Positions 1 to 64,000 of a stretch of 64,000 bases of DNA are shown in pieces. The notes under the pieces were generated by a model. The model did no database searches. It was not told where the DNA came from and saw only the letters and a list, made by a program, of their open reading frames with translations. The position numbers and the translations under genes were made by a program. The DNA comes from Fervidobacterium gondwanense DSM 13020 (GTDB taxonomy: Bacteria > Thermotogota > Thermotogae > Thermotogales > Fervidobacteriaceae): contig NZ_FRDJ01000011.1 of NCBI RefSeq assembly GCF_900143265.1, forward strand, positions 1-64,000, in the 5' to 3' direction. Every line of letters begins with the position of its first letter. Position 1 is the first letter of the stretch.

Positions 1-271
1 TTTCCAGCTGATATCGAGCAGATATGAGAAGAGCAGTACAATAATAACAACTAATGTTGTATTCTCTGAATGGGGAGAGATATTTGGTGGAGCGACGATA
101 GCAAATGCAATTTTGGATAGGCTACTCCATCATTCTTACGTGATTTTCATAAAAGGTCCTTCATACAGATTGCAGTCAAAAACAGCATATTTTAGCAACA
201 CAAACCAGCAAAACTAAGTTTATTTTTTGTACATTTTTATTTTCGATTTTTTGTTCATTTTGATATTGACA
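1..271 (+). mobile_element. IS21-family insertion sequence, right end (partial)
   Basis: The window opens inside an istB-like gene. After its stop the DNA is T-rich and carries the block TTTTTTGT(A/T)CATTTT twice, 24 bp apart (about 223-237 and 247-261). It ends in TATTGACA near 271, which on the other strand reads TGTCA, the usual start of an IS21 terminus. Repeated short blocks inside the terminal region are typical of IS21 ends. The left end and istA lie outside the window, so the target duplication cannot be checked. The boundary at 271 is inferred from the terminal motif. Confidence 0.7.
2..217 (+). CDS. istB: IstB-like ATP-binding transposition helper, C-terminal fragment
   Basis: Frame 2 is open from the window edge to a TAA and gives 71 residues without a start codon, so it is a 3' partial gene. 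The peptide has the IstB tail pattern: SRYEKSSTIITTN, then FSEWGEIFG, then ILDRLLHHSYVIFIKGPSYRL. IstB is the AAA+ helper that assists IstA integrase in IS21 transposition. This piece covers sensor-1 (the STIITTN strand) and the C-terminal region; Walker A and B would be upstream. Identification rests on recall of the family pattern, which is very characteristic here. Confidence 0.88.
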   Translation, partial: FQLISSRYEKSSTIITTNVVFSEWGEIFGGATIANAILDRLLHHSYVIFIKGPSYRLQSKTAYFSNTNQQN

Positions 272-305
272 TTTACACAAGGATATATGCTCACTAGAGA
301 AGGCG

Positions 306-1250
306 ATGACTTCATTGGAGAAAATTGTGAAAGAAGCTCCCGAGATGAATCTTTCGGAACTTCTCATAAATGCATTTTTTCAAATCAGGACGTTTTTGTC
401 ACTCCGTGATTCAAAGCTGAATATCACTTCTGAAATCTTTGTCAATGGAGAAAGGATCTTCCCTCCAAAAAACATAAGAGTAGAAAATCACTACCTTCCA
501 AACCAATACAACTATAAGATCAACATTAAACATAATGCTGTAAAGTTCTCCTTGTACACTTCGCGTGATTTGAAGGCTTTCGAGTCTGCTTATGTAAATT
601 CTTTACTAAAGAATATAGAAAGCGCTTTTGTTCAGAAGGAAGGATTTGATGTTGAAGATGAATTCGTCTTGATGATTTCCAAGCTCGTCGAGGCAAGGTC
701 CGAAGAAACAGGAGAGCATGTTAATAGAGTATCGGAAATTGCAAAGTTTTTGGCACAACTTTCCGGCCATAGTTCGAGAGATGTAAAGTTAATTCACGGT
801 GCCGCCGCACTACACGATATAGGAAAGGTAGGTATTCCGGACTATATACTCAACAAGCCTGCTAAACTCGATGATAAGGAATTCGCGATAATGAAGGAAC
901 ACACTCTGATAGGTTTTGAACTTTTGAGGAATTCCTCACTTAAAATATTCCAGACAGGTGCAGTCATAGCTTTGGAACACCATGAGAGATGGGACGGAAC
1001 AGGATATCCATATGGACTGGAAGGCGAACAAATTACTCTCGAGTCGAGAATAGTCCAGATTGCCGACGTTTTTGAGGCGTTAACTCAAGACAGGTGCTAT
1101 AGGCCCGCATGGCCGCTTGAAAAAGCTATAGAATATATGAACGATATGAAAGGCAAGCAGTTCGACCCGTGGCTAATAGAACTGTTTAACAAGCATTTAA
1201 GAGAATTTGTACAAATTGTTCAAGATAAACAGGACGAGGAAGCAAATTAA
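306..1250 (+). CDS. HD-GYP domain phosphodiesterase, probably 5'-truncated
   Basis: 314 aa. Residues about 118-300 form an HD-GYP domain: EETGEHVNRV, the HD pair at 170-171 (HDIGKVGIP), HH at 225-226 and the GTGYP motif at 231-235, all conserved. Such proteins hydrolyse cyclic di-GMP through a bound metal pair. Residues 1-115 match no domain I recognise and could be the tail of a sensory domain plus linker. The frame stays open upstream of this ATG as far as about 270, the inferred IS21 border, and the ribosome-binding site is weak (AGAAGG four bases away). The gene may therefore have lost its 5' part to the insertion. GTG at 327, with TTGGAG upstream, is another possible start. The stop overlaps the convergent rluA stop. 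Confidence 0.85.
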   Translation: MTSLEKIVKEAPEMNLSELLINAFFQIRTFLSLRDSKLNITSEIFVNGERIFPPKNIRVENHYLPNQYNYKINIKHNAVKFSLYTSRDLKAFESAYVNSLLKNIESAFVQKEGFDVEDEFVLMISKLVEARSEETGEHVNRVSEIAKFLAQLSGHSSRDVKLIHGAAALHDIGKVGIPDYILNKPAKLDDKEFAIMKEHTLIGFELLRNSSLKIFQTGAVIALEHHERWDGTGYPYGLEGEQITLESRIVQIADVFEALTQDRCYRPAWPLEKAIEYMNDMKGKQFDPWLIELFNKHLREFVQIVQDKQDEEAN

Positions 1251-2245
1251 TTCCCATTTCTGAGTTGATCAACAAATTTGTTTAGATTTTCAATAGCTTT
1301 GGCAAAATCTTTCGGAAGTCGTGCAATGAATCTCATCTTTTCGCCAGTCCTTGGGTGGTAGAATGATAAGCTGAGTGCATGGAGCATTTGCCTGTATATT
1401 TCAAACTGCTCGTCTTCTTTTGCTCTTCCGTACACCTCATCACCCATCAGCGGGTGTCCTATGTACTTCATATGCACCCTTATCTGGTGAGTCCTGCCTG
1501 TTTTCGGATATGCAAACACCAGAGAGCCGATATTTCCGAATCTCCGTACAACTTTATAATGTGTTAACGCCGGTTTCCCATATTCAGACTGTGTCGTTGT
1601 CATCTTGACTCTAAGCACAGGATTTCTCGCTATGCTTATCTCAATATCACCCTCAGGTCTTGTAGGAACGCCCTTAACAAGGCAAACATAAAGCTTTTCA
1701 GTCACTCTGTCTTTGAATTGTTTTGTAAGTGATTGGTGCGCTAAATCATTCTTAGCTATTACCATCACTCCGCTTGTGTCTTTGTCAAGCCTGTGAACAA
1801 TTCCGGGTCTCATTACCCCGCCTATACCTTGCAAGTCTTTGCAATGATACAGCACTGCATTAACAATAGTACCAGATGTGTGTGATGGAATTGGGTGAGT
1901 GATTATGCCCGGCTGTTTGTTTATCACCAGTATATCTCTATCTTCATAGATTATATCAAGTGGTATATTCTCCGGAAGAATCTCCGGAAGTTTCGGTTTC
2001 TCCGGGACTTTCAAGGTAATTATATCCCCAGACTTCACCTTGTAGCTCGGCTTCTTCGAAGTCCCATTGACCAGAACTTCCCCGCTTTTGATAGCCTTTT
2101 GAATATACGTTCTCGAGATCCAGTCTGGAGTCTTTTCCATTACGAATTTGTCGAGTCTCCAGCCGTCTTCCCTGTTCGTCACTTGTATATCCATCAGTTC
2201 TGTTCGGTCTGTATCTCCTGTATATACCTCTTGAAATTGTACCAT
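1247..2245 (-). CDS. RluA-family 23S rRNA pseudouridine synthase
   Basis: 332 aa. An N-terminal S4 RNA-binding domain (about residues 27-85: GWRLDKFVMEKTP, SGEVLVNG, PSYKVKSGD) precedes the catalytic domain with the family motif HRLDKDTSG (about 152-160), whose Asp is the catalytic nucleophile. The later GRTHQIRVH block is also present. The family isomerises uridines in rRNA, usually as RluD or RluC; which one cannot be settled here. The chosen ATG has AGGTGAG ten bases upstream. Met18 begins closer to the S4 domain but has a poor ribosome-binding site. Last gene of the tig-clpP-yebC-cheR-lspA group. Its first 290 bases overlap the extended lspA frame. Confidence 0.9.
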   Translation of the reverse strand: MVQFQEVYTGDTDRTELMDIQVTNREDGWRLDKFVMEKTPDWISRTYIQKAIKSGEVLVNGTSKKPSYKVKSGDIITLKVPEKPKLPEILPENIPLDIIYEDRDILVINKQPGIITHPIPSHTSGTIVNAVLYHCKDLQGIGGVMRPGIVHRLDKDTSGVMVIAKNDLAHQSLTKQFKDRVTEKLYVCLVKGVPTRPEGDIEISIARNPVLRVKMTTTQSEYGKPALTHYKVVRRFGNIGSLVFAYPKTGRTHQIRVHMKYIGHPLMGDEVYGRAKEDEQFEIYRQMLHALSLSFYHPRTGEKMRFIARLPKDFAKAIENLNKFVDQLRNGN

Positions 2246-2735
2246 TTGTTAACGTCTCACCTGCACTTTTTGATCTATCTTTACTTTTCCGATGTGAGAA
2301 AAGTGGTCCGTGTTTAAGTTCTTCCCTGATAAACGATATGCCTAAACCGACAGTGCCAATCGTTATGAATATGTCAGCAACATTGAAAACTGTTGGCCAT
2401 CCTAAGAACGTTATGAAATCAACAACATAACCGTATCTGATTCTATCGATGAGGTTCCCGAGTGCACCACCTAATATGAACCCAAGCATTGTTTGGGTAA
2501 ATTTGTTAAGCTTTAAAAACAGAGGTATAGTTGACAGTCCAATTATAATCAAGAGAGTAAGGTAAATAACAATCTCTTTCACGCCCGCAAACAGTCCAAA
2601 CGAAATGCCTCTGTTTGTAGCATGTGTTAAGAAAAATATGCCATAGATTCTCTTAATCGTTCCAAGTGGTATGTACAGAGTCGTGAGATGCTTAGTTATT
2701 TGATCAAGCGTAAGTGCTAAGACAAGCCAGAACAT
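1956..2735 (-). CDS. lspA: Lipoprotein signal peptidase (signal peptidase II) with anomalous C-terminal extension
   Basis: Residues 1-150 are a normal LspA: four membrane segments, a GGALGNLIDRIRYGYVVDFI block and a second FNVADIFITIG block, supplying the two catalytic aspartates of this aspartic protease, which cleaves prolipoprotein signal peptides. The ATG at 2735 is preferred (AAGGA eight bases upstream) over a TTG six codons earlier. The frame then continues for about 100 charged, low-complexity residues, for 290 bases on top of the start of the pseudouridine synthase gene; LspA is usually 150-190 aa. Moving one frame over near the end of the membrane domain brings a TAA six bases before the downstream ATG, so a one-base indel or sequencing error is likely. 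The substrates would include the lipoproteins at 58-62 kb. Confidence 0.85.
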   Translation of the reverse strand: MFWLVLALTLDQITKHLTTLYIPLGTIKRIYGIFFLTHATNRGISFGLFAGVKEIVIYLTLLIIIGLSTIPLFLKLNKFTQTMLGFILGGALGNLIDRIRYGYVVDFITFLGWPTVFNVADIFITIGTVGLGISFIREELKHGPLFSHRKSKDRSKSAGETLTNGTISRGIYRRYRPNRTDGYTSDEQGRRLETRQIRNGKDSRLDLENVYSKGYQKRGSSGQWDFEEAELQGEVWGYNYLESPGETETSGDSSGEYTT

Positions 2736-2773
2736 CCTATCATTCCTTATCAAGATATTTGAGAAAACACGTC

Positions 2774-3634
2774 TCAGATTTTTCTGTAGATGAAAGGACT
2801 GGCAACTTCAAGACCGAGGTTTCTGTAATTGAATATCCTCTCAGTATTCCCTACAAAGAGTATTCCACCTGGTCTGAGGCTCTCTGCAAATCTTCTGTAA
2901 AGTTGGTCCTTTGCCTCCATTTCAAAGTATATGACAACATTCCGGCACATAATCATATCGAGACCTTTTTCAAATGGGTCTTGCAGCAAGTTGTGCCTCT
3001 TAAACTGTACGCGGGCTTTTACGTTCGGTTTCACGACGTATTTACCATCTCTTACGATAAAGTATTTCTGTATGTACTCTAACGGTGTGCTCACCATCGA
3101 CCTTTCTTCGTACTCTCCGATTTGCGCTCTCGTTAGAACACCCATATCTATATCGGTTGCGAGTACCTTTGCTGTTAGTGGAGCCTTTAATTCTTCAAGA
3201 AGTATAGCTAATGAATACGGCTCCTCGCCAGAAGAACAACCGGCACTCCAAGCTTTAAACCTTGCACCGCTTTCCTTCAAAAGTTCAGGTAAGAAAGTCT
3301 TTTTTAATTCTTCCCATTTTTCAGGATTTCTGAAGAACTCTGTCACGTTTATCGTCAATTTATCAAGGAATTCGTCCTTTTTCTTATTATCCTTCATAAT
3401 CAAGTCAAAATATTCTTTATAACTCTTGCAGTTGTACTTTCGTATAAGCATTTCGATACGTCTTTTCATTCTCTCAGGCTTGTAACCGGAAAGGTCGAGC
3501 CCCATCGTTTCTTTTATCTTGCCAACAAACCATTCAAACTGATCCCAAGGAAGTTCTGGAATATCACCAGATTGGAAATTCGACATCCAGGCGAACTTCT
3601 TTTCCTTGAAGTCGTCCAACGACATAGACTCCAC
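2774..3634 (-). CDS. cheR: CheR-type chemotaxis methyltransferase
   Basis: 286 aa. A small helical N-terminal domain ([29 protein letters not shown]) is followed by a SAM-binding Rossmann domain with the CheR signatures [31 protein letters not shown] and [13 protein letters not shown]. CheR methylates glutamates of chemoreceptors using S-adenosylmethionine, setting adaptation. The frame starts at a GTG; ATG at 3625 or 3586 could also serve. Every option leaves the 5' end overlapping the upstream gene by 20-70 bases, suggesting translational coupling. No other che genes are in the window. Confidence 0.93.
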
Positions 3635-4418
3635 CTACCTTCCAAATCACTCTTCCAATTATAGTATCGTTTCCATCTATATTATCGTTTACAATATTGA
3701 TTTCAAAGTTATCCGTTTTGAGAGCCATCCCGTTTACTAAATCGAAGCTGTTTGCACTATCTGATGAGTGATAAATTAGCGCATAAAGAACGACGTTCTT
3801 TTCCGATAAAAAGAAACCTAAACCTGTCTTTTCTCCTGTGAAAACGTAAACTGTGTTGCCGATTCCAAAGTTAAACCCATTTTGTGTCCGTTCTACGAAC
3901 GCGTACAAATTAGCTGAACCTATAGGAATTCTTATAGAGGCGTTGACTGCCATCCCGGAACCCAAAATCGAAAAATTCTCGGTTTTATGGATTAGTCCGC
4001 TACCTGCGTATCCTGTGCCTACCCACGTGGCATACCAAACTTTCTGAGCAGGGTTGAAAAAAGTTGAGAAAGGAATAGAAGTGTTAAAAGCGGTGTAAGT
4101 AACTTTATACGGGGCTTCGATGAATTCAAACGATTCGAAAAGGTCTGAAATATCGGGCTTAATAAATACAAAACCAGCGTTCTCTGTTAGAGGTATATCC
4201 ACATCGAACTTAGCTTTGAATTTCCAAAAAGAAAAATCGTACTTAGCATTTAACTTCATCGTAGTATCAAACGGAGAGACGCCAAAGTAGAGCGTCTCTC
4301 CATTTGATATCTGGTTAAGTAGTATTAAAAATGCAAACGTCATCACAAAAATAGGAATTCTTTTCCTGAATTTCTTCCCTGGATAGTCTTTTGCCTTTTT
4401 CAAAAGTTCCAACCCCAA
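3564..4418 (-). CDS. Predicted exported beta-barrel protein, unknown function
   Basis: About 284 aa. A basic N-terminus is followed by a hydrophobic stretch ([18 protein letters not shown]) that looks like a signal peptide. The rest alternates hydrophobic and polar residues in many short strands ([24 protein letters not shown]) and ends in an aromatic residue (FPIW), as outer-membrane barrels do. I do not recognise a family. The start is uncertain: the frame opens at a TTG with no clear ribosome-binding site, and an ATG just before the hydrophobic segment is plausible. It lies between yebC and cheR and is probably co-transcribed with them. A toga or outer-sheath location is inferred from composition only. 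Confidence 0.7.
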
Positions 4419-4437
4419 GTTAGTTTTGGTTTAAGTT

Positions 4438-5196
4438 TTAGCCTTCGAGTTTCGCCATTATCGCTTCGAGTTCTGCATCATCAATATCGAAGTTGCCAAA
4501 TACTTCTTGAACATCGTCGTTGTCTTCGAGTGCATCTATAAGTTTGAGAACCTTTTCTGCTTCCGAACCTGTTACCTTAACGCTGTTCTTTGGTTTGTAC
4601 GTAATCTTTGCTTCTCCTGTAAATCCGTTGCTTGCAAGTGCTTCTTTCACACTTGTTAGAGATTCTGGAGCTGCGTAAACGAGTACTGGGTCTCCCTCTT
4701 CTATATCTTCTGCACCTGCATCGATTGCAAGAAGCGTGAATTCATCCATGTCAGAGATCTTCTCTGCAGGAATTTCAATAACTCCCTTTCTTTCAAATAT
4801 CCATGCAACTGAACCGCTTTCTGCTAGTGAACCGCCGTTCTTGCTGAGGATGTGCCTGAGTTCTTGAGCTGTCCTGTTCTTGTTATCTGTGAGTGCAAGT
4901 ATGTAAAGTGCTACTCCACCTGGTGCATATGCTTCGTATATTATTTCTTCGTACCTTTCGCCTTCGAGTTCACCCGTACCTTTTTTGATTGATCTTTCAA
5001 CGGTGTCTTTTGGCATGTTCGCATCTCTTGCTTTTTCTAAAACTGCTCTTAGCCTTGGGTTCGTATCTGGATTTCCGCCGCCTTCTCTTGCCGCTACGAT
5101 GATTTCTCTAATCAACTTTGTGAATATCTTCGATCTTTTCGCGTCCTGCGCAGCCTTCCTGTGTTTAATATTCGCCCACTTATTGTGACCTGACAT
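4438..5196 (-). CDS. YebC/PmpR-family protein
   Basis: 252 aa, full length for the family. The N-terminus [21 protein letters not shown] is diagnostic, as are [18 protein letters not shown] and [13 protein letters not shown]. The family has been described both as DNA-binding regulators and, more recently, as ribosome-associated factors that relieve stalling at difficult sequences. With translation and proteostasis genes just upstream, the second role would fit, but the sequence does not decide it. Strong AAGGAGG ribosome-binding site before the ATG. The gene is 34 bases downstream of clpP. Confidence 0.95.
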
Positions 5197-5230
5197 ACTC
5201 TCTTCCTCCTTAAGAAATTTTCATTTAAAA

Positions 5231-5845
5231 TTATCTTTCTCCCGGTTTTATTACCTTATCTATTATACCATATTCCTGTGCTTCTTGAGCACTCATGAAA
5301 AAGTCCCTGTCCGTGTCTTTTTCTATTCTTTCAATGTCTTGCCCTGTATGTTTGCTTAGAATATCGTTAATTATGTGCTTGATTCTGAGTAGTTCCTTCG
5401 TGAGTATCTCCACATCTTTGGCAGTACCTTCCGCTCCGCCGAGTGGTTGGTGTATCATAATCCTGCTGTTTGGCAATGCGAAACGCTTACCTTTCGCACC
5501 GGCAGCAAGAAGAACTGCCCCCATTGAAGCAGCTTGACCGACACATATGGTTGCAACATCGCATTTCACGTACTGCATTGTGTCGTATATCGCAAGTCCT
5601 GCTGTCACCAATCCGCCAGGCGAGTTGATGTAAAGCTGGATGTCTTTATCAGGGTTTTCTGCTTCTAAGAAAAGTAACTGAGCAACGACAAGGTTCGCTA
5701 CATGGTCATCGATCGCACTGCCAAGGAATATTATCCTGTCTTTCAGCAACCTTGAATATATGTCGTACGCTCGCTCATATCTTCCGGTCGTCTCTATAAC
5801 TATAGGCACATACTGGTCAAAAATCTTTTTCATTTCTTTATCCAT
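5231..5845 (-). CDS. clpP: ATP-dependent Clp protease proteolytic subunit
   Basis: 204 aa from the ATG; the frame extends one codon further to a TTG. Serine-protease signatures are intact: catalytic Ser in GQAASMGA (about residue 107), His in [10 protein letters not shown] (about 132) and Asp in DTDRDFF near residue 175. YINSPGG, which contributes to the oxyanion hole, is also present. ClpP forms tetradecameric chambers fed by ClpX or ClpA/C unfoldases, neither of which is here. It follows tig by 40 bases, as in many bacteria where tig-clpP(-clpX) is an operon; here yebC takes the clpX position. Confidence 0.97.
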
Positions 5846-5885
5846 CAAATATCATCCCCTCTTGAGAGGCTTAAAATCTTGTTAT

Positions 5886-7175
5886 TTATTCCTCTTTTCC
5901 CTCTTCTTTTTCTTTGAAGGAAACTTCCTCAATCTGTGCTTTCTCAGAAAGTATCTTTGCAACCTTTGACTCCACTATTTCCATTATTACTTCATTCCTG
6001 ATGTCCTGCCTTCCTTTGATTATCGCTTCTGCTCTGTCCGGGCTGACTCCCCACTCGACAGAAACTCTTTCTGCGTATGCCTTTATATCTTCATTGTCAA
6101 CCTTTATATCATTTTCTTCGGCAACTTTCTTGACAACAAGGTCTTTCTTAATCATGTTTATGTAATAGCTTCTTAACTCCTCAACGAGCTTTTCTTCGCT
6201 TCCATAGTTCTGGACATATGCATCGTACTTTCCTTCTTCTTTCAGATTGTCGATGATATTTTCAACAGCTCGCTGTATTGTTCTTTCACTGATATTTATC
6301 TGTGCAATTGATGGTATCTGGTCAATTATCTGCACTCTATATGAATCTCCGAGTTCTCTGTCGTATATTTCTTTTCCTTCACTCTTAAATTTGTCTTTAA
6401 GTTGGTCAACTGTTTCAACGTTTTCAACAGCCAAAGATTTGACGAATTCGTCTGTAAGTTCTGGTAATATTCTGTTGTATACTTCCTGAACTTCGAGGAT
6501 GTACTTGTAAACAATCTTCTCTTCACCTTTTTCGAATGTCTTTTCAAATTCAACAACATCGCCTTTTTTCTTACCGTAAAGCTGTTTTACAACATCACGT
6601 TCGTCATCCTTAAGGAGCACGTATTCTCTCTCTTCGCCGTCTCTAACTTTCTTTTCACCAAGCAAGACGGTTTCCTTAACCTTAACCATGTCGCCTTCTT
6701 TAGCTTCCTCTTCCTTCGGTTCTAATATGGCATGTTCTTCTATTACATATTTTACCCTCATGTCGACATACCCTTCAAGTACTTCCTCTTCCTTAGCTTT
6801 TCTAATCTTCAACTGAGCCGGATCAAAGTTAACTTCTGGCTCGAGGTGGAGCTCAACGGTGACCTTGCCACCCTCTGGTGTAACCTTTACATCCGCGACA
6901 ACAGGCGGTAAGAGCAGATTAACGCTTTCCTTATCGAGTTCTTTTTCCGCTTCTTTGATAGCTTCGTCCGCAATGTAGATATCGTAGAATGCTTCTTTGA
7001 GTCTGAGTTTGTAAACTTCCTTTGGAACTCTTCCTGGTCTGAATCCTTCGATATGGTATTTTCTCTTATTCAATTCTTCAACTGTTTTGTCTTCGAGTCT
7101 TTTTATATCCGCACTGTCGAATGTGTACTCGCGGATTATAACATTTTCCTCTTTGCTGATTTCTTTGACTTCCAT
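5886..7175 (-). CDS. tig: Trigger factor, ribosome-associated chaperone
   Basis: 429 aa. The N-terminal ribosome-binding domain carries the signature loop IEGFRPGRVPKEV (about 43-55). A middle domain in the FKBP-like position (about 145-235) is very rich in Lys and Glu, and a long helical C-terminal arm follows. Trigger factor docks near the exit tunnel (L23/L29) and shields nascent chains. ATG preceded by GGAGGTG. It is the first gene after the hairpin that closes the ribosomal protein run. The central domain is degenerate compared with classical FKBPs, so prolyl isomerase activity is uncertain. Confidence 0.96.
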   Translation of the reverse strand: MEVKEISKEENVIIREYTFDSADIKRLEDKTVEELNKRKYHIEGFRPGRVPKEVYKLRLKEAFYDIYIADEAIKEAEKELDKESVNLLLPPVVADVKVTPEGGKVTVELHLEPEVNFDPAQLKIRKAKEEEVLEGYVDMRVKYVIEEHAILEPKEEEAKEGDMVKVKETVLLGEKKVRDGEEREYVLLKDDERDVVKQLYGKKKGDVVEFEKTFEKGEEKIVYKYILEVQEVYNRILPELTDEFVKSLAVENVETVDQLKDKFKSEGKEIYDRELGDSYRVQIIDQIPSIAQINISERTIQRAVENIIDNLKEEGKYDAYVQNYGSEEKLVEELRSYYINMIKKDLVVKKVAEENDIKVDNEDIKAYAERVSVEWGVSPDRAEAIIKGRQDIRNEVIMEIVESKVAKILSEKAQIEEVSFKEKEEGKEE

Positions 7176-7210
7176 TCTTGCACCTCCATTTTCCCGTTTT
7201 CCATTATCAC

Positions 7211-7241
7211 TTTAAAAAGGGGCGTTCAGCCCCTCCTTTTT
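7211..7241 (-). terminator. Rho-independent terminator between rplQ and tig
   Basis: An inverted repeat AGGGGC / GCCCCT with a 5-base loop (7218-7234) is flanked by A and T runs on both sides. Reading on the minus strand it follows rplQ and is followed by TTTTAAA. It is the only clear terminator-like hairpin downstream of rpsJ within the ribosomal run and probably separates the ribosomal operon from tig-clpP, perhaps leakily. Confidence 0.7.
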
Positions 7242-7274
7242 AAATACGACTAATCAATTCACTATTATTCTCGA

Positions 7275-7661
7275 TTATTCTTCCACGAGTTGGAGAACTG
7301 ACAATTCAGCACCGTCTCCTCTTCTTGCACCGACTTTTATAACTCTTGTGTATCCGCCGTTTCTTGAAGCATATTTTGGAGCTATTTCGTCAACAAGTTT
7401 GTTAACAAGTTGCCTATCTCCAAGTTCTGCAAATATCTGTCTTCTGATCGCTACGCTTTCATCTTTGTTTTCATTCTTAATCTTGTACGCCTTAACTGCC
7501 TTCGTTATGAGCTTTTCAACGTATTCCTTACCTACTTTTGCTTTTACTGTTGTGGTCATTATCGTTCCATGCTCGATGATTTCCTTTGCGAGGTTTCTCA
7601 TCAACGATACCCTGTGAGTACCGTATCTATTCAGCTTATTTCTCTTCATCCTGTGTCTCAT
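7275..7661 (-). CDS. rplQ: 50S ribosomal protein L17
   Basis: 128 aa, normal bacterial length. Opening [18 protein letters not shown] and the [20 protein letters not shown] block are typical. L17 sits near the exit-tunnel side of the large subunit. It ends the alpha operon, one base after rpoA, and is followed by a terminator hairpin. ATG preceded by GGGGGA. Confidence 0.97.
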
Positions 7662-7662
7662 T

Positions 7663-8649
7663 TCATTTGTCCCCCTTTCTTAGCGAAAGACCGAATTTTT
7701 CGCGGAGTTTTTCTTTTACTTCGTCAAGTGATTTGGTACCAAAGTTCTTTATTTTGAGTAGTTCCTCCTCTGTTCTATCGAGCAAATCTCCAATTGTTTC
7801 AATCTTGTCTCTCTTGAGACAATTCAGTGACCTTGCAGAGAGATCAAGCTCTTCGATTTTCTTCGACGCAACGTCTTCCGTTGACGCGAGTTCTTCTGAA
7901 ACGGGTATTGTCTCCTGATAAGTCGGGATTGGTAATTCTTCAACATCGCTGAGGCTCTGCTCTATGAAGTTGAAGTGGTCAAGAATTATCTTAAGTGAGT
8001 GCTTGAGCGCCTCTGAAGGCTTGACACTCTTTTTCGTCCATATTTCGAGAATGAGCTTCTCGAAGTCGGTCCTCTTATCAACACGGACATTTTCCACAAG
8101 CCAGTTCACCTTGATAACCGGACTGTATACTCCGTCAAGTACAATCCAACCTATCTCAGGTCTCTCGTTTCTTTCGCTTGCTGGGATAAACCCTTTTCCA
8201 GATGTTGCGTACAGTTCTATTTCAATATCAGCGTCTTCATTAAGCGTGGCTAAGTAATGATTCGGATTTACCACCACGACACCCGCTGGACAGTTAATAT
8301 CCTTCGCACTAAGTATACCCGGTCCTTTTTTGTTAATTATCAACTTAACAGGTGATTCGACGTACGATTCAACTCGCAATTGAACTTTTTTGAGGTTAAG
8401 GAGTATTTCCATTATGTCCTCTTTAACGCCATCGATCGTATCGAACTCGTGATATTTTTCCGGTTTTATGAATCTTACATCAGTTATTGCAAAACTCGGT
8501 ATGGATGAGAGCAGGACTCTTCTAAGAGTATTGCCTATGGTAACTGCGTACCCCTTTTCAAGCGGGGCCATGGAATACCTTGCATAGTAATGGTCTTCGT
8601 GTTCCGCCTGCTCTTCGAGTTTGAACTTTCTTCCAAAAGTTTGAAGCAT
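7663..8649 (-). CDS. rpoA: RNA polymerase alpha subunit
   Basis: 328 aa from the ATG with GAGGTGAT four bases upstream; the longest frame starts three codons earlier at the GTG inside that ribosome-binding site. The N-terminal assembly domain has [16 protein letters not shown]-type residues ([16 protein letters not shown]), and the C-terminal DNA-binding domain (about 260-325) has [20 protein letters not shown] and [12 protein letters not shown], the helix-hairpin-helix alpha-CTD that contacts UP elements and activators. It lies between rpsD and rplQ, as in most bacteria. Confidence 0.98.
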
Positions 8650-8654
8650 TAATA

Positions 8655-9284
8655 TCACCTCGAGTAGAATTCAACAATAGCTTGTACGTTGACTGGTAGG
8701 TCTGTAACCTCTTCGAGTTTTGGATTTCTAACATATACGCCTTTGAATTGTTCGTAATCTGCTTCAAGCCAAGGAGCGATTGCTTTGCCTTTGTTGAGTT
8801 CTATTGCCTGTTTTACTGGCTCGATGCCTCTACTCTTTTCTTTTATCGATATTACATCGCCTGGTCTTACTTGGTAAGAAGGAATGTCAACTTTCTTACC
8901 GTTTACAAGTATATGGCCATGGGATACAAGCTGTCTTGCTACGCGTCTATTGATGGCAAATCCAAGTCTATATACCACGTTATCGAGTCTTCTTTCAACT
9001 TGAGCAACCAAGTTTTCACGGGTATCGCCTGACTGCTTTGCTGCTCTTTCATAATAGATTCTGAACTGTTTTTCAAGAACACCATATATTCTCTTCATCG
9101 TTTGTTTTGCTCTAAGTTGCAATCCGTATTGCGTCAATTTTTTCTTTTCTCTACCGTGTTGTCCCGGTGCGAAAGGTCTCTTGTCAAATGGACACTTTTC
9201 ACCGAAGCATCTGTCGCCTTTAAGGTAGAGCTTCATTCCTTCTCTTCTGCAAAGTTTGCACAAAGGTCCTGTATGTCGTGCCAT
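8655..9284 (-). CDS. rpsD: 30S ribosomal protein S4, zinc-binding form
   Basis: 209 aa. The N-terminus carries a four-cysteine zinc site (CKLCRREG ... CFGEKCPF), so this is the C+ form. The S4 RNA-binding domain follows ([34 protein letters not shown]). S4 nucleates assembly of the 30S body and in many bacteria represses its own operon. Stop lies 5 bases before the rpoA ATG. Confidence 0.98.
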
Positions 9285-9324
9285 TATTTTCCCTCCTTAT
9301 TGAGCACCAAAAGGTTATGCAAAG

Positions 9325-9714
9325 TTATACTCTTCTTCTTTTTGGTGGTCTGCAACCGTTGAATGGAATTGGTGTTGCATCCCTGATGTTTTCAACTTCT
9401 AAACCTGCTGCTTGGAGTGTTCTTATCGCTGTTTCTCTTCCAGCGCCTGGTCCTTTAACAACTACATCGACTCTCTTGATTCCCATCTTAACCGCGTCTT
9501 TTGCTACTTTGTCAGCAGCGAGCTGTGCTGCGTATGGTGTACCTTTTCTCGTCCCTTCAAAACCTGCGGTTCCTCCGCTTCCCCAACTCAGAACGTGACC
9601 GTTCGGGTCTGTTAAACTGATAATTGTGTTATTGTACGTTGATTTGATGTGGACTACACCGTGGTCAACGGCAGCTCTCTTTTTTGGCTTTGCTTTTGAA
9701 CGACCTTTCGCCAT
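9325..9714 (-). CDS. rpsK: 30S ribosomal protein S11
   Basis: 129 aa. Conserved [21 protein letters not shown] and the C-terminal [19 protein letters not shown] are diagnostic. S11 lies on the 30S platform near the E site. It has its own GGAGG ribosome-binding site and sits 40 bases before rpsD in the usual alpha-operon order. Confidence 0.98.
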
Positions 9715-9757
9715 TTGATTTTCCCTCCTTTAAACCTCTTCAACTCGTTCGTGTTAC

Positions 9758-10129
9758 TTATTTACCTTTTTTCTTAATCCTGCTTGGTCTTGGACCTTTA
9801 CGAGTCCTTGAATTTGACCTTGTCCTCTGACCTCTTACTGGAAGTCCGAGTTTGTGCCTTAAGCCGCGGTAACACCCTATATCCATTAACCTCTTTATAT
9901 TCCTCATTACTTCTGTTCTGAGTTCACCTTCAACTTTGTAGTTCTGTTGAATGAAAGATGCGATTTTGCTTATTTCATCTTCTGTGAGGTCTTTAACTCT
10001 CTTGTCTGGGTCTACGCCTGTTCCTTGACAAATTTCAAGCGCTCTTGTTGGACCTATACCGTAAAGGTATCTCAATGCGATGTGTACTTTCTTATTGCTC
10101 GGTATTTCAACACCAACGATACGAGCCAT
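9758..10129 (-). CDS. rpsM: 30S ribosomal protein S13
   Basis: 123 aa. [32 protein letters not shown] and the basic tail [16 protein letters not shown] are typical. S13 is in the 30S head, contacts P-site tRNA and forms intersubunit bridges. The gene opens the alpha-operon segment after rpmJ. Confidence 0.98.
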
Positions 10130-10166
10130 TAATCTCCCTCCTCAAACTTTTTTCCTAAAGTATAAC

Positions 10167-10283
10167 TTATCCTTGTCTTTGATTGTGTTTTGGATTTACC
10201 TTACAAACTACAAATACTTTCCCTCTTCTTTTGATAATCTTGCAGTGTTCACATCTTTTTCCCACAGATGCTTTTACTTTCAT
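10167..10283 (-). CDS. rpmJ: 50S ribosomal protein L36, zinc-ribbon form
   Basis: 38 codons, too short for a standard ORF listing. The peptide reads [20 protein letters not shown] followed by a [17 protein letters not shown] tail. C-x2-C, a third Cys and a His near the end make the zinc-binding (C+) form. Located between infA and rpsM, its standard position. The upstream sequence GAAAGGAG gives a good ribosome-binding site. L36 binds 23S rRNA domain VI late in assembly. Confidence 0.97.
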
Positions 10284-10320
10284 GTTTATCGCTCCTTTCA
10301 GAGATTTATTAATTTTGTTC

Positions 10321-10593
10321 TTATTCTTCGTCGTCCAAAATTTCTTCTTCGCCTTTTGCGTCTATCTTCTTCCTGTAGACTATGCGCCCACGGGTGAGAT
10401 CGTAAATCGTTAATTCAACAACCACCCTGTCTCCAGGAACTAACCTGATGAAATTCTTTCTCATCTTTCCTGATACATGGGCCAAAACTTTAAATCCGTT
10501 GTCTAACTGGACTCTGAACATAGCATTTGGCAGTGCTTCAACTATTGTTCCTTCCATTCGTATGACGTCTTCCTTGTTTTTCAGAAAAATCAC
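10321..10593 (-). CDS. infA: Translation initiation factor IF-1
   Basis: About 87-90 aa. A single OB fold carries the family signatures [36 protein letters not shown] and [12 protein letters not shown]-1 blocks the A site and assists IF-2 and IF-3. The tail beyond residue 80 is acidic and slightly longer than usual. The start is odd: the frame opens at a GTG that is part of the ribosome-binding site GAGAGGTG. The codon at normal spacing from it is CTG (10584), which would give [12 protein letters not shown], matching the usual IF-1 beginning. Confidence 0.96.
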
Positions 10594-10629
10594 CTCTCAA
10601 ATTTCCAAGGAAACTTAAACACTTAAAAC

Positions 10630-11382
10630 CTACTCGCTTAGCGTTAAAATCTCGCAACCGTCCTCTGTGACCAAGATAGTGTGTTCAAAATGTGCAGATC
10701 TCTTTCCATCAACCGTAACAACTGTCCAACCATCATCTAAAATTACTACGTGCCAGCCGCCTTCAGTAACCATAGGTTCTATCGCAAGTGTCATTCCAGC
10801 CTTTAAAATTACTCCTGTACCCGGTTTTCCATAGTTCGGTACTTGTGGGTCTTCGTGAAGAGCTTTTCCAACACCGTGACCTACAAAATCTCTTACAACT
10901 CCAAATCCGTGTTTTTCTATGTAACTCTGTACAGCGTAAGATACATCACCTAATCTAACGCCCGCTCTGACCGTCTTTATTGCTTCAAGCAATGACTCGT
11001 AGGTTACTTTCACAAGTTCTTTCCCGCGTTCGTCCGTTTCACCAACTACGTAGGTTACTGCACCGTCTCCGTAGTATCCTTCATAAACAGCGCCTACGTC
11101 AATTGAAACAATGTCGCCATCTTTAAAGACTTTCGACTTGAGCGGAAAACCGTGAATAACCTCGTTGTTAACTGATACTGTTGTTATGTATGGATAGCCT
11201 CCATACCCTTTAAAAGCGGGCTTGCACTTCATTTCCTTCAACGTCTTTTCTGCCATAAGCTCTATATCGAAAGCGGGTGATCCTTTAACGACATAGTCTT
11301 TTGCCCTTTTGAGAATTTCGGCAACCGCCCGCCCGGCTATCTTCATCTTTTCAATTTCATCTTTTGTCTTGATTCTTATCAT
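10630..11382 (-). CDS. map: Methionine aminopeptidase, type I
   Basis: 250 aa. Metal ligands in order: DGDIVSIDVGAVYEGYYGD (two Asp), FVGHGVGKALHEDP (His), AIEPMVTEGG (Glu) and HFEHTILVTEDGCEILT (Glu). It removes the initiator methionine from nascent proteins. It has no N-terminal zinc-finger extension. The ATG follows adk by 2 bases and the GGAAT/AGGTGG ribosome-binding sequence lies inside the end of adk, so translation is probably coupled. Confidence 0.98.
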   Translation of the reverse strand: MIRIKTKDEIEKMKIAGRAVAEILKRAKDYVVKGSPAFDIELMAEKTLKEMKCKPAFKGYGGYPYITTVSVNNEVIHGFPLKSKVFKDGDIVSIDVGAVYEGYYGDGAVTYVVGETDERGKELVKVTYESLLEAIKTVRAGVRLGDVSYAVQSYIEKHGFGVVRDFVGHGVGKALHEDPQVPNYGKPGTGVILKAGMTLAIEPMVTEGGWHVVILDDGWTVVTVDGKRSAHFEHTILVTEDGCEILTLSE

Positions 11383-11384
11383 TT

Positions 11385-12035
11385 TTATTCCAAACCACCT
11401 AATATATTAAACAACATTTTCATTACTTCTTCTACACTTTTTCTACCATCTAAGGTAAAAAGTTTGTTTTGATTTCTATAATATTCGATTAAGGGCGATG
11501 TTTTCTCGATGTAGACTCTGAATCTACCTCTCACAACATCTTCCTTGTCATCGTCTCTCTGTATCAACTGTCCACCACAATCGTCGCAAATTCCTTCTAC
11601 CTTTGATGGAAGTGTGATGAGGTTGTAGACTTTACCGCACTTTGAGCATACTCTCCTTGTCGATATCCTTTGTACAACGGTCTCTTCATCTACTTCGAAA
11701 TATAGTGCTCCCGTCAACACTCTTCCCATTCTGGTAAGCATATTGTCGAGCGCTTGAGCTTGGTTGAGTGTCCTTGGATACCCGTCGAGTATGAAGCCAT
11801 TTTCGCAGTCTGGCTGTTTTAGTCTTTCTTCCACAAGTGCGTTTGTGAGCTCATCTGGTACAAGGTTTCCTGAATTGACTATATCCTGAACCTTTTTACC
11901 CAACTCCGTACCCTTCGCAATTGCTTCTCTGAATATGTCTCCTGTTGAGATGTGTGGTATGCTGTACTTTTCTACTACCCTCTTCGCGTAGGTTCCCTTA
12001 CCTGCGCCCGGAGGTCCTAAAAAAATCAGGTTCAT
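11385..12035 (-). CDS. adk: Adenylate kinase, zinc LID form
   Basis: 216 aa from the ATG at normal distance from AAGGTGA; an upstream GTG that opens the frame lies in that ribosome-binding site. P-loop GPPGAGKGTYAK at the N-terminus, NMP-binding STGDIFREA, and a LID domain with a four-cysteine zinc site (CSKCGKVYNL ... CDDCGG), common in Gram-positive and thermophile enzymes and stabilising. It interconverts ATP + AMP and 2 ADP. Position secY-adk-map is standard for the spc operon. Confidence 0.98.
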   Translation of the reverse strand: MNLIFLGPPGAGKGTYAKRVVEKYSIPHISTGDIFREAIAKGTELGKKVQDIVNSGNLVPDELTNALVEERLKQPDCENGFILDGYPRTLNQAQALDNMLTRMGRVLTGALYFEVDEETVVQRISTRRVCSKCGKVYNLITLPSKVEGICDDCGGQLIQRDDDKEDVVRGRFRVYIEKTSPLIEYYRNQNKLFTLDGRKSVEEVMKMLFNILGGLE

Positions 12036-12070
12036 GCATTTCACCTTCTCGTGCCGCAGATTACTTTAGG

Positions 12071-13357
12071 TTACTTTCTGCCAGCTATTTTACCCTTCTT
12101 AACGAAACCTTCGTAATTTCTCATTATCAAGTGCGCCTCTAACTGCTGTGCTATATCAAGTGCAACACCGACAGCGATAAGCGCACTCGTACCACCGAGC
12201 CAGATGTTAACTCTTGTTATGCCTTCAACCAAGTATGGGAGCAGAGAAATGCCAACCAAGAATATCGCGCCAAGGAACGTAACTCTGTTGAGCACGTACG
12301 TGATGTACTCTTCTGTTGGCTTACCTGCCCTGATTCCAGGGATAAATCCACCGTATCTCTTTATGTTTTCAGATATATCCTTTGGATCTATCACAACTAC
12401 GCTGTAGAAGTATGTGAAGAAGAATATTAAGAGCGCGTATACGATTATCATGAGTGGGTTCTGCATTCCGAAAAGCTTAATTGCCCATTGCGCACCAGTA
12501 ATCTGAGCGATAGCCTCCGGTATGCTGACGATTGCCCATGCGAATATTATAGGAATAACGCCAGAGTGGTTTACCTTTATCGGTAAGTGTGTGCTTGTGC
12601 CACCGTATATTCTTCTTCCAACCATTCTTGTTGCATACTCTATCTTTATTCTTCTTTCTGCTTGCTGCACGTAGATTATCGCTACGATCATGAATATTGC
12701 AACTGCAACTAAGAATATCCAACCGAAGATGTTAAGGTTTCCAAGAACTGCTGTTCTAAAGTATGCTGGGTATCTCGAAACAATACCTGCGAAAATCATT
12801 ATACTGACACCGTTTCCGATACCTTTTTCCGTAATTCTATCACCTATCCAAAGGAGGAACATCGTACCTGCAACGAGTGATACGGTTGAGACAAACGAGA
12901 AGAGCCATGTATTGACAGCAATTATTCCTTGATAGCTCCTTGCCAAACCGAAAGAAACAACGAACGATTGCAGTGCTGCAAGCCCAAGTGTGAGATTCTT
13001 GGTATAGTGCTGGAATTTCTTTCTTCCCTGTTCTCCTTCTTTAAGTAGTTCTTTCAAAGAAGGAATTATTGAAGCAAGTAATTGCATGATAATCGATGCG
13101 TTGATGTATGGAGTAACACTCATTGAAAATACTGAGAATCTGCTGAACGCACCACCGGTGAAGACATCGTAGAAACTAAGAACGCCACCGGCCAAGCCGG
13201 TGCCTTGCTTGGAAAGCGCTTCCCCCCAAGCTTTTATGTTAACTCCCGGTACTGGTACATAAATACCAAGCCTGAAAACGAGTAACATTAAGAATGTAAA
13301 GATAACCCTATCCCTAACCTCTGGAATCTTCATTGCATTCCGCAGCGCTTTCCACAT
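12071..13357 (-). CDS. secY: Preprotein translocase channel subunit SecY
   Basis: 428 aa with about ten membrane segments. Signatures include VFRLGIYVPVPGVN, GGAFSRFSVFSMSVTPYINASIIMQLL (plug and helix 2 region) and the C-terminal GTSALIAVGVALDIAQQLEAHL. SecY forms the channel with SecE and SecG for export and membrane insertion. GAGGTGAT ribosome-binding site 5-6 bases from the ATG; the gene is 2 bases downstream of rplO. Confidence 0.98.
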   Translation of the reverse strand: MWKALRNAMKIPEVRDRVIFTFLMLLVFRLGIYVPVPGVNIKAWGEALSKQGTGLAGGVLSFYDVFTGGAFSRFSVFSMSVTPYINASIIMQLLASIIPSLKELLKEGEQGRKKFQHYTKNLTLGLAALQSFVVSFGLARSYQGIIAVNTWLFSFVSTVSLVAGTMFLLWIGDRITEKGIGNGVSIMIFAGIVSRYPAYFRTAVLGNLNIFGWIFLVAVAIFMIVAIIYVQQAERRIKIEYATRMVGRRIYGGTSTHLPIKVNHSGVIPIIFAWAIVSIPEAIAQITGAQWAIKLFGMQNPLMIIVYALLIFFFTYFYSVVVIDPKDISENIKRYGGFIPGIRAGKPTEEYITYVLNRVTFLGAIFLVGISLLPYLVEGITRVNIWLGGTSALIAVGVALDIAQQLEAHLIMRNYEGFVKKGKIAGRK

Positions 13358-13359
13358 TA

Positions 13360-13806
13360 TTAGATCACCTCTATTTTACCGCCGACTTTTTCGATCTTCT
13401 CCTTAGCTTTTTCACTGAACTTGTGAGCCTTTACTGTGAGAGGTTTTGTAATTTCTCCTCTCGCAAGAATCTTTACACCATCGTATACTTTGTTGATTAT
13501 ACCTTTTTCAAGGAGAGCTTCTGGCGTTACTACGTCGTTGTTATCGAATTTTGCTTCAAGGGTTTCAAGATTTACCACAGCATAAACTTTCTTCGCAAAG
13601 TTATTGAAGCCGAACTTTGGAAGCCTTCTGTGAAGTGGTGTCTGACCACCTTCCATCCATGGCCTTACCTTGCCAGTTCCTCTTGATTTTTGACCTTTGT
13701 GACCCTTTCCTGCTGTCTTACCCTTTCCTGAACCTTGACCTCTACCGAGTCTTTTGTACTTTTTGTTTGAACCAGGGGTTGGTTTAAGACCATCTATAGT
13801 AAGCAT
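13360..13806 (-). CDS. rplO: 50S ribosomal protein L15
   Basis: 148 aa. The N-terminus [33 protein letters not shown] is the Gly/Lys-rich extension that threads into 23S rRNA; FEGGQTPL-type residues appear as [21 protein letters not shown] with GGAGGGG upstream. Sits between rpmD and secY as usual. Confidence 0.98.
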
Positions 13807-13820
13807 TTCATTTCCCCTCC

Positions 13821-14006
13821 TTATTCTTCAACTTCTTCTACTTTGAGAAGATGCTTTACTTTTTCTACCATTCCTCTTATCTGCGGACTGTCATCTTTAA
13901 CTACTGTCTGGTGCATCTTTCTTAAACCGAGTCTTCTGACCGTGTCTTTCTGATCGTATTTGTATCCTATTGGACTTCTCACAAGTGTTATCTTAAGCTT
14001 CTTCAT
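13821..14006 (-). CDS. rpmD: 50S ribosomal protein L30
   Basis: 61 aa. [28 protein letters not shown] matches bacterial L30. The last dozen residues are acidic. Overlap-free packing: 3 bases after rpsE and 14 before rplO; GGAGGG ribosome-binding site. Confidence 0.97.
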
Positions 14007-14009
14007 ACA

Positions 14010-14540
14010 TTAGCCCTCCTTCTTAACACCGCGTACTACTTGAGCAGGTGTTATGTCCCTTAGAGCAGCAACTTTCTCAATTGAGAAGAGGTTCTTTATT
14101 CCATCAACTGTTGCTTGAGCAATGACAACTGGATTTGTTGAACCCATTGCTTTTGTAAGAACGTTCTGAACACCAGCCAATTCGAGAATTGCACGGACTG
14201 TTCCGTTTGCAATGATACCAGTACCTGGCGCTGCAGGTTTCATGAGAATCTTTGCTGCGTCTTGTCTTCCAACAACTTCGTGAGGAATTGTACCCTTCAC
14301 AACTGGAACTTCTATTATGTTCCTTTTCGCACTGACAAGAGCTTTTCTAATTGCATCGGGTACTTCCCTTGCCTTTCCAACACCGACGCCAACTTTTCCT
14401 TCTCTATTTCCAACGACTGCTAAAACTCTGAAAGAAAGGTTCTTTCCACCCTTAGTTACTTTTGTCGTCCTTCTTATTTCTATAATTCTTTCTTCGAATG
14501 TCTCGGCTGATTGTTTTATCTTTTCAACAATTTCTGACAC
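14010..14540 (-). CDS. rpsE: 30S ribosomal protein S5
   Basis: 176 aa starting at a GTG six bases after GGAGGTG; the longest frame begins at the GTG within that ribosome-binding site and adds three codons. Signatures: [42 protein letters not shown] and [20 protein letters not shown]5 spans the mRNA entry channel and affects decoding fidelity. Confidence 0.97.
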
Positions 14541-14566
14541 TGTGAGCACCTCCTAACATTACCAAA

Positions 14567-14935
14567 TTAGAATTTCAATCCGGCTTCTCTTGCTGCATCA
14601 GCAAGAGCCTTGATTCTACCGTGGTACTTGAATCCTCCTCTATCGAAAACAACTTCCTTTACTCCTTTTGCGATAGCCCTTTCAGCAATGAGTTTCCCAA
14701 CCTCTTTGGCTGCTGCCACATTCCACGTTTTCTGGAGTTTTTCCCTGAGTTCCTTCTCAACTGTGGAAGCAGCGACTATCGTTCTGCCAGCAACATCATC
14801 TATAATCTGAGCATAGATGTGCTTTTCGCTTCTGTAAACAGACAATCTTGGTCTTTCAGGAGTTCCTGATATTCTCTTTCTTATTCTTCTGTGCCTAACA
14901 AGCCTTAATTGTTTGCGGTCTTCTCTCTTTATCAC
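14567..14935 (-). CDS. rplR: 50S ribosomal protein L18
   Basis: 122 aa. [34 protein letters not shown] and [24 protein letters not shown] are typical. L18 binds 5S rRNA in the central protuberance with L5. Begins with GTG, seven bases after GGGGGT. Confidence 0.98.
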
Positions 14936-14948
14936 GTCTTATACCCCC

Positions 14949-15503
14949 TTATGCTTTCTTTCCTTCTTTGAGGTTGATGACTTCGTCTACGTACTTGATT
15001 CCTTTACCGCTGTATGGGTTCGGTTCTCTCCATTTTCTTACATCTGCGGCGTACTGTCCAACTCTCTGCTTATCGATTCCGCTGACAATTATTTTGTTTG
15101 GTGCGGGAACTTCGACTTTTATATCATCTGGTATATCCATTTCAACTGGGTGTGCGTAACCGAGGCTCATCACGAGCTTGTTGCCTTGAAGTTGCGCCCT
15201 GTAACCGACACCAACGATTTCAAGTTCCTTCTTGAATCCTTCTGTTACGCCGATAACCATATTTCTAACAAGTCTCCAGTACGTTCCGACCATTGCTTTG
15301 AACTTTCTTTCGTCGGATTTTCTCTTTGCAACCTCGAGATTTGGTTCAAACCAAACTTCGTTACCTTCAACTTTGATGTTAACAAATGGATGATTTGCGA
15401 GTTTCAACTCGCCTTTTGGACCTTTTACCTTTATTTCAGAGTCGGTGATTGTTAACTGAACATTTGCAGGTAGTATAACTGGCTTCTTAGCTATACGAGA
15501 CAT
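14949..15503 (-). CDS. rplF: 50S ribosomal protein L6
   Basis: 184 aa, two tandem L6 folds. MSRIAKKPVILPANV at the start and the C-terminal block YAADVRKWREPNPYSGKGIKYVDE are diagnostic. L6 binds helix 97 of 23S rRNA near the factor-binding site. ATG with GGAGGTG upstream. Confidence 0.98.
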   Translation of the reverse strand: MSRIAKKPVILPANVQLTITDSEIKVKGPKGELKLANHPFVNIKVEGNEVWFEPNLEVAKRKSDERKFKAMVGTYWRLVRNMVIGVTEGFKKELEIVGVGYRAQLQGNKLVMSLGYAHPVEMDIPDDIKVEVPAPNKIIVSGIDKQRVGQYAADVRKWREPNPYSGKGIKYVDEVINLKEGKKA

Positions 15504-15516
15504 GGACTACACCTCC

Positions 15517-15921
15517 TTACCAGATGTAGGCAATTACTTCTCCACCGACTCCATGTTCTGCAGCTTCTTTGTCGGTGAGCACGCCTTTTGATGTGGATAT
15601 AATCGCTATTCCAAGTCCATTCTTAACTCTTGGAAGATTATTTGAACCAACGTATATTCTTCTTCCAGGCTTTGAAACGCGGACTATACCATGAATAACT
15701 CTTTCCCTGTTCTTTCTTGAGCCTTTGTACTTGAGCTGTAGTCTGAGAATTCCCTGTTTGCCATCTTCGATATATGTATATCCCTTAATGAATCCTTCTC
15801 TTACAAGAATATCAGCAATTGCTTTCTTCAAATTAGACGCAGGGACATCTATCTGATCTTTGAAAACAAGATTCGCATTCCTTATTCTTGTAAGCATGTC
15901 AGCTATTGGATCGCTCCACAC
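15517..15921 (-). CDS. rpsH: 30S ribosomal protein S8
   Basis: 134 aa from a GTG six bases after GGAGGTG, giving [17 protein letters not shown], the usual S8 opening. The longest frame starts five codons earlier at a GTG that overlaps the ribosome-binding site and is unlikely. C-terminal [27 protein letters not shown] is diagnostic. S8 is a primary 16S rRNA binder and often the feedback repressor of the spc operon. Confidence 0.97.
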
Positions 15922-15938
15922 GGTTAACACCTCCACTA

Positions 15939-16124
15939 TTACCAGCTTGCTTTCCTAACGCCCGGGAGTTTTCCCTCGTTAGCAAGTTTTCTGAAACAAA
16001 CTCTGCATATTCCAAATTCCTGATAGACTGAATGAACTCTACCGCATATGCTGCATCTTGTATATTCTCTTACCTTGTATTTCTTTGGCCTCTTCCATTT
16101 TTCAACCATTGCTTTTCGTGCCAT
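15939..16124 (-). CDS. rpsN: 30S ribosomal protein S14, zinc-binding type Z
   Basis: 61 aa, the short zinc-containing S14. Two CxxC pairs, CSICGR and CRVCFR, bind one zinc; the C-terminus [11 protein letters not shown] is conserved. The N-terminus [24 protein letters not shown] is as in other thermophiles. Lies between rplE and rpsH. Some databases call the type Z gene rpsZ. Confidence 0.98.
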
Positions 16125-16138
16125 TTAATATTACCTCC

Positions 16139-16693
16139 TTATTGCTTTTTGAATGGGAAACCGAGTAGCTCGAGTAACCTTCTTGCTTCTTCATCCCTCT
16201 TAGCCGTTGTTACAACAACAATATCCATACCTTGTATTCTCTTTATCTGGTCTGGAGAGATTTCTGGGAAAACGAGTTGTTCTGTTAAACCGAAGCTGTA
16301 GTTTCCTTTTCCATCGAAGGAGTTTGGATTGAGACCTCTGAAGTCCCTAACTTTTGGAAGAACGAGGTTAACAAGCTTGTAGACGAAATTGTACATTCTT
16401 GGACCTCTAAGAGTTACTTTAACACCGACGGTCATGCCTTTTCTAACTTTGAAGTTTGATATACTCTTCTTCGCTTTCGTTATCAAAGCTTTTTGACCAG
16501 CAATCATAGTAAGTTCTTTTGCATGCGCCTCAACGATTTCTTTATTCCTTGAACCTTCGCCAACACCCATATTTATAACAACTTTAACGAGTCTTGGAAC
16601 TTCGTGAATGTTTTTGTATCCGAATTCTTTCATTAATGTTGGTACCACTTCGTTCAGATACCTATCTTTCAGCGGTACGAATTCGTAGGCCAT
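16139..16693 (-). CDS. rplE: 50S ribosomal protein L5
   Basis: 184 aa. Signatures: [37 protein letters not shown] and [22 protein letters not shown]5 binds 5S rRNA and the P-site tRNA elbow. ATG with GGAGGAG upstream; 14 bases before rpsN. Confidence 0.98.
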
Positions 16694-16706
16694 TTTTTAC
16701 TCCTCC

Positions 16707-17030
16707 TTACTTCTTATCTATGATTTCTCCACATTTCTTGCAGAATCTCACCTTTGAACCGTCTTCGAGCACCTTGAATCCTACTCTCGTTGGCTTGTCA
16801 CAGCTTGGACACACGAGCATTACTTTTGACCAGTAAAGTGGGGATTCCTTTTCGATTATACCACCCTGTCTCATCTGTCCTGTCGGTCTTTGGTGCCTTT
16901 TTACAACATTGACACCTCTAACGAGCAACTTTTCTTCTTTTGGAAGAACTTGGATGACTTCTCCCCTTTTGCCTTTATCTTTACCAGAGATAACTTGCAC
17001 TGTGTCACCTTTTTTTATCTTCTGTGCCAT
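16707..17030 (-). CDS. rplX: 50S ribosomal protein L24
   Basis: 107 aa. KOW motif at the start ([26 protein letters not shown]) and a C-terminal zinc ribbon [11 protein letters not shown] ... CKKCGEI. L24 is one of the two assembly initiators of the large subunit and lies at the exit-tunnel rim. Confidence 0.98.
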
Positions 17031-17043
17031 CGATTACCACCCC

Positions 17044-17412
17044 TTACCATACTTCTGGTGCAAGAGAGACTATCTTCATGAAACCTTTTTCTCTGAGTTC
17101 TCTTGCAACTGGTCCGAATACACGTGTACCTTTTGGTTGATTAAACTTGTCAAGGACAACTGCTGCGTTATCATCGAATCTGATGTAGCTTCCATCTGGT
17201 CTTCTTATTTCTTTTCTTGTTCTAACTACAACTGCCTTAACTACGTCACCCTTCTTTATATCTGTGTTGGGCACAGCTTCTCTAACGCTGCAAACAACTA
17301 TATCACCGATTGAACCGAATTGTTTGTGTGAACCGCCAAGTACCCTTATAACTCTCAGTACTTTTGCACCTGAATTGTCCGCTGCTACGAGGTAGCTTTC
17401 GTTCTGTATCAT
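17044..17412 (-). CDS. rplN: 50S ribosomal protein L14
   Basis: 122 aa. [27 protein letters not shown] and [20 protein letters not shown] are diagnostic. L14 contacts helix 44 of 16S rRNA at bridge B8. ATG overlaps the rpsQ stop by 4 bases (ATGA), so the two are translationally coupled. Confidence 0.98.
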
Positions 17413-17705
17413 TGGTCACTACCCCCTTCGATAATATCCTCTGTCTCTGGCGTTTCTGCAAGTTTTGAGTGCTCAAGAATTTGAACAACAACCCATCTCT
17501 TGAGTTTGCTGAGTGGTCTGGATTCTTCGATTTCTACCACATCACCGATCTTGCATGTGTTGTTTTCATCGTGAGCATAAAATTTCTTGGATCTTTTTAC
17601 GTACTTGCCAAATTTTGGGTGTTTCACAAGGCGTTCAACTTTGACCGTTACTGTCTTGTCCATTTTATCACTTACCACAACACCGATTAATCTTTTCTTA
17701 GGCAT
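17409..17705 (-). CDS. rpsQ: 30S ribosomal protein S17
   Basis: 98 aa. [31 protein letters not shown] is the OB-fold core that binds 16S rRNA. The C-terminus ([15 protein letters not shown]) is acidic and a little longer than in E. coli. AAGGAGG ribosome-binding site. Confidence 0.98.
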
Positions 17706-17710
17706 GTGTA

Positions 17711-17911
17711 TTACCTCCTTATACCAAGTTCACGTTCGCGAAGGATTGTTTTGATTCTTGCAATGTCTCTCTTTGTCTTCTGTATCAAGCTGGAGTCTCT
17801 GAGTTCGCCCATCGCGTTTTGGAATCTGAGGTTCATCAACGTTCTTTTCTTCTCTTCTAACAATTTTGCCAATTCTTCATTATTCATATTTCTGATTTCC
17901 ACTGGTGTCAT
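17711..17911 (-). CDS. rpmC: 50S ribosomal protein L29
   Basis: 66 aa, helical hairpin. The core pattern is [26 protein letters not shown] followed by [18 protein letters not shown]29 lines the exit tunnel beside L23, a docking site for trigger factor and SRP, both encoded in this window. ATG overlaps the rplP stop. Confidence 0.97.
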
Positions 17912-18336
17912 ACTGCTTCACCACCTATGTGATGTCTCGTAACTATTTTCGTTTTTATAGGAAGTTTTGTCGCTGCGTATTCTAAAGCTTTCAATGCTGT
18001 TTCTTCGTCAACTCCGCCGATTTCGAACATTACTTTTCCAGGTTTTACTACTGCAACCCAACCTTCAACGTTACCCTTACCTTTACCGAGTTTTGTTTCA
18101 GGTGGGTGTTTTGTGTATGATTTGTCTGGGAATATCTTTATCCAAAGTTTTCCTTCTTTCTTCAATGTCCTTGTGATTGCGAGCCTACATGCTTCTATCT
18201 GCTGAGCTGTGATCCACGCAGGTTCAAGGGCTTTCAAACCGTATTCACCGAAAACTACCAAAGCTCCGCCTTTTGCTTCGCCCTTTGTTCTGCCTCGATG
18301 TTGTTTTCTGTATTTAACTCTTTTTGGCATCAACAT
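17908..18336 (-). CDS. rplP: 50S ribosomal protein L16
   Basis: 142 aa from the ATG giving [16 protein letters not shown], the conserved L16 N-terminus; an AGGAGG lies about ten bases upstream. The longest frame begins eight codons earlier at a GTG and reads through that ribosome-binding site. [26 protein letters not shown] is conserved. L16 positions A-site tRNA. An unusual 133-base gap separates it from rpsC. Confidence 0.97.
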
Positions 18337-18469
18337 GGTTTTGCTAACCTCCTTCTTCACACTATCTTGTGACCGTCTCGAGAATGCCTCGATTAACTTG
18401 TACGTTTCTTTTCATTTAGAGCTTCTCTTCTACCATTTTATTGATTTTATCGCTTCATCGTGTTCAAAA
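18337..18469 (-). other. 133-base spacer between rpsC and rplP
   Basis: Most other gaps in this operon are 0-45 bases. The spacer carries no ribosomal protein. On the minus strand it contains a 17-codon frame ([17 protein letters not shown]) with no good ribosome-binding site, and no clear promoter or terminator. It might be a leftover from deletion or a regulatory leader for rplP; the sequence does not decide. Confidence 0.5.
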
Positions 18470-19099
18470 TTAGAGTTGGGCGTCTCCTTTGTAAATCCAG
18501 ACCTTTATACCGATTGTACCGTACTTTGTCTCTGCCCTTGCTGTTGAGTAATCGATAACTGATCTGAGTGTCTGGAGTGGAAGTCTTCCCTTAAGGTACC
18601 ATTCGGTTCTTGCAATTTCTGCTCCAGCAAGTCTTCCTGCAACCATTATCTTTATACCCTTTGCTCCTCTTTTGAGTGCAGCTGTTATTGCTCTCTTCAT
18701 GACTATCTTGTAGCTTGCCCTCTTTTCTATCTTCTGTGCGATCGATTCTGCTACAAGACTTGCCTCTGTTTCGGGCGTTTTTACTTCAACTATATCGACA
18801 CCGAATTTTCTGTTGAACTTGCTTTCGAGTGCCTGTCTCAATTCAGTAATGCCAGCACCCTTCTTTCCGATGAGTATTCCAGGTCTTGCTGCGTAGATTG
18901 TTATAAGAACTCTCTCTGCGTCTGGTCTTTGTACAAAAACTCTTGCAATTCCAGCTTGATTGTAAGTCTTCTTAACAAAATCCCTAATCGCTTCGTCTTC
19001 AAGGATATATTCGCTGTACTTCTTCTCATTGAACCACTGAGCATCCCACTGAGTTGTTATACCGAGCCTAAAACCCTTTGGATGAACTTTTTGACCCAC
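18470..19099 (-). CDS. rpsC: 30S ribosomal protein S3
   Basis: 209 aa. Begins [20 protein letters not shown]; the KH domain has [13 protein letters not shown] and the C-terminal domain [33 protein letters not shown]3 sits at the mRNA entry site with S4 and S5. GGTGGG ribosome-binding sequence; 20 bases after rplV. Confidence 0.98.
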
Positions 19100-19119
19100 C
19101 TATATCACCTCACAACGTA

Positions 19120-19557
19120 TTATTTTGCACTATTTTCCTTTTCTCTGTCTCTAACAACAACAGTTATATGTGACATCCTCTTTTGAATGATGTCAGCTCT
19201 TCCGCGTCCGCGTGGCCATACCCTTTTCATTCTTGGACCATCATTTACATAACATGCAGCTACGTAAAGATTTTCTTCGGAAAGTCCGAGGTTATTCACT
19301 GCATTCGCTACAGCAGATTTTAACACATTATATACGAGTCGTGCAGCCTTTTTAGGAGAAAATTCAAGAAGATTATACGCTTCTGAAACATTCTTACCCC
19401 TTATGGAGTTCACAACAGCTCTCGCTTTTCTTGGAGATATGCGAACAAACCTTGCGACGGCCCTTGCTTCATATTTTGGTAACGTAGCGAGTGTTTCTTT
19501 ACGCTTCGCGTGGAACTTGGACCTCTTGAGCCCTTCTCTTTTGATGACGGTTTGCAT
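19120..19557 (-). CDS. rplV: 50S ribosomal protein L22 with N-terminal extension
   Basis: 145 aa. The L22 core begins near residue 30 ([27 protein letters not shown]) and includes the tunnel hairpin [31 protein letters not shown]. About 25 basic residues precede the core, a modest extension. GGAGGG before the ATG. The hairpin tip lines the constriction of the exit tunnel and is a macrolide-resistance site. Confidence 0.97.
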
Positions 19558-19571
19558 TATTTAATCCCTCC

Positions 19572-19859
19572 TTATTTCTTTACCTCACCTTTTTTGGCTG
19601 ACTTGTTCGTATGTCCACCAAATCTTCTTGTGAAGGAAAATTCACCAAGTTTGTGGCCAACCATGTTTTCTGTGATGTAAACTGGTATGTGCTTCATTCC
19701 GTTGTAAACTGCAATTGTGTGACCTACCATCTCAGGAACTATTGTGCTTGCTCTGCTCCATGTCTTTATTATTTTCTTTTCGCCAGTTTCGTTTAGTAAT
19801 CTGATTTTCTTCAAGAGTTTGGGGTCTACAAATGGTCCCTTTTTACTGGAACGGCTCAT
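19572..19859 (-). CDS. rpsS: 30S ribosomal protein S19
   Basis: 95 aa. [39 protein letters not shown] and [18 protein letters not shown] are diagnostic. S19 is in the 30S head with S13. AGGAGGTG ribosome-binding site. Confidence 0.98.
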
Positions 19860-19875
19860 TTATTACACCTCCTGA

Positions 19876-20703
19876 TTAACCGTTTCTTCTTCTAACGATG
19901 AATTTATCGCTTGCTCTCTTACCTCTTCTGGTCTTGTAACCCTTTGCTGGAACTCCCCATGGACTCTGTGGGTGGTGACCTTTTCCTCTACCTTCTCCAC
20001 CACCGTGTGGGTGATCAACTGGGTTCATAACAACACCACGAACGTGTGGCTTTTTACCAAGCCATCTTGTTCTACCAGCTTTACCAGAAACTTCGTTTTT
20101 GTGATCTTCGTTTCCAACTACTCCTATTGTTGCGTAGCATCTTACGTGAACCTTTCTAAGTTCACCAGATGGCATCCTTAACAATGCATAGTCGCCTTCT
20201 TTTGCCATTAATTGACATGCCATACCAGCACTTCTGGCGATTTTTGCCCCGCCTCTTGGGTAGAATTCTATGCTGTGAACTATTGTACCGACTGGTATGT
20301 TTTCCAATGGCAATGCGTTACCTGGTTTGATTTCAGCCTGAGGTCCAGAGAGTACTGTATCTCCAACATTTAAACCGTTTGGGGCAAGTATGTACCTTTT
20401 TTCACCGTCTGCGTAAACAAGCAATGCTATTCTTGCGGTTCTGTTTGGATCGTATTCTATTGAGGCAACCTTAGCGGGGATATTTTCTTTTTCCCATCTT
20501 CTGAAATCGACTATCCTGTAAAGTCTCTTGTGACCACCGCCTCTGAATCTTACTGTAACCCTACCGTGGTGGTTTCTTCCAGCGGTCTTTTTCAAAGGAA
20601 CAACAAGTGACTTTTCGGGTTCTGTTTTTGTAATTTCCGAAAAGTCTGGAATAATCATGAAGCGTCTACCTGGAGTTGCTGGTTTAAATCTCTTGAGACC
20701 CAT
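19876..20703 (-). CDS. rplB: 50S ribosomal protein L2
   Basis: 275 aa. [13 protein letters not shown] at the start, [22 protein letters not shown], and the catalytic-centre-proximal [28 protein letters not shown] loop with its conserved His. L2 helps form the peptidyl transferase centre and bridge B7b. Confidence 0.99.
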
Positions 20704-20716
20704 TATTATTCACCCC

Positions 20717-21019
20717 TTACGCCTGGAGTTCTTTAATTGTGTAGCCTTCTGCTAACTTGACTATGGCTTTTTTCCATTCTTTTGTGTATCCTTCTCTCGC
20801 CATGTAACCTCTTCTGAGGTCTCTTTTTGGTTTTGGCTTCACAATCAAAGTGTTTACTCTTTCTACTTTAACGTTGAAAAGTTTTTCAACAGCTTCTTTT
20901 ATCTGTTCTTTATTAGCATTCTTGTCCACTTCAAAGACGTATTCTCTTTCTGCTCTCAAGTTCATTGACTTTTCACTGATTATTGGTCTTATTATGATAT
21001 CGGAGTATTCTTTTCTCAT
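20717..21019 (-). CDS. rplW: 50S ribosomal protein L23
   Basis: 100 aa. [45 protein letters not shown] is the typical core. L23 at the tunnel exit is the main docking site for trigger factor and SRP. Its start overlaps the rplD stop by 4 bases. Confidence 0.98.
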
Positions 21020-21687
21020 TTTCCGAGCACCTCCTCAATTTTGCGAACGGTGCCCTCTGTAAGGACAACCTTTGAGGCATTTATTATATCGTAAACGTTT
21101 AATCCATCGATGTTATCTCCGTTGTTGTTATTCGGGTTATTAGCAAGTATAACCTTTACGCCAGGAATGTTTCTTCCTGAAAGTTTGACATTCTCGTACG
21201 CTTCTTCTTTCTTGGCGATAACGAACAATACCTTTTCGTTAGCGATTCCAAGAGCCTTTAATACTTCCCTCATCTGTTTCGTTTGAGGTTTATCAAATCG
21301 TATGTCGCTTACGACAATGAGGTTACCTTCCTGGAATCTTACCGAGAGAGCTGACTTAAGAGCGAGTCTCTTCATCTTCTTGTTCATTCTCTTTAAGTAA
21401 TTTCTTGGCTGTGGACCGTGTGCCACACCACCGTGTCTCCAGTGGATAGCTCTGATAGAGCCTTGTCTCGCTCTACCTGTGTGTTTTTGTGGCCATGGTT
21501 TTCTTCCACCACCAGCTACCTCTCCGCGTGTCTTGGTAGATGCTGTTCCAGCTCTCGAGTTTGTGAGCTGCATGTCGACATAGCGCCACATGACATCATA
21601 GTTAGGCTCGATGTTGAATACTTCGTCGCTTATTTCGATGTTGCCAATCTGTTCACCTTTGATATTCAAAAGTGCTATACGTGCCAT
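21016..21687 (-). CDS. rplD: 50S ribosomal protein L4
   Basis: 223 aa. The tunnel-lining loop [31 protein letters not shown] followed by [15 protein letters not shown] is clear. The C-terminal half contains an Asn-rich turn ([13 protein letters not shown]). L4 often represses the S10 operon. An 80-base spacer separates it from rplC. Confidence 0.98.
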
Positions 21688-21767
21688 AATCTTCTTCCTC
21701 CCTTACTCCATTTTCGGAGCACGTCCCCGTTCTTCATCTCATGCAAGGACTGTGAAAGCAAAAAAAA

Positions 21768-22391
21768 TTATGCCTTCACAGCGCTTCTGATAAGAACAAG
21801 GCTGCCCCTCGCTCCTGGCACTCCACCTTTAACTGCTATTAGGTTGTTCTCTGTGTCTACTTTAACAATCTCTGAATTGAGTACGGTAACTCTTTCGTTT
21901 CCGTACCTTCCAGGCATCCTCTTGCCTTTAAATATTCTTGCTGGTTCAGTGTGTTGACCGACAGAACCAAGTTCGCGGTGGAATTTCGCACCGTGTGCTT
22001 TTGGACCACCTTGGAAGTTCCATCTCTTCATTGCACCAGTGTATCCTCTACCTTTTGTCCAACCCGTAATATCAATTTTATCGCCTTCTTGGAAAATTGC
22101 AACTGTTATTTCTTGACCAACTGAATATTGATCAACATTTTCGACTCTGAATTCTTTAAGCACCCTCATTGGCTTTACGTTTGCCTTCTTAAAAACTCCA
22201 AGAAGTGGTTTCGTTACTTTCTTTTCGCTGACTTCCTCAAAACCGAGCTGAACAGCGTTATATCCATCTTTTTCTACCGTTTTCTTTTGCACAACGTAAC
22301 ATGGTCCTGCCTTAAGAACTGTTACTGGAACAACCTTATCATCTTTCCACAATCTGGTCATTCCGATTTTTCTTGCAAGTATAAATTTCAT
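21768..22391 (-). CDS. rplC: 50S ribosomal protein L3
   Basis: 207 aa from the ATG giving MKFILARKIGMTRLWKDD, the normal L3 start, with GGAGGTG nine bases upstream; the longer frame starts inside that ribosome-binding region. Conserved GWTKGRGYTGAMKRWNFQGGPKAHG loop and HTEPARIFKGKRMPGRYGNERVTV. L3 is an early assembly protein that reaches toward the peptidyl transferase centre. Confidence 0.97.
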   Translation of the reverse strand: MKFILARKIGMTRLWKDDKVVPVTVLKAGPCYVVQKKTVEKDGYNAVQLGFEEVSEKKVTKPLLGVFKKANVKPMRVLKEFRVENVDQYSVGQEITVAIFQEGDKIDITGWTKGRGYTGAMKRWNFQGGPKAHGAKFHRELGSVGQHTEPARIFKGKRMPGRYGNERVTVLNSEIVKVDTENNLIAVKGGVPGARGSLVLIRSAVKA

Positions 22392-22411
22392 CGCAAAACA
22401 CCTCCGAGGAC

Positions 22412-22720
22412 TCACAGATTGATTTCAACGTCGACACCTGCTGGAAGATTTATCTTCATCAGAGCGTCAATCGTTTTTGAGTTCGGTTCGATTATATCTA
22501 TAAGTCTTTTGTGTACTTTCTTTTCAAATTGCTCTCGTGAATCCTTATGTTTCAATGGTGACCTTAAAACAACGTATAACGTTCTTTCCGTTGGAAGTGG
22601 AATTGGTCCTGAGACCTTCGCATTTGTCTGCTTTGCCACTTCAACTATTTTCTTTGCTGATTCATCGAGTAATCTATGATCATATGCCCTTAGCCTGATT
22701 CTAATCTTTTGTCCTGGCAT
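22412..22720 (-). CDS. rpsJ: 30S ribosomal protein S10
   Basis: 102 aa. [27 protein letters not shown] and [29 protein letters not shown] are diagnostic. S10 (NusE) also serves in transcription antitermination complexes. First gene of the S10 segment; a GC-rich hairpin sits just ahead of its ribosome-binding site. Confidence 0.98.
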
Positions 22721-22740
22721 GCCTTACCCTCCTTCTTAGA

Positions 22741-22760
22741 AAAGGGGGGGAACCCCCCCG
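22741..22760 (-). terminator. G7/C7 hairpin between tuf and rpsJ
   Basis: Seven G, two A, seven C on the plus strand. On the minus strand this is GGGGGGG-TT-CCCCCCC followed by TTTTC. It has the form of an intrinsic terminator with a tight loop, but it ends only about 23 bases before the rpsJ start, leaving no room for a downstream promoter. It may be a leaky terminator, an attenuator, or a 5'-UTR hairpin if a promoter lies upstream (weak -10-like TATACA and TATAAA near 22770-22780). Confidence 0.55.
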
Positions 22761-22795
22761 ATTACCGTTTTTATAATTGTATAATCAGGTCTGAA

Positions 22796-23998
22796 TTACT
22801 CAATTATTTCAGAAACGACACCTGCTCCAACCGTTCTTCCACCTTCACGAACTGCGAATCTCATACCTTTTTCGATTGCGACTGGGTAGATGAGTTCAAC
22901 TGTCATTTCAAGGTTGTCACCAGGCATGACCATTTCTGCTCCTGCTTGGAGGTCAACGATTTCGCCTGTAACGTCAGCTGTTCTGATGTAGAATTGTGGT
23001 TTGTAACCTTTTGTGAATGGCGTGTGTCTTCCGCCTTCTTCTTTCTTGAGAACGTAAATGTTTGCTTTGAACTTCTTGTGTGGTGTGATTGATCCTGGCT
23101 TTGCCAAGACTTGTCCTCTTTCAACCTCGTCTTTGTCAATACCTCTCAACAGACAACCAACGTTGTCTCCAGCCATTGCTTCGTCGAGTTCTTTTCTGAA
23201 CATTTCAACGCTTGTGATAACTGTCTTTCTTGTTTCGTAGCTCATACCGATGATTTCTGCTTCAACACCTGGTTTGATAACGCCACGTTCGATTCTTCCT
23301 GTAACAACTGTACCTCTACCAGTGATTGAGAAGACGTCTTCAACTGGCATGAGGAATGGTTTGTCGACTTCACGAACTGGTTCTGGGAAGTAGTTGTCCA
23401 TTGCATCGAGAAGTTCCTTTATTGATGCGAGATCTGGGTGATTTGGATCGTTTGGTGCTTCGACTGCTTTAAGAGCGGAACCTCTTACAACTGGAAGTTC
23501 ATCGCCAGGGAATTCGTATTTGCTGAGAAGGTCTCTTACTTCCATTTCAACAAGGTCAACAAGTTCTGCGTCATCAACCATGTCAACTTTGTTGATGTAA
23601 ACAATTATTGCAGGAACGTTAACCTGTCTTGCGAGAAGAACGTGTTCTCTTGTTTGTGGCATTGGCCCGTCTGTTGCTGCAACAACAAGGATTGCACCGT
23701 CCATCTGAGCTGCACCGGTGATCATGTTCTTAATGTAGTCAGCGTGACCTGGACAGTCGATGTGTGCGTAGTGTCTCTTTTCTGTTTGATATTCAACGTG
23801 TGTAATGTTGATGGTGATACCTCTTGCTCTTTCTTCTGGTGCCTTGTCGATCATTTCGTATGGTGTGTAGTCTGCCCATCCGAAGAGTGAACAGTACTTT
23901 GTGATAGCTGCTGTGAGTGTTGTCTTTCCGTGGTCAATGTGTCCAATCGTACCGACGTTCATGTGGGGTTTGGTCCTTACAAATTTTTCCTTTGCCAT
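22796..23998 (-). CDS. tuf: Elongation factor Tu
   Basis: 400 aa. G1 [10 protein letters not shown], switch [17 protein letters not shown]3 [10 protein letters not shown]4 NKVDM; domains 2 and 3 are complete, ending [11 protein letters not shown]. Delivers aminoacyl-tRNA as a GTP complex. Strong codon conservation leaves long spurious antisense frames here. Follows fusA by 44 bases. Confidence 0.99.
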
Positions 23999-24042
23999 AC
24001 TTTTGACCCTCCTTCTTCACCTGTGGTGGAGTAATGTTTTCG

Positions 24043-26118
24043 TTATTTTTTCAAAATTTTCTCTGCAACTTTGTCAGGTACTTTATCGTAATGGGAGAGA
24101 ACCATTATATAGTTCGCTCTACCTTGAGAAAGTGACCTGAGCGTCGTTGCGTATCCAAACATTTCACTTAGTGGAACAAGAGCCCTTATTACCCTTAAAT
24201 GTCCTCTGTTTTCAAGAGCATCGATATGTGCTCTTCTTGAATTGAGGTCCGCTATGACGTTACCCATGTATTCTTCTGGTGTCGTCACTTCTACTTTCAT
24301 GATCGGTTCGAGAAGTACTGGGCTTCCCTTTTCCATAGCATCTTTGAATGCCATGCTTGCGGCGATCTTAAATGCCATTTCCGAGGAGTCTACTTCGTGG
24401 TATGAACCGTCAATCAGTGTAGCCTTAACACCAACAACCGGGTAACCTGCGAGAACTCCAACCTGCATCGCTTCTTTTACGCCTTCTTCAATTGCCGGTA
24501 TGTACTGTTTCGGTATGACACCGCCAACTGTCTTGTCCTCGAATTCAAACGTCTTATCCAAGCTAAGTGGCTCGAATGTCATTACCACATGACCGTACTG
24601 ACCTCTACCACCGCTCTGCCTAATGTATTTACCTTCAATCTTGACATCTCTTGTAATTGTTTCTCTGTATGCAACCTGTGGCTTACCAACCCTTACATTT
24701 ACGTTAAACTCCCTCTTGAGCCTGTCGACTATAATCTCGAGGTGAAGCTCGCCCATACCCGAAAGGATCGTTTCACCTGTTTCTTGGTCAACATAAGCCC
24801 TCAAAGACGGGTCTTCATCGAGTAAAGATTGGAGAGCCTTAGAAAGCTTCGTTTCGTCATCTTTCGTTTCAGGCTCGATAGCTATGGAAATAACCGGTTC
24901 CGGGAATTCCATCTTCTCAAGAATGATGTGAGTTCCTTCTTGACAAACCGTATCCGCAGTTATTGTACTCTTCATTCCGATGACACCGACGATATCTCCA
25001 GCTCTGACGTATTCAACGTCTTCCCTCTTGTCTGCGTGCATAAATATAAGCCTTGAGACGCGTTCCTTTACATTCTTCGTTGTGTTGATTACGTAACTTC
25101 CCTTTTCGAGCCTTCCACTGTAGACTCTAAGGAAGGTGAGTTTTCCAACGTATGGGTCTGTCTGGATTTTGAACGCGTATGCTACAAAAGGACCGTCTTC
25201 CGTTGGGAAAACTTGAACTTCATTTCCTTCCTTGTCAAATCCACGAACTGGTGGAAGGTCAAGAGGTGATGGGAGATACCTGACAACGCCATCCAGCAGA
25301 GGTTGAATTCCAACGTTCATCTTTGCCGAACCACAGAAAACTGGCGTCCCGAGGTTTCCGATTGTGATTCTCCTGAGTGCTTGATGGAGCTGTTCTTCAG
25401 TTGGTTCTTCACCTTCGAGGTAGAGTTCCATTATTTCATCGTCTACCTCTGCGATCTTTTCTATCATATCTTCTCGAGCTTCTTCAGCCTTTTCGCGCCA
25501 CTCTGCTGGAATTTCTTCGTAAACCATGTCAGTGCCTTCGGAATTAAGCCATCTGATAGCCTTCATCTGTATGAGGTCGATAACACCTTTAAAATCGCTC
25601 TCGGCACCCATCGGAAGCTGGACAGGGATTGGGTGTGCACCAAGCCTGTCAACCATCGTCTGAACTGCCATCTCAAAATCGGCACCAGTTTTGTCCATCT
25701 TGTTCATGAATGCAATTCTCGGAACATTGTACTTGTCTGCTTGTCTCCAGACAGTTTCGGACTGTGGTTCAACGCCGGCTGTCGCATCAAAAACAGCAAT
25801 GGCGCCATCCAAAACTCTCAAGGACCTTTCAACTTCGATAGTGAAATCAACGTGCCCCGGTGTGTCTATAATATTAATACGGTGCTCCTTCCAAAAACAC
25901 GTTGTTGCTGCTGATGTTATGGTGATACCTCTTTCCTTTTCTTGTATCATCCAGTCCATCGTTGCTGTGCCGTCATCGACGCTACCGATGTTGTGTTTTC
26001 TTCCAGTGAAAAACAAAATACGCTCGGTAGTTGTCGTCTTACCGGCATCGATATGTGCCATTATACCAATGTTTCTTAACTTATTCAGGTCGACATATAA
26101 AGCCTTTATCTCTTCCAT
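24043..26118 (-). CDS. fusA: Elongation factor G
   Basis: 691 aa. GTPase motifs [24 protein letters not shown] and [10 protein letters not shown]; domain IV tip residues in the [15 protein letters not shown] region; C-terminal domain V ends [15 protein letters not shown]. Catalyses translocation and, with RRF, ribosome recycling. Sits in the canonical rpsL-rpsG-fusA-tuf order. Confidence 0.99.
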
Positions 26119-26159
26119 AACTTCCTCCTCGAAGACATAAAAATGTCAATGCATCAAGA

Positions 26160-26627
26160 TTACCATCTGAAGTGTGCAAACGCTCTGTTTGCTTCAGCCA
26201 TCTTGTGGACGTCTTCTCTCTTCTTAATAGCTGCACCAGTGTTGTTGTATGCGTTCAAAAGTTCTTCTGCCAATTTCTCCTGCATTGGTTTACCTTTCTT
26301 TGACCTTGCAACGTCTACTATCCATCTGATAGCAAGAGTTGTTTTCCTTGGTTCCTGGACTTCAACTGGAACTTGGTAAGTTGCACCACCGATTCTCCTT
26401 GGCCTTACCTCAACGATTGGTTTAACATTTTCAACGGCCTGTTTGAAAACTTCAAGTCCGTCTTTTCCAGTTTTCTGAGCAAGAATATCGATTGCTCCGT
26501 AAACGATCTTCTGTGCTATTGATTTCTTTCCATCCCACATAATCTTGTTGATCATCTTTGTTACGAGCACTTCTCCGTAAACTGGATCTGGTGGAACTAC
26601 TCTAACCTCGGCTCTTCTTCGCCTCAT
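26160..26627 (-). CDS. rpsG: 30S ribosomal protein S7
   Basis: 155 aa. Begins [50 protein letters not shown] is diagnostic. S7 nucleates the 30S head and touches the E-site codon. GGAGGG upstream. Confidence 0.98.
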
Positions 26628-26639
26628 TCAATTCCCTCC

Positions 26640-27044
26640 TTATTTCTTGCCCTTCGCACCTGCTGCAGCACCTGCTTTTGGTCTCTTTGCACCGTACTTA
26701 CTTCTGCTCTGGCGTCTATTTTCAACACCTGCTGCATCAAGCGTACCGCGGATTATTTTATATCTGACACCTGGCAAGTCCTTAACCCTTCCACCTCTTA
26801 CAAGAACTATTGAGTGTTCCTGCAAGTTGTGTCCAATGCCAGGGATGTAAGCGGTAACTTCAATACCGTTTGAAAGTCTTACCTTTGCTATCTTTCTAAG
26901 AGCTGAGTTTGGTTTCTTCGGTGTCATTGTGGAGACCCTGACACACACTCCTCTTTTCTGGGGATGTCCTTGAAGTGCTGGTGATTTGGATTTTTCCTGA
27001 ACCTTTTGCCTTCCGTGTCTTACCAATTGATTAATCGTAGGCAT
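26640..27044 (-). CDS. rpsL: 30S ribosomal protein S12
   Basis: 134 aa. [11 protein letters not shown] start, [22 protein letters not shown] decoding loop (the KPNS Lys associated with streptomycin response) and [19 protein letters not shown]. The C-terminus carries an extra Ala/Gly/Lys tail ([11 protein letters not shown]). Opens the str operon; the promoter is about 35 bases upstream, so the mRNA leader is short. Confidence 0.98.
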
Positions 27045-27079
27045 CTTAACCCTCCCTTCAAACTCTACATTCGTGAGAT

Positions 27080-27108
27080 ATTATAACCACGCATTTTCGA
27101 AAATACAA
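27080..27108 (-). promoter_or_regulatory. Promoter of the str/S10/spc ribosomal run
   Basis: On the minus strand: -35 TTGTAT (27103-27108), spacer exactly 17, -10 TATAAT perfect (27080-27085). Transcription would begin near 27073, giving a leader of about 30 bases before rpsL. The spacer includes TTTTCGAAAA, a short palindrome. As no other strong promoter is obvious downstream, this may drive most of the 20-kb ribosomal run. Confidence 0.8.
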
Positions 27109-27112
27109 TAAA

Positions 27113-27150
27113 GCCCGTGTGAATTTTTTGTTTCGAACACTTAGTCGGGC
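27113..27150 (-). terminator. Hairpin between tRNA genes and str promoter
   Basis: GCCCG ... CGGGC outer stem with an inner GTGT/ACAC stem, 38 bases overall; minus-strand product is followed by TTTATTG. The plus-strand direction has a better T run (GTTTTTG). It probably insulates the ribosomal operon from tRNA transcription, as a second terminator after the hairpin at 27201. Confidence 0.5.
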
Positions 27151-27200
27151 GTTTTTGTTCGTTGTATGAAGATACTATTGGTTTATAGAATCCAAAATAA

Positions 27201-27226
27201 AGGGCGCATATGCGCCCTACTTTTTA
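27201..27226 (-). terminator. Terminator after tRNA-Val/tRNA-Gln
   Basis: A perfect palindrome of 18 bases (AGGGCGCAT/ATGCGCCCT) at 27201-27218 with T-rich flanks on both sides (TTTATTTT on the minus strand, TACTTTTTAT on the plus strand). Placed directly downstream of the tRNA-Gln gene. Confidence 0.75.
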
Positions 27227-27229
27227 TCT

Positions 27230-27304
27230 TGGCTGGGGCGGTAGGACTCGAACCTACACAACTGGAGCCAAAGTCCAGGGTCCTGCCAATTAGACGACGC
27301 CCCA
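27230..27304 (-). tRNA. tRNA-Gln (anticodon TTG)
   Basis: Acceptor stem TGGGGCG/CGCCCCA, anticodon stem CTGGA/TCCAG enclosing loop CTTTGGC (anticodon TTG, reading CAA and CAG), and T arm with GGTTCGAGTCC. The 3' CCA is encoded (27230-27232). Separated from tRNA-Val by about 40 bases and co-transcribed with it. Confidence 0.95.
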
Positions 27305-27346
27305 GCGCTAAGTTTGACTTCATTTGTGACTTTGGCTACAAAAAGT

Positions 27347-27421
27347 TGGTGGGTGCGGCAGGGATTGAACCTACGACCTCTTCCGCGTCAAGGAAGCGCT
27401 CTCCCACTGAGCTACGCACCC
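27347..27421 (-). tRNA. tRNA-Val (anticodon GAC)
   Basis: Acceptor GGGTGCG/CGCACCC, D arm TAGCTCAGTGGGAGAGC, anticodon stem CTTCC/GGAAG around TTGACGC (anticodon GAC), T loop GGTTCAATCC. Encoded CCA. First of the tRNA pair behind a strong promoter. Confidence 0.96.
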
Positions 27422-27441
27422 ACTCATACTAAGCGATACAC

Positions 27442-27470
27442 ATTTTACTATGTATTGGATATTCTGTCAA
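27442..27470 (-). promoter_or_regulatory. Promoter of tRNA-Val/tRNA-Gln
   Basis: Consensus -35 TTGACA (27465-27470), 17-base spacer, -10 TAAAAT (27442-27447) on the minus strand, about 20 bases before the tRNA-Val 5' end. A strong promoter, as expected for stable RNA. Confidence 0.85.
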
Positions 27471-27491
27471 GGGGTTTATTTGTTTTTCGTG

Positions 27492-28418
27492 TTAAATTGC
27501 TCGTTCTATCTCTTCAATAGCCGATTTTATAACACCTTTTGAATACTCAAATAGTTTCTCCTCTTCAGGACTCAACTTCAACTGAATTATTCTCTCAACA
27601 CCGGACTTTCCGAGAATCGCAGGGTATCCTATATAAACATCGTCCAAAAACACAGACGGAGTCCAAACTCTTTTTTCGTTCTTCCACATACTCTCAACAA
27701 GCCTCGCAACGACTGCACCAATTGCCAGATTTGTTGCACCCTTCTTTTCGATTATCTTGTACGCCGCTTTTCTGACCTCGTTAACTATTTCATTGAAATC
27801 GATACACGGTTTTTGACTCCTAACTTTGCAGTCGGCGCAGTAATCAGAGAGGAGTACACCACCTATTGTTGCGTTCGAGACGGGCATAAATTCACTATCA
27901 CCGTGTTCACCGATTATATAGGCATGGATATTCGCCGGCGAGACTCCGCAGTGCTGCGACAATATACTGCGTAGTCGAGCTGTGTCTAATGTTGTACCGC
28001 TTCCGATTACCTTCTGCGAATCAAAGCCTGTGAATTTCCAAATGAAATACGTCAGGACATCAACAGGATTAGTAACATTGATTACTATGCTATCAGGTGC
28101 GTAAGTCTTTATCTCTTCCGAAATCTGCCGAATGATCCTGACGTTATCTAAAAGAAGATCCAGCCTTGTCTCACCAGGCCTTTGTGCTCTGCCTGCCGTT
28201 ATAATCACAAAATCACTGTCTTTAATATCTTTCGGCTCGCCAGCATATATTTTGCAATATTTGAACATCGCTGAAGCGTGAAAAAGGTCGTATGCTTCTC
28301 CTGCCGCTCTTTGTTTGTCTATGTCTATCAGTACTATCTCGTCTGCAATAGACGTATGAAGTATAGAGTAAGCAACACTCACACCAACTCTTCCCGCTCC
28401 GTATACACTAATCTTCAT
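27492..28418 (-). CDS. ldh: L-lactate dehydrogenase
   Basis: 308 aa from the ATG four bases after GGAGGTGAT; the longest frame begins at the GTG in that ribosome-binding site. NAD-binding GAGRVGVS at the N-terminus with an acidic IDIDK end of strand 2. GRAQRPGETRLDL has Gln at the specificity position (Gln in lactate, Arg in malate dehydrogenase), and IIGEHGDSEFMP holds the catalytic His; INVTNPVDVLTY is also conserved. Reduces pyruvate to L-lactate, regenerating NAD+. Single-gene unit with its own promoter and repeated promoter motifs. Confidence 0.95.
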   Translation of the reverse strand: MKISVYGAGRVGVSVAYSILHTSIADEIVLIDIDKQRAAGEAYDLFHASAMFKYCKIYAGEPKDIKDSDFVIITAGRAQRPGETRLDLLLDNVRIIRQISEEIKTYAPDSIVINVTNPVDVLTYFIWKFTGFDSQKVIGSGTTLDTARLRSILSQHCGVSPANIHAYIIGEHGDSEFMPVSNATIGGVLLSDYCADCKVRSQKPCIDFNEIVNEVRKAAYKIIEKKGATNLAIGAVVARLVESMWKNEKRVWTPSVFLDDVYIGYPAILGKSGVERIIQLKLSPEEEKLFEYSKGVIKSAIEEIERAI

Positions 28419-28434
28419 AAATATCACCTCCGTT

Positions 28435-28484
28435 CCTAAGTTTTATTATATCACAACTTAGTTACTTTGTCTAACCTAAGTTTT
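28435..28484 (-). promoter_or_regulatory. ldh promoter with triplicated heptamer
   Basis: Minus strand: -35 TAGACA (28468-28473), 17-base spacer, -10 TATAAT (28445-28450) preceded by TG-A, an extended -10. CTAAGTT occurs at 28436-28442 and 28476-28482, and its inverse AACTTAG at 28455-28461, so three copies centred 19-21 bases apart flank and sit between the promoter boxes. This spacing of about two helical turns suggests an operator for a repeating DNA-binding protein. No canonical Rex site (TTGTGA-N-TCACAA) is complete. Confidence 0.65.
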
Positions 28485-28496
28485 GCATAATAATAT

Positions 28497-28518
28497 AGGC
28501 ACCCTTAAAAGGGTGCCT
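28497..28518 (-). terminator. Terminator after maltosyltransferase gene
   Basis: Perfect 10-base inverted repeat AGGCACCCTT/AAGGGTGCCT with a 2-base centre, 32 bases beyond the stop. The following minus-strand sequence is A/T-rich (ATATTATTA) rather than a pure T run, so efficiency is uncertain. It separates this gene from the ldh promoter. Confidence 0.65.
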
Positions 28519-28549
28519 GTATATTAATGTGCATTAAAATGTGAGTATA

Positions 28550-30559
28550 TTAATCTTTCCAGTTCACTAAGATAACTGCGAACTCGCCGGGTTGGAGGTT
28601 AACTGGTATAGTGTTTCCGAGCTCAAAGCCAAGCTTTCTCTTACCGAACCTTGTTATCAGTCTTACATCTTTGGCTTTGATATCTCTTCCAACTGTCTCT
28701 TTCAGAAATACTTCAACATATTTTTCATGAACAAGATTAAGATTTCCAAGCACAATTGCGCCTATATCTCCTTTCCAGTAGCTGTAGTTAGCGGTTGTGC
28801 CATCTTGATAGCTTAGATAAACATATCTAAATACTCCATCCATAACTTTTTCAATCTCTTCTCTCAATCCCAAGAGCCATCTTAAATAGTTGTACATATC
28901 TTTGCTTGCTTTGTCCCAGTGCATTGCGTAATAGTCGAAGAACGCAAGTTTACCATAGAATTGGTCATCGGGTGGTAGGACTGTCTTACCATAAATGGTG
29001 TTATCTAACCCAAGATTCATCGGTTGTATTTCTTCTATTTCCTGACCGCTGTTGATGTACGGTATAGAATTCGGCGACAAGTACAGTAATGCTGGTGCAA
29101 GGTATTTTAACTTATTTCCATTTTCCCTTGCCACAACCCTCGGAGTGTCTGGTGTTTCACAAGATGCGATGTAAGGAACCTCTAAATTTGGCACTATTTC
29201 TTCTATGAACTTGTAAAATTCACTCGGTCGTGCCGAAGCGTACCAGCTGTTTCCGAGTATACATTCGTACCCTTCACTCTTAGCTTTCTTGTCGTTCTTC
29301 ATTTCAAGTTCTTCTGCAATAAATCCGAATGCTGGGTCAATTGCCTTTGCCGCTGAGATTATCATGTCTTGAAGTTCCGATGGCAATGCATGTCCCATAT
29401 CGATTCTTGCGCCATCTATTCCAAATTTCTTCTGATAAGTTGGTACTATGTTTGCAATATATTCCCACAGCCTTTTGTTTGGCTTCTTGCCTGGAAATTT
29501 GCTTGATTTTATTACGTCGAATAACACATACGGTGGTTGGTCTTTTGAAACGTATTTCTGACTCGCTTCGGGATGGTCGAGGTACAGCCTGAAGAATGTA
29601 ACATCATCCCAAGTCGGTTGCGGGTCATTTACCCAGTCTGAGAAGCCCGGAGGTGTTATTATCCCAAACTCTTTGGCTATATTTGAAAGTATATCTCCTT
29701 CCATCTTCTTAACCTTTTCCCATTTTTCAGGGTCTAATTTATCAGGCGATAACGTGAATTTCTTAAGGTGTTGTTTCACTTCTTCCGAAGAATAAATTAT
29801 TTCAAGGTCTTCTGGGTCTGGAATTTTGAATGGCAGTTCTGGTATGTGAGGTGGCTTATAGTTTGCGACCTCTTCTATCTTTATCCAGTAGAACCAGTCT
29901 GGGTGAGTTTTAATCAAGTCACTATCTCTCGCTGCTGTCCTTGGTATGAAATCAAGGACTACGCGTATTCCAAGCATGTGTGCTGCCTGAACGAGCGCTT
30001 TGAACTGTTCTTCAAGTTTGATGCCTTCCAAGAGAGGATCTGCGTAGCTCTCGTCAAGTTCAACAGGATTCTTGACAGCGTACGGTGAACCAACCTCGCC
30101 TTTCTTAAAAACATCGCTCATCTTTGAAATCGGTAGCATGTACAGAACATTGATGCCCAATTCTTTAAGATATGGGAGCAAGCCTATCATCTTCAAAAAC
30201 GTCCCAGACTCTTTGTAGCCAAAAATGTCCTCCGGTTCGAATGCGCCAAATCCTTTGTGGTTGTAAGCTACTGTTGCTCTTGGCAACGCTCCATACATCT
30301 TTGCCTTTCTGAGCCAACTTGCATCGCTCTCACCGTTGATTTGGGCAAGTGACTTGGAATAATCCAGTCCCTTATCGTTTTCTAAAATCGAATCAATAAC
30401 AGCAGCGAAATATTCGTATGGATCGACAAAGTATCTTCCATCCTTCATGGAAAGCTTTCCAGAATAATTTGAAATAAGCCAGTGTGACGGGATAGCATAA
30501 AGTGTTTTTCCTGTGATTTTCTTTTTCAAATACTTGCTAAGTTCCTTCAATTCTTTCAT
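28550..30559 (-). CDS. GH13-family maltosyltransferase
   Basis: 669 aa from the ATG six bases after GGAGGT; a first ATG two codons earlier touches the ribosome-binding site. The sequence closely follows my recollection of Thermotoga maritima maltosyltransferase (TM0767): YAIPSHWL-type N-terminus, VLDFIPRTAARDSDLI, GARIDMGHALP (catalytic Asp), FIAEELEM (acid/base Glu) and CETPDTPR (third Asp). That enzyme moves maltosyl units between maltodextrins and releases little free sugar. No signal peptide, so it is cytoplasmic and would act on imported maltodextrins or stored glucan. It matches the extracytoplasmic amylase cluster at 55-62 kb, though it is not linked to it. Confidence 0.9.
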   Translation of the reverse strand: MKELKELSKYLKKKITGKTLYAIPSHWLISNYSGKLSMKDGRYFVDPYEYFAAVIDSILENDKGLDYSKSLAQINGESDASWLRKAKMYGALPRATVAYNHKGFGAFEPEDIFGYKESGTFLKMIGLLPYLKELGINVLYMLPISKMSDVFKKGEVGSPYAVKNPVELDESYADPLLEGIKLEEQFKALVQAAHMLGIRVVLDFIPRTAARDSDLIKTHPDWFYWIKIEEVANYKPPHIPELPFKIPDPEDLEIIYSSEEVKQHLKKFTLSPDKLDPEKWEKVKKMEGDILSNIAKEFGIITPPGFSDWVNDPQPTWDDVTFFRLYLDHPEASQKYVSKDQPPYVLFDVIKSSKFPGKKPNKRLWEYIANIVPTYQKKFGIDGARIDMGHALPSELQDMIISAAKAIDPAFGFIAEELEMKNDKKAKSEGYECILGNSWYASARPSEFYKFIEEIVPNLEVPYIASCETPDTPRVVARENGNKLKYLAPALLYLSPNSIPYINSGQEIEEIQPMNLGLDNTIYGKTVLPPDDQFYGKLAFFDYYAMHWDKASKDMYNYLRWLLGLREEIEKVMDGVFRYVYLSYQDGTTANYSYWKGDIGAIVLGNLNLVHEKYVEVFLKETVGRDIKAKDVRLITRFGKRKLGFELGNTIPVNLQPGEFAVILVNWKD

Positions 30560-30605
30560 ACACATACCTCCTATACTTTAGCGTACGCTTCATATCATTC
30601 ACGTA

Positions 30606-30634
30606 TTGACGAGATTCAAGATATATTGTATAAT
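30606..30634 (+). promoter_or_regulatory. Promoter of tRNA-Ser
   Basis: TTGACG (30606-30611), 17-base spacer, TATAAT (30629-30634), 14 bases before the tRNA 5' end. Near-consensus. Confidence 0.85.
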
Positions 30635-30648
30635 CTTTCACGCGGGAC

Positions 30649-30738
30649 GGAGGCGTGTCCGAACTGGCTAAGGAGCCGGTCTTGAAAATCGGTGGTGGTC
30701 AAACCACCGTGTGGGTTCGAGTCCCACCGCCTCCGCCA
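30649..30738 (+). tRNA. tRNA-Ser (anticodon TGA)
   Basis: 90 bases with a long variable arm (GGTGGT/ACCACC). Acceptor GGAGGCG/CGCCTCC, anticodon loop CTTGAAA giving TGA, T loop GGTTCGAGTCC, encoded CCA. It reads TCN serine codons, mainly TCA. Confidence 0.96.
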
Positions 30739-30747
30739 TTTTTTATT

Positions 30748-32064
30748 CTATAGCCTCCTAACTTCACCAGACGCTTCCGCCGCCAATTTTCGCATCTTAT
30801 CATTCAACACTTCGACTTCCTTGTCAAAGTACCAAGCAGACAGCATCAACAAGAAGCCGCAGATAAACCAGAAATACGCACTGACCTCAAGGGCTGCACC
30901 GAGTGTGCCAAGCGCAACAGACATCGAACCTCCAAAAAACCTTCCAATTCCTGTTCCTACGGAATCTGTAAGGTTGAATATAGAGAATATCCTTCCTCTA
31001 TCTTTCGGTTCGTTGACGTTTAAGAGCATCATTTTCACATTAGGACCTGTGTACGAATCCATTGCAGCAGCGATGAAACCGAGCAAGCCGAACGTAAGAA
31101 ACGCTCCCAGTCCGGTTGGGAAGTATGGGTATCGAAACACTAAGACTGTGAAGAAAACCCCGAGAATTGTTGTTATAGCCGAAAGAAGTGGGACAAGCCT
31201 TTTAGACTTCTGGTAAACCTTTTCTCCGACGAATCCACCAATGATGTTACCCGCTATGCTCCCCAATGCAAAGAGCAGGAACATCGTCGTTGCTTGGTTC
31301 AAGTCCATCATTTTTTCCCTTCTGAAAAATTCAATCATGAAATAAGGTATCGCACCCCATGGTACTGTACCGGCGATTCCTTGCAAGAATAACAGCAGAT
31401 TAGTCTTAACTCTCACAAGCTGAGCATAATCTGATAATTTTACATTAGCTACATATTCCGCACTACTTTCAACAAAGCCTTCCTCGTGTGAGCCCCTTTT
31501 CGGTTCTTCCAAATAATTAATTATCAATGGGATTATTATCAAATTAGGTGCGGACACAAGAATAAATGGTATTCTCCAACCAAATATGCCTGCGCTGTAA
31601 CCCGCCACAAGCATACCAACTATACCCCCAACAGTTGAAGCGAGCCCAAGAATCGAAACAACCTTTCCCCTTTCTTTGTGCCCAAACATATCCCCAACAA
31701 GAGAATAAGAAATCGGGAACGAAGCACCAATACCAATACCGGTCAGCACACGCCAGAAGAACAACTGCCCGAAAGTCCCAGATATTGCCGACAACAAACA
31801 AGGAATCTCTCCGACAAGAATCGAAGCGACAAGCAAGGCTTTTCTGTTATATCTATCAGACAAATAACCCCATACAAGGCTGACAAGCGCCCCTACAATG
31901 CTAAAAACACCGCCAACAAGACCGATGTGTGAGTCCGTAACTTTGAATTCCTTTTCTATCATTCCAATAACCGGACTCATTACCATCTGGTCTGCGTTTA
32001 AGATAACTAAGAGCAAAAAAAGAAAAAATACAACTTTTCTTCTATTCTTCATTGATTCATTCAT
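30748..32064 (-). CDS. Major facilitator superfamily transporter
   Basis: 438 aa from the ATG that follows GGGGGGATAGTG; the longest frame starts 14 codons earlier at a GTG. Twelve predicted membrane segments in two halves. The loop 2-3 MFS motif appears as WGYLSDRYNRKALLV and motif C-like glycine patterns occur in helix 5. The overall pattern (ILNADQMVMSPVIGMIEKEF) resembles Spns/ACS-like proton or anion symporters. The substrate cannot be told. A CAAAACTTAGG element identical to one in the ldh promoter lies about 165 bases upstream. Confidence 0.85.
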   Translation of the reverse strand: MNESMKNRRKVVFFLFLLLVILNADQMVMSPVIGMIEKEFKVTDSHIGLVGGVFSIVGALVSLVWGYLSDRYNRKALLVASILVGEIPCLLSAISGTFGQLFFWRVLTGIGIGASFPISYSLVGDMFGHKERGKVVSILGLASTVGGIVGMLVAGYSAGIFGWRIPFILVSAPNLIIIPLIINYLEEPKRGSHEEGFVESSAEYVANVKLSDYAQLVRVKTNLLLFLQGIAGTVPWGAIPYFMIEFFRREKMMDLNQATTMFLLFALGSIAGNIIGGFVGEKVYQKSKRLVPLLSAITTILGVFFTVLVFRYPYFPTGLGAFLTFGLLGFIAAAMDSYTGPNVKMMLLNVNEPKDRGRIFSIFNLTDSVGTGIGRFFGGSMSVALGTLGAALEVSAYFWFICGFLLMLSAWYFDKEVEVLNDKMRKLAAEASGEVRRL

Positions 32065-32549
32065 CACTATCCCCCCATACAAACTATTTGACTTTCTCTC
32101 AGCCACCTGAAGGTAACAGCTTTCACTTCAGAGGCCAGGTTTTCTGTTTAATTTTCAGGTTTTCTGTTTAATTTTAGGAAACTTATCAATATGTGAGTAT
32201 TATCCCCGCACGTTTTAAGAGCTTACACCCTAAGTTTTGTACACTCGCCTTTAAATGTCTCAGATAGACAATAGAAATTTATCTAAGGTTAATTGACCAG
32301 AGGTATTGGTTGTACGCATCACCTGTAAAACTATTGCGCTGTGAAAAAACTTTTCAATTTTCTCAGATACTCATAACAATACCTACGATTTTCGATATTT
32401 TCGGCAGATACAGTTAGTATTATACCACAGCATCCCTATGTTTAACACACTGTGTAAAATAACCAATATTTAATTATATAAGGATAGATTATGTTAAAAT
32501 TTATCATGTAGGGATGCGTGTAATTAAAAGAGAAAAATGGGGGGATAGT
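32065..32549. other. 485-base divergent intergenic region
   Basis: Lies between the divergent MFS and RNase H-like genes. It holds a perfect 20-bp tandem duplication (separate entry), a CCTAAGTTTTG box at 32229-32239 shared with the ldh promoter, and A/T-rich DNA. Possible -10 boxes are TAAAAT near 32496 on the plus strand and GATAAT near 32200 on the minus strand, neither with a good -35. No convincing coding frame. Confidence 0.6.
32136..32175. repeat. Perfect tandem duplication of a 20-bp unit
   Basis: Unit 32136-32155 is repeated exactly at 32156-32175; each copy begins CAGGTTTTCTG and ends TTAATTTT. It lies about 70-110 bases upstream of the MFS start, so it could be a duplicated binding site or a recent slippage event. 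Confidence 0.95.
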
Positions 32550-33620
32550 ATGATAAAGGTTTATACAGATGGGAGCTATAAACATGGACTTGTTGGATAC
32601 GGTTACATGATATTCGACGGGGTCGAACTTGTAGCAAAAAGCGTCACGGTAAGACGTCCGCAGACTTCTCTTAAGAACGTTGAAGGTGAAATATTGGCTG
32701 TCTTAGCAGCCTTTAGGAAACTAAAAGAACTATACCTAAACCTACAAGGGGATACAGTTATAATCGCGTGTGATCTTGAGGAATGCAAGAGGATTTACCA
32801 AGGATTAAATGAAAAAGAGGAAAACGATCACGTCAGTGATGAAGAAAGAAATTTCTTTTCTAAATGTAGAGAATCAGCAAAAGAAATAGTTAGCTCCTTG
32901 AATTGCAGAGTATCATTCGAGACTGTAAAAGGACACGAACATCCAACTCACAACCAACTTGATTCTGCTATTTTTAAGATAATCAATAAACGAGCGGTAA
33001 TTCAAAACAACTTTCAAGAATTAAGAAGTGCACCCAACAGTCAGAATAAATCCGATTTTGCATACATTCCATCGCATATTTTCTCCATACATGAATATGA
33101 ATACCTAAAAGAAGTTTTTACTCTATTAAGAAATACCGATAATTGTTGGAGGGTTTGTGATATAGAAGCAGTGATTGCTGAATCCGGGATAAAATACGAC
33201 AAGGCAAAATCACTTTTGGATAGACCTCTCGAAATTCTTTTGGATGATAGTGTCCGGTATGGGGTTTTGGAAAAGATAGATGACAAGTACAGAGCCAGTG
33301 ATATAAAGGATTTCTTCTACAGAGAAATTAAAAATGTAACACCACAAACCGTTCACAACCCAAGCGATAATGAAAGGAAAAACAGCGTATACGTCCAAGG
33401 ATATAAGAACTTTATTGTTAATATCCTATCGAAAAACCAAAAGGCACTCTCAGCAGAAGAGATAGAGCAAATCACGGTGGAGAAAAACCAAGTCTGGCAA
33501 AGCGAGAAAAGCAAAGAAAAACTAACGTTCGTCCAGTTGCTCGACGTATTAGTGAAAGAAGGCAGGATAAAGAAAATCTCGAAGAACGGCAAGAGTTACT
33601 ACAGATTTAGTCAGAACTAA
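32550..33620 (+). CDS. RNase H-fold protein with C-terminal winged-helix-like region
   Basis: 356 aa from the ATG preceded by GGGGGGAT; the longest frame starts 12 codons earlier. Residues 1-150 are an RNase H domain with all four acidic positions: D7 in KVYTDGSY, E47 in NVEGEILA, D75 in IIACDLEECK and D138 in VKGHEHPTHNQLD. The NVxGE form resembles the viroplasmin-type/type 1 group. Residues about 175-270 and 295-356 are helical with strand pairs (IEAVIAESGIKYDKAKSLL; LLDVLVKEGRIKKISKNGKSYYRF) that look like one or two winged helices. The pairing is unusual and the cellular role is unknown. Single gene, convergent with the DUF5685 gene 5 bases away. Confidence 0.75.
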   Translation: MIKVYTDGSYKHGLVGYGYMIFDGVELVAKSVTVRRPQTSLKNVEGEILAVLAAFRKLKELYLNLQGDTVIIACDLEECKRIYQGLNEKEENDHVSDEERNFFSKCRESAKEIVSSLNCRVSFETVKGHEHPTHNQLDSAIFKIINKRAVIQNNFQELRSAPNSQNKSDFAYIPSHIFSIHEYEYLKEVFTLLRNTDNCWRVCDIEAVIAESGIKYDKAKSLLDRPLEILLDDSVRYGVLEKIDDKYRASDIKDFFYREIKNVTPQTVHNPSDNERKNSVYVQGYKNFIVNILSKNQKALSAEEIEQITVEKNQVWQSEKSKEKLTFVQLLDVLVKEGRIKKISKNGKSYYRFSQN

Positions 33621-33625
33621 ATCTT

Positions 33626-34486
33626 CTATACTTTCTTTGGACAAGTTCTGTTATTTCCCATTAAGATACGCTCTGTCTCGTTGAAAAGTCCTTGGTAAAC
33701 TATATTATCCGTTATGGATTTGTAGCTCTTTATTTCTAACAAATTGTAAGATAAAACAGTATCATCCAGAATGCGGTAGAGAGTTTTTCTAATGTTAGGT
33801 CGCACTCTGTCAACGAATGCGTCAATACTGTCGCCACTATTAAACCCATGCTCAAGAAGGATCGGGTTATAGTTGTTTTTCTTTGCATCCTTTTTGATAT
33901 CATCGAAAGCATCGAGGACGTAAATCCACTTTCCAAGATTATACGCCATATTCTTGAGAACAATCATGTTCATCTCATCAATGCCGTCTATATCTGATAC
34001 AAGTAGTTGCAAAATCCTTCCAAAGACATCGGAAGCCCTTTCAACATTTCCAACTTTATTCTTTTCAAAATCTCTAAGCTCTTTTAATAAACCAACGAGC
34101 TGGTGTTCAAAATCGTTTGAATCATCTGCCCTATGAATCGATTTTGCAAGTAAGAGTTTTACAAAGTTCTTGTCGTCTTCGTAATCATCGATAAGTTTGT
34201 ACTCCAAAAGTTTCAAGAATCTTGTTGCAGCAAAATCTATGTCATCACCAGAAAAGTATTTTACCCTTTTAAGAGTTTCAATGCAGAACTTTTTATTGTA
34301 CCCGTACCTCTTCGCTTTCAAACCGGAAATCACAAGTGCCAAAAAAACTGCATCATATGTGAGAAAGAATTTTGAGATATATTTCATCTTTTGCATACTC
34401 GTACACACACCGCAGTAGAATCCTCTGAATTCGTCAAGTTCTCTTAGTTTCAATTCATACCTCAACGGTTTTACATATCCGAACAT
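33626..34486 (-). CDS. DUF5685-family protein
   Basis: 286 aa from the ATG five bases after GAGGAGTG; the frame extends 20 codons further but would then cross the divergent gene. MFGYVKPLRYELKLRELDEFRGFYCGVC followed by a helical body with acidic patches (GDDIDFAATRFLKLLEYKLIDDYEDD, LGKWIYVLDAFDDIKKDAKKNNYNP) is the pattern I associate with DUF5685. The DAFDD-N and similar Asp clusters recall helical prenyl-synthase-like metal sites, but this is speculation. No signal peptide. In clostridia this family is, as I recall, found next to J-domain proteins with cysteine tails, as here. Confidence 0.72.
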   Translation of the reverse strand: MFGYVKPLRYELKLRELDEFRGFYCGVCTSMQKMKYISKFFLTYDAVFLALVISGLKAKRYGYNKKFCIETLKRVKYFSGDDIDFAATRFLKLLEYKLIDDYEDDKNFVKLLLAKSIHRADDSNDFEHQLVGLLKELRDFEKNKVGNVERASDVFGRILQLLVSDIDGIDEMNMIVLKNMAYNLGKWIYVLDAFDDIKKDAKKNNYNPILLEHGFNSGDSIDAFVDRVRPNIRKTLYRILDDTVLSYNLLEIKSYKSITDNIVYQGLFNETERILMGNNRTCPKKV

Positions 34487-34517
34487 ATGAACACTCCTCT
34501 TAGCTAACATCAAAGCT

Positions 34518-34543
34518 ATTTTATCACTATTTTGTGATATACT
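34518..34543. promoter_or_regulatory. Overlapping divergent extended -10 promoters with inverted repeat
   Basis: Minus strand TGATAAAAT (34518-34526) points to the DUF5685 gene; plus strand TGATATACT (34535-34543) points to the membrane-protein gene. TATCAC-N6-GTGATA (34522-34539) forms an inverted repeat covering both. A single regulator bound here could control both transcripts. -35 boxes are weak on both sides, as expected for extended -10 promoters. Confidence 0.55.
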
Positions 34544-34581
34544 CAAAAAATGAAAGTAACTGGATGCAAGGTGGTGCTTTG

Positions 34582-35178
34582 ATGTCTGCGAAATCTGGAA
34601 TGAAAAACATTGAACGAATAAGAATCATAACCATAAACGGTATGATAAGCGCCTTGTTATTTGTCCTATTGTATGTTGGGCATTTAACTCCAAGTGAATG
34701 GACGGTTCTGATATTGGTCTCATATGGTTGCTACATACCATACCTTTTTGCTGACACATTCTTCTCCGGATTGAGCACCGTTTTGGCTGTCAACATACTT
34801 GGCTATGTATTTATCCCAAGGCTAACGTATGTTATTACTTTCTCATTCATCTCTCTGTACATACCCGTTCGATGGCTTGTCAGAAATAAAAATCCGATAC
34901 TTGGATGGTCAACAAGATATGCGTACTATAACTTTGCATTTTTCGTGTGGCTTAAAATCGAAAGCGCTCTGCTTGGAATAGATATTATAGTTGACACTTC
35001 AAAGTCGATAAATCGTTTGCTTGAAGTATTGTCGATAAACATTCAGATGAGTAATACTTTTGCACTGATTGCAGTAATTGTATTTGGAAATCTCTTTTTC
35101 ACCGCGTATGAAATACTTTTTGAAAAGGTTATGAGATATACTCACAAGTGGATTAAAAGTATTGCAAAGAGAGAATAA
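34582..35178 (+). CDS. Multi-pass membrane protein, unknown function
   Basis: 198 aa from the ATG five bases after AAGGTGGTG; an in-frame upstream ATG would add 16 residues. About five hydrophobic segments (GMISALLFVLLYVGHL, VLILVSYGCYIPYLF, LAVNILGYVFI, YVITFSFISLYIPV, LIAVIVFGNLFFTAY), ending in a basic tail. The arrangement resembles small ECF-type S components or YoaK-like proteins, but I see no family signature. Divergent from DUF5685 and followed by the J-domain gene. Confidence 0.65.
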   Translation: MSAKSGMKNIERIRIITINGMISALLFVLLYVGHLTPSEWTVLILVSYGCYIPYLFADTFFSGLSTVLAVNILGYVFIPRLTYVITFSFISLYIPVRWLVRNKNPILGWSTRYAYYNFAFFVWLKIESALLGIDIIVDTSKSINRLLEVLSINIQMSNTFALIAVIVFGNLFFTAYEILFEKVMRYTHKWIKSIAKRE

Positions 35179-35201
35179 AATTGCTCTAAACTATTACTTC
35201 C

Positions 35202-35218
35202 ATTTTATGTGATAAAAT
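35202..35218 (+). promoter_or_regulatory. Promoter with inverted repeat before the J-domain gene
   Basis: ATTTTAT-GTG-ATAAAAT is a perfect 7-base inverted repeat whose right half is the -10 of an extended promoter, TGATAAAAT (35210-35218). No good -35. The start codon is 41 bases further. Confidence 0.5.
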
Positions 35219-35258
35219 ACTCTTGTAGTCGATTTCCAAATATCAAAGGGGGATTATT

Positions 35259-35627
35259 ATGCGCAGTGTTTTTGAAATATTGAATATACCAGAGGACACT
35301 CCAAAACAAGAAGTTGAAAAAATGTATAAGGAAACTCTCGAAAAATATTCACCTGCAAAATACGAAAACCATCCGCTGAGAAATGTCGCTCAGCAAAGGT
35401 ATGATGAACTTATACGTGCTTACGAGGAATACTCTAAATCGAATAAATCGGAAACTAAAAGTTTTGAAAACGTTTCTCATATACCCCTTGGTTACAGGCC
35501 CGGATACGCCTATTACCGCAGAGGTGGATGCTGCTGTGATAACGATATATTAGAAGCCTTCTGCTGCATTTGGAGCGCAGACACTTGTTGTGAATGTATG
35601 GGCGGAGATTGTGTGAAGTGTATGTGA
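35259..35627 (+). CDS. J-domain-like protein with cysteine-rich C-terminus
   Basis: 122 aa. Residues 1-65 are J-domain-like (VFEILNIPEDTPKQEVEKMYKETLEKYSP, then QQRYDELIRAYEEYSK), but the HPD motif needed to stimulate Hsp70 is absent: the loop reads SPAKYENHPLRN. A Gly/Tyr linker leads to a tail with 12 cysteines in about 36 residues (GGCCCDND, FCCIWSADTCCECMGGDCVKCM). Such a tail could bind metal or be acylated or membrane-tethered. AAAGGGGGAT ribosome-binding site; a terminator follows. Part of the DUF5685 neighbourhood. Confidence 0.75.
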   Translation: MRSVFEILNIPEDTPKQEVEKMYKETLEKYSPAKYENHPLRNVAQQRYDELIRAYEEYSKSNKSETKSFENVSHIPLGYRPGYAYYRRGGCCCDNDILEAFCCIWSADTCCECMGGDCVKCM

Positions 35628-35648
35628 GTGCTTAAAATAAAAGAACAG

Positions 35649-35673
35649 ACGGAGGCATTCCGCCTCCGTTTTT
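35649..35673 (+). terminator. Terminator after the J-domain gene
   Basis: Stem ACGGAGGC/GCCTCCGT with a 5-base loop, followed by TTTTT. It lies between convergent genes; the opposite strand is followed by a poorer T run, so it mainly serves the plus strand. Confidence 0.85.
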
Positions 35674-35691
35674 GCTATCTTTCTATTCACT

Positions 35692-36198
35692 TTAGAAAAG
35701 TGGCTCAAACCCCTGCTGGTTCCAGTATGTCTTCCTTGCCTCGTCGTAAGCTTCAAGCAGTACTTTCTTGTGCCCTTCTTCCCATATTGCTAAGATATTC
35801 AGTATCTTCTTCATCTCTTCGTCTGCTACTTTCTCAGCGCTTTGGCGGTAGAATTTTTCAAAATCTTCTTCAATAAGGTACGCCATTCTCAGTATCGCTA
35901 AGTCGTTCGCCATTTCATCGAGCGTGCCTGTAACAGTTTCGCTTTTTTCCCTTTCTTCGAAGAAGTCACTCTTTGCCATCGCCACTTCCGTGTCTTCGAT
36001 TGTTATTTCTATATTGTTCTGCGCTTTTTTCATAAGTCCTTCAATAAAGTGCACGTGATCATTTTCCATATTAGCAAGGCCTTCTAAGATATCTTTGATG
36101 TCTTTGCTTGAAACCTTTTTTGCCTTCTCTTTGTAGAATTCCCTGCCTTCAATTTCTCTCATTAAAGCAAACCTCAGAATACCGATTATTTTTTCCAT
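35692..36198 (-). CDS. Rubrerythrin-like ferritin-family diiron protein
   Basis: 168 aa four-helix bundle. Diiron ligand pattern: REIEGREFY on helix 1, ENDHVHF on helix 2, EEDFEKFYRQSAE on helix 3 and EEGHKKVL on helix 4 (E-x2-H pairs). It lacks the C-terminal rubredoxin domain of classical rubrerythrin, so it is of the erythrin/sulerythrin-like type. Such proteins reduce peroxide in anaerobes. The CGVC protein gene 40 bases upstream may encode its electron donor. GAGGGGGTG ribosome-binding site. Confidence 0.85.
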   Translation of the reverse strand: MEKIIGILRFALMREIEGREFYKEKAKKVSSKDIKDILEGLANMENDHVHFIEGLMKKAQNNIEITIEDTEVAMAKSDFFEEREKSETVTGTLDEMANDLAILRMAYLIEEDFEKFYRQSAEKVADEEMKKILNILAIWEEGHKKVLLEAYDEARKTYWNQQGFEPLF

Positions 36199-36237
36199 GC
36201 TCTCACCCCCTCGGAAGTTGTGAAGTCTTGGAAATGG

Positions 36238-36522
36238 TTATTCTATTCCAAGTATATCATACATCCGCTGGATATATTCCCTTATTTCATACTCAGAAAA
36301 ATTTCTTGCAAACCTTTTCAGCTCGTTCCCTTCTTCGTCTTGGAAGAGTATCGTCGGTACTGTGAAGACCATGTTTTGACCTGCAACGTCTGGGTTTTGT
36401 ATTACATCTATAACCTCAAGCGGTAGGTTGTAATCCTGAGCAATTCTTTCCATCTTCGGTAAGAACGCGACACACACTCCACATTTGTCGTTTTTAAAAT
36501 ACAAAGCTCTTATCTTTGCCAT
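36238..36522 (-). CDS. Thioredoxin-like protein (CGVC)
   Basis: 94 aa. Strand-helix opening with KCGVCVAFLPKME as the redox site and a cis-Pro in FTVPTILF. Shorter than classical thioredoxin. No signal peptide. Located between pbp2 and the rubrerythrin-like gene; the start is 2 bases after the PBP2 stop, so it probably belongs to the same transcript. Confidence 0.85.
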   Translation of the reverse strand: MAKIRALYFKNDKCGVCVAFLPKMERIAQDYNLPLEVIDVIQNPDVAGQNMVFTVPTILFQDEEGNELKRFARNFSEYEIREYIQRMYDILGIE

Positions 36523-36524
36523 CT

Positions 36525-38192
36525 TTACTCTCCTTTCTTCTTTTCTTCGTTGTTTTTATTGAAAAATCCATTTTGGTACATAAAATCAAACACTTTGCGA
36601 GCTATCGGTGCAGCGTAATGTCCCCCGCTTTCTCCGTTTTCTATAAGTACTAAGACAGAATATTCTGGGTTTCTCGACGGTGCAAAGCCTATAAACCATG
36701 CGTGAGGTGATCCACTGTGTGTCTGAGCAGTACCTGTTTTCCCAGCAACTACAATGGGAAAGCCTTTGAAAGATGATGCAGCTGTTCCACCGTTTGCAGC
36801 GCTGCCTTGTACCGTTGTCACTTGCTCAAGACCATCAATTATGATATCCCATTGTCCTTCGCTTATCTTTAGCTCGACTTGTTTAGTTTGAATTTCCTCG
36901 TTTAGTGCTAACCTTGGTGCAACGTACAAACCTTTGTTTGCTATTGTGTTGTACAAAAAGAGCATCTGTATGGGCGTAACGGACAGAAAACCTTGCCCGA
37001 TTCCGTAAAGTATTGTATCTCCCGGGTACCATTTTTCATTGAGCGCTTCTTCTTTCCACTGCGGGGTAGGTAAGGTTCCGGCAACTTCTCCTGGTATCTT
37101 TATTCCTGTTTTTTGATCAAAGTAGAAAGCCTTAGCTACCTCAACAATCTTGTCTACCCCAACGTCAAGCGCAGCGTTGTAGAAATAGACGTTGCACGAT
37201 ACTCTCAATGCTTTTTTCAGGTCGACTAAACCATGCCCAGGCAAGTGCCAGTCTTTGTATTTTCCGGTTATCCGTCCTTTCGAGTCTCTATAATAGTATA
37301 TTCCTCCGCAGTTAACACTGCCGATATCTCCGTACAAAAGCTCAGCTATTGCCGTTATGACTTTGAATGTTGATCCTGGAGGATAGACACTGGAAATCGC
37401 CCTGTTTAAGAGAGGGTTAAGGGGATCGTTTAGCAGTTTATCCCAAGTAACTGGATCAAGATTATTTAAATCAACCTCAGGAGCTGGATACGACACCATT
37501 GCAAGTATGTCCCCTGTTTTTACTTTTGATACGATTATAACCGATGGTGATGCAAGTTGCGTGAGTAAATCGTATGTATATTTCTGAAGCTGGAAATTTA
37601 TGGTAGTTTCTAAATCGAGTCCGTTTTCACCTATTCCCTCTATTACTCCTTGTTCAAAACCCCCGCCCGGTGATTTTATACCGTACGAAACTGATAGTCT
37701 TCCTTTTAAGACTTCATTATATGTGTATTCCAATCCCGACATTCCTTCACCGTCTTTGTTGACGCTTCCAACCAAGTGGTACAAAAATCCATATGACTTT
37801 CGTACTTCTTTTAGAACAATATTGTACCCAAGGCTTTGAAGCAGAAAAGCTTGTTCCCACGTTATCTCAACGTTGCCTGTGTTCTTCAAAATTGCAAGTT
37901 GGTTATCGTCTATGTATTTTCTAAGAGCCTTTTCATCGTCCGCTGTGTAGGATTTCACACTCAGTGTTGGTACTCTTTCACTCCAAGCAAGCTTAGTACC
38001 ATCGGATGAATAGATCGTACCTCTCAATCCTTTTGTGTATGTGCTTCTTCCCATTAGTTCATTGAAGAATGTTTTGTGTTTGGATTGGTCAATAACCTGA
38101 ACTTTTATCAATCCGTAGATTACATAAACAAACATGAGGGCAAATAGTATAAAAGGTATGTATGCTCGCACACTTGAAGTTCTATTGGACAC
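36525..38192 (-). CDS. mrdA: Penicillin-binding protein 2, elongation-specific transpeptidase
   Basis: 555 aa, GTG start. One membrane anchor (about 11-33), a dimerisation/pedestal region with RGTIYSSDGTKLAW, then the transpeptidase domain with STFK (Ser274), SCN (332-334) and KTGTAQTH (near 470). The Gly-rich EGIGENGLDLETTI segment before the catalytic domain is typical. Class B PBPs cross-link peptidoglycan stems; with RodA this one supports side-wall growth. FtsI/PBP3 is the alternative, but sequence order favours PBP2. The GTG is 2 bases after the preceding stop. Confidence 0.9.
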   Translation of the reverse strand: MSNRTSSVRAYIPFILFALMFVYVIYGLIKVQVIDQSKHKTFFNELMGRSTYTKGLRGTIYSSDGTKLAWSERVPTLSVKSYTADDEKALRKYIDDNQLAILKNTGNVEITWEQAFLLQSLGYNIVLKEVRKSYGFLYHLVGSVNKDGEGMSGLEYTYNEVLKGRLSVSYGIKSPGGGFEQGVIEGIGENGLDLETTINFQLQKYTYDLLTQLASPSVIIVSKVKTGDILAMVSYPAPEVDLNNLDPVTWDKLLNDPLNPLLNRAISSVYPPGSTFKVITAIAELLYGDIGSVNCGGIYYYRDSKGRITGKYKDWHLPGHGLVDLKKALRVSCNVYFYNAALDVGVDKIVEVAKAFYFDQKTGIKIPGEVAGTLPTPQWKEEALNEKWYPGDTILYGIGQGFLSVTPIQMLFLYNTIANKGLYVAPRLALNEEIQTKQVELKISEGQWDIIIDGLEQVTTVQGSAANGGTAASSFKGFPIVVAGKTGTAQTHSGSPHAWFIGFAPSRNPEYSVLVLIENGESGGHYAAPIARKVFDFMYQNGFFNKNNEEKKKGE

Positions 38193-38194
38193 TT

Positions 38195-40843
38195 TTATTC
38201 ACGCTCCGGTTGATTTTCTGTTTCCTTTTCCAATTTACTGTTATACATCTCTATTATTTCACTCACAACTTTTTCCTCATCGATGTTTGGATTGTCAAGC
38301 TTCATGGCAAAAAGTTTTTCAAGAATCTCGTTGATCTGCGGCCCAGATTTTAGACTGTACTTTCCCATCAAGTATTTACCGGTTACTGTCTGAAGTTTTG
38401 TTGACGAGATTGTATCTATGTACTGGAGTAGATAACTTTGTCCTTCGTCTGTCAGATAAGCTGATAGGTGGAGGTAAACATAAGGATTTGCTTTTCCAAG
38501 AACTTTGTATATATCAGAAAAATTTAATCTCAGTTCTATCATTTCTTTCAAAGGTAGCATTATGTTCTCAGTGAACTTAATGCTCTCTATAAACTTTTTT
38601 GGATACCCGTACCTTGCTCTCACGGTTTCGAGAGTTTGTTTGTCATAGTATTCTAATAGTATTGTCGAGATGGCATAAAAATCACTGACTGATTGGTATC
38701 TTTCTTTTATTTTTGGCAAGAATTTGAAGAGTCTTGCAAGTTTTTCATCCATTGTTTGTGTGTAATAAGTTTTCGGAAAGATGTGTTTTATCATGTTCAA
38801 ATTTGTCATTCTTCTTATAGCTTTCATCGGGTTGTCTTCCTCGAGAATTTTCTCTATCTCCTGCCTTATCCTTGCGCCTGTTACTCTTTCTAAATATCCT
38901 CCTTCGAGGTTTTGTTTCAAAACCTCGAGCGTGTGTTCTTCCATTTTGAAGTTGTATCGCATTTCGAATCTTACACCGCGTATCATACGCGTCGGATCCT
39001 CGATGAAACTCAAGTTATGTAAGATTCTTATGATTCCCTGCTCAAGGTCCTTCTGACAGTTGAAGAAATCGTATAACATGCCATATTCAGAAGGATTGAG
39101 TTTTATGGCCATCGCGTTGATTGTAAAATCTCTTCTGTAAAGGTCTTTTTTTATCGTGCTTATGTCAACTTGTGGAAGCTCAGCTGGTTTTTCATAGTAT
39201 TCCGTTCTTGCGGTCGCAACGTCTATTTTGAATCCGTCCCTGAATATTACAGATGCCGTGTAGAATTTTTCGTACGGCACAACTATCGCATCAAATTGTT
39301 GGCCTATGTATTTTGCAAATTCTATACCGTTTCCCTCAACTACTATATCAACATCGTAGTTCTCTATATCAAGCAACAAATCCCTTACAAATCCACCGAC
39401 AACGTAGACCGACATCTTCAATTCATTGCCATAAGCTCCAAGCAGTCTGAGAAGATTAACCAGTCTACGAGGTAGTCGTTTGTTCATCAAGTCTTTTATG
39501 TTGACAAATGATGGATTGGTTTCTGCCTCACGAATAATTGTTTGGCTGTGTGTTGCTCTAATAATGTCAGACCTTGTAACGATACCGACAAGTATGTTAT
39601 TTTCGTCAAGTATTGGTATTCGACCAACATCGTTTTCAATCATGAGTTTCTTTAGAGTATTTACCGGAGTTTCGGTCTTTGCTGTGATTAGTTTCGAGCT
39701 CATTATTGATTTAATAGGTCTTTTCCCAAGTCCATGGTTTATGGCTTTCTCTACTGTTTTCTTAGTTACTATGCCTACAAGCTTGTTCTCTTCCACTACA
39801 GGTATCCCACTGTGACCAGTGACTTCCATTATCCTGTTAACTTGTTCTATCGTTTCTGAGGCCAGAGCAGTTCGAACAGGCGATGACATTATGTCTTTTG
39901 CTTTTAAACCGGAAGATATGTACTTTGGAATTGTATTCAGTATCTTGTAAATCACTTCCTCAACAGAGGCCATCGATACACTTGCTGACGCTGCCTGTCT
40001 GTGACCTCCACCGCCAAACTCGGCCATTAAACCCCTTATATCTACATCTTGAGATTTTGTTCTTCCAACAATGAAAATTTTCTTACCCATTCTCACGACA
40101 ACGATAAGCGTTTCTGGCTCTTGGGCGTACCAATATTTCGAAACAACGGCTGACAGACTCCCAATAAATTTCTCCGTCTCATCGTGAGCAATAGTTACGT
40201 TGTGGTTCTCTATATTATACGTCTTGCTGTTCTGCAAAAGGTTATGCAGTAAAGTTTTCTGGTCAATTGTAAGGTCAAAGCGTATATATTCTGAAATTGT
40301 TTCAAGTGAAAGCCCCTGCGAGTAGATGTAGTGAATTGCCTCAAAATCTTCAAGTGTCGTGCTTGAAAATAGGAAACTTCCAGTGTCTTCATATATCGCT
40401 ATACCCAAGAGCGTTGCTTCTTCTTTTGTTAGTTTTATTCCTCGTTCTTTAAGCATTTTTACAACAATTGTTGTGGCAGCGCCAGTTTGCCTGATGATCT
40501 TGTTAAAAGTGTATTCTTCAATTACTTCGTCGCGTATATCAGGATGGTGGTCGATCACTGTAATTTTAGCTTTCTTGCTTAGTTTCTGTTTTATTTCATC
40601 GCCAATTCTTTCAAGCCCTGGAGTATCGACTATTATAAGCTCTTCTATTTTCTCGTTTATTTTTTTCAGTTGTTCGGAAGTGATGTACAGGAAGTTATCC
40701 TCGTAGATGCGCAGATATTCTTTGAGGTTCTGGAGCGGAACGCCTGAGACAACGATTTCAAAGTCCGGATATAGCTTTTTAATCCCTATGCATGATGCGA
40801 AGCCATCAAAATCTGGATTAATGTGAGTTGTAATAACTTTCAC
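38195..40843 (-). CDS. DHH-CBS-CBS-tRNA nucleotidyltransferase/poly(A) polymerase fusion
   Basis: 882 aa, GTG start overlapping the previous stop (GTGA). Four parts: DHH phosphoesterase (INPDFDGFAS, VDTPG, VIDHHPD, then DHHA1 with FGGGGHRQAAS, residues 1-300), two CBS domains (about 310-440, MSSPVRTALASE ... VGIVTKK and VGIVTRSDI), and a class II nucleotidyltransferase (about 470-800: VVGGFVRDLLLDIENYDVDIVVEG with the catalytic DxD, RRDFTINAMA). The same architecture exists in T. maritima and Aquifex, where the enzyme adds A residues in split CCA systems. The DHH part would be a nanoRNase-like or c-di-AMP-type phosphodiesterase. Confidence 0.9.
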   Translation of the reverse strand: MKVITTHINPDFDGFASCIGIKKLYPDFEIVVSGVPLQNLKEYLRIYEDNFLYITSEQLKKINEKIEELIIVDTPGLERIGDEIKQKLSKKAKITVIDHHPDIRDEVIEEYTFNKIIRQTGAATTIVVKMLKERGIKLTKEEATLLGIAIYEDTGSFLFSSTTLEDFEAIHYIYSQGLSLETISEYIRFDLTIDQKTLLHNLLQNSKTYNIENHNVTIAHDETEKFIGSLSAVVSKYWYAQEPETLIVVVRMGKKIFIVGRTKSQDVDIRGLMAEFGGGGHRQAASASVSMASVEEVIYKILNTIPKYISSGLKAKDIMSSPVRTALASETIEQVNRIMEVTGHSGIPVVEENKLVGIVTKKTVEKAINHGLGKRPIKSIMSSKLITAKTETPVNTLKKLMIENDVGRIPILDENNILVGIVTRSDIIRATHSQTIIREAETNPSFVNIKDLMNKRLPRRLVNLLRLLGAYGNELKMSVYVVGGFVRDLLLDIENYDVDIVVEGNGIEFAKYIGQQFDAIVVPYEKFYTASVIFRDGFKIDVATARTEYYEKPAELPQVDISTIKKDLYRRDFTINAMAIKLNPSEYGMLYDFFNCQKDLEQGIIRILHNLSFIEDPTRMIRGVRFEMRYNFKMEEHTLEVLKQNLEGGYLERVTGARIRQEIEKILEEDNPMKAIRRMTNLNMIKHIFPKTYYTQTMDEKLARLFKFLPKIKERYQSVSDFYAISTILLEYYDKQTLETVRARYGYPKKFIESIKFTENIMLPLKEMIELRLNFSDIYKVLGKANPYVYLHLSAYLTDEGQSYLLQYIDTISSTKLQTVTGKYLMGKYSLKSGPQINEILEKLFAMKLDNPNIDEEKVVSEIIEMYNSKLEKETENQPERE

Positions 40844-42030
40844 CTAATCACTTCCCGCTTTTTGAGTTTGTTAACAGAACCAGTTACAATTTCCAGTTCC
40901 CCATGGCTGTCTATCTTCGCAATCGCATAGAATATCTCTAAGTATCGCTGAAAGATGCCTTTTGGCTTCCTTTCAACAACTGGTTTCCAAGAACCGCAGT
41001 TCAAATAGAATTTAAGTTCATTGCGGACTTTCAGTATTTCAAACCCTGGATGGTGATTGTGTCCCATCACAATTCCATTCAGATTCTTGAGGTTTATAAG
41101 TTCTCTATGACCATTTTCTAAGTATCCCTGGAGAGATTTAGAAAAGGATTTTGGGTTTTCAAAGATTCTGATGGAAGCCCTTTTCAAATAGTCTGTCTTC
41201 CGAACTTTTCGGAGTTTCATCACCGTTCGGACTAATATCTCTCCGAGTTTTATTCCGCCGAGTTTGTTCAAAAACAGTATAGAAAGCTTACTCATTAATG
41301 GATAGTTCTTTTTCATCCAGTATTTTGCTTCGTCTTCCCTCATCATTTTGATAAAGTTATCTATCCAAAGGTTTAATAAGTTTACACTTGTTTCGTACAC
41401 GTCAGATATTTTTTCAAGCCAATGGAAAACATCAAGAGTGGGCCTGATATTATCATAATCGCTTAAAATTTCTTCGGGTAAGAATTCTTTAAGTGTGCTG
41501 TCGAAATTTATCATCATGTACCTTGCTATGAAGTCACCAAGCGGAGGTATTACTTCTCCATTTACTTCCGAAAATCTGTTTACTGCATCGTACTGATTTC
41601 CGTGAACCGCTAAGATCCCCGTTTCTTCATCATAATAGTAGGGAACGATATTGATGTTTCGAAATCTATTCTTCAGAAATTCTTGGATCTTTTTATTTTT
41701 CAGTATATAGTAATCGTGATTCCCAATAACATAGTGCACCTTTCCGCTAAATTTTGAAAGCGAATCGAAAACCTTCGGATGTGCTTTTTCAATACTTTCG
41801 ATCACACGTTCATCCAAAGAGTTTACAAGTTCCCAGAATGGTTTCAATCCGTTTTTGTGCACTTCTTGTGTTTCGAGAATTTCAAATCCATCCCCAACAA
41901 TAACAAGCTCTGGGTTTTCAAATCGACCCCAGTCTTCAATAAGTGATTCAAAAAGTTCATCCTGATTGAAATCGTCTTTTCCGGTCCCGTCACCCACGTG
42001 CAAATCGCTTATAAATATTATGTTCCTCAC
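40840..42030 (-). CDS. Calcineurin-like metallophosphoesterase
   Basis: 396 aa. Metal-binding motifs in order: FISDLHVGDG (D-x-H), VIVGDGFEIL (GD, with Gly for the usual Asn), VIGNHDYYIL (GNH[DE]), LAVHGNQYD and GHNHHPGFE (GHxH). The central helical insert (about 150-290) is longer than in small phosphoesterases. The family acts on phosphodiesters and monoesters; the lipid A enzyme LpxH is related in motif order, but the substrate here is unknown. Stop overlaps the next gene, so the two are coupled. Confidence 0.88.
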   Translation of the reverse strand: MRNIIFISDLHVGDGTGKDDFNQDELFESLIEDWGRFENPELVIVGDGFEILETQEVHKNGLKPFWELVNSLDERVIESIEKAHPKVFDSLSKFSGKVHYVIGNHDYYILKNKKIQEFLKNRFRNINIVPYYYDEETGILAVHGNQYDAVNRFSEVNGEVIPPLGDFIARYMMINFDSTLKEFLPEEILSDYDNIRPTLDVFHWLEKISDVYETSVNLLNLWIDNFIKMMREDEAKYWMKKNYPLMSKLSILFLNKLGGIKLGEILVRTVMKLRKVRKTDYLKRASIRIFENPKSFSKSLQGYLENGHRELINLKNLNGIVMGHNHHPGFEILKVRNELKFYLNCGSWKPVVERKPKGIFQRYLEIFYAIAKIDSHGELEIVTGSVNKLKKREVIR

Positions 42031-42047
42031 TTGCTTCCCCCTGAAAT

Positions 42048-42893
42048 TCAGTATTCGAAAATTTTTTCCGGATGCACAAAAAGGATTCTTGTGCCTGGGA
42101 TATTTACTTTTCTCAATGTTCTTTCAAGTGATCTGACGTATCTCGAGGATATATGATAAAGTATGAGCGTTTGTACGTTGGCTTCTTTTACCAGCTCTAT
42201 AACTTCATCGAGTGAAGCATGGTTGTTGAATTTCCTATCTTCTTTTTTTAGGAATGTACACTCATGAAACAGTATCTCCGTATCGATTATGTCTTCTTTC
42301 TTCAACAGCACTGTGTCTCCTGATATTGTGAGCACCTTTTTTTCATAAGTTTCTGTTATTTCATCACTTCCTATTGATTTTACGAGTCTTGTTATTTCTT
42401 CTTTCGGTAAACTCCTGTATTCTTCCTTCAAGCGCCTCCGAACTTCTATCAGGTGATATCCGTAAGCTGTTTCACTATAAGTGTGGACTACACTGAAAGG
42501 TTTTATGTATCTAGTAGTGGAGCTCTGTTCTCTGATTGGTATTCTTTCATTCTGTTTAACAGGAACAAATTCAAGTTTGAATCTCAACTCATTATTCGCC
42601 CTTTTGAGAAAATCGGCGTAGAGTTCTATTCCACGGTTGCCGGCTGGGTAATATACTGTCAACGGCTTTTCTCTGTCTCCCATCGCGTTGTTTCTGGTGT
42701 TTATTATCGACCACAGGCCGGCTATATGGTCTACGTGTCCGTGTGTCAAGAAAACATTTCTAACAGCATATATTTTGTTGCTTAACATCGTGGAAACACC
42801 TTCGCCAGAGTCAAAGAGTAATCTTTCCGGTGAGTAATATATCCATGTCGAGTAAAGTGCCTTGGAGAATGCGATGATATTCAAAATTTCCAC
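42048..42893 (-). CDS. rnz: Ribonuclease Z, Thermotoga short form
   Basis: 281 aa. Metallo-beta-lactamase fold: THGHVDHIAGLW (HxHxDH), SGDTV (Asp), HECTF, NNHAS and LYHISSRY. The N-terminus EILNIIAFSKALYSTWIYYSP closely matches my memory of the T. maritima tRNase Z. That enzyme lacks the usual long flexible arm and cleaves after CCA in tRNA precursors whose CCA is encoded. All tRNA genes in this window encode CCA, which fits. Confidence 0.92.
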   Translation of the reverse strand: MEILNIIAFSKALYSTWIYYSPERLLFDSGEGVSTMLSNKIYAVRNVFLTHGHVDHIAGLWSIINTRNNAMGDREKPLTVYYPAGNRGIELYADFLKRANNELRFKLEFVPVKQNERIPIREQSSTTRYIKPFSVVHTYSETAYGYHLIEVRRRLKEEYRSLPKEEITRLVKSIGSDEITETYEKKVLTISGDTVLLKKEDIIDTEILFHECTFLKKEDRKFNNHASLDEVIELVKEANVQTLILYHISSRYVRSLERTLRKVNIPGTRILFVHPEKIFEY

Positions 42894-42922
42894 TCCTTTG
42901 TGACGCTTTTTTGCTCTTCAAA

Positions 42923-43369
42923 TTACTCTTTTTCAACCTCAACTTTCACCTTTCCAGAAACACCTGCTGGAAGTTTAACAGTTATGTCGTACAGTCCAAG
43001 GCTCTTTATAGGCGAATCGAGGACTACCCATTTCCTGTCAAATTCCTTTCCAATGACTTTCGTAATCTCTTCAGCGATATTTGCATTCGTGAGCGAACCG
43101 AAGAGTTTTCCACCTTCACCGGCTTTGGCTTTGATTTTGAAAACGTGCTTGTGCAATTCAGAAAGAAGAGCTTCACTTTCTTTTTTCTGTTCTTCGAATT
43201 TCCTTTGCTCTTCTTGCTTTTGTCTTTCGAGTTCTTTAAGCACTTCTGGTGTTGCTTCCTTCGCAAGGCCTTTTGGCATTAGGAAGTTTCTTGCATAACC
43301 ATCTGACACATTTACAACTTGTCCCTTCCTGCCAAGTTTTGGAACATCTTGAAGCAATACTACTTTCAT
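42923..43369 (-). CDS. rplI: 50S ribosomal protein L9
   Basis: 148 aa. [36 protein letters not shown] is the N-terminal domain, followed by a long Glu/Lys-rich connecting helix and a C-terminal domain. L9 stretches from the L1 stalk base. It is away from its usual rpsF-ssb-rpsR neighbours. Confidence 0.97.
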
Positions 43370-43387
43370 GCTAATACCTCCTTAATC

Positions 43388-44173
43388 CTATTCTTTCCTA
43401 TTCACAACGAGATATCTATCTTTGCCCGCAAGATCTTTTATTATCTTCCCACCTGTGAGTTCTCTTAGAGCGTTTCCCTGGTCATGACCTATCTCCATCA
43501 AGACTATTTTACCGTCAATCTTGTACTTTTTAAAGAACTCTTTGTAAAAGTCGAGTCCTTCTGGACCTGCAAAGAGGGCTTCGGGCGGTTCGTAAGAAAG
43601 TTCTTTTTGAAGTTTCACATCGCTTCTAACGTACGGTGGATTGCTGACAACCATTTCTATATTATCCCATATTTCTACAAACGGATCTGCAAAGGCACCG
43701 AGCCGGAAATCACATTTAATACCATATCTGTCAGCGTTTTTCCGAGCAACTTCTAATGCCTTTTTGCTTACGTCTGTTCCATAAATGAATACACCCGTTT
43801 CAAGTGCTAATGTGACCGCTATAATTCCACTGCCCAACCCAATGTCAATCAGGTTCTTCAGATTGTATTCTTTTATGTACTTAATTGCCAATTCCACGAG
43901 CCCTTCCGTTTCCCACCTTGGTATCAGCACACCTTCTGATATGTAGAATGTTCTACCGTAGAATTCTACTTCGCCCAAGATATATTGAAGTGGGTAGCCT
44001 GATAGCCTTTTGTCTAGGAGCTTTAGCACCTCATCAGGACATTCCATATCATCGTGCGCAAGTATGTACTCCTTACTTTTTCTCAAGTATTTTGCTATCA
44101 AAATAAGAGCCTCCCGCTCGGGAAGCCCTTTTCTTTTGTAAACAGCGATAACCTCTGAGATCTTCATGCTCAA
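43388..44173 (-). CDS. prmC: Release factor glutamine methyltransferase
   Basis: 261 aa. SAM motif LIDIGLGSGIIAVTLAL and the substrate-binding NPPY motif (MVVSNPPYVRSD); IPRWETEGLVE is the PrmC-type RPETE equivalent. Methylates the Gln of the GGQ loop in RF1/RF2. The TTG start has GGGA six bases upstream; an ATG two codons later is also possible. Confidence 0.93.
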   Translation of the reverse strand: MSMKISEVIAVYKRKGLPEREALILIAKYLRKSKEYILAHDDMECPDEVLKLLDKRLSGYPLQYILGEVEFYGRTFYISEGVLIPRWETEGLVELAIKYIKEYNLKNLIDIGLGSGIIAVTLALETGVFIYGTDVSKKALEVARKNADRYGIKCDFRLGAFADPFVEIWDNIEMVVSNPPYVRSDVKLQKELSYEPPEALFAGPEGLDFYKEFFKKYKIDGKIVLMEIGHDQGNALRELTGGKIIKDLAGKDRYLVVNRKE

Positions 44174-44194
44174 TTTCGTTCCCGGATGAGTCTG

Positions 44195-44503
44195 TTAAAT
44201 TCCAAGCTGTTTTCTTACAACTGGGTCTATCCTATCAGGTGTCCACGGTGGATCGAATGTAAGCTCAACCTCGACGTTGTTTACGCCTTCAACAGTCCTT
44301 ACTTTCATTTCGGCATCGCCCATAATCCCTCCTGCCAACGGACACATGGGCGTTGTCATTGTCATAGTTATCTTCACATTGTTCTGGTCATCTATGTTTA
44401 TATCGTAAACAAGCCCGAGCGTCACAACATCAAGACCTATTTCCCAGTCGATGACTTCTTTTAGCTTGTTCCAAACCGCCGTTCTGAGTTCTTCCTTTGT
44501 CAT
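44195..44503 (-). CDS. DUF59/MIP18-family Fe-S assembly protein
   Basis: 102 aa, a single DUF59 domain: DWEIGLDVVTLGLVYDI, then TMTTPMCPLAGGIMGDAE with the conserved cysteine, and VEVELTFDPPWTPDRI. Family members (SufT, PaaD, MIP18) help insert or mature iron-sulphur clusters. Similar to T. maritima TM0487 as I recall. No suf genes nearby. Confidence 0.9.
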   Translation of the reverse strand: MTKEELRTAVWNKLKEVIDWEIGLDVVTLGLVYDINIDDQNNVKITMTMTTPMCPLAGGIMGDAEMKVRTVEGVNNVEVELTFDPPWTPDRIDPVVRKQLGI

Positions 44504-44504
44504 C

Positions 44505-45812
44505 TTATTTCTCTCCTTCCTCTTCTTTAGAAAGTTCCTCTATCTTTCCAGCTATTTCGTACGCAACGTTCGAGATGTATTCTTCATCCGGTCCCTGTAC
44601 GAATACCCTTGCAAGAGGTTCAGTACCGGATGGTCTAACGACGATGTCTGTATCTTCGCGTTTGTATTTTTCAACAAGCTCGCGAATCTCTGGCTTCTCA
44701 ACAATGAGCTTGTTCTTGCACTTAACGTTTATCATTATCTGTGGATAATCTGGTATGCTCTCTGAGAGTTCTGAGAGCGGTTTATCAGCACGCACCATTG
44801 TTCTCAGTACCTCAAGTGCTGTAATCAATCCATCTCCGGTCGTGGATTTATCAAGATATATAATATGTCCGCTTCTTTCTCCGCCTATAACAGCTCCGAC
44901 TTCCTGCATCTTTTCTAAAACATACCTATCTCCAACCTTGGCTCTGAGTAGATTTATTCCTCGCTCTTTCAAAAATACTTCCAACCCTTTGTTCGACAAA
45001 ACAGTCCCGACGACTGTGTCGTTTTTAAGTCTGCCCTCTTCTTTCATTAGCAATGCAGAAATTCCCATTATCCTGTCTCCGTGAACCTCGTTCTTTTTCT
45101 CATCAAGTAGGATGCATCTATCAGCATCTCCATCGTGGAGGATAGCAAGGTTGTGGTTCGTCATCTTCTCTCTTGCAGCGTTTGGTTCTGTAGAACCACA
45201 ATTGACATTGATGTTGTATCCATCGGGTGAGTTGTTGATTACATCAACTTTGGCTCCCAATTTTTTCAAGGCGTACGGCGTTGTCTCATACGCAGCACCG
45301 TTTCCTGCATCAACCAATATCTTCATGCCACTCAAATCCAAGTCTGCGAATTGCTCAAGCACGTAGTTTGTGTATTCTTCGAAAGCGAGTTTGTAGTCTA
45401 TCACACAGCCAATTTCGTTGTAGTTTGCGTAGTGCAGTTCTTTCATACGCTTTTCAAGATTCTCTTCTACCTCGTCTGGCAGTTTGAACCCTCTTGATAT
45501 AACCTTTAATCCATTGAATTCTGGTGGATTGTGCGACGCAGAAATCATTATTCCAACTGCATCTTCCAATTTTGTAATAATAGCTAATGCCGGTGTTGGA
45601 AGAACGCCACATCTGTAAACTGTTGCTCCCGCCGATGTTGCACCTGCAATTAACGCCGCTTCAAGCATATCTCCACTTGCTCTTGTATCCTTTGCTATAA
45701 AGACCCTGTTGCTTATGTACTTTCCAACAGCATTTCCAAGTCTAAACGCAATCTCAGCGGTCAATTCTTCGTTTACAACGCCTCTTATACCGTCCGTCCC
45801 AAAAAGCCGCAT
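44505..45812 (-). CDS. glmM: Phosphoglucosamine mutase
   Basis: 435 aa. MRLFGTDGIRGVVN at the start, ISASHNPPEFNGLKV (phosphoserine loop), DGDADRCILLDEK (metal), GGERSGHII and RPSGTEPLARVF (phosphate-binding). The GERSGH form indicates glucosamine phosphate specificity. Supplies GlcN-1-P for UDP-GlcNAc and peptidoglycan. One base before the DUF59 gene, so probably one transcript. Confidence 0.96.
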   Translation of the reverse strand: MRLFGTDGIRGVVNEELTAEIAFRLGNAVGKYISNRVFIAKDTRASGDMLEAALIAGATSAGATVYRCGVLPTPALAIITKLEDAVGIMISASHNPPEFNGLKVISRGFKLPDEVEENLEKRMKELHYANYNEIGCVIDYKLAFEEYTNYVLEQFADLDLSGMKILVDAGNGAAYETTPYALKKLGAKVDVINNSPDGYNINVNCGSTEPNAAREKMTNHNLAILHDGDADRCILLDEKKNEVHGDRIMGISALLMKEEGRLKNDTVVGTVLSNKGLEVFLKERGINLLRAKVGDRYVLEKMQEVGAVIGGERSGHIIYLDKSTTGDGLITALEVLRTMVRADKPLSELSESIPDYPQIMINVKCKNKLIVEKPEIRELVEKYKREDTDIVVRPSGTEPLARVFVQGPDEEYISNVAYEIAGKIEELSKEEEGEK

Positions 45813-45863
45813 ATTTATACCCTCCTAAGTTTGTTAATTTCTTACGATCTGCGTTACTCAATA

Positions 45864-46538
45864 TTAGCGACTACCAGTTTCTCGCGGAACAAGTGATCTT
45901 ATCCATTCAACAAATGCTGGGTAATTTCGAGTTTGCACAAAAACTCTGCCCGGACCTCTAAAATCGCAAACTAAACCCTCTCCCCCGAAGAGCGTTGATT
46001 TAAAACCGCCAAAGGTTCGTACATTCCAATTAACACTTCCATCGAACGCAACGACATGACCAGTATCTATCGTAATGCTATCACCCGGTCCAAGCTCTAA
46101 CATCTTTATGCCACCAAAAGAAGATATTGCAACCTGTCCATAGCCTTCCAGTTTTAACAAGAATATCCCTTCACCGGAGAAGAATGATTTAAAACCGCCA
46201 AACGAGACGTCCATGTCAATTTGAGGGTCACTTGCTAAGAATGATGTCGACTGAACGAAAAGTGTGCCATTTGTTTGAACAATTTCAATATCCCCCGGTA
46301 GTTCCGGTGCAATGCCAATCTCACTATCTCCGCGCGAGATGTACGTGTTCATAAAGAAACTCTCTCCGCCGAGAAGAGTTCTTTTTAAAGCTTTCCAAAC
46401 TCCACCGGTGGACGTCTGCACCTCTATTGGACCTCTCATGTATACCATCGCTCCAGGTTCTACCTTAATCTGCTCACCAGGTCCGAGAGAAACTTTTAAC
46501 AATGCATAGCTACCCTTAAATTCAATGTTCCCGTTCAC
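45864..46538 (-). CDS. AIM24/TIGR00266-family protein
   Basis: 224 aa, beta-rich. [71 protein letters not shown] are typical repeats of this family, which folds as a double beta-barrel. No function is established. GTG start overlapping the pyrR stop (GTGA). Confidence 0.88.
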
Positions 46539-47074
46539 AGAGCTTCACCCACTTTCAAGATGTAGACACCGTCTTCTCCGTCGAACTCTTTCAAGCGCAC
46601 CTTGATAATTTCAGAATCCTTAGCACTCGGAATGTTCTTACCAACAAAATCAGGTCTTATTGGGAATTCCCTATGTCCTCTATCGACAAGTACCGCGAGC
46701 TTTATAGACTTTGGCCTTCCGCGCGAAATAATACCATCCATCGCTGCCCTTATCGTCCTGCCTGTGAATAGAACGTCATCAACTAATACAACATGCTTGT
46801 CGGTGATATCAAAATCTATTTTACTCCTGTCACTATCCTTTGGAGTTCTTTTCTCATCATCACGAAAAGGAGAAACGTCTAACGCACCAACTGGAATCTC
46901 AACACCTTCTATCATCGATATATTCTTACCTATTCGCTGAGCCAAGTACCAACCTCTTGTAATAATACCTATAAGAACTAACTCTTGTGCTCCTTTGTTT
47001 TTTTCCAAAATCTCGTGCGATATTCTCATAAGTGACCTGCGGATATCGTCTTCTCCCAATATCTTAACCACCAT
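46535..47074 (-). CDS. pyrR: PyrR bifunctional regulator/uracil phosphoribosyltransferase
   Basis: 179 aa. The PRPP-binding motif [17 protein letters not shown] and [47 protein letters not shown] are PyrR signatures. In Gram-positive bacteria PyrR binds pyr mRNA to promote attenuation at high UMP. No pyr gene or PyrR-binding loop is visible here, so the activity in this host is uncertain. Confidence 0.94.
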
Positions 47075-47113
47075 ACCACTTCCTTATTTCTAATATTTCT
47101 ATGTTTCACAGTT

Positions 47114-47863
47114 TCACATATTAAATCCCACAGAAATTTTGACACCAAATGTTTTTGATAGCTCAGGGATATTATCTATTGTTTCAAAATTGTAATAGCC
47201 ACTAATTTCAAAAAAGTAATTAGACATTGCAAATGTACCATTAAAATTGAGTGCGTTGCTGAGTTTCGCACTTCGCAAATCATAGAGCGGAGAATATGAA
47301 ACCACTAAGGTTTTTAATGAGTCGAGGTTATTAAGAGACACTCCAAGGCCAAACCTTAGGACATCTGCGCCGAAACTTAGAATTTCAAAATTCATACCGA
47401 ATACATTGAATACATAGTCGAAAATTACTTGAAATTTAGGTGCTAATCTCTCGCTCTTCTCGTTGTAAAACATTACATCATATGCTGAAAAACTCATATT
47501 TAACTTATCAAGAATCCTCATTAGTCCGCCAACGTCAATTACCAAAGCCTTTGCATCCGCTGGTAACACCCTAAGTTTGAAGTTAACGGAGTACAATTTA
47601 GAAACATCAATAAGTCTGTAGTTGATTGTACCCGTAGCGTAAGAAGAATCGGTCGTATAACCAAGTTCTCCAATGAGATTCCCTTCTCTTTGACGCCAGT
47701 AAAAGCCTGTGTTGTAATAAAAAGATTCATCCGTATCGAACGACAAAACAAGAGAATTTTTACCGCTCAGTATATAAACCGGATTCTGGTAAAAAGATGC
47801 GCTTATCGAGACTGACAGGAAAACAAAGAGTACACTAATTATTAGTGTTATCTTTTTTCTCAT
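47114..47863 (-). CDS. Predicted secreted beta-barrel protein
   Basis: 249 aa. Clear signal peptide ([22 protein letters not shown], cleavage likely after A). The mature part is a series of amphipathic beta strands ([37 protein letters not shown]). No family recognised. Its 5' end lies inside the end of tgt (29-base overlap), so translation is probably coupled. An outer-membrane or toga location is inferred. Confidence 0.75.
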
Positions 47864-48962
47864 AGGCCTTTTTCACCCTTTCGCGGAACACCTCGAAAGT
47901 ACCGTTCTCGATACTTTCACGCATCTTTTTTCCAAATTCCATCATGAAATGGACATCGTGTATTGTGAGCAATATCTGACCAAGCACTTCTTCCCTATCG
48001 AACAGATGTCTTAAATATCCTTTCGAAAAGTTTCTGCACGTATAACAGGTGCAGTTCTCATCTATCGGAGTCTTATCGTACTTGTACCTTGCTGAGCGTA
48101 TGTTGAACTTACCATTCCACGTAACAGCCAATCCATGTCTTGCAACACGCGTTGGAAATACACTATCGAATATGTCTACACCGTTTGCCACCAAATCGAC
48201 TAAAAGATCAGGAGAACCACCGCCCATGAAGTACCTCGGCTTATCATATGGCATTTTCGGAGCTGTGAATTCGACTATCTTCATTGTTACTTCACGAGGT
48301 TCGCCAACACTCAGGCCACCGATTGCAAATCCATCAAAATCGTACTGCGTGATATCACTCAAACTCTGTTCACGTAAATCTTCATAAATTGCACCTTGAA
48401 TTATACCGAAGAGCGCCTGATGGGATATCCTCCTGAGATGTTCAAGACTGCGCTTTGCCCATTTAGTAGTCAATTTAACAGACTTCTTAGACTCCTCATA
48501 CCCGTCTTTCGGGTCTGCACAATAGTCAAAAGCCATCACTATGTCTGAGCCAAGAGTTGCTTGAATTTCCATCGAAAGTTCGGGGGTTATAAAATGCTTG
48601 GAACCATCAAGCGGAGACATTATCCACACGCCATCGTCTGTGATTTTCTGACCTTTTTTCAGGCTGAAGACTTGAAACCCGCCGCTGTCTGTAAGTATCG
48701 GTCTATCCCAATTCATGAAGTTATGCAGCCCACCAAAATCTCTAATGACGTCTAAACCGGGTTTAAGATAAAGGTGGAAAGCATTCGAAAGAATTATCTG
48801 TACGTCGTTCTCTTTCAAAATATGCGGGGTTACAAGCTTTACATTAGCATTTGTACCGACAGGCATAAATGTCGGTGTTTCAACTACACCATGGGGAAGG
48901 TGCATCCTTCCCCTTCTTGCTTGCCCAACAGTTTTCAAAAGTTCAAATTTTAGTAAACCCAT
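47835..48962 (-). CDS. tgt: Queuine tRNA-ribosyltransferase
   Basis: 375 aa. [14 protein letters not shown] start, [12 protein letters not shown] with the catalytic Asp, MAFDYC, GGLSVGE and the zinc site CTCYTC ... H. Exchanges guanine 34 for preQ1 in tRNAs with GUN anticodons. No queuosine pathway genes are nearby. The 5' end overlaps the upstream cyclodeaminase-family gene by 20 bases. Confidence 0.96.
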
Positions 48963-49569
48963 TTTCTTTTATCAGCTCCTGTATTCTTTCGTAGTAAACT
49001 TTTGCTTCTCCCATCACTTCATACATTTCGTCCATTATCTTCTTTTTAAAAGATTCATCGACCATAGATTTCAAGTTAATCATAACGTTGTATTCGCCTA
49101 TTTTACATGCCGCTCTTGCAAGTTCGGCCGCACTGAACGCATCGGAAATAGCATTCTGATTACCCCATTTTGCAACAATCTCTGCATACTTCAAAACATC
49201 ACGAGCACATTCAATCAATTCGAAAGGAGTTGCAACCGCCTCTTTAAGAGCGGATTGTATTTTCTCTTCCTTTGTCGGGTCTTCTTTCGGTAGTTTGTAC
49301 GCTTCCATGACTTTATCAAATGCCTTAACATCCTCATTAGCAATCCTCAAGCTTCTTTCCAAAACAAGCTCCATGTTTTCCAATACTTCTTGCATCAAGG
49401 CTTCATAATTCTCATATTTTTTCTTGCCCAAAGTAAGATTAGCAACCATAGAATTTAAAGAAGCGCCAAGTGCTGCCACAACCGCACCAACTGCTCCACC
49501 GCCAGGCACTGGTGTCTTCTCTTTAACTTTATTACAAAGTTCCTCAACCGATAATTTTCTTATATCCAT
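48943..49569 (-). CDS. Cyclodeaminase/cyclohydrolase-family protein (FTCD C-domain-like)
   Basis: 208 aa, helical. [28 protein letters not shown] is the family hallmark, and [32 protein letters not shown] is also conserved. Members are formimino-THF cyclodeaminases or methenyl-THF cyclohydrolases (FchA). Without a formiminotransferase neighbour the cyclohydrolase role is more likely, but this is inference. AGGAGGGGG ribosome-binding site; extended -10 promoter upstream. Confidence 0.88.
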
Positions 49570-49649
49570 AAAACCCCCTCCTTGCGAATTTTCTAATCTA
49601 AAATAATCTGCCTAAAGAGAATCTACAAGAAAAAATCGTTCCTGAGTTT

Positions 49650-49658
49650 ATTATATCA
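49650..49658 (-). promoter_or_regulatory. Extended -10 promoter of the cyclodeaminase-family gene
   Basis: TGATATAAT on the minus strand, about 80 bases before the start codon. The same nine bases form the ldh extended -10. No good -35 at 16-18 bases. Confidence 0.55.
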
Positions 49659-49670
49659 CAAATTATACAA

Positions 49671-49698
49671 TTGAAAAATAAAAAGTGTGTGGTAAAAT
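49671..49698 (+). promoter_or_regulatory. Promoter of SRP RNA
   Basis: TTGAAA (49671-49676), 16-base spacer, TAAAAT (49693-49698) preceded by TGG, so an extended -10. The RNA 5' end follows about 6 bases later. Confidence 0.75.
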
Positions 49699-49704
49699 AT
49701 CTCC

Positions 49705-49978
49705 GGTGTCGTGCTAAGCGGGGGGCTGGTGGTCCCCTATACCCGAAACCCACCTTATGCGGGGCTGAATTCCCCGTCTGAGGCTCCCTGGGTTCGGCAT
49801 CGGCACATCCGGTGACGTTGAAGGTTGGGTCCCACGCAACAACTACCTGCGAACCGGGTCAGGTCCGGAAGGAAGCAGCCCTAAGTAGGCAAGTGTGTGC
49901 CGTGGGAGTGCCCGGCTGGAGCCACGCAGGATGTGTGCGACCGGGTCTGGGCTCGTCGAAGCGGGGTGCACGGCACCC
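49705..49978 (+). ncRNA. ffs: Signal recognition particle RNA, long form with Alu domain
   Basis: About 273 bases. The universally conserved apical hairpin is present (GGTCAGGTCCGGAAGGAAGCAGCC region near 49857-49880). The 5' GGTGTCGTGC pairs with the 3' GCACGGCACC. The GGGGGGCTGGTGG region near the 5' end matches the Alu-domain start of Bacillus-type scRNA. So it is the long type, not the 4.5S form of E. coli. It works with Ffh and FtsY in membrane targeting. Confidence 0.93.
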
Positions 49979-49986
49979 TTTTTTAT
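49963..49986 (+). terminator. Terminator of SRP RNA
   Basis: GGGGTGC-ACG-GCACCC stem followed by TTTTTTATTTT. It overlaps the closing helix of the RNA. Confidence 0.8.
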
Positions 49987-50005
49987 TTTCTATAAATATT
50001 ATAAT

Positions 50006-50333
50006 TCGAGGGGAGCCGTAAGCCGGATTCTGTTTCGACAGGCATCTGTCTATGCGGTCTACCCGGGGGAGTAAGGGCGGGACACCCAACCCCCTGTTTG
50101 ACCTTGCTCCGGATGTGGGTTGCCAAGCCAGTGCATTGCTGCACTGCTGGTGAGCTCTTACCTCACCTTTCCACCCTTGCCTTACTCAGCTTACACCTTT
50201 CAGGCGGTTTCCGTTTCTATGGCCCTATCCATGGCTCACGCCACCTGGCCGTTAGCCAGCATCCTTCCCACGGAGTCCGGACTTTCCTCAGGTCAGCCTC
50301 GTGTGACTGCCCGCGCCTGTCCGCTCCCCTCGA
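50006..50333 (-). ncRNA. rnpB: RNase P RNA
   Basis: About 328 bases. On the minus strand it begins TCGAGGGGAGCGGACAGG, contains GAGGAAAGTCCGGACTCC (conserved P4/J region) and ends with ACAGAATCCGGCTTACGGCTCCCC, the other half of P4 and the P1 strand. The 5' GGGGAGC pairs with the 3' GCTCCCC. It looks like a standard bacterial A-type RNA and would process all tRNAs here. Converges with SRP RNA, with only about 28 bases between them. Confidence 0.93.
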
Positions 50334-50337
50334 AACA

Positions 50338-50366
50338 ATTTTAAAAAGTTTGCAATCTAGCAAAGT
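50338..50366 (-). promoter_or_regulatory. Probable promoter of RNase P RNA
   Basis: -10 TAAAAT at 50338-50343 on the minus strand, 5-7 bases before the RNA. The -35 region is poor (TTTGCT or ACTTTG at 15-17 bases). Confidence 0.4.
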
Positions 50367-50462
50367 TCTTATACCATGTGATAATTATATGATATTTCTC
50401 AAACTTTTCAATAAATTCGTTCAATTTGTCCTTATTTTCAAAAAACACAGACACTAAAGTCG

Positions 50463-50490
50463 TTGATTCTATTTGAATCAATGGTATAAT
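50463..50490 (+). promoter_or_regulatory. MATE gene promoter with operator-like inverted repeat
   Basis: TTGATT (50463-50468), 16-base spacer, TATAAT (50485-50490) with extended TGG. A perfect inverted repeat TTGATTC-TATTT-GAATCAA (50463-50481) covers the -35 and most of the spacer. A second one, TTCG-TATTA-CGAA (50504-50516), lies in the leader. This arrangement fits repression by a MarR- or TetR-type regulator, not encoded nearby. Confidence 0.6.
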
Positions 50491-50546
50491 AATTTCAGAA
50501 TTGTTCGTATTACGAATTATTAATGTGATATTTAGGAGTGATAAAT

Positions 50547-51893
50547 TTGGCAAAAGTTGATGTGTTATCGCATAAAATTGAATATTCATTGTTTCACTTA
50601 GCTTGGCCGCTCGTTGTTTCAAACGCGCTTCAAACAATATATAACATCGTTGATTCTTATTTTCTCGGAAAACTTGGTCCTATCCAGTTTTCAGCTTCAA
50701 CTATCACGTGGCCTGTGATATTTACTTTCATATCATTGGCAATGGGATTCTCTCAAGCAGGGATAGCAATTGTATCACAAAACTACGGCAGACGGGATTT
50801 GAATGCAGTGAAGAAATCGATGGGACAATTGTATTTGGTGACGATAGTCGCAGGGTTATTGTCTACAAGTATTGGTATAGCTCTCACCAAGCCAATAATT
50901 TACGGTATTGCAGGTCAAAAAAGTATTGAAGTAATACCATATGCAATTAGCTACTACATTGTTGATATGATAGGTCTTCCACTTGTCTTCGTCATAAACG
51001 CCACTACCTCGGCAATGCGTGCTGTTGGAGACTCGCAATTCGGCATGCGGGTGACACTTTATATGAATCTTGTCAATATGCTTTTTGATCCATTGTTGAT
51101 ATTCGGTATAGGGCCTTTCCCAAAACTCGGAGTTGCAGGTGCAGCTTGGGCGACAAATATCGGAAGGTTCATTGCGGCAGGAATAAGTATCTGGCATGTT
51201 TTTTCCAAAAGAGCACACATCAAAGTTGAAAAGAAAGACTTCAAGCCCGATTGGAAATTGATAAAACTTATACTTAAATTAGGTCTACCAAGCGCTCTTG
51301 GAATGTCTATAACGTCAGCGGGGTTTGCGGTGATAATGAAGTACGTTTCGATGTTTGGGCCAATAGTCATAAGCGCTTATGGTATCGGTAACAGAGTGAC
51401 CAACCTAGTCTCAATGATTTCGTTTGGACTTGCAGGTGCAGTATCGGCAATGATTGGACAATTCGTTGGAGCTGGAAGATACACAGATGCTGAAGAGACC
51501 GTCAAACGGGCTTTTTGGTGGAACATCACAATAATCGGCGTGCTTTCTCTCCTCACATTCATATATGGAAAAGAGGTTACGAAATTCTTCATAAACGATC
51601 CGGGTGTAATTGGAATGGGCGACATTTTCTTTAAATATATATCTTTCTCCATGCCCATATTCACCGCTTATATGATTTACAATAACGCACTAATCGGTGC
51701 TGGAAAGACTATTCTAACAATGATAGGTGATATACTTAGATTGTGGGCGATAAGGATCCCCATAATAGCAGTGCTTTCAGTAACGTTGGGATTCAAAGGT
51801 ATATTCATAGGCATGATCATCAGCAATCTGATTGTCTTTTTCGTGACTTATGCGTTTTTCAAATTTTCAAATTGGAAAAAGGCAGTCGTGTAG
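50547..51893 (+). CDS. MATE-family efflux transporter
   Basis: 448 aa from a TTG eight bases after AGGAG; the longest frame starts at a GTG within that ribosome-binding site. Twelve membrane segments in two MatE halves: LAWPLVVSNALQTIYNIVDSYFLG in the first (about 17-40) and LGLPSALGMSITSAGFAVIMKYVSMFG in the second. MATE proteins export cationic drugs using Na+ or H+ gradients. The promoter carries possible operators. Followed 30 bases later by a HAD gene. Confidence 0.92.
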   Translation: MAKVDVLSHKIEYSLFHLAWPLVVSNALQTIYNIVDSYFLGKLGPIQFSASTITWPVIFTFISLAMGFSQAGIAIVSQNYGRRDLNAVKKSMGQLYLVTIVAGLLSTSIGIALTKPIIYGIAGQKSIEVIPYAISYYIVDMIGLPLVFVINATTSAMRAVGDSQFGMRVTLYMNLVNMLFDPLLIFGIGPFPKLGVAGAAWATNIGRFIAAGISIWHVFSKRAHIKVEKKDFKPDWKLIKLILKLGLPSALGMSITSAGFAVIMKYVSMFGPIVISAYGIGNRVTNLVSMISFGLAGAVSAMIGQFVGAGRYTDAEETVKRAFWWNITIIGVLSLLTFIYGKEVTKFFINDPGVIGMGDIFFKYISFSMPIFTAYMIYNNALIGAGKTILTMIGDILRLWAIRIPIIAVLSVTLGFKGIFIGMIISNLIVFFVTYAFFKFSNWKKAVV

Positions 51894-51923
51894 TGATCTT
51901 TTCAAGAAAGTTGAGGTGATTGC

Positions 51924-52562
51924 ATGCAGTTTTCTCACGAAATAAACTATATCTTTTTGGACTATGATGGTACGATCATCGAAAACGCTGAAGAAGAATT
52001 TTTAAGGAACTACTTCAGTCTCCTGTCAAAGAAACTGGACAGCACTTTTGATGAGACACTAAGATTGGTTATGAGCTCAGTTCAAGATGCTGTCGCAAAT
52101 CAAGATAGAATGAACCTTTTTGAAAAGTTTGGTGAAGCTATCTCTGCAAGAAGTGGAAAATCAAAAGAGTACTGGATTGATAAATTTTTAGAATTCTACA
52201 ACACAGATTTCGACCAACTCAGGCAAATTACACAACCGAACAAAGAATTCGTCAATGTCGTTAACAAGACAAACAAGTCCCTCATTTTCGCATCCAACCC
52301 GCTCTTTCCAAGAATAGCAACGTACAAGCGAATACAATTTGCTGGTCTCAATCCAGAAATGTTTTACTACGTTGCCCACATGGAGAATAGCACTTATGCA
52401 AAGCCGAACCCCTTATTCTTTAAGGAGATAATCGAAAAGCTAAAACTTCACCCTGCTGAATGCGTTATGATAGGCGATTCTGACTTTGACAAGGCTTGTG
52501 AAAAGGTAGGAATAAAGTTCATTCACATTTCAGAAGAGGAAAAGTGGAGAGAAATATTCTAA
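51924..52562 (+). CDS. HAD-superfamily hydrolase
   Basis: 212 aa. Motif I FLDYDGTI (nucleophile Asp; the second Asp acts as acid/base), motif II LIFASNP, motif III Lys in AKPNP, motif IV GDSDFDKA. The helical cap (about residues 20-95) makes it a C1 type. Phosphatase of unknown substrate. Probably co-transcribed with the MATE gene. Confidence 0.88.
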   Translation: MQFSHEINYIFLDYDGTIIENAEEEFLRNYFSLLSKKLDSTFDETLRLVMSSVQDAVANQDRMNLFEKFGEAISARSGKSKEYWIDKFLEFYNTDFDQLRQITQPNKEFVNVVNKTNKSLIFASNPLFPRIATYKRIQFAGLNPEMFYYVAHMENSTYAKPNPLFFKEIIEKLKLHPAECVMIGDSDFDKACEKVGIKFIHISEEEKWREIF

Positions 52563-52579
52563 TTCTGGCAAATGAAAAT

Positions 52580-52606
52580 CGGGGGTGTTTTAACACACCC
52601 CGACTT
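52580..52606 (+). terminator. Terminator-like hairpin between convergent units
   Basis: Imperfect stem CGGGG-G-TGT / ACA-CCCCG followed by ACTTTAAT. It sits between the HAD gene and the convergent 64-aa gene. T run is short. Confidence 0.5.
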
Positions 52607-52625
52607 TAATCGCTTAGTGATAAAA

Positions 52626-52820
52626 TCAGAAGAGCACAATAGCAAGATAATCTATTGCTGAAGAAACTATTAGGTGATACACTTCTCTTGGGATTTGAAT
52701 GTTTAACTCATCGTACAACTCGTCCATTAATTCCATAACCTCAGCCTTTTTCTTTTCTCCATCACCGGGTCTTTCGACCAGCAACATGAAAAGTTTCAGA
52801 ATGTCCCATACCCACTTCAT
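52626..52820 (-). CDS. 64-aa protein of unknown function in the DUF1659/DUF2922 cassette
   Basis: 64 aa. WVWDILKLFMLLVERPGDGEKKKAEVMELMDELYDELNIQIPREVYHLIVSSAIDYLAIVLF: a hydrophobic N-terminal helix, a charged middle and a hydrophobic C-terminal helix. Length and layout suggest a small phage-holin-like membrane or amphipathic protein. In Firmicutes the DUF1659-DUF2922 pair is often followed by a short YvrJ-type membrane protein, and this may be its counterpart. GGTG ribosome-binding site, 23 bases after DUF2922. Confidence 0.7.
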   Translation of the reverse strand: MKWVWDILKLFMLLVERPGDGEKKKAEVMELMDELYDELNIQIPREVYHLIVSSAIDYLAIVLF

Positions 52821-52843
52821 GTCTTTTCACCACTGATACTAAA

Positions 52844-53062
52844 TTATTCAATCAAATTTACAAGAATTTCCACATTCGTCTCTGTGATTCTCGCTTCGTC
52901 TGGTTCAGAATCTGATGGAACTACTCCAAGTTGCTTGAGCAACAGCATATCAGATTGTAGTTCTGAAGGATTTATCGTATCTACTGGTTCTGGGATGTTT
53001 ATCCTGTAAGTTCTTGTTCTATTTCCATCTGGTTTTCTGTACATCAGTGTAAGTCTTTTCAT
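52844..53062 (-). CDS. DUF2922-like protein
   Basis: 72 aa. MKRLTLMYRKPDGNRTRTYRINIPEPVDTINPSELQSDM followed by an acidic C-terminus. This resembles DUF2922, small proteins of unknown function in Firmicutes. It resembles DUF1659 in starting MKRL plus strands, suggesting duplication. Its ATG overlaps the DUF1659 stop. Confidence 0.75.
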   Translation of the reverse strand: MKRLTLMYRKPDGNRTRTYRINIPEPVDTINPSELQSDMLLLKQLGVVPSDSEPDEARITETNVEILVNLIE

Positions 53063-53259
53063 ATAATATCACCCACTTCTTCCGTTGTTACCGCTTGCGC
53101 ACTTTCGCAAATGTACTTTGAGTATTTGTCAAGAATGTCTACAACTGTTTGAGCATTCTCTTGAGTAAAGGAATCATCTACGTTGATTGTCTGCCTTCTA
53201 TAGACACGGTTGTTTAATTCATCATAGCCGACTATCCAACGCAAAACCAACCTCTTCAT
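53059..53259 (-). CDS. DUF1659-like protein
   Basis: 66 aa. MKRLVLRWIVGYDELNNRVYRRQTINVDDSFTQENAQTVVDILDKYS matches the DUF1659 pattern. Unknown function; predicted alpha/beta. First gene of the three-gene cassette, behind a 168-base region with a perfect palindrome. GTGGGGGTG ribosome-binding site. Confidence 0.75.
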   Translation of the reverse strand: MKRLVLRWIVGYDELNNRVYRRQTINVDDSFTQENAQTVVDILDKYSKYICESAQAVTTEEVGDII

Positions 53260-53317
53260 TCTTGCACCCCCACTTTGATTCTCTATGTTTCTTTGTTTCC
53301 TTTTTCCCTTGTTCCGC

Positions 53318-53333
53318 TTGCCTGCGCAGGCAA
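53318..53333. repeat. 16-bp perfect palindrome upstream of the DUF1659 cassette
   Basis: TTGCCTGCGCAGGCAA. It lies 59 bases before the DUF1659 start and is GC-rich in an AT-rich stretch. It could be an operator or a short hairpin in the leader RNA. Confidence 0.8.
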
Positions 53334-53360
53334 ATAGATGTATCTCCCCGAGGACCTACT

Positions 53361-53406
53361 TTAACAAAAAATTAAAAATTAAGGGTTCGGAAGAATCCGA
53401 ACCCTT
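53361..53406 (-). terminator. Strong terminator after the 74-aa membrane-protein gene
   Basis: Perfect 11-base stem AAGGGTTCGGA/TCCGAACCCTT with a 4-base loop, followed on the minus strand by AATTTTTAATTTTTT. It ends the pfp-74-aa unit. Confidence 0.92.
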
Positions 53407-53427
53407 TAACTTATCTCGTTAAGTGTT

Positions 53428-53652
53428 TCAATCTTTCTTTCGCCAAACTTTTACCGCATTATAGATAATCCATACCAAAAATCCGATTGCCACTATTGGA
53501 AGGAGCGCAATGAAGAAGAAATACACTATTGCCAAAAGTATTAAAAAGAGGATTATACCTATTACCCACACCAATAGCGGTGCAAGAAATGGCAAAAACG
53601 TTATCAGTACAAGCAACACCACTAAGATACCTATCAGGGTGAATATCCACAT
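53428..53652 (-). CDS. Small integral membrane protein, unknown function
   Basis: 74 aa, almost entirely hydrophobic: three likely membrane segments (IFTLIGILVVLLVLITFLPF, APLLVWVIGIILFLILLAIV, FFFIALLPIVAIGFLVWIIY) and a basic tail VWRKKD. No family recognised. 29 bases after pfp and probably transcribed with it. Confidence 0.7.
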   Translation of the reverse strand: MWIFTLIGILVVLLVLITFLPFLAPLLVWVIGIILFLILLAIVYFFFIALLPIVAIGFLVWIIYNAVKVWRKKD

Positions 53653-53681
53653 TGTTTCTGCACCTTCTCTCCAGTTTTTAA

Positions 53682-54860
53682 TTATTTCAAGTTCAATAGC
53701 TTGTATTCAGGTAGTCCGTTTCTAAATGGTGGATATGGCTCACCTTTTATCAACGGCAATGCGTACTTGAAGAATTTATCAGTCACCGCATATTTATCAA
53801 AGAAGTCTTTTGGTAACATCTTCGTCTGCTCGGCTACCAAGTTCAGCGGGACAGATGAATATCTTATCTGATAAGGTTCATCATTTACGCGCTCCATCGT
53901 GACCATGACACCGTAATTGTCTTCGAGAGCGTATCTGACAGCCATCCTACCGCACATCTCTGCTTCCTCCACGTCTGTTGCGCTCGCTATATGCCTACCG
54001 CTTCTTTGCAAATAATCAGGAATCGCAACGTGTGTCTTTAAGCCGAGCTCTGACCTAACCATACCTGCGATGGTAAATCCAACGCCGCCAAGTTGCCTGT
54101 TACCAAAGCTATCCGTGAAGCCCATGTCAGAAACAAAGAAACCGTCGGGATATTTCAAACCTTCAGCTACTGCGATTGCACAATAGCCTTTTTGTGAAAT
54201 TACTCGATCAACTGTCCCGAGAAACTCATCTTTGTTGAATGGTTGTTCAGGAAGTAATATCACGTCAGCACCTATTCCGTTAATCCATCCCAGTCCTGCT
54301 GATGCTGCCAGCCAACCTGCGTGTCTTCCCATGATTTCCATAACGAAAACCTGCGTGGAATCTACGTACATGCTCCTCAGATCAAACGCCGCTTCCATCA
54401 TCGCTATGGCTATGTATTTTGCTGCCGACCCAAATCCTGGACAGTGGTCCGTGTGAGGCAGGTCGTTATCGATTGTCTTCGGTACACCAACAACTTTCAG
54501 CTCGTACCCACGCTTTTGTGCCTCCAATTGCAAACGCCAAGCGGTGTCCATAGAGTCGTTACCGCCGTTATAGAAGAAATATCTAATATCGTTTTTTCGG
54601 AAAATCTCGAATAATTTCTCTACATCAGCATCATTCTTCAATTTCTTTCGGCACGAGCCAAAAGCACCGGCCGGAGTGTATTTTAAGAACTCAATATCTA
54701 AATCATTGGCATCTAAGAACTTCTCCTTCAAAATACCTGTGACGCCGTTGATTCCGACGTATATCTCAAGACCATTCTTGCGAGCTTCATCAAGTACACC
54801 ATATGCACTCGCATTGATAACACTTGTAACACCACCCGATTGTGCGTACAAAGCCTTCAT
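53682..54860 (-). CDS. pfp: 6-phosphofructokinase, pyrophosphate-dependent type
   Basis: 392 aa from the ATG eight bases after GGGGGTG; the longer frame adds 28 codons upstream of the ribosome-binding site and is unlikely. LYAQSGGVTSVINASAYGV start, YNGGNDSMDTA (Asp as in PPi enzymes rather than the ATP-type GGDGS), VPKTIDNDLPHTDHCPGFGSAAKYIA and IMGRHAGWLAA. Phosphorylates fructose-6-P with PPi reversibly. T. maritima has both ATP- and PPi-dependent enzymes; this matches the latter. Confidence 0.9.
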   Translation of the reverse strand: MKALYAQSGGVTSVINASAYGVLDEARKNGLEIYVGINGVTGILKEKFLDANDLDIEFLKYTPAGAFGSCRKKLKNDADVEKLFEIFRKNDIRYFFYNGGNDSMDTAWRLQLEAQKRGYELKVVGVPKTIDNDLPHTDHCPGFGSAAKYIAIAMMEAAFDLRSMYVDSTQVFVMEIMGRHAGWLAASAGLGWINGIGADVILLPEQPFNKDEFLGTVDRVISQKGYCAIAVAEGLKYPDGFFVSDMGFTDSFGNRQLGGVGFTIAGMVRSELGLKTHVAIPDYLQRSGRHIASATDVEEAEMCGRMAVRYALEDNYGVMVTMERVNDEPYQIRYSSVPLNLVAEQTKMLPKDFFDKYAVTDKFFKYALPLIKGEPYPPFRNGLPEYKLLNLK

Positions 54861-54913
54861 AACAAGAACACCCCCATAATCTCCTGCAGTTTCTGAACAG
54901 AAATACTTATCAT

Positions 54914-54922
54914 ATTTTACCA
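54914..54922 (-). promoter_or_regulatory. Extended -10 promoter of pfp
   Basis: TGGTAAAAT on the minus strand, the same as the SRP RNA -10. About 54 bases before the pfp start. Immediately upstream is the T tract of the preceding terminator, so no clear -35. Confidence 0.5.
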
Positions 54923-54929
54923 TAAAAAG

Positions 54930-54971
54930 AAAAAGAATAAACAAAAGCCCCGAGGATTTCCCCTCGGAGCT
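54930..54971 (-). terminator. Terminator of the glucan-handling gene set
   Basis: Stem CCGAGG-N6-CCTCGG extended by AGC/GCT with one bulge, followed on the minus strand by TTTTGTTTATTCTTTTTC. Ends the transcript from the triple-CBM gene. Confidence 0.85.
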
Positions 54972-55017
54972 GATCTTGGTTTATATTCTACTAACTTTTA
55001 TGCATGCACTTAGAAAT

Positions 55018-56985
55018 CTAAAAATTCACGTAACCGCTAAGAGTTATGGTATTAGACATTATGTTAGAAATGTCTGGATTTTCGATTCTAAGGTTGATAC
55101 CTTTTTCTTTGTTAAATAAACCGAGCAGCAGGTAAAACTTAGCTGGCGATTCGTATCCCGCTCCAATCTTGTAATTTTCAGCAATATACGTGACTTCTGC
55201 ACTTATATCTAATGAAAAAATACCAAATGAACCTGACGCCTTTAAAGTCTCATTCCCAAGAGCCAAAGTTCCGACAACTCCAACCTTTTCACCATCGAAA
55301 TCGGCTGAAAAACCGAACTGTTCTGCTTCCAAGCCGAAAGCAAAATAGTAGCTGTTGTCAAGGCTGTAAAGTCCAACTACTGAGATGTTCACTGGAGATT
55401 GCAAAGAAAATTCACCAACAGCTGAATAATCATCAGTATAATAATCTTTTGCACCGTAAACCTTCAAGCCGCCAAATTCAAGACCGGCTATAAACGGAAG
55501 TTTGTTGTTCTCGTGTCCCAAGCCAAGAACAAATTTGGTGTCTTTAAATAGATCATAAGAAAGAACTATTCCGGTATCTTTTCCTTCAACGGGTAGTGCC
55601 CATGCCTGTCTATAGTGAAAACTTACGAGCAGACCGTTATTCTTGAGTGTTAGCAATGCATTAGAGATCACCGCTCCCCCGTAGGTCAAAGAAATTGAAA
55701 AGTCTGGGTTGGGATTGAAAGAAAGCGTAAGCTTACTTGTCGCACCTGTGAAAACAAGATAGTTAGTTGAGTTTGTTTGGAACGAATAAGAGAATTCGTA
55801 TTTTCCTTTCACGGGCAGTCCATCGGTCTGAGCCTCCGCTCCTTCTATTTTTAGAGTTCCATCTTTCTGCACGAGATTGAAAACACCGTTCTTGCCACCG
55901 TATCCATCTGGTTCGTACCCTGGTGCATACGGGTCTTCTTCCCAGACATCATTTCCGCCTATAACAAAAACGAACTTGTATTTGTGGATGCCAGGCTGGA
56001 GTGCAAGTGTCGTTACCCAGTAACCATCAATAAGCTGCATTTTCTGGCCTCTTGGATTCCATCCATTGAATGTTCCTGCAAGGTAGGCTTCCTGCGCGTT
56101 ATCCTTCTTAGCAACGAACATAACCTTACCATCGACAATTGAGAGTCCCGGTTTTAAAACTTGATGTTTCGTCTGTTCTACTTTTGTTACTCTGGTCTCT
56201 GTTGTTTGTGGCTTCTCTGGTTTTTCGGCGCTTTCTGATACGGCACCCGCCGGTGCCCTGACAATTAATTTTCCACCTTCTCTTACAACCTCAAAGACAC
56301 CGTTTTGACCACCGAAACCATCGTCTACAAAAGCAAACGCATTAGGATCAACAATCCAGTTTCCGTCAACAACAAACTTGTATTCATAAATACCAGGCTG
56401 GAGCTCAACAACAGCTTCCCACCAGCCATCTTCAATGAAATAGAGTGCCATATCGTCGGCTTTCCAATTATTGAATGAACCTGCGATGAAAGGTTGCTTT
56501 GCACCTTTGTTGTAGTATCTGATAATTACATAGCCATCGACATCTACAAATATAGTATCTTGTCGCTTTTCGTTGAGAATATATTTCTTACCAGTATCTT
56601 TACCTGCTGTAGAAGTACCACTCATTCCCAATATTTTCCCTTCTGGAGTAAGCGTGAACAACCCATTTTTGCCACCGAAACCATCGTCTGTATAAGCAGG
56701 AGCCTCGGGGTCTTCTTTCCAGGTTTTTCCGTCTATAACGTACTTATACTGGTACGTTCCCGGCTTCAATTCAACTTCATAAACCCATGTATCACCAACA
56801 AGTTTCATGGGCCAAGCGGTTGGACTCCAGTTGTTGAACGTCCCTGCAAGATAAACAACCTGTGCTTGTGCTTTAAATGTGAAGACAACTTTCCCGTCTC
56901 TGTACTCAACAGCTGCAAAGACGAGAGAAAACGCGAGTAAGATGACAACAATGATAAGGTTTCTCAACAGCCTCAAACTCCTCAT
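55018..56985 (-). CDS. Exported triple CBM48/AMPK-type glycan-binding protein with beta-barrel C-terminus
   Basis: 655 aa. Signal peptide 1-24. Three glycogen-binding-type modules at about 28-112, 144-233 and 283-371, each with the same signature: a FxAGxFNxW start (LAGTFNNW, IAGSFNNW, LAGTFNGW), a (K/Q)PGxYxYK(Y/F)V core and an end DDGFGGKNGLF. Tandem modules of this kind bind alpha-glucans. Residues 390-655 form many amphipathic strands with a terminal aromatic (YVNF), as in an outer-membrane barrel. No catalytic GH domain follows, so it is a binder/anchor rather than an enzyme. Inferred location is the toga. Last gene of the amylase gene set; strong terminator after it. Confidence 0.78.
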   Translation of the reverse strand: MRSLRLLRNLIIVVILLAFSLVFAAVEYRDGKVVFTFKAQAQVVYLAGTFNNWSPTAWPMKLVGDTWVYEVELKPGTYQYKYVIDGKTWKEDPEAPAYTDDGFGGKNGLFTLTPEGKILGMSGTSTAGKDTGKKYILNEKRQDTIFVDVDGYVIIRYYNKGAKQPFIAGSFNNWKADDMALYFIEDGWWEAVVELQPGIYEYKFVVDGNWIVDPNAFAFVDDGFGGQNGVFEVVREGGKLIVRAPAGAVSESAEKPEKPQTTETRVTKVEQTKHQVLKPGLSIVDGKVMFVAKKDNAQEAYLAGTFNGWNPRGQKMQLIDGYWVTTLALQPGIHKYKFVFVIGGNDVWEEDPYAPGYEPDGYGGKNGVFNLVQKDGTLKIEGAEAQTDGLPVKGKYEFSYSFQTNSTNYLVFTGATSKLTLSFNPNPDFSISLTYGGAVISNALLTLKNNGLLVSFHYRQAWALPVEGKDTGIVLSYDLFKDTKFVLGLGHENNKLPFIAGLEFGGLKVYGAKDYYTDDYSAVGEFSLQSPVNISVVGLYSLDNSYYFAFGLEAEQFGFSADFDGEKVGVVGTLALGNETLKASGSFGIFSLDISAEVTYIAENYKIGAGYESPAKFYLLLGLFNKEKGINLRIENPDISNIMSNTITLSGYVNF

Positions 56986-57023
56986 TAATTAACACACCTC
57001 CCGATTTTTCTCATAATTATTGA

Positions 57024-58238
57024 TTACCACCAGGTATTTATATTGATGTTTAGAACTGGTTTGAAAGGATTGTTCCCTGCAAAATCTCCATTTCCAACCT
57101 GAACTGAAACTTGGGCATTTTGGAATCCTGTCAGTTTCAGCTCACCAAAGAAGAAATCTTTTTCCTCGTAGTATCCGATTATCTTCTGGTATTTTGCAAA
57201 TGTAGAGACGTTACCGAATGATTTGCCAAGCTCAATGTAGTACAATTCCCCTATTGTATTCACTGAGCCATGGATAGGTTTTCCAAAAGAGTATGATGCT
57301 TTACCAGAGAAATCCATCAAAGTAAAGGTGCTTCCAAAGGTAACTAAGAACTTACCCCACTCGGTCGGCATTAAGCCGGTAATACTTGAAAAATCTGTCT
57401 TTTTAAGGTTTATAAAAAACATTCCATAGCTTATGTCAACACCTGCTTCAGAATTGTTGAGTAAATCATCTAAAGTATTCTCAAAATCGAAGTTCGTGTT
57501 CAAATAAGCATTAAATGCAGGAGTGGTACCAAATTTGTACCACGCAGTGACAACGTTCTGATTGCTCACATATGTTGGGCTGAGAGCTAATCTTGAATCG
57601 GGCGCTCCGGCGAGGATGTACCTAACGCCCCAGTTGTAATTACCTTCAGCAACTGAGAAGAACAAAAAGCTATTCTTAGTTTCGAAATTTAGAACGTCTT
57701 GCTGGATTAATTCATAATTCAAATTAAGCCCTACTACCTTTTGATAGCCCGCAAAGGCTACATCAAATTTGTTGTTCCTTTTACCGAAAATGAGGTTGTG
57801 ATTTTGAACGGCTGGTACTGGCAGTTCTAAATACATTACATCTCCACTTAAAAGAAGCTTGCCAATAGCTGAGTTTATATCTATCCCATCCCTACCCCCG
57901 TCTACTTTGTACAACACAACAGGGTCATTTGTGGTAATAAATCCAACATTCTTGTACAGATTAAGCTTTACATCGGCCAGCTTTAACGAAAGCTTTGCAG
58001 ATTCTAGATTGCCGTCCTTCAAACTCACCGAAAGGTCAAAATCTCTACCAAAAGCAGTTGGATTCATCCTGAACTCTGTTGAAAGAGATGTTGTCAGTGC
58101 GCCAAAGCCGTTTGAAAAGTCAATACCAAGTGAGAAATTAGCAGAAAACGTCGACTGCAAAGCGAAGACACTTACTACTGAGAAGAATATACACAAAAGC
58201 AGTGCAAACTTCTTACTCATGACTTTGAAATTTCTCAC
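57024..58238 (-). CDS. Predicted outer-sheath beta-barrel protein
   Basis: 404 aa from a GTG eight bases after GAGGTG; the longest frame begins six codons earlier at a TTG overlapping the ribosome-binding site. Signal peptide (KKFALLLCIFFSVVSVFA). The mature protein is a long series of amphipathic strands (FSANFSLGIDFSNGFGALTTSLSTEF, KASYSFGKPIHGSV) ending in WW. No family recognised. Its place between two glucan-binding genes suggests a pore or anchor for dextrins, by analogy with maltoporin or SusC; this is inference. Confidence 0.72.
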   Translation of the reverse strand: MRNFKVMSKKFALLLCIFFSVVSVFALQSTFSANFSLGIDFSNGFGALTTSLSTEFRMNPTAFGRDFDLSVSLKDGNLESAKLSLKLADVKLNLYKNVGFITTNDPVVLYKVDGGRDGIDINSAIGKLLLSGDVMYLELPVPAVQNHNLIFGKRNNKFDVAFAGYQKVVGLNLNYELIQQDVLNFETKNSFLFFSVAEGNYNWGVRYILAGAPDSRLALSPTYVSNQNVVTAWYKFGTTPAFNAYLNTNFDFENTLDDLLNNSEAGVDISYGMFFINLKKTDFSSITGLMPTEWGKFLVTFGSTFTLMDFSGKASYSFGKPIHGSVNTIGELYYIELGKSFGNVSTFAKYQKIIGYYEEKDFFFGELKLTGFQNAQVSVQVGNGDFAGNNPFKPVLNININTWW

Positions 58239-58308
58239 GCCATCATCACCTCGCAAAATAGCAAGTCACTCTTCAATCTCTTTTAAATCTCATAGAAAAT
58301 TATCTACA

Positions 58309-59070
58309 TTATTTCTTCGTGTATTCAACTTTCAGCAATGAAAATTTCGGGTTATATGTGATTTTGATATCATAAGTGCCATTCTCTGGGAAAGTAACAG
58401 AACCATCCTGCCCCATACCGGCATCGTATTTTTTGCCATCAAAATTCAATTCCCAAGGTTTCCAATCATTATCGGTTCTCGAAAGCTTGAATTTGTACTC
58501 ACTCTTGGTCACACTGAAGTTTGTTTTCTCGTATACGAAGACCTTGTTAGTATCGTCCCAGGTCATAACGCCCTGAGCTAACGTCCAGTTATTGAGTTCC
58601 CCGCCTATTGACCAAGTTTTTTGAATTGTTTTGAACTTTTCGCTATCCCCGACGCCCTTTGCTAGACCATTTTCCATTGTTGTTGGTGTTGCATATATCG
58701 TCAGTTTTGCATCAGAGCCAAGGTTTTCTTTCCAAACAGGAATTGCGGAAGAAACCTTCGTAACACCATCAGATTTATAAATAACCTTGTACCAACCAAT
58801 AGAAAATTCACTCCCTGATCGGCTTGGGTTAAACGTAATGGACGCTACAGGCAGTTCGAACACATATGCATTTTCTGTGCTGCTGTAACTCATCCTATCA
58901 CTTTCTGTTGGAACCCAGCCGTTCCATTCCCCAACGACGTATACACCATCTGGCAACTGCAAATTGAGAATCCTCATACAACTTGAAGCGGTTCCAAGAA
59001 GAAATAAAAATAGTACAAAAACCAAAACCATGTATATGATTCTCTTAGTATTTTTGTTTAGGTTTCTCAA
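58309..59070 (-). CDS. SusE/SusF-like starch-binding lipoprotein
   Basis: 253 aa, TTG start with GGGGTGAT upstream. Hydrophobic leader (IIYMVLVFVLFLFLLGTASSC) ending in a lipobox-like Cys, though the lipobox is weak. Two small beta-sandwich modules: about 36-125 (GVYVVGEWNGWVPTESDRMSY) and 148-250 (WSIGGELNNWTLAQGVMTWDD, KLSRTDNDWKPWELNFDGKKYDAGMG, FPENGTYDIKITYNPKFSLL). The second resembles Bacteroides SusE/F starch-binding modules. Between the amylase-side lipoprotein gene and the barrel gene. Confidence 0.75.
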   Translation of the reverse strand: MRNLNKNTKRIIYMVLVFVLFLFLLGTASSCMRILNLQLPDGVYVVGEWNGWVPTESDRMSYSSTENAYVFELPVASITFNPSRSGSEFSIGWYKVIYKSDGVTKVSSAIPVWKENLGSDAKLTIYATPTTMENGLAKGVGDSEKFKTIQKTWSIGGELNNWTLAQGVMTWDDTNKVFVYEKTNFSVTKSEYKFKLSRTDNDWKPWELNFDGKKYDAGMGQDGSVTFPENGTYDIKITYNPKFSLLKVEYTKK

Positions 59071-59113
59071 AGAAGATCACCCCTTTTCAATAAACGGTAT
59101 GCATTTACTATTA

Positions 59114-59137
59114 AAGAAGGGGCATAAGCCCCTTCTT
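59114..59137 (-). terminator. Hairpin between the two lipoprotein genes
   Basis: Perfect stem AAGAAGGGGC/GCCCCTTCTT with loop ATAA; the minus-strand follow-on is TAATAGTAAAT rather than a T run. It may partially end transcription or stabilise the upstream message. Confidence 0.65.
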
Positions 59138-59176
59138 GATTAAGAATGAAAATCACAAATTCCAGTTGTTATTTTA

Positions 59177-59857
59177 TTACTTTGTTGGATTTGATATTGT
59201 CTTCTTTATAACGACCGGTGCTGTGTATCCACCATCACCAGTTTCAAACCCTTGATTTGGATAGAAATCTCCTGCCCATTGTTTTCCATTGTCGTCAACT
59301 CCACCAGTTAAAACGAAAACGGCTCTCAGAGACAACTTTGAAGCGTCTGTAACACCCAAGTTTGCGAGTGGAACTGCAATTTCAACTCTCTTACGACCGC
59401 CCGTTGTTTCGGTTGATGCTAATGTTACCGATACACCCGTTGCTTCGCTGCTTGTAAATCTCCAAGCATTGTAACCGTTAGCCCATGTTTCGATGACAAA
59501 ATCAACGTCTCCTTTTTCAAATTTGTATTGTCTGCCCCACGGATGTTTCGACGTATCAGCTGCGCCTGTTACACCAGAAAGATCAACTATAACCATGAAG
59601 TTGTTGTAGCCTTCTTTCGTAAATTCTCCAGCAATATACAAGTTCGTAGCATCAAAGAGTATGCCAGCTTTGTGGATCTCGTTGTTTACTCCCCATTGTG
59701 AGTCCGTCGCACCGTCTGTGTAAACGTAACTTTCCCAATCCGACAAGTTCCCGTCAACTGTTACAGTCTTGAGCAATGGTGGTTTTTGCAGTAAATCACA
59801 ACTTGCAATCATCAAGCCAACAAGAACAACCGTAAATACCCACAGTACCTTTTTCAT
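59177..59857 (-). CDS. Lipoprotein with carbohydrate-binding (CBM9/DOMON-like) domain
   Basis: 226 aa. Clear lipobox LMIASC within MKKVLWVFTVVLVGLMIASC, so probably lipid-anchored. After a short linker one beta-sandwich domain (VTVDGNLSDWESYVYTD, NLYIAGEFTKEGYNNFMVIVDLSG, KFEKGDVDFVIETWANGYNAW, RVEIAVPLANLGV). The DGxLSDW start and the two-sheet pattern recall CBM9 and the glucodextranase C-terminal domain. 181 bases after the amylase gene; whether it has its own promoter is unclear. Confidence 0.75.
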   Translation of the reverse strand: MKKVLWVFTVVLVGLMIASCDLLQKPPLLKTVTVDGNLSDWESYVYTDGATDSQWGVNNEIHKAGILFDATNLYIAGEFTKEGYNNFMVIVDLSGVTGAADTSKHPWGRQYKFEKGDVDFVIETWANGYNAWRFTSSEATGVSVTLASTETTGGRKRVEIAVPLANLGVTDASKLSLRAVFVLTGGVDDNGKQWAGDFYPNQGFETGDGGYTAPVVIKKTISNPTK

Positions 59858-60038
59858 ACCTTCTTCCTCCCTCCTTGAGAATATGAAACTTTTCTCTTTT
59901 CGTAAAAATATGTACTGACATCAGCCGAAGAACTAAGAAAGTTGTATTGCCATAACCAAATAAGAATTTTAGCACTTTTATTACGAATTTAAAATCTTCT
60001 TGTGGAACAATTTCCATAGTCATGTTGTGACTGTACTT

Positions 60039-61700
60039 TCAGTTCTTGACAAACACGTATATTTGCCTTGGGTTGACTGTCCAATTTGTGTTCTGTCCCA
60101 GCGGCGCTTCATTCTTAGGACCAAATTCAAAGTTGGTATCATTGAAGAACGCATACCACACCCATTTGTACCCAGCCGGGACTGTAAAGGTATTTGACCA
60201 CTGTGGGTCAAGGTTTATCAACACGAGGATTTCTTGTGAACCGTAAGTTCTTTTTATCGCTATCAAGTTTTTCCAATCTCTCTCAACCGTTATCGTCCCT
60301 TTAGAAAGTGCTGGATAAGTTTTCCTCAGGTTTATGAATTCCCTGAAGAAGTTCAAGATTGTGTAGCCATTCTCCTGCTCCTGCACAGAAACTCCATCGT
60401 TTGGTTCATCGTACATCGCACCATCCACATTTGCATTGCCAAAGGTTATGTTCTTTGCTTGATAAACCGATTTTGTCCAGTAGGTCTGACCTGTTCCTGA
60501 TTGCGCTGTGTACCACTGCATCGGTTCTCTAACTGGCATGTCCCACGGGTCAGTTCTCCATTTCCAGCCCCTTAATCCTATTTCACAGCCATAGTAGATC
60601 GTTGGGATTCCTTTCAAAGATAGCAAAACAGCATTTGTTAGTAAATATTGCTTAGTGCCGTTAGTAACATTTCCTGAGTATTTTTGATCAATTAGAACAG
60701 ATATCCACCTGTCAAGGTCGTGGTTATCTATGAACGGGAAGTGGTATGATGCTAGGTAGTACGTATTTGAATTAACCCAGCTTATTGCGTTTTGGAGTAG
60801 GTTGTCTTGTCCTTCGTAGTTTGACCTTATGTTGTACATAAATGTGAAGTTGAACACTGGCAGTGGTGCGAACTGTGACAAAACAGATGGATTGCCATCG
60901 AAGACTTCACCCACAAGTATTACGTCGTTTCCATACTTGGTTCTGATATAACTTTCTATCTGCCTCGCTACTTGAGCGGATTGGGTAATTCCATCATCCC
61001 AGTCCCACCCCATGTAGTGCTTTGGAGCGTCGAGCCTGAATCCATCAACACCTACAAGATACCAGAAATCGATTATCTTTTTAACTTCTTCCATAACTGC
61101 CAGGTTGCTGAAATTCAAATCTGGCATTGACAGGTCGAACAAGCCAAAGTACCAGACCTTCTGTCCTTTTGAGTTCATCTTCCAATGCCAGTGGGCATGC
61201 CCGCTTTTGTCCTCAAGTGTCATTATATAGTAGTTCCAGTATGGTGAGCTTGTTGTGTTCTCAACAGCATCTTTGAACCACGGATGCGTGTTTGCTGTGT
61301 GATTGACAACAAGGTCCATTACAACCCTTATTCCATTCTCATTCAATATCTTCAACATTTCTTTGAACTCTTCGAAAGTTCCATAGTCCGGCTCAACATC
61401 ATAGTAATCTTCTACGTCGTATCCGTGATAAGACTTTGCCTTGTTAAACGGCAAAAACCAGATTGTATCGATACCCAATTCTTTGAAATATTCAACTTTC
61501 TGAGCTACCCCGCGAAAGTCCCCTATTCCATCTCCGTCTGAATCGTAGAAGGAACGTATGAGGAGCGAATACATCGTGTTCGAAGACGGTTCTGGAATTT
61601 CTGTCTTTTTCTTAAGCTGTAGTAACGCACATGAATGCGTCAATATTAAAATGATGGAAAGTGTTACAATAAGATACAAGAACTTTTTATTCACTCGCAC
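60039..61700 (-). CDS. amyA: Lipoprotein alpha-amylase (GH13)
   Basis: 553 aa from a GTG after AGGAGTGACA; a longer frame begins six codons earlier at an ATG whose codons overlap the ribosome-binding site. Lipoprotein leader ending in ILTHSC. All GH13 regions are present: DLVVNHT (I), GFRLDAPKH with the nucleophile Asp (II), VGEVF with the acid Glu (III) and FIDNHDLDR (IV). GDGIGDFRG is an early conserved turn. T. maritima has a similar lipoprotein amylase, AmyA, of about the same size. It hydrolyses starch outside the cytoplasmic membrane. Start of the glucan gene set; its promoter has two palindromes. Confidence 0.92.
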   Translation of the reverse strand: MRVNKKFLYLIVTLSIILILTHSCALLQLKKKTEIPEPSSNTMYSLLIRSFYDSDGDGIGDFRGVAQKVEYFKELGIDTIWFLPFNKAKSYHGYDVEDYYDVEPDYGTFEEFKEMLKILNENGIRVVMDLVVNHTANTHPWFKDAVENTTSSPYWNYYIMTLEDKSGHAHWHWKMNSKGQKVWYFGLFDLSMPDLNFSNLAVMEEVKKIIDFWYLVGVDGFRLDAPKHYMGWDWDDGITQSAQVARQIESYIRTKYGNDVILVGEVFDGNPSVLSQFAPLPVFNFTFMYNIRSNYEGQDNLLQNAISWVNSNTYYLASYHFPFIDNHDLDRWISVLIDQKYSGNVTNGTKQYLLTNAVLLSLKGIPTIYYGCEIGLRGWKWRTDPWDMPVREPMQWYTAQSGTGQTYWTKSVYQAKNITFGNANVDGAMYDEPNDGVSVQEQENGYTILNFFREFINLRKTYPALSKGTITVERDWKNLIAIKRTYGSQEILVLINLDPQWSNTFTVPAGYKWVWYAFFNDTNFEFGPKNEAPLGQNTNWTVNPRQIYVFVKN

Positions 61701-61727
61701 TGTCACTCCTTTTTTCATCTCGTTACT

Positions 61728-61781
61728 ATTATAAGACTTTCGAAAGCCGCTTAACTATAACAATTTTGTTTCCAAACAAAA
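61728..61781 (-). promoter_or_regulatory. Amylase promoter with palindromic operator candidates
   Basis: -10 TATAAT at 61728-61733 on the minus strand. CTTTCGAAAG, a perfect 10-base palindrome (61737-61746), occupies the spacer. TTTTGTTT-CC-AAACAAAA (61764-61781), a perfect 8-base inverted repeat, lies just upstream. The -35 box is weak. This layout would suit a repressor such as a LacI- or ROK-type sugar regulator, not encoded here. Confidence 0.6.
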
Positions 61782-61787
61782 AATAGA

Positions 61788-61816
61788 AATCCCCCGGTTT
61801 TCTTCTCCGGTGGATT
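61788..61816 (-). terminator. Terminator of the ABC-transporter operon
   Basis: Stem AATCC-x-CCGG/CCGG-x-GGATT with one mismatch and a 9-base loop; minus-strand follow-on TCTATTTTTTG. Ends the opp/dpp genes just before the amylase promoter. Confidence 0.8.
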
Positions 61817-61833
61817 CTTCATTTTACTTGTTA

Positions 61834-62829
61834 TTATTTCAATTTCCCTTCCTGCACTGGATAACAAGCCACATAGTGTCCGGGAGAAACTTCTTTGAGT
61901 TCAGGATGCGGGTCTGTTTTGCACCTCTCTTCTTTGAATGGGCATCTGTCGTAGAATCTGCATATTGGGGGTGGGTCAATTGGTGCGCTGATGTTGCCTA
62001 TGATGTTCGGTTCGTTCCTCTTGTACTCTGGATCAGGTACTGGAACTGCATCCATAAGCGCTCTTGTGTATGGGTGCATCGGGTTGTGGAGTAGTTCTTC
62101 TGTTTCTGCAAGTTCGACAATTTTTCCAAGGTACATAACTGCTATTCTGTTAACCATGTACCTTGCAACCGCCAAATCATGCGTAATGTACAAATAGCTC
62201 ATTTTGTGCGTCTGTTGGAGTTCCATCATCAAGTCCATAACAGCAGTCCTGACTGAGACGTCCAACATCGATGTCGGTTCGTCTGCGACTATTAGTTTCG
62301 GGTTCAGAACGAGTGCCCTTGCGATAGCAACCCTCTGCCTCTGTCCACCTGATAATTCGTGCGGATATCTCCACAGGAAACTGTCAGGTGGGGTGAGTCC
62401 TACTTCCTGAAGCAAACTCGCTACTTTGTCTTCCCTTTCTTCGAGCGTACCAACGTTGTGTATGTTTAAAGGTTCTGCGATTATGTCAAATATCGTCATC
62501 CTCGGGTTTAGTGATTCGTACGGGTCTTGGAATATCATCTGTACCATGCCGTGGTATTCCATTCTTTCGTACTCTTCTATTGGTTTTCCAAGCACTTTGA
62601 TGCTCCCGGCTGTCGGATTTTCAAGTCTGACAACCATTCTTCCAGTCGTAGTTTTTCCACAACCAGACTCCCCAACAAGACCTATAGACTCTCCTTCGAG
62701 TATTTCAAATGATACATCATCAACAGCATGTACAAAATGTTTTGCCCTCGAGAATAATGCTCTCTCTGCCGGGAAGTATTTTTTCAGATTCTTTATCTCA
62801 AGAAGTACATTTTTATTTTCTGAACGCAT
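61834..62829 (-). CDS. Opp/Dpp-type ABC transporter ATPase (DppF-like)
   Basis: 331 aa. Walker A GESGCGKTT, Q-loop IFQDPYESLNPR, signature LSGGQRQRVAIARAL, Walker B KLIVADEP, H-loop YITHDLA. The C-terminal oligo_HPY region has four cysteines (CRFYDRCPF ... C ... C), a known feature of Opp-type ATPases that may hold a metal. In Thermotogales this family carries oligosaccharides as often as peptides. Overlaps the upstream ATPase gene by 17 bases. Confidence 0.95.
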   Translation of the reverse strand: MRSENKNVLLEIKNLKKYFPAERALFSRAKHFVHAVDDVSFEILEGESIGLVGESGCGKTTTGRMVVRLENPTAGSIKVLGKPIEEYERMEYHGMVQMIFQDPYESLNPRMTIFDIIAEPLNIHNVGTLEEREDKVASLLQEVGLTPPDSFLWRYPHELSGGQRQRVAIARALVLNPKLIVADEPTSMLDVSVRTAVMDLMMELQQTHKMSYLYITHDLAVARYMVNRIAVMYLGKIVELAETEELLHNPMHPYTRALMDAVPVPDPEYKRNEPNIIGNISAPIDPPPICRFYDRCPFKEERCKTDPHPELKEVSPGHYVACYPVQEGKLK

Positions 62830-63814
62830 CTTTTCTCACCTCTTCTGTAAGCGGATGCCAGCATGATATGTAGTGTCCTTTTTCGACCTCTTGGTATGGT
62901 GGCTCCTCGTTTCTACATTTGTCTGTTGCCCATGGACATCTTGGCGCAAATCGGCACCCGGTAGGTGGATTCAATAAGTTAGGTGGCTCACCTGGAATCG
63001 TGAACAGTTTTTTCTTTTCTCCAACGTGGCTTGGGAATGCGTTCATGAGCAAGAATGTGTATGGGTGCATCGGACGTTTGAAAACGGTTGTCGAGTCAGC
63101 TTGTTCTACGAATTTTCCAGCGTACATGACAGCAATTTTGTCGCTGACTTCAGCGATAACGGCGATATCGTGCGAAATATAAATCATCGCCATGTTGAGC
63201 TCTTTTTGTATCTTTTTCATTTCTCTGAGTATTTTATCTTGCACTATAACGTCCAAAGCAGTTGTCGGCTCATCCGCTATTATGACCTTCGGGTCACATG
63301 AGAGAGATAGAGCGATGACTGCTCTCTGCTTCATACCGCCGCTGTACTGGTGAGGATACTGGTCCATCCTCTTTGGATCGAGTGTCACGAGTTCAAAGAG
63401 TTTAGCAACTTTTGAACGTGCTTCATCAATAGGAGTTTCTGGATAGTGGTTCAGTATCGCTTCAACAATTTGGTCGCTGATTCTGTAAACAGGGTTCAGC
63501 GAGTTCATAGCCGCTTGGAAGACCATCGAGATGCCTTTCCATCTGTAATGTCTCATCTGCTCTTCTTCTAGGCTAACAAGGTCAACCATCTTGCCATTAT
63601 CGTTAAACCACACATGTCCACCCATGAATTTTGCATTCTCTGGAAGTATTCTCAGAAGAGTCATTGAAACCGATGTCTTACCGCAACCAGACTCTCCAAC
63701 AATTCCGAGGCTCTCTCCGGCTTCCAGTTCAAAAGATATACCATCAACGGCTTTGACATAGCCCATTTTCGTTTTGTAATGCATCTTCAAATCTTCAACT
63801 TTTAGCACTGCCAT
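62813..63814 (-). CDS. Opp/Dpp-type ABC transporter ATPase (DppD-like)
   Basis: 333 aa from the ATG after GAGGTGATAACC; the longest frame begins at the GTG of that ribosome-binding site. Walker A GESGCGKTS, LSGG region altered to YSGGMKQRAVIALSL, Walker B KVIIADEP, TTALDV D-loop, YISHDIA. oligo_HPY tail with cysteines (CRFAPRCPWATDKC). Pairs with the next ATPase as the heterodimeric motor. Substrate unknown. Confidence 0.95.
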   Translation of the reverse strand: MAVLKVEDLKMHYKTKMGYVKAVDGISFELEAGESLGIVGESGCGKTSVSMTLLRILPENAKFMGGHVWFNDNGKMVDLVSLEEEQMRHYRWKGISMVFQAAMNSLNPVYRISDQIVEAILNHYPETPIDEARSKVAKLFELVTLDPKRMDQYPHQYSGGMKQRAVIALSLSCDPKVIIADEPTTALDVIVQDKILREMKKIQKELNMAMIYISHDIAVIAEVSDKIAVMYAGKFVEQADSTTVFKRPMHPYTFLLMNAFPSHVGEKKKLFTIPGEPPNLLNPPTGCRFAPRCPWATDKCRNEEPPYQEVEKGHYISCWHPLTEEVRKDAFRK

Positions 63815-63819
63815 GGTTA

Positions 63820-64000
63820 TCACCTCTTCCTAAGTCTTGGGTTTACGATTTCTTCAAGTCCTCTTCCGAGGAAATAGAAAGCTGAACACAAGAGAGTAAT
63901 TGCACCGCCAGCTGGTACCCACATCCACCAGTAAGCTCCTATGTTGCCTGACCCCAGGTATCCAGAACTCCAAACGGTGTTAATCATCAATCCCCAAGAC
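63820..64000 (-). CDS. Opp/Dpp-type ABC permease (DppC-like), C-terminal part
   Basis: About 60 codons at the window edge, ending in TGA five bases before the ATPase start. The peptide runs SWGLMINTVWSSGYLGSGN, then YWWMWVPAGGAITLLCSAFYFLGRGLEEIVNPRLRKR. SWGLMI and the LGRGLEEIVNPRLR ending are typical of the C-terminal end of DppC permeases. The 5' part lies beyond the window. Confidence 0.9.
   Translation of the reverse strand, partial: SWGLMINTVWSSGYLGSGNIGAYWWMWVPAGGAITLLCSAFYFLGRGLEEIVNPRLRKR

Follow-up and report, generated by a model that had tools for sequence, protein, structure and literature searches.

A cluster of five genes in Fervidobacterium gondwanense DSM 13020 bears on how the deep-branching Thermotogota bring polysaccharide fragments through their outer sheath. 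In our study, the window (the whole stretch of 64,000 nucleotides from contig NZ_FRDJ01000011.1) was checked for reading frames, and all five minus-strand frames of a preliminary description (P1 to P5, Table 1) were present at their coordinates. Each has orthologues which retain the order in other Thermotogota genomes, so these are genes, adjacent as had been claimed. Computation established which genes are present, how far their order is conserved, which modules they carry and which proteins are predicted barrels, and it yielded a common palindrome and a conserved hairpin. The locus is considered, with a probability of about 0.68, to be a conserved Thermotogota outer-membrane system for starch and maltodextrin acquisition. 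The preliminary description's picture of an alpha-glucan capture and degradation set at the outer membrane is supported. Two of the three outcomes that were to refute it, a lack of barrel or glucan-binding folds in the predicted models and a loss of the gene order among relatives, were looked for and did not occur.

Table 1. Features of the locus, in window coordinates
Feature	Coordinates	Strand	Basis or remark
Probable P1 -10 box, TATAAT	61728..61733	-	read in the sequence
P1, AmyA-type GH13 alpha-amylase lipoprotein	60039..61718	-	Pfam, PDB 5m99, lipobox
Operator-like palindrome TGGAAATTGTTCCA (minus strand), P1-P2 gap	60003..60016	.	common to pulA and malE
Promoter-like TTTAAA-16-TAAAAT for P2	59966..59993	-	consensus match; TG precedes second hexamer
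P2, exported lipoprotein, unclassified module	59177..59857	-	lipobox IASC, same-place orthologues
Conserved intercistronic hairpin AAGAAGGGGC-TTAT-GCCCCTTCTT	59114..59137	-	putative leaky terminator or stoichiometry element
P3, lipoprotein with two E-set-type modules	58309..59070	-	alignment invariants, hhalign, AMPK beta-2 GBD alignment
P4, predicted outer-membrane beta-barrel, ~24 strands, no plug	57024..58238	-	AlphaFold, fold matches, amphipathicity
P5, signal peptide, three CBM48/AMPK modules, C-terminal barrel of ~20 strands	55018..56985	-	Pfam, AlphaFold
Intrinsic terminator downstream of P5	54946..54971	-	

P1 was found to carry the lipobox LTHSC and to match Pfam Alpha-amylase (GH13, E 1.6e-68), in agreement with its earlier labelling as a lipoprotein amylase. 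Alpha-amylase 5m99 is its closest solved relative in the PDB search (E 1.9e-175, residues 48-558), and the Thermotoga gene in the equivalent locus position is nearly identical to 5m99; SusG is also among the PDB relatives (1e-48), but the AmyA-type 5m99 is far closer. Orthology to AmyA of the T. maritima group, the lipoprotein signal and the position in the amylase cluster all place P1 in the AmyA type, and AmyA of T. maritima (TM1840) has been shown to belong to the toga, as one of only four established constituents named, with OmpA, OmpB and XynA (PMC3387000).

P2 and P3 also bear lipoboxes (IASC and SSC, respectively) and stand as lipoproteins, whereas the module names first given to them are not confirmed. 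Pfam yielded nothing for P2 up to E 1, its sole profile match (TIGR04145) lies under the cut-off and the PDB search gave nothing convincing; the CBM9/DOMON label is therefore unconfirmed. P2 is a single module in F. gondwanense and is joined to additional modules in other genera, its orthologues occupying the equivalent place in most clusters. In case of P3, for which SusE/F-like modules had been proposed, the resemblance to SusF is weak in sequence (E 0.03) and in profile comparison (0.49). Kinship to CBM48 is preferred, as the P3 profile aligns with P5 across its CBM48 region (hhalign 97.4%, E 1e-11) and its second module carries the CBM48 W-K-W triad when aligned with the AMPK beta-2 GBD. 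The residues C31, M32, W162, K195 and W203 are invariant among P3 orthologues. Moreover, no linker follows the lipidated Cys and the start CMxLLNL is strongly conserved, with C and M invariant, so that P3 is likely packed onto the membrane or a barrel rather than forming a flexible arm.

AlphaFold has predicted P4 and the C-terminus of P5 to be beta-barrels. The P4 model (~377 residues, pLDDT 73.6) has about 24 strands and no plug, and nearly all of its top 50 fold matches are outer-membrane barrels. As the P4 and P5 models were built on 6-7 sequences (pLDDT 74 and 79, pTM 0.61 and 0.42) and their fold matches have low TM-scores, the barrel class is the only conclusion which can safely be drawn from them. 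Strand amphipathicity gives z values of 5.2 for P4 and 5.8 for P5, against -0.2 for control CBM strands, and both proteins end in W/F; the barrel described for P4 and the terminal aromatics thus hold. The three CBM48/AMPK modules and barrel-like end described for P5 hold as well, since PF16561 matches across three stretches (E 1.4e-36). These modules and the second P3 module share the W, YK and W positions of AMPK beta-2, and differ from AMPK-beta and other CBM48 modules in being joined to an outer-membrane barrel in P5 and to a lipid anchor in P3; to our knowledge, no other case of either fusion exists. The even strand number and the short even-to-odd turns of the predicted P5 barrel suggest that its modules probably face the periplasm, and the surface side implied earlier is unsupported.

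The two barrels align across their first strands (hhalign 90.9%), and they are possibly paralogous, or may share only a common barrel composition. Three other assignments were rejected. P4 as a maltoporin (LamB) fails because none of 23 P4 homologues gave any Pfam match, LamB and transporter families included, and ~24 strands are predicted versus 18. P5 as a classical autotransporter (type Va) is opposed by ~20 predicted strands versus a 12-strand translocator and by the lack of any autotransporter Pfam match. Relation of P4 to L088, an outer-membrane-like ORF of 449 aa at another place in the genome, received an hhalign probability of 0.7%.

In Bacteroides, SusC is a TonB-dependent transporter with a plug and SusD is its lid (PMC7618045). 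Profile searches of the whole F. gondwanense genome found no TonB-dependent Plug (PF07715), no SusD (PF07980) and no ExbD (PF02472, probing the energy complex), and the Bacteroides controls were positive in each. The locus is therefore not a member of the Sus family, and the kinship suggested by the preliminary description is not borne out. Acquisition of a genuine Sus-type system for polysaccharide utilisation from Bacteroidota would explain the similar parts, namely an amylase lipoprotein like SusG (P1), putative glucan-binding lipoproteins and a barrel, along with the faint P3-SusF match; these missing families, and the small plugless P4 with its lack of Pfam relation to transporters, make such an origin highly improbable. 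In both systems the genes for a GH13 lipoprotein, for lipoproteins which bind or may bind glucan and for a barrel of the outer membrane are clustered, with a proposed logic of holding, cutting and importing, whereas the Thermotogota locus has a second barrel bearing CBM48, and homology is confined to GH13 and perhaps the E-set modules. The locus is best read as a TonB-independent starch counterpart of Sus that is not homologous to it. E. coli LamB also passes sugar across the outer membrane without TonB and is regulated together with MalE and amylolytic enzymes; in comparison to LamB/MalEFGK2, the Thermotogota set adds binding lipoproteins and a CBM48 barrel.

The best P4 fold match, the 24-strand FimD usher, may instead point to export, with P4 and P5 carrying the AmyA, P2 and P3 lipoproteins (or PulA) outside the sheath like SLAM barrels or ushers. 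Such a role would supply Thermotogota lipoproteins with a route to the surface, and the P3 and P5 modules match a type IX secretion plug model, P3 at 3.5e-4 and P5 at 4.5e-10, under its cut-off, although this match is explained by a common module type. CBM48 modules with a glucan-binding triad would, however, be odd in a general exporter, AmyA occurs without P4 in three genomes (G078, G080 and G082), and a palindrome described below links the set to malE. An export function is accordingly regarded as unlikely.

In 33 of 103 Thermotogota genomes, covering three families, P3, P4 and P5 sit side by side on one strand in an unchanged order, and a GH13 amylase gene adjoins them in 18 of the 33. This neighbour is AmyA in Fervidobacterium and in genus g5 of Fervidobacteriaceae, and is unrelated to AmyA in five Petrotogaceae genomes. 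Six Thermotoga genomes have a tight six-gene run, amyA-P2-P3-P4-P5-pulA (gaps of 12, 4, -11 to 1, 15 and 17-24 nt), whereas F. gondwanense has pulA away from the locus on contig C16 and a hairpin separating P2 from P3. The statement that no equivalent is standard for Thermotogales needs correction, as the locus occurs also in Thermotoga, Thermosipho, Marinitoga and relatives. The T. maritima counterpart should be TM1840-TM1845, which are given as contiguous (PMC2246101), and by inference TM1841-TM1844 are the parts that can be tested there. In the open-access literature, no functional description of TM1841-TM1844, of a Sus-like system in Thermotogae or of toga porins was found, so the locus is undescribed as far as found.

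The P2-P5 core lacks an adjoining GH13 gene in Thermosipho, Marinitoga and some others, which may favour a mainly structural role, P5 tying the sheath to alpha-glucan on or under it while the amylase neighbours are merely co-regulated. The dominance of barrel proteins in the toga (PMC3387000) and the probably periplasm-facing P5 modules would agree with this. On the other hand, the spread is patchy for a structural need, P4 being present in 33 of 103 genomes and in none of genera g6-g12 of the same order, and pairing with GH13 enzymes and pullulanase has arisen repeatedly and independently. A structural role thus appears quite improbable, and acquisition of alpha-glucan remains the preferred reading.

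The case is strengthened by two features which the preliminary description lacks, a palindrome and a hairpin. The palindrome TGGAA-N4-TTCCA, noticed post hoc, has five exact sites in the genome, two inside ORFs and three intergenic ones upstream of P2 (146 bp), pulA (98 bp) and malE (79 bp; T. maritima MalE2 6dts, 3.8e-140). It is also found upstream of amyA, P2, CBM48-GH57 or malE in relatives within Fervidobacteriaceae and of amylase genes in two Petrotogaceae; family-wide, the excess is moderate (178 sites vs 106 for the reversed control). No exact copy lies 5' of P1 in F. gondwanense or at the Thermotoga amyA promoter. The common palindrome suggests that amyA/P2-P5, pulA and malE probably form a single alpha-glucan regulon, and we propose it as operator of the maltose/starch regulon, which lends indirect support to starch-linked expression of the locus; in Rodionov et al., the Mal pathway of T. 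maritima is listed with no regulator (PMC3750489). Another palindrome, CTTTCGAAAG at the P1 promoter, was dropped, being present only in F. gondwanense and absent from relatives.

The hairpin between P2 and P3-P5 is conserved in position and reaches p<=0.005 in 15 of 26 P2-P3 gaps, against 0 of 18 gaps within P3-P4-P5. It probably tunes the stoichiometry of P2 versus P3-P5, and the E. coli malE-malF hairpin is a parallel. A promoter scan of the region gave 14 matches vs 14.5 in shuffles, with no excess, so promoters were placed by context only. P2 seems to be served by a separate promoter, directly after the palindrome, and the five genes may thus form two transcription units in F. gondwanense.

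From these results we infer location, binding, transport direction, co-regulation and stoichiometry as follows. AmyA (P1), as an outer-sheath lipoprotein, would cleave long alpha-1,4-glucans at the surface, P2 and P3 would keep the glucan close to the membrane, and P4, as a wide plugless barrel, could pass maltodextrins without TonB. The second barrel, P5, may bind and retain the incoming glucan in the periplasm through its three N-terminal CBM48 modules, with PulA trimming branches and MalEFG importing the products. One operator would govern amyA/P2-P5, pulA and malE, and the hairpin would leave P2 more abundant than P3-P5. A bolder version, which we hold only tentatively and think somewhat doubtful, is an independently evolved second outer-membrane starch importer under that operator, in which P3 caps the P4 channel and P5 pulls or retains glucan periplasmically, independent of TonB. 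The locus supplies testable parts and, should it work as proposed, would show that the Sus-like logic of binding, cutting and importing at the outer membrane arose on channel proteins of other ancestry, with no use of TonB.

Two translation starts may also need revision. A Shine-Dalgarno sequence, GGAG, was read at 61709-61706, 3' of the listed ATG of P1, and together with the -10 position it indicates that the true start is probably GTG 61700. The listed ORF of P4 begins with TTG and reaches 58256; on the same kind of signals, GTG 58238 is its probable start.

The five minus-strand genes of the preliminary description were confirmed at window positions 55018-61718, namely P1 (GH13 amylase lipoprotein), P2 (exported lipoprotein), P3 (lipoprotein with a CBM48-like module), P4 (predicted plugless barrel) and P5 (three CBM48 modules and a C-terminal barrel). 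Judged from sequence, this locus appears to be a phylum-wide alpha-glucan outer-membrane system of Thermotogota, apparently without earlier description. P4 was found in 33 and P3 in 39 of 103 Thermotogota genomes, and the order P3-P4-P5 on a single strand is kept in all 33 P4-bearing genomes, including Fervidobacterium, Thermosipho, Marinitoga and Thermotoga, which extends the described gene order to relatives. In Marinitoga lauensis, P4 is broken into two reading frames. Six Fervidobacterium genomes and genus g5 have AmyA upstream of the set, as do six Thermotoga genomes, where a PUD/CBM48/GH13 pullulanase follows downstream and the six-gene run is tightly packed (gaps -11 to 24 bases). In five Petrotogaceae the upstream gene encodes a different GH13 enzyme that shares ~22-28% identity with P1; the single one compared with Pfam gave a hit at 5e-24. 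TM1840-TM1845 form a run in a T. maritima gene list (PMC2246101), from which P2-P5 should correspond to TM1841-TM1844.

The best solved relative of P1 in the PDB comparison was alpha-amylase 5m99, a Thermotoga protein; genus g13 was assigned to Thermotoga because of its 5m99 match. Since the Thermotoga gene at P1's place is nearly identical to 5m99 across 505 residues, P1 is of the AmyA type. AmyA is the one amylase demonstrated in the T. maritima toga (PMC3387000), and of the 21 genomes in which it was detected (E < 1e-100), 18 have P4 as well. The AmyA orthologues of other Fervidobacterium species carry a ~340-residue N-terminal extension, absent in the window's genome. In most Fervidobacterium the P1 gene is immediately preceded, in the same orientation, by an Opp-type ABC transporter set whose substrate may be a sugar.

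As the preliminary description had proposed, P4 and the P5 C-terminus were predicted as barrels, of ~24 and ~20 strands respectively, the counts coming from shallow alignments with a possible error of two. Strand-by-strand amphipathicity was well above shuffled strands (z 5.2 for P4, 5.8 for the P5 C-terminus), with CBM48 strands as negative control at z -0.2. In barrels, long loops usually lie outside, short turns inside and both ends in the periplasm. Both barrel models have longer connections from odd to even strands (mean 9.3 residues in P4, 5.9 in P5) than from even to odd strands (3.4 in P4, 2.7 in P5), which by this rule would place the CBM48 modules of P5 in the periplasm. Such a placement argues against P5 simply catching starch at the surface and suggests that it helps to retain incoming glucan chains.

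The three CBM48/AMPK modules of P5 have the W, K and second W positions of AMPK beta-2. The same triad occurs in the second module of P3, invariant across 24 homologues, and the P3 profile aligns with the CBM48 part of P5. P2 was assigned to no class after domain and structure searches. Related modules were also observed in other proteins (table); the two CBM48 modules of the Glucodextran_C protein are ~50% identical to those of P5, and in Thermosipho these same modules are joined to a GH57 catalytic domain.

Kinship with the Bacteroides starch utilisation system (Sus) did not hold, and membership was rejected: Plug domain, SusD and ExbD were not found in the whole genome, the same searches being positive in a Bacteroides control. 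The locus shares with Sus its logic and GH13, and we infer that it may work like Sus. It also did not match LamB or a classical autotransporter. The functional direction, glucan capture and degradation, has been strengthened beyond its first formulation.

Comparison of upstream regions yielded the palindrome TGGAA-N4-TTCCA, with five exact copies in the window's genome, three intergenic and two within ORFs. It appears operator-like and common to the upstream regions of P2, pulA (pullulanase) and malE (maltose-type binding protein). Counted across 20 genomes, the palindrome had 178 sites and its reversed pattern 106. Such a moderate excess is what a handful of functional sites per genome would produce. 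The T. maritima regulon reconstruction gives the maltose pathway without a listed regulator (PMC3750489); LacI-family regulators encoded near the CBM48-Glucodextran_C gene are candidate binders.

Positions of the palindrome and of other features (L, fetched loci; C, contigs; G, genomes). Relatives' loci were picked for holding amylase, P2, CBM48 or malE genes, so the palindrome sample there is biased.
Feature	Location	Setting
TGGAA-N4-TTCCA	window 60003-60016	P1-P2 gap, 146 bp before P2
TGGAA-N4-TTCCA	C16	98 bp before pulA
TGGAA-N4-TTCCA	C13	79 bp before MalE gene, adjoined by MalF-like permease gene
TGGAA-N4-TTCCA	L044, L045, L046, L052	close upstream of amyA in relatives
TGGAA-N4-TTCCA	L074 (twice), L075	close upstream of Petrotogaceae amylase
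TGGAA-N4-TTCCA	L044, L049, L053, L054, L055, L057	close upstream of P2 in relatives
TGGAA-N4-TTCCA	L090	close upstream of CBM48-Glucodextran_C protein
TGGAA-N4-TTCCA	L091-L094	close upstream of CBM48-GH57 proteins or CBM48 ORF in their place
TGGAA-N4-TTCCA	L110, L127	close upstream of malE in relatives
LacI-family regulator genes	L085:16849-17823; L090:2696-3733	
CBM48-Glucodextran_C protein	G000:C6:83119-85104 (L085:8120-10105)	exported, two CBM48 modules
CBM48-GH57 protein	L091	Thermosipho, 1190 aa
P3-like modules	L077:6314-12979	within 2221-aa pullulanase-type protein
P3-like modules	L062:5364-14105	within 2913-aa lipoprotein with leucine-rich repeats and SBP_bac_5 domain
Extended AmyA orthologue	L044:9902-12526; L045; L046	
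Opp-type ABC set	window 61834-63823; L087:4821-10662	two ATPases, further ORFs, SBP_bac_5 binding protein
671-aa ORF	window 28550-30565	weak GH13 match (E 3e-8); conserved TGGAAAGCTTTCCA ~100 bases inside listed start

The P2-P3 gap of Fervidobacterium, Thermosipho, Marinitoga and Petrotogaceae contains a GC-rich hairpin whose sequence differs among genera; in most cases a T-rich stretch follows it. The hairpin beats mononucleotide shuffles at p<=0.005 in 15 of 26 such gaps and at p < 0.05 in most others, vs 0/18 at p<=0.005 for gaps within P3-P4-P5; the Thermotoga P2-P3 gap is 4 nt without hairpin. In several genera the hairpin lies < ~30 nt from the P3 start, leaving no promoter space, and therefore P3-P5 must be read through it. 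We infer a leaky terminator or an mRNA 3'-end stabiliser, which would raise P2 abundance above that of P3-P5. The malE-malF hairpin is a parallel, the upstream gene product there being more abundant than the downstream ones.
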